A stretch of DNA of 7,994 nt from Candidatus Delongbacteria bacterium. GTDB lineage: Bacteria; Delongbacteria; UBA4055. The position numbers were made by a program, and so were the translations under genes. Every line of letters begins with the position of its first letter. Position 1 is the first letter of the stretch. Positions 1-7,994 of the stretch are shown one piece after another. The stretch spans positions 1 through 7,994 of the forward strand of contig JAFGUL010000232.1 in NCBI GenBank assembly GCA_016938535.1. Reading direction: 5' to 3'. The notes below the pieces were generated by a model. It made no database searches and was not told where the DNA came from. It was given only the letters and a program-made list of their open reading frames with translations.

Positions 1-629
1 ACTAATGCTTCTTCGCTCAATTGAGCGAGCACTACTACAATATCCGATTTTTCGTTAAGCTCTTTCAAGACAGGTCTGAGTTCGTCAAAAGCCGTTCCGA
101 TAATTATATCTTTCTCATTTAGGGCATCCATTCTGAAAAGATACTTGAAAGTGTTTATATAATTTACTCCTGTTACACCGACCTTGATGCCGTCTCTGGT
201 CTCAATTATTTTGTATTTTTCGATATTCATATCTTTGTCATCGAACATCAGATTAGCTGATACAAAGGGCAGTTTTCCGTAAAGATTCTTTTTGAAATAA
301 TTCATTCCGTTTATAAATTCCTGATGACCGATACACACCGCATCATAACCCATTTCAGGATAAACCGCAGACACGATGTCATCATCTGAAGGAGTAGGTC
401 TTCTGCTGAGCAGCCCCCCCGAATCTATAAATACTATGTTGTCGTGAACTGTTTTGAGGCTGTCAAAAACTGTTTTTCTTTCGGCAAGACCGCCGAGTCT
501 TTCAGCCGGTCAGCCGCAGTCCCTGAAATAACCGTTATTGCTGCCGCTGAAAACAACTGCTAAGGATTCAGAGTGGATCTTTATGCTCAATAAAAAAACG
601 ATAATGATAAATATATTCTTTCCTGCCAT
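1..629 (-). CDS. Candidate selenoprotein: exported metallophosphatase/5'-nucleotidase-like protein, CGU motif (3' end outside window)
   Basis: The frame opens at ATG 629-627, seven bases after a strong SD (GGAGGAG, 643-637), and stays open to the window edge for 209 codons except for one TGA at 512-510 (codon 40). Residues 1-24 form a signal peptide (Lys-4, hydrophobic 6-16, likely cleavage near 20-24), so the protein should act outside the cytoplasm. The mature start reads VVFSGSNNGYFRDCG-(UGA)-P, followed by RLGGLAER. From memory, a branch of metallophosphatase-like proteins has CGC then GGLARR here, so the UGA sits where Cys is expected. Later segments fit the same fold: VFIDSGG (about 67-73), YDAVCIGHQEF (about 96-106) and IKVGVTGV (about 149-156). 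The usual phosphatase ligands (DxH, GNHE) are altered, which suggests a redox or binding role rather than phosphoesterase activity. Selenocysteine is inferred from Cys alignment, continued family similarity past the UGA and a hairpin behind it. The alternative is a nonsense mutation or base error. Confidence 0.72.
481..509 (-). promoter_or_regulatory. Possible bacterial SECIS hairpin just after the UGA
   Basis: Two exclusive folds are visible directly downstream of the UGA. Fold A pairs UCGGC (496-492) with GCCGA (485-481) around the loop GGUCUU. The loop begins 18 nt after the UGA and starts with GG, which fits the bacterial SECIS rule as I recall it (guanine in the first loop positions, loop roughly 16-37 nt from UGA). 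Fold B pairs CGGC with GCCG and AAGAC with GUCUU (nine pairs, a UGA bulge at 504-502, loop UCGGCG). Fold B is probably more stable but puts its loop only 13 nt away. The region is also coding, so pairing may be partly accidental. Confidence 0.5.
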
Positions 630-667
630 ACCGGTACTCCTCCGCCGCTTAACATTTAAGTTTATGG

Positions 668-696
668 AATATATATAAATCTGCTTGTTAAGTCAA
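668..696 (-). promoter_or_regulatory. Sigma70-type promoter for the minus-strand candidate selenoprotein gene
   Basis: On the minus strand, TTGACT (696-691) is followed after exactly 17 nt by TATATT (673-668). Both hexamers match the consensus at five of six positions. Transcription would start near 660, giving a leader of about 30 nt that carries the SD at 643-637. A working promoter and SD argue that the UGA-containing gene is expressed rather than decayed. Confidence 0.6.
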
Positions 697-720
697 TCAT
701 TGAAGGAGCTAATTTACTAC

Positions 721-749
721 TTGATAAAACAGAATTAATTTCAGATATT
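721..749 (+). promoter_or_regulatory. Possible promoter for the GlmS-like gene
   Basis: TTGATA (721-726) and GATATT (744-749) are separated by 17 nt, matching the -35 and -10 consensus at five and four positions. The leader to the ATG at 792 would be about 35 nt, too short for a glmS ribozyme. It diverges from the minus-strand promoter at 668-696 within the same 162-bp intergenic region. The -10 element is weak, so the call is tentative. Confidence 0.4.
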
Positions 750-791
750 TAACGCGCTTTGATTTAAAATCTAAAATAACGGAGTGCTATT

Positions 792-3518
792 ATGCTTACT
801 TTATTGCAGGAAAAACTTAAAAAAATACCTGTTATAACTCTAAAGATCCCCGTTCCTGCTCTGGGATGCGGAGTTTTAGGGATGTCTTTTGCGAAAATGA
901 ACATAAATATGGGGAAATACGCTTCTCAGCTTCTCAAAAGTCTTGAGTATCGAGGCTATGACTCCACCGGAGCAGCGATTCAGGACGATAAAGGAAATAT
1001 AACTCTAAAAAAAGATGTTGGTGCTCCGTCAGAACTTGTGAACACTCTCGGCATTACCAAAATGAAGGGTAAAATATTTTGCGGTCAGGTCAGATGGGCT
1101 ACTTTTGGCTCGGTGAACAAGGTGAATGCCCAGCCGCACGAAGTTAAGTGTAAAAAGCACCTGTATGGTGCGCATAACGGAAATATCACGAACACAGGCT
1201 CGCTAAAAGAGTTTCTGACGAATCAGGGTCATAAGGTTCTCAGCGACAATGACGGAGAAATGCTTGTTCATACAGTGGAGCACTATTTTGATATGTATCT
1301 TGAAAAACACGAAGAAGAACTCCACAGCGACAGAGAGCTCAGAAGAGAATGTATGAAAGAGGCTATCCTGAGCGCTTCCGAAAGGGTTGTGGGATCATAC
1401 GCGGCGGTAATTGTTGATCCTGTTACCGAAATTTCTTATGCCATTAAGGCCGGAAGCAGCCTTTACGCCGGAAAAGGAACGATCGACGGCAACAATTATA
1501 TACTTCTATCATCAGATCTTACAGCTATATTAAAATTCACCAAAAAAGTTATAGACCTTAAAGAGGGTACATTCATAGAATATACAAGCGACGAATATCA
1601 GGTTTACAGCTTCAAGGACATAAGATGGAAGTATAAGGACGGAACGGTAAAAGAGATCAAAAAAGGGCAGAAGATAGATGTGCCGGTTTCAAGAAGCAAG
1701 CTCAGAGCAGAGGATACAGAACTTAATGCACCTTTTAAATTCTTCATGCATCAGGAGATCTTCAATCAGGTTGACAGTTCAAAAAAACTTATCGCTTTCT
1801 TCAACAGGGGCAGTGAAAGTACAAAGAGGATCAAGTCAATACTGGATAAAAATAAACTGATCGATTTCGTAAAACAAAGCTCTAAGAACATTTACAGGGA
1901 AGATACGCCGGAAGGGCAGAGGCAGTTGTTTGAAAAATTCAGGTCATCGAAAGAATACAAGAAGATACTCGATACTGTAAATAAGGATTTTTCAGAACTT
2001 TCAGACAGCATTAACAAGAAAGAGTTTATAAATACAGAATTTTTCTCTACTTACTCAAACATTTTTCTCGATATCATATCAGGTAATGAATATGTGAAAA
2101 ACAATATGCTTACCGCAAAAATACTTGATATCGGAGCTGAAATAAGAGAGCTCGATAAATTTCACGATCATGCAGACAGATTTGCAGAAACGATCTTCAA
2201 TGCATGGAAAGAACACAGAAGCATATACACCATCTCATGCGGTACATCTTATAACGCGACAAAAACTGCGGCAATATTTTTCAATGAGATTGCAGGCATT
2301 AAATTCAGTCCGATACTTCCCGGAAACTTCAGGGGACAGTATTCCAACTCAATTCGTGAGGGAGATGTGATCGTCGGGGTCAGCCAGAGCGGGGAGACTA
2401 AAGACCTGATAGATATCTTTAATGATATAGAATCTACCGGTGTTGAAGTTAAAAAGATCACCATTGTCAACAACGAAAATTCAACCCTGGCTCAGGAGAA
2501 AAGTGATTTCTATCTGCCTATTAAGTGCGGTCCGGAGATAGCTGTTCCCGCCACAAAAAGCTATATGAACCAGGTTCTTCTGTTCTATTACCTGGCCATA
2601 AAAGTAGGTGAATTCAAAATGGATCAGCTTAAAGGTTCAAAGGATATTGAAATAAAACGAAAAGAACTTGAAAGAAGGAAAGAAACACTCAATTACATTC
2701 CTGATCTTATAGAGGAGACTTTGAGGACTACCGAGTCGCAGACGGACAAAATGGCCGATTCATTATTTATGCAGCCCAGCATTCACATTCTGGCCACTAA
2801 GATCAGTTCTGTAGCTGAAGAGGGAGCACTTAAGATAAGAGAAACAGTTCTTAATCATACTCAGGGCATTGAAGGATCAGAATTCAAGCACGGTCCCAAT
2901 ACGATCCTGGGATTTAACACTATTTTCGGCACGGAAGATCTCGAATACTTCATAAAGTACAACAAAGACCTTATCGAGTATGCCATGGTCAGAGCTCATA
3001 AAGAAAAACTCAGCGAAAAAGAGACAACGAAACTTATATCCGACCTCAGCTCTTATATATTCGAGCCTGTAAAACCCTTCAATATTCTTCCCAAAGCCAA
3101 AAAAATATTTGAGGACGCTATTAAAAAATTCAATTTCGTTGAGAACCTTGATACTAATTACCCGCTAATATTTCTTACAGGACCTGAACCGAGAGATGTG
3201 AATCTGACGATCTCACAGATAAACACCCATAAGATCAGAGGTGCAAACACTTATCTTATCGCAGAAGCCAATGATGATCTTGTCAGCAACTGCCTTTCGG
3301 GACAGAGCGGAAACAGGCATTACGAATTTGTTTATGTTAAACTACCTAAAACTGACGATACGCTGCTTTCTACATTCTCGAGCATAGTGGTTTTACAGTC
3401 TCTTGCACTTAAGATGAGCGTTAAGAAAATGAAATATCTTAACAAGCTTCACATTCCTCTACATGGAGTACATCCTGATGTTCCGAAAAATGTATCTAAA
3501 AGTATAACTGTTGATTAA
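792..3518 (+). CDS. Enlarged GlmS-like glutamine amidotransferase/sugar isomerase
   Basis: GlmS makes glucosamine-6-phosphate from fructose-6-phosphate and glutamine in the cytoplasm. Here a class II glutaminase domain (about 26-275) has Cys-26 as the expected nucleophile, EYRGYDSTG (52-60), RWAT (101-104), the oxyanion-hole pair Asn-129/Gly-130 and Asp-154. Two SIS domains follow: SCGTSY (482-487) and SQSGET (531-536) in SIS1; EEGALKIRE with Glu-684, FKHGP with His-700, and terminal SKSITVD with Lys-903 in SIS2. These match E. coli Glu-488, His-504 and Lys-603, so isomerase chemistry looks intact. The protein is about 300 residues longer than the usual 600-610. Extra length lies in a 25-residue N-terminal leader, about 110 residues before SIS1 and about 75 inside SIS2. 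The ATG at 792 has GGAG at 781-784, and no start codon lies directly before Cys-26. RWATHG reads RWATFG and NAHPH reads NAQPH. It may be the cell's GlmS or a specialised paralog. Confidence 0.85.
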   Translation: MLTLLQEKLKKIPVITLKIPVPALGCGVLGMSFAKMNINMGKYASQLLKSLEYRGYDSTGAAIQDDKGNITLKKDVGAPSELVNTLGITKMKGKIFCGQVRWATFGSVNKVNAQPHEVKCKKHLYGAHNGNITNTGSLKEFLTNQGHKVLSDNDGEMLVHTVEHYFDMYLEKHEEELHSDRELRRECMKEAILSASERVVGSYAAVIVDPVTEISYAIKAGSSLYAGKGTIDGNNYILLSSDLTAILKFTKKVIDLKEGTFIEYTSDEYQVYSFKDIRWKYKDGTVKEIKKGQKIDVPVSRSKLRAEDTELNAPFKFFMHQEIFNQVDSSKKLIAFFNRGSESTKRIKSILDKNKLIDFVKQSSKNIYREDTPEGQRQLFEKFRSSKEYKKILDTVNKDFSELSDSINKKEFINTEFFSTYSNIFLDIISGNEYVKNNMLTAKILDIGAEIRELDKFHDHADRFAETIFNAWKEHRSIYTISCGTSYNATKTAAIFFNEIAGIKFSPILPGNFRGQYSNSIREGDVIVGVSQSGETKDLIDIFNDIESTGVEVKKITIVNNENSTLAQEKSDFYLPIKCGPEIAVPATKSYMNQVLLFYYLAIKVGEFKMDQLKGSKDIEIKRKELERRKETLNYIPDLIEETLRTTESQTDKMADSLFMQPSIHILATKISSVAEEGALKIRETVLNHTQGIEGSEFKHGPNTILGFNTIFGTEDLEYFIKYNKDLIEYAMVRAHKEKLSEKETTKLISDLSSYIFEPVKPFNILPKAKKIFEDAIKKFNFVENLDTNYPLIFLTGPEPRDVNLTISQINTHKIRGANTYLIAEANDDLVSNCLSGQSGNRHYEFVYVKLPKTDDTLLSTFSSIVVLQSLALKMSVKKMKYLNKLHIPLHGVHPDVPKNVSKSITVD

Positions 3519-3544
3519 ATAATTCTTTAAAACAGAATTTTTTG

Positions 3545-3576
3545 AAGACGGCTCAGATGTGGCCGTCTTTTTTTTT
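3545..3576 (+). terminator. Intrinsic terminator after the GlmS-like gene
   Basis: AAGACGGC (3545-3552) pairs perfectly with GCCGTCTT (3562-3569) around a 9-nt loop, and a run of nine T closes it (3568-3576). It lies 26 bp after the stop codon and ends the glmS-like unit as a single-gene transcript. Confidence 0.92.
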
Positions 3577-3733
3577 CTGGTTTTTATTATTATCGATAAA
3601 GATACGAAAACGAAATTAAAAATCGATTATAGAACAGTTAACAGAAATTAAAACGCAGAATTTGGTTCGCTCAATAAGTTGACAGGTTATTCACAAAATA
3701 ATTCACAAAGCAATTACTATATCAGACATATAC

Positions 3734-3750
3734 CATAATATATATTACAT
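3734..3750. repeat. A/T palindrome, copy 1 (imperfect)
   Basis: CATAATATATATTA, then CAT. The first 14 bases are identical to copy 2 at 3805-3818. The palindrome is imperfect at its right end. Such a paired site could be an operator or only low-complexity A/T sequence. Confidence 0.35.
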
Positions 3751-3804
3751 ACAGTATGAATAGACAATAATACGCCCAAAACAGCTTAGCTACAAGCGAT
3801 GTCG

Positions 3805-3820
3805 CATAATATATATTATG
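3805..3820. repeat. A/T palindrome, copy 2 (perfect 16-mer)
   Basis: CATAATATATATTATG is its own reverse complement over 16 bases. It repeats the core of 3734-3747 at a distance of 71 bp. The secG promoter starts over 200 bp downstream, so direct control of secG would need a distant effect. Confidence 0.4.
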
Positions 3821-4026
3821 TAAACTAACAACTGTGTTTTTCGGGTTTTCTGTCAGTTTTGGGGTTTTCGCATAAGTATGTTCCCTATCAGTATAATATT
3901 TCTTTAGATAAGTGCATTGATAATAGGAAATACTGTTTTAATCAGTTTTCAATATCATTTTAGTCTATTTTTGATTATCTGTTTTGCATTCCTTATCTCT
4001 GGTTAAACAAATCGTTTTGAAAACAA

Positions 4027-4057
4027 TTGACAAAACGAACAATATTTGTTAAATTTG
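4027..4057 (+). promoter_or_regulatory. secG / tRNA-Leu promoter
   Basis: TTGACA (4027-4032), a perfect -35, is followed after 17 nt by TAAATT (4050-4055). The same bases read TTG-N20-TAAATTTG, the Bacteroidetes-style pattern (TAnnTTTG). The following GCAC is shared with the phoH promoter at 4661-4693. The secG leader would be about 30 nt. Confidence 0.72.
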
Positions 4058-4094
4058 CACTTCGTAAAAATTGAAATAAAAATAGGGATATATA

Positions 4095-4526
4095 ATGTAC
4101 GGTTTACTTCTATTCATTTTCGTCGTGAACACCTTCTTTCTGATGATAGCAATTCTTATGCAGTCAGATAAAAGCAGCGGACTCTCAAGCACATTCGGCG
4201 GGGTCAGCGGTGCCGCATCTTCAACTTTCGGAACAAGGGAAACAGTTTCTTTCCTTCATAAACTTACTATAGTGCTTACTACCTCTTTTTTCGTATTGGC
4301 AATAGTTATAGGTTTAATGTCAAAAGCTGAATTCGGCGGTAATAATAATGTAGAACAAAGTGTAATATTACAGAAAAATTCCGAAATGCCTGTAAGCGGT
4401 CTTCAGCCCCTTGATCAAAAACTTGATCTTCCCGTGCAGGAAGAAACTGTTCCAGTTGGATCAGAAGAAACAACTGTGCCAGTTACAGAACCTGAACCGG
4501 CAGAAGCAGGTACTACAGAAGAATAA
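4095..4526 (+). CDS. secG: Preprotein translocase subunit SecG
   Basis: SecG is the small, non-essential accessory subunit of the SecYEG inner-membrane channel and helps SecA-driven export. The 143-residue product has the expected two hydrophobic spans (about 3-22 and 56-75). Between them lies the family's conserved cytoplasmic loop: LMQSDKSSGLSSTFGG (21-36), then a Ser/Ala/Gly stretch and STFGTRE (43-49). After the second span comes an unusually long tail (about 78-143), acidic and rich in Pro, Thr, Val and Glu, with no resemblance I can name; most SecG proteins have 75-110 residues. The ATG follows AGGGA (4084-4088) by six bases. The stop codon at 4524-4526 is one base from the tRNA-Leu gene, so the two are co-transcribed from the promoter at 4027. 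Confidence 0.93.
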   Translation: MYGLLLFIFVVNTFFLMIAILMQSDKSSGLSSTFGGVSGAASSTFGTRETVSFLHKLTIVLTTSFFVLAIVIGLMSKAEFGGNNNVEQSVILQKNSEMPVSGLQPLDQKLDLPVQEETVPVGSEETTVPVTEPEPAEAGTTEE

Positions 4527-4527
4527 T

Positions 4528-4609
4528 GCTGAAGTGGTGGAAATGGTAGACACACCATCTTGAGGGGGTGGCGCCTTCGGGTGTAGGAGTTCAAGTCTCC
4601 TCTTCAGCA
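4528..4609 (+). tRNA. tRNA-Leu, anticodon GAG
   Basis: Acceptor strands GCTGAAG and CTTCAGC pair over seven bases with discriminator A (4609). The D arm contains GTGG...GGTAGACAC. The anticodon stem CCATC/GGTGG encloses loop TTGAGGG, with GAG as anticodon, reading CUC and CUU. A long variable arm (CGCC-TTCG-GGTG) marks the class II leucine type. The T arm is AGGAG-TTCAAGT-CTCCT. CCA is not encoded (CAA follows), so it must be added enzymatically. It lies directly after secG and is followed by a terminator, so it depends on the secG promoter and on processing of that transcript. Confidence 0.96.
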
Positions 4610-4610
4610 C

Positions 4611-4636
4611 AAAGGCCTTTTTTAAGGCCTTTTTTT
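4611..4636 (+). terminator. Intrinsic terminator after tRNA-Leu
   Basis: AAAGGCCTT (4611-4619) pairs with AAGGCCTTT (4624-4632) around TTTT, followed by more T to 4636. It begins two bases after the tRNA and closes the secG-tRNA unit. Confidence 0.9.
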
Positions 4637-4660
4637 ATTGTCAAAAAAAATTTAATCGTA

Positions 4661-4693
4661 TTGAATATCGTTTCTTTTTGTCGTAAATTGCAC
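4661..4693 (+). promoter_or_regulatory. phoH-hflX promoter
   Basis: TTGAAT (4661-4666), 17 nt, then TAAATT (4684-4689) followed by GCAC. This has the same hexamer spacing, the same -10 and the same GCAC as the secG promoter. With a start near 4697 the leader would be only about 20 nt and carry the SD GGGAGG at 4705-4710. Confidence 0.65.
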
Positions 4694-4714
4694 ATAAATT
4701 ATTTGGGAGGTAAA

Positions 4715-6067
4715 ATGGCAGGCAAAACATTTATACTGGACACTAATGTACTTTTACATGATTTTAACTGTCTTAAGGCTTTTGATGATAACGATATAGG
4801 CATCCCGATAACTGTACTCGAAGAACTTGACGAATTCAAGAAAGGTCATGATCAGCTCAATTTCAATGCAAGAGAGATCACAAGGCAGATTGACGAACTT
4901 TCAGGCGGAGAAAACGGAGCGCATAAAGCCCTTTTCAAAAAAGGAATATCTCTGGGTGAAGGAATGGGAAAAGTATTCGTACTTACTGATGTTAAATTCA
5001 GGGAAGGATTTAAAGATAAATTCGTTTCAGGCAAAGAAGATCATCACATACTGGCTGCCTGCTTCAATTATTCACTGGATAATCCGGAAAAAGAAGTAGT
5101 TTTTGTTACTAAAGATGTGAATTTAAGACTAAAAGCAAGAGCATTAGAGCTCAGTTCCCGTGACTATCAGATAGGGAATGTTAAAAGTGCTGATGATCTT
5201 TTCACCGGTGTTGAAACCATGGAGGATATTGACGAGAGCACTATCAATGTACTTTATTCAAAAAAGAAGATCGGGGTAGAGGAATTTAAAAAAGACCCTG
5301 ATTCTGAAGCTATTTCATTAAAGCCTAATCAGTACTTTATTCTTAAATCCAATGAAAAATCCGCTCTTGCCCGTTATGATCACTTTGAAAATATTGTAAG
5401 TCTGGTGGAACCGAAAGAGGTTTTCGGTATAAAATCAAGAAATTCCGAGCAGACTTTCGCTATCAACGCCCTTACAGATGACAGGATCAGGCTTGTAACA
5501 ATATCCGGTACAGCAGGAACAGGAAAAACGCTTCTTGCGCTTGCCGCCGCGCTCGAAAGCAGGAAAGGATATAAACAGATCTATCTGAGCAGACCGATAG
5601 TTCCGTTAAGCAACAAAGATATCGGATATCTGCCGGGTACAGCCCAAAATAAGATCGAACCCTATATGCAGCCTCTCTACGATAATCTCCAGTTCATTCA
5701 GAACAATTTCAACGAAGGTTCGGACAAGTATGAAATGATCGATGAATTACAGAAAAGAGAAAAGCTTATAATATCACCACTTGCGTACATAAGGGGCAGA
5801 ACTTTAAGTAATGTATATTTTATTGTTGATGAAGCTCAAAACCTCTCCCCTCACGAAGTTAAAACGATCGTAACGAGGGCCGGTGAAGGAACGAAAGTGG
5901 TTTTTACAGGCGATCTTTATCAGATAGATTCTCCGTACCTCGATTCTGAATCCAGCGGACTTGCCTACCTTATAGACAGACTGGAAAATCAGGAGCTGTG
6001 TGCTCATGTTACATTAAAAAAAGGCGAAAGGTCAGTTCTTTCCGAACTTGCATCCAAACTATTATAA
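4715..6067 (+). CDS. PIN-PhoH protein: nuclease-like domain fused to PhoH ATPase
   Basis: The 450-residue product has the two-domain layout of bacterial PhoH2/YlaK proteins (about 440 residues). An N-terminal PIN domain (about 4-150) shows the expected acidic ligands: Asp-9 in FILDTN, Glu-36/37 in VLEELDEF, Asp-109 in EDHH and Asp-134 in FVTKDVNLR. The PhoH ATPase domain (about 240-450) has Walker A GTAGTGKT (265-272), Walker B FIVDEAQN (369-376), FTGD (397-400) and KGERS (436-440). Mycobacterial PhoH2 is reported to be an RNA helicase and ribonuclease; cytoplasmic RNA processing is the likely role here by family. The start at 4715 is chosen because GGGAGG (4705-4710) precedes it and the protein begins in the conserved PIN strand. 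The frame is open further upstream, but that part overlaps the tRNA and terminator. hflX follows after 22 bp. I see no small antitoxin gene beside it. Confidence 0.92.
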   Translation: MAGKTFILDTNVLLHDFNCLKAFDDNDIGIPITVLEELDEFKKGHDQLNFNAREITRQIDELSGGENGAHKALFKKGISLGEGMGKVFVLTDVKFREGFKDKFVSGKEDHHILAACFNYSLDNPEKEVVFVTKDVNLRLKARALELSSRDYQIGNVKSADDLFTGVETMEDIDESTINVLYSKKKIGVEEFKKDPDSEAISLKPNQYFILKSNEKSALARYDHFENIVSLVEPKEVFGIKSRNSEQTFAINALTDDRIRLVTISGTAGTGKTLLALAAALESRKGYKQIYLSRPIVPLSNKDIGYLPGTAQNKIEPYMQPLYDNLQFIQNNFNEGSDKYEMIDELQKREKLIISPLAYIRGRTLSNVYFIVDEAQNLSPHEVKTIVTRAGEGTKVVFTGDLYQIDSPYLDSESSGLAYLIDRLENQELCAHVTLKKGERSVLSELASKLL

Positions 6068-6089
6068 TTAATTTTTTCAGGAAATTTGA

Positions 6090-7382
6090 ATGGAAACAAT
6101 ATCCACAGAAATACAGATCCCGAAAGCATTTTTAGCCGGCGTATGCCTGGACAGCAGGGATTATGATAAGAAGAACTCATCACTTGACGAACTCGAAAGA
6201 CTGGCTGAAACTGCCGAGATAGAAGTTCTCGACAAATTTATACAGAACAGAAAGAACATTAATAAAGCTCTTTATGTCGGAAAAGGATTTTTAGAGGACA
6301 TAAAAACCAAGATGGAGTTCAGCGGTGCGGAAATACTGATCTTTGACAACGAACTCTCCCCTATGCAGGCAAGAAACATCAAGCGGGATTTCGGTATTGA
6401 AGTTCTCGACAGAACTGAGATCATACTCGATATTTTCCACAAACACGCCAAATCGAAAGAATCCAAGCTCGAGGTCAAACTTGCAGAGCTCAAATACCAG
6501 CTCCCCAGGTTGAAAAAACTCTGGTCGCATCTTGACAGAGAAAGAGGTGCTTCGGGAAGTTCAACCGGAGCTTCAAGAGGAATGGGCGAAAAGCAGATCG
6601 AAGTTGACAGAAGAATAATAAAAGAAGATATCCGCACTGTAACGCATGAGCTTGAAAAGATCATGACACAGAAGATCACTCAGAGAAAAGGCCGAGCCGA
6701 TGCAAAGAAGGTGTGTCTGGTAGGTTACACCAACGCAGGAAAATCTTCCCTTTTCAATAAAGTTACCGGAGAAAATGTTCTAGTGGAGGATAAACTTTTT
6801 GCCACGCTGGATACTACTTCCAGATCTTTGGAGATGGAGAACGGGGAGAATGTAATAATTTCAGATACAGTGGGATTTATTTCAAACCTTCCCCATAATC
6901 TTATAGCTTCTTTCAGGGCCACTTTGAAAGATGTGATGGATGCTGATCTGCTCTTACATGTAATTGATATAAGCGATGACAGCTGTGAGGAGCACATCAA
7001 ATCGGTGAATTCGGTACTAAAAGAGATCAGTGCAGAAAAAATTCCTTCGATCTATGTTTTCAACAAGATAGACCTTCAGGGCGAATACAGGATCAGGGAA
7101 GAAATTTTTTCGGATAAATACCGAGACTCGATATTTGTTTCTGCAGTTACGGGAGAAAATATTGATGACCTTCTGAAAAAGATCGATGAAAAGATAAATG
7201 AAAGCTCAAGGCATAAATTTCTCTTTCCTTTCGAAGAACAGAAACTGATAGCCAGAATGTACGAGATATCGAATGTGATCTCAAAAGAATATACTGACTA
7301 CGGTGTATTGATTACAGCCATAATATCCAAAGATAAGATAGGTACGGTGGAAAAGTTTCTTTCAGCATCAGATCAGTCTTAG
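6090..7382 (+). CDS. hflX: Ribosome-associated GTPase HflX
   Basis: HflX binds the 50S subunit and, in E. coli, splits stalled or heat-stressed 70S ribosomes using GTP. The 430-residue product is of normal length. The N-terminal HflX domain (about 12-200) includes YVGKGFLEDI (62-71), the ELSPMQARN segment (88-96), FGIEVLDRTEIILDIF (101-116) and the Gly-rich loop RGASGSSTGASRGMGEKQIE (152-171), which reaches the peptidyl-transferase centre in known structures. A helical linker (about 172-200) leads to the GTPase domain with G1 GYTNAGKSS (212-220), G2 Thr-242/243 in LDTTSR, G3 DTVGF (259-263), G4 NKID (325-328) and G5 SAVTGENI (351-358). A short C-terminal domain (about 375-425) completes it. 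The ATG follows AGGAAA (6079-6084) by five bases. The 22-bp gap after the phoH-type gene and the lack of a terminator point to one operon from the 4661 promoter. Confidence 0.96.
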   Translation: METISTEIQIPKAFLAGVCLDSRDYDKKNSSLDELERLAETAEIEVLDKFIQNRKNINKALYVGKGFLEDIKTKMEFSGAEILIFDNELSPMQARNIKRDFGIEVLDRTEIILDIFHKHAKSKESKLEVKLAELKYQLPRLKKLWSHLDRERGASGSSTGASRGMGEKQIEVDRRIIKEDIRTVTHELEKIMTQKITQRKGRADAKKVCLVGYTNAGKSSLFNKVTGENVLVEDKLFATLDTTSRSLEMENGENVIISDTVGFISNLPHNLIASFRATLKDVMDADLLLHVIDISDDSCEEHIKSVNSVLKEISAEKIPSIYVFNKIDLQGEYRIREEIFSDKYRDSIFVSAVTGENIDDLLKKIDEKINESSRHKFLFPFEEQKLIARMYEISNVISKEYTDYGVLITAIISKDKIGTVEKFLSASDQS

Positions 7383-7475
7383 TGTGATATAATTATATTT
7401 CCAAATAAAAATTATCTTGCAGAAAATGTTTTTTTTTCATATTTTTAGACCTTTAATATTGAGGCTTAAATCTCC

Positions 7476-7994
7476 ATGGAAAAGACCCGTAAATACATTT
7501 TTCACTGCGACTACAGATATTCAATAAGCAACACCTGCCTTCTCGTCTGGATAGAGATCTGCGATTTCGGCAAGAAAGCGGACAAATTTGCAACGCGAGA
7601 GGATATTAAAGACATATTCTTCAAGAAAAACATCCCTTTCTCTGAAACTGTAAGTGCAGACTTTTATATTCCGCATCAGGAGAACACGAGAATATTGAGC
7701 AGCATAAAAGAGATGCATCCTGACTTAAAGATCGAAAAAGAAAATGTTTCCTATCTGAAAAAATATATAGACTGCGCTCTCATCCCGTTCTTTGATTTCA
7801 ATTATTTCATAAAATCTTTAAGCGGTTTAAGGAATTTCTCTCTCTCCCCTTCATTCAAGTACTACAATAAATTCCAGAATTTCGTAAGAACAATGATAGA
7901 AAAAAAATACTACCTTCCGGGTTTTTATTATGACGAAGGCGAGTACAGATTCATTTATTACCCTTACATAAACGATGAAATAGGAAGGTTTTTG
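7476..7994 (+). CDS. N-terminal part of an uncharacterised protein, possibly a bacterial SNF2-family helicase (3' end outside window)
   Basis: The frame is open from ATG 7476 to the window end, 173 codons with no stop. A TAA at 7467-7469 in the same frame makes this the first possible start, with GAGG (7461-7464) as a somewhat distant SD. The product is rich in Phe, Tyr, Lys and Ile and has no signal peptide. Its opening YIFHCDYRYS...CLLVWIEI (about 7-28) and the later run FKYYNKFQNFVRTMIEKKYY, then LPGFYYDEGEYRFIYYPYIND (about 127-167), resemble the variable N-terminal region that precedes the ATPase core in bacterial SNF2 helicases, where a start like LHGTW...FFLW and a segment like RFW...LP...W.P are common. 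No helicase motif lies inside the window, so this is a weak identification. It starts 93 bp after hflX and could have its own promoter. Confidence 0.45.
   Translation, partial: MEKTRKYIFHCDYRYSISNTCLLVWIEICDFGKKADKFATREDIKDIFFKKNIPFSETVSADFYIPHQENTRILSSIKEMHPDLKIEKENVSYLKKYIDCALIPFFDFNYFIKSLSGLRNFSLSPSFKYYNKFQNFVRTMIEKKYYLPGFYYDEGEYRFIYYPYINDEIGRFL

Follow-up and report, generated by a model that had tools for sequence, protein, structure and literature searches.

A probable UshA-like selenoprotein in Candidatus Delongbacteria, with a possible redox role on a former phosphatase scaffold

Introduction

At one end of a contig from Candidatus Delongbacteria lies a long reading frame split by one TGA. 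Is this codon a lesion, a sense codon of a changed genetic code or a site of selenocysteine (Sec) insertion, and, in the last case, what might the protein do? The stretch of DNA analysed here, hereafter the window, comprises positions 1 to 7,994 (7,994 nucleotides) of contig JAFGUL010000232.1. A sequence-only reading of the window had proposed an 'undescribed' selenoprotein. That novelty has to be given up: NCBIfam holds a model, NF041198, named 'UshA-like (seleno)protein', and Zhang and Gladyshev (2008; PMC2398784), in the parts of the paper available, enter 'COG0737, UshA-like', with a CxU motif and 76 sequences, among the previously known families, separately from those that have redox motifs. 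Two reviews (PMC9312934 and PMC13188914), again in the parts available, also list an UshA-like selenoprotein; the papers carrying the CxU entry date from 2008, 2022 and 2026, and the family has thus been on such lists since at least 2008. Across the literature on UshA-like or COG0737 selenoproteins that we searched, it appears only as a list entry and no stated function was found. Literature searches for Delongbacteria selenoproteins, for UshA together with a multiheme cytochrome and selenocysteine, and for UshA together with a metallophosphatase and selenocysteine returned nothing.

Results

A reading frame interrupted by one TGA

The gene occupies positions 1..629 of the minus strand and loses its 3' end at the contig end; the database entry for the window's own fragment, P0036, gives 7994 bases as the longest contig. 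The frame, read from 629 to 1, runs for 209 codons with the TGA at 512-510 as its single stop, as the sequence-only reading had noticed; at most one stop over this length arose in only 2 of 20,000 sequences simulated in a first-order Markov control. Alignment with the orthologue L015 indicates that about 89 codons are missing from the window gene, whose C-terminus lies outside the contig; the orthologues measure 293-300 aa. The ribosome-binding site, with its spacer, lies at 630..643 of the minus strand and is as good as had been claimed (GGAGGAG at 643-637, 7 nt ahead of the ATG). The 'good promoter' of the same reading fares less well: a candidate sigma-70-type element, TTGACT-17-TATATT (668..696, minus strand), does match the consensus at 10/12, but the signal is weak, since the two strands together yield four such matches where 1.2 would be expected. 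A hydrophobic N-terminus points to a probable signal peptide of about residues 1-22 (564..629, minus strand), which agrees with the export proposed earlier, though both were judged by eye. A Pfam search of the gene fragment gave no match.

The four complete neighbouring genes in the window end in TAA or TAG. The window also encodes a GlmS-like protein (792-3518) of 908 aa with GATase and SIS domains, longer than the usual GlmS enzyme. An ORF named PhoH-like by eye (4568-6067) has as its listed start a GTG inside a tRNA-Leu gene (gag, 4528-4610); its true start is likely the ATG at 4715.

The UGA is conserved and aligns with cysteine

Searching a genome collection with the read-through protein recovered one relative, from a Candidatus Delongbacteria MAG, at 53% identity and with the same TGA. 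A gene with one in-frame TGA is present in 10 of 13 Candidatus Delongbacteria genomes (two rows of this count also include a terminal TAG or TAA), and the gene was not found in the remaining three, G002, G003 and G011. When the window and the 10 orthologues are aligned, the TGA falls in a single column in 11/11, and the protein sequence is conserved past it. The interrupted ORF of the window might by itself suggest a pseudogene or a sequencing error at 510-512; the recurrence of the same TGA in 10 genomes, with conserved protein sequence beyond, makes this explanation extremely improbable.

In a protein collection, where scoring covered the 7999 candidates sharing most words with the query, we found at least 62 homologues, 19 of which were examined. 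Eight of these 19 are full-length short homologues lacking a stop, and they carry CGC (P0023, P0025, P0027 and P0028) or CGW (P0003, P0022, P0029 and P0030) at the place of the UGA. The earlier statement that relatives carry CGC holds for four of the eight; in the other four the Trp probably reflects gene calls made under code 4. Five heme-fused homologues, too, have Cys in this column. Residue 40 (510..512, minus strand), in the motif D-C-G-U-P, is accordingly a position at which UGA and Cys align, as the sequence-only reading had expected of a Sec standing in place of Cys; it is by this pattern, a UGA within the frame where homologues have Cys, that a bacterial selenoprotein is recognized. 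Eight homologue records, P0031 (NCBI) and seven others, begin after the UGA, as would truncated predictions; the active-site pair is therefore absent from them.

Selenocysteine machinery in the phylum

We surveyed 13 Candidatus Delongbacteria genomes, a set drawn from outside the window's own genome, together with 14 control genomes. Matches over cut-off were obtained for selA in 13/13 Delongbacteria genomes against 1/14 controls, for selB in 11/13 (all but G001 and G006) against 2/14, and for selD in 12/13 (all but G004) against 2/14. For tRNA-Sec, 10/13 Delongbacteria genomes score above the model's threshold; since 5/14 controls do so too, this is the least specific of the markers, and the tRNA matches lack specificity when taken by themselves. 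ARAGORN, run on 12 tRNA loci, called four as tRNA-SeC with a TCA anticodon and two as tRNA-Ser, and made no call for six; the two tRNA-Ser calls are the two loci below threshold, and the six without a call fall among the other 10. At the level of the phylum, all four components, selA, selB, selD and tRNA-Sec, are represented. In-frame TGA codons are also found in 11 of the 12 over-cut-off selD matches themselves (11/11 loci examined).

These data bear on a changed code in the lineage, under which UGA would be read as Trp or Gly. The W at the UGA column in the four database homologues is what such a code has in its favour. Against it stand the matches to the Sec machinery in the phylum, the TGA within selD and the use of TGA as the gene's own terminator in the orthologues L001, L007 and L015, and we give a changed code hardly any weight. 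As judged from sequence comparison, the gene is very probably a selenoprotein gene, with Sec recoding at the UGA at 512-510; a Sec at this site, aligned with Cys in homologues and set in a metallophosphatase-like fold, is well supported.

A candidate SECIS-type hairpin

Just downstream of the UGA, at 481..496 of the minus strand, lies a putative SECIS-type hairpin, TCGGCGGTCTTGCCGA, with six pairs and a GGTC at 491-488. This GGTC is invariant in the aligned sequences and starts 18 nt past the TGA, the spacing we also measured in E. coli K-12 fdhF. All six pairs are formable in 11/11 sequences, two of them showing G-U/G-C exchange and none being changed on both sides. Constraint at the codon level is consistent with a signal in this region: at amino acids that never change, codon constancy is 0.845 at codons +4 to +14 against 0.605 elsewhere in the gene (10 versus 66 columns), a difference matched by 0 of 10,000 degeneracy-matched resamples. 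A possible downstream hairpin with a conserved G in its loop is thus present, alongside contrary observations. When the window is recoded at random with synonymous codons, 4.5% of the codings give a hairpin as good; energy minimization over 48 nt yields the hairpin in 5/11 sequences, the window being among the 6/11 that prefer other pairings; and longer folds and RNAalifold favour a pairing that takes in the UGA. The UGA-including fold is broken in 3/11 sequences at columns 39-49, in 2/11 at 37-51 and in one each at three further pairs, and was provisionally set aside because of these breaks, while the short hairpin can pair in 11/11. Rfam gave no SECIS family on the window; it returned four weak hits, all under gathering scores, of which three overlap the tRNA-Leu, one by two bases.

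A metallophosphatase-like fold with a largely lost metal site

The protein matches the fold of 5'-nucleotidases and SoxB over model residues 21-300, which bears out the earlier description of it as metallophosphatase-like. The dimetal ligands of UshA we take to be D41, H43, D84, N116, H217, H252 and Q254. D41 and H43 are replaced in 11/11 sequences and the other ligands are variable. Among the family rows with letters at these places, His is absent at the H43 place in 24/24 and at the H117 place in 30/30, and D84 is lost in 4/15 Delongbacteria rows, the window included. The Cys forms retain D84, H252 and H217 (4/4 each), the heme-fused forms retain D84 and H252 in 5/5 and H217 in 3/5, and D41 is kept, by eye, in some Sec forms elsewhere (e.g. 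L095 and L100), such that members of the wider family may still bind metal.

These observations can be set against the idea that the selenoprotein is still a metal-dependent phosphoesterase, in which the Sec or Cys would be a metal ligand or a regulatory switch. The fold match and the ligands retained in the Cys and heme-fused forms are in keeping with it; the missing histidines and the D84 losses weigh against it, and we consider it rather unlikely. With the dimetal site largely gone, the protein is most likely an envelope thiol/selenol redox protein and not a phosphatase.

Gene neighbourhoods and forms elsewhere

The selenoprotein gene is followed by mltG (YceG family) in 10/10 Delongbacteria loci. 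Upstream lies glmS in 7/10, as it does in the window; of the three remaining loci, one is truncated at a contig end. Four Delongbacteria loci (L030, L031, L032 and L033) encode a Cys-only UshA-like protein, lipoprotein-like by eye, whose motif is CNC and whose frame is free of internal stops.

Outside Delongbacteria, the genomes surveyed contain 24 rows with TGA, 17 of which are covered by the 16 loci that we fetched. In these loci the motif contains U in 18 genes, as CxU in 16, CxxU in one and SxU in one; four CXXCH motifs are found in 14 of them, three in one and none in three. Heme-less Sec forms are therefore not confined to Delongbacteria. One locus, L101, has two adjacent UshA-like genes that are both interrupted by an in-frame TGA (in CPTU and SGUG contexts) and both free of CXXCH. 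In two fusion proteins (L087:106-2295 and L092:1462-3693) the UshA-like domain precedes a membrane part and thioredoxin/glutaredoxin-like matches that stay below threshold; by eye these proteins are DsbD-like, with a weak ArsG hit.

A selenoprotein with some other role, such as binding a metal or a selenium or sulfur species with no redox cycle involved, would accord with the lack of a stated function in the available parts of the papers listing the family. The fusion of relatives to cytochromes and thioredoxin-like domains speaks against such a role, which we regard as improbable.

Discussion

Comparison across genomes brings out the conserved UGA, its alignment with Cys, a conserved possible hairpin and a phylum endowed with Sec machinery. 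We infer from these, together with the fold and the fusions, the following course of events. SelB, guided by the hairpin just 3' of the UGA, would place selenocysteine at residue 40 of a product that is probably an exported, single-domain selenoprotein of the UshA/5'-nucleotidase fold. The Cys38-Gly-Sec40 motif would sit in the loop after the first former metal-binding motif, phosphatase activity having presumably been lost, and the protein may cycle between a selenenyl-sulfide and the thiol/selenol state by exchanging electrons with a separate partner; relatives appear to carry such a partner as a fused domain, either a tetraheme cytochrome c or one that is thioredoxin-like. Given recoding, we think a redox role the probable one by a comfortable measure; taken jointly, our analysis makes recoding together with an extracytoplasmic Cys-Gly-Sec redox role on a disused phosphatase scaffold a likely account, at slightly lower confidence.

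The short heme-less Delongbacteria form hints at an old phosphatase fold turned redox protein. On a broader scale, we would give about even odds to the view that UshA-like selenoproteins are widespread envelope oxidoreductases whose metallophosphatase fold gave up its metals and acquired, in the loop of the former active site, a Cys-x-Cys/Sec pair. Fusion would connect such proteins to tetraheme cytochromes or to modules of thioredoxin type, whereas the Delongbacteria domain would stand alone, with a separate partner, its gene forming a conserved pair with that of the cell-wall enzyme MltG. For a family long carried on lists, the lost metal site and the cytochrome and thioredoxin-like fusions suggest a testable redox role, for which the short Delongbacteria form offers a small experimental unit.

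Of the known systems, UshA-type 5'-nucleotidases and SoxB share the fold; unlike them, the Delongbacteria form has largely replaced their metal and catalytic residues, has orthologues whose 293-300 aa leave no room for the second domain found in those enzymes, and has an added Cys-Gly-Sec. The SoxB model TIGR04486 (cut-off 550 bits) gives 20.7 bits for the window fragment and 36.8 for full-length L015. A second selenoprotein model, NF049981 (UshA-like (seleno)protein family 2), is matched weakly over its first 90 positions, at 31.2 bits (window fragment) and 28.5 bits (L015) against a cut-off of 140; its motif is given as CxxU in the available part of PMC13188914, as opposed to CxU in the Delongbacteria form.

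The closest likeness is to NF041198, which the window fragment matches over model positions 16-215 (E 1.3e-28, 99.8 bits) and all 11/11 aligned members match at E below 1e-5. Both have an UshA-fold domain with a UGA at the same place, in a Cys-Gly-Sec (or Cys) motif before a GG-L-A-x-R-like motif. The two differ in that the model spans 519 positions with a CXXCH region and has the motif PCGU, whereas the Delongbacteria form has DCGUP and aligns with no more than the model's N-terminal part; the C-terminal multiheme region is absent from the orthologue genes, the window's own C-terminus being missing. Scores stay below the 275-bit cut-off, at 99.8 for the fragment and 107 for full-length L015, with 0/13 Delongbacteria genomes above it. 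L090, with four CXXCH motifs, exceeds this cut-off at 294.1 bits, and G003 contains a piece with CXXCH that aligns to model positions 396-518. In relation to this known family, the less described aspects of UshA-like selenoproteins are the lost dimetal site and the short heme-less form that occurs in Delongbacteria.
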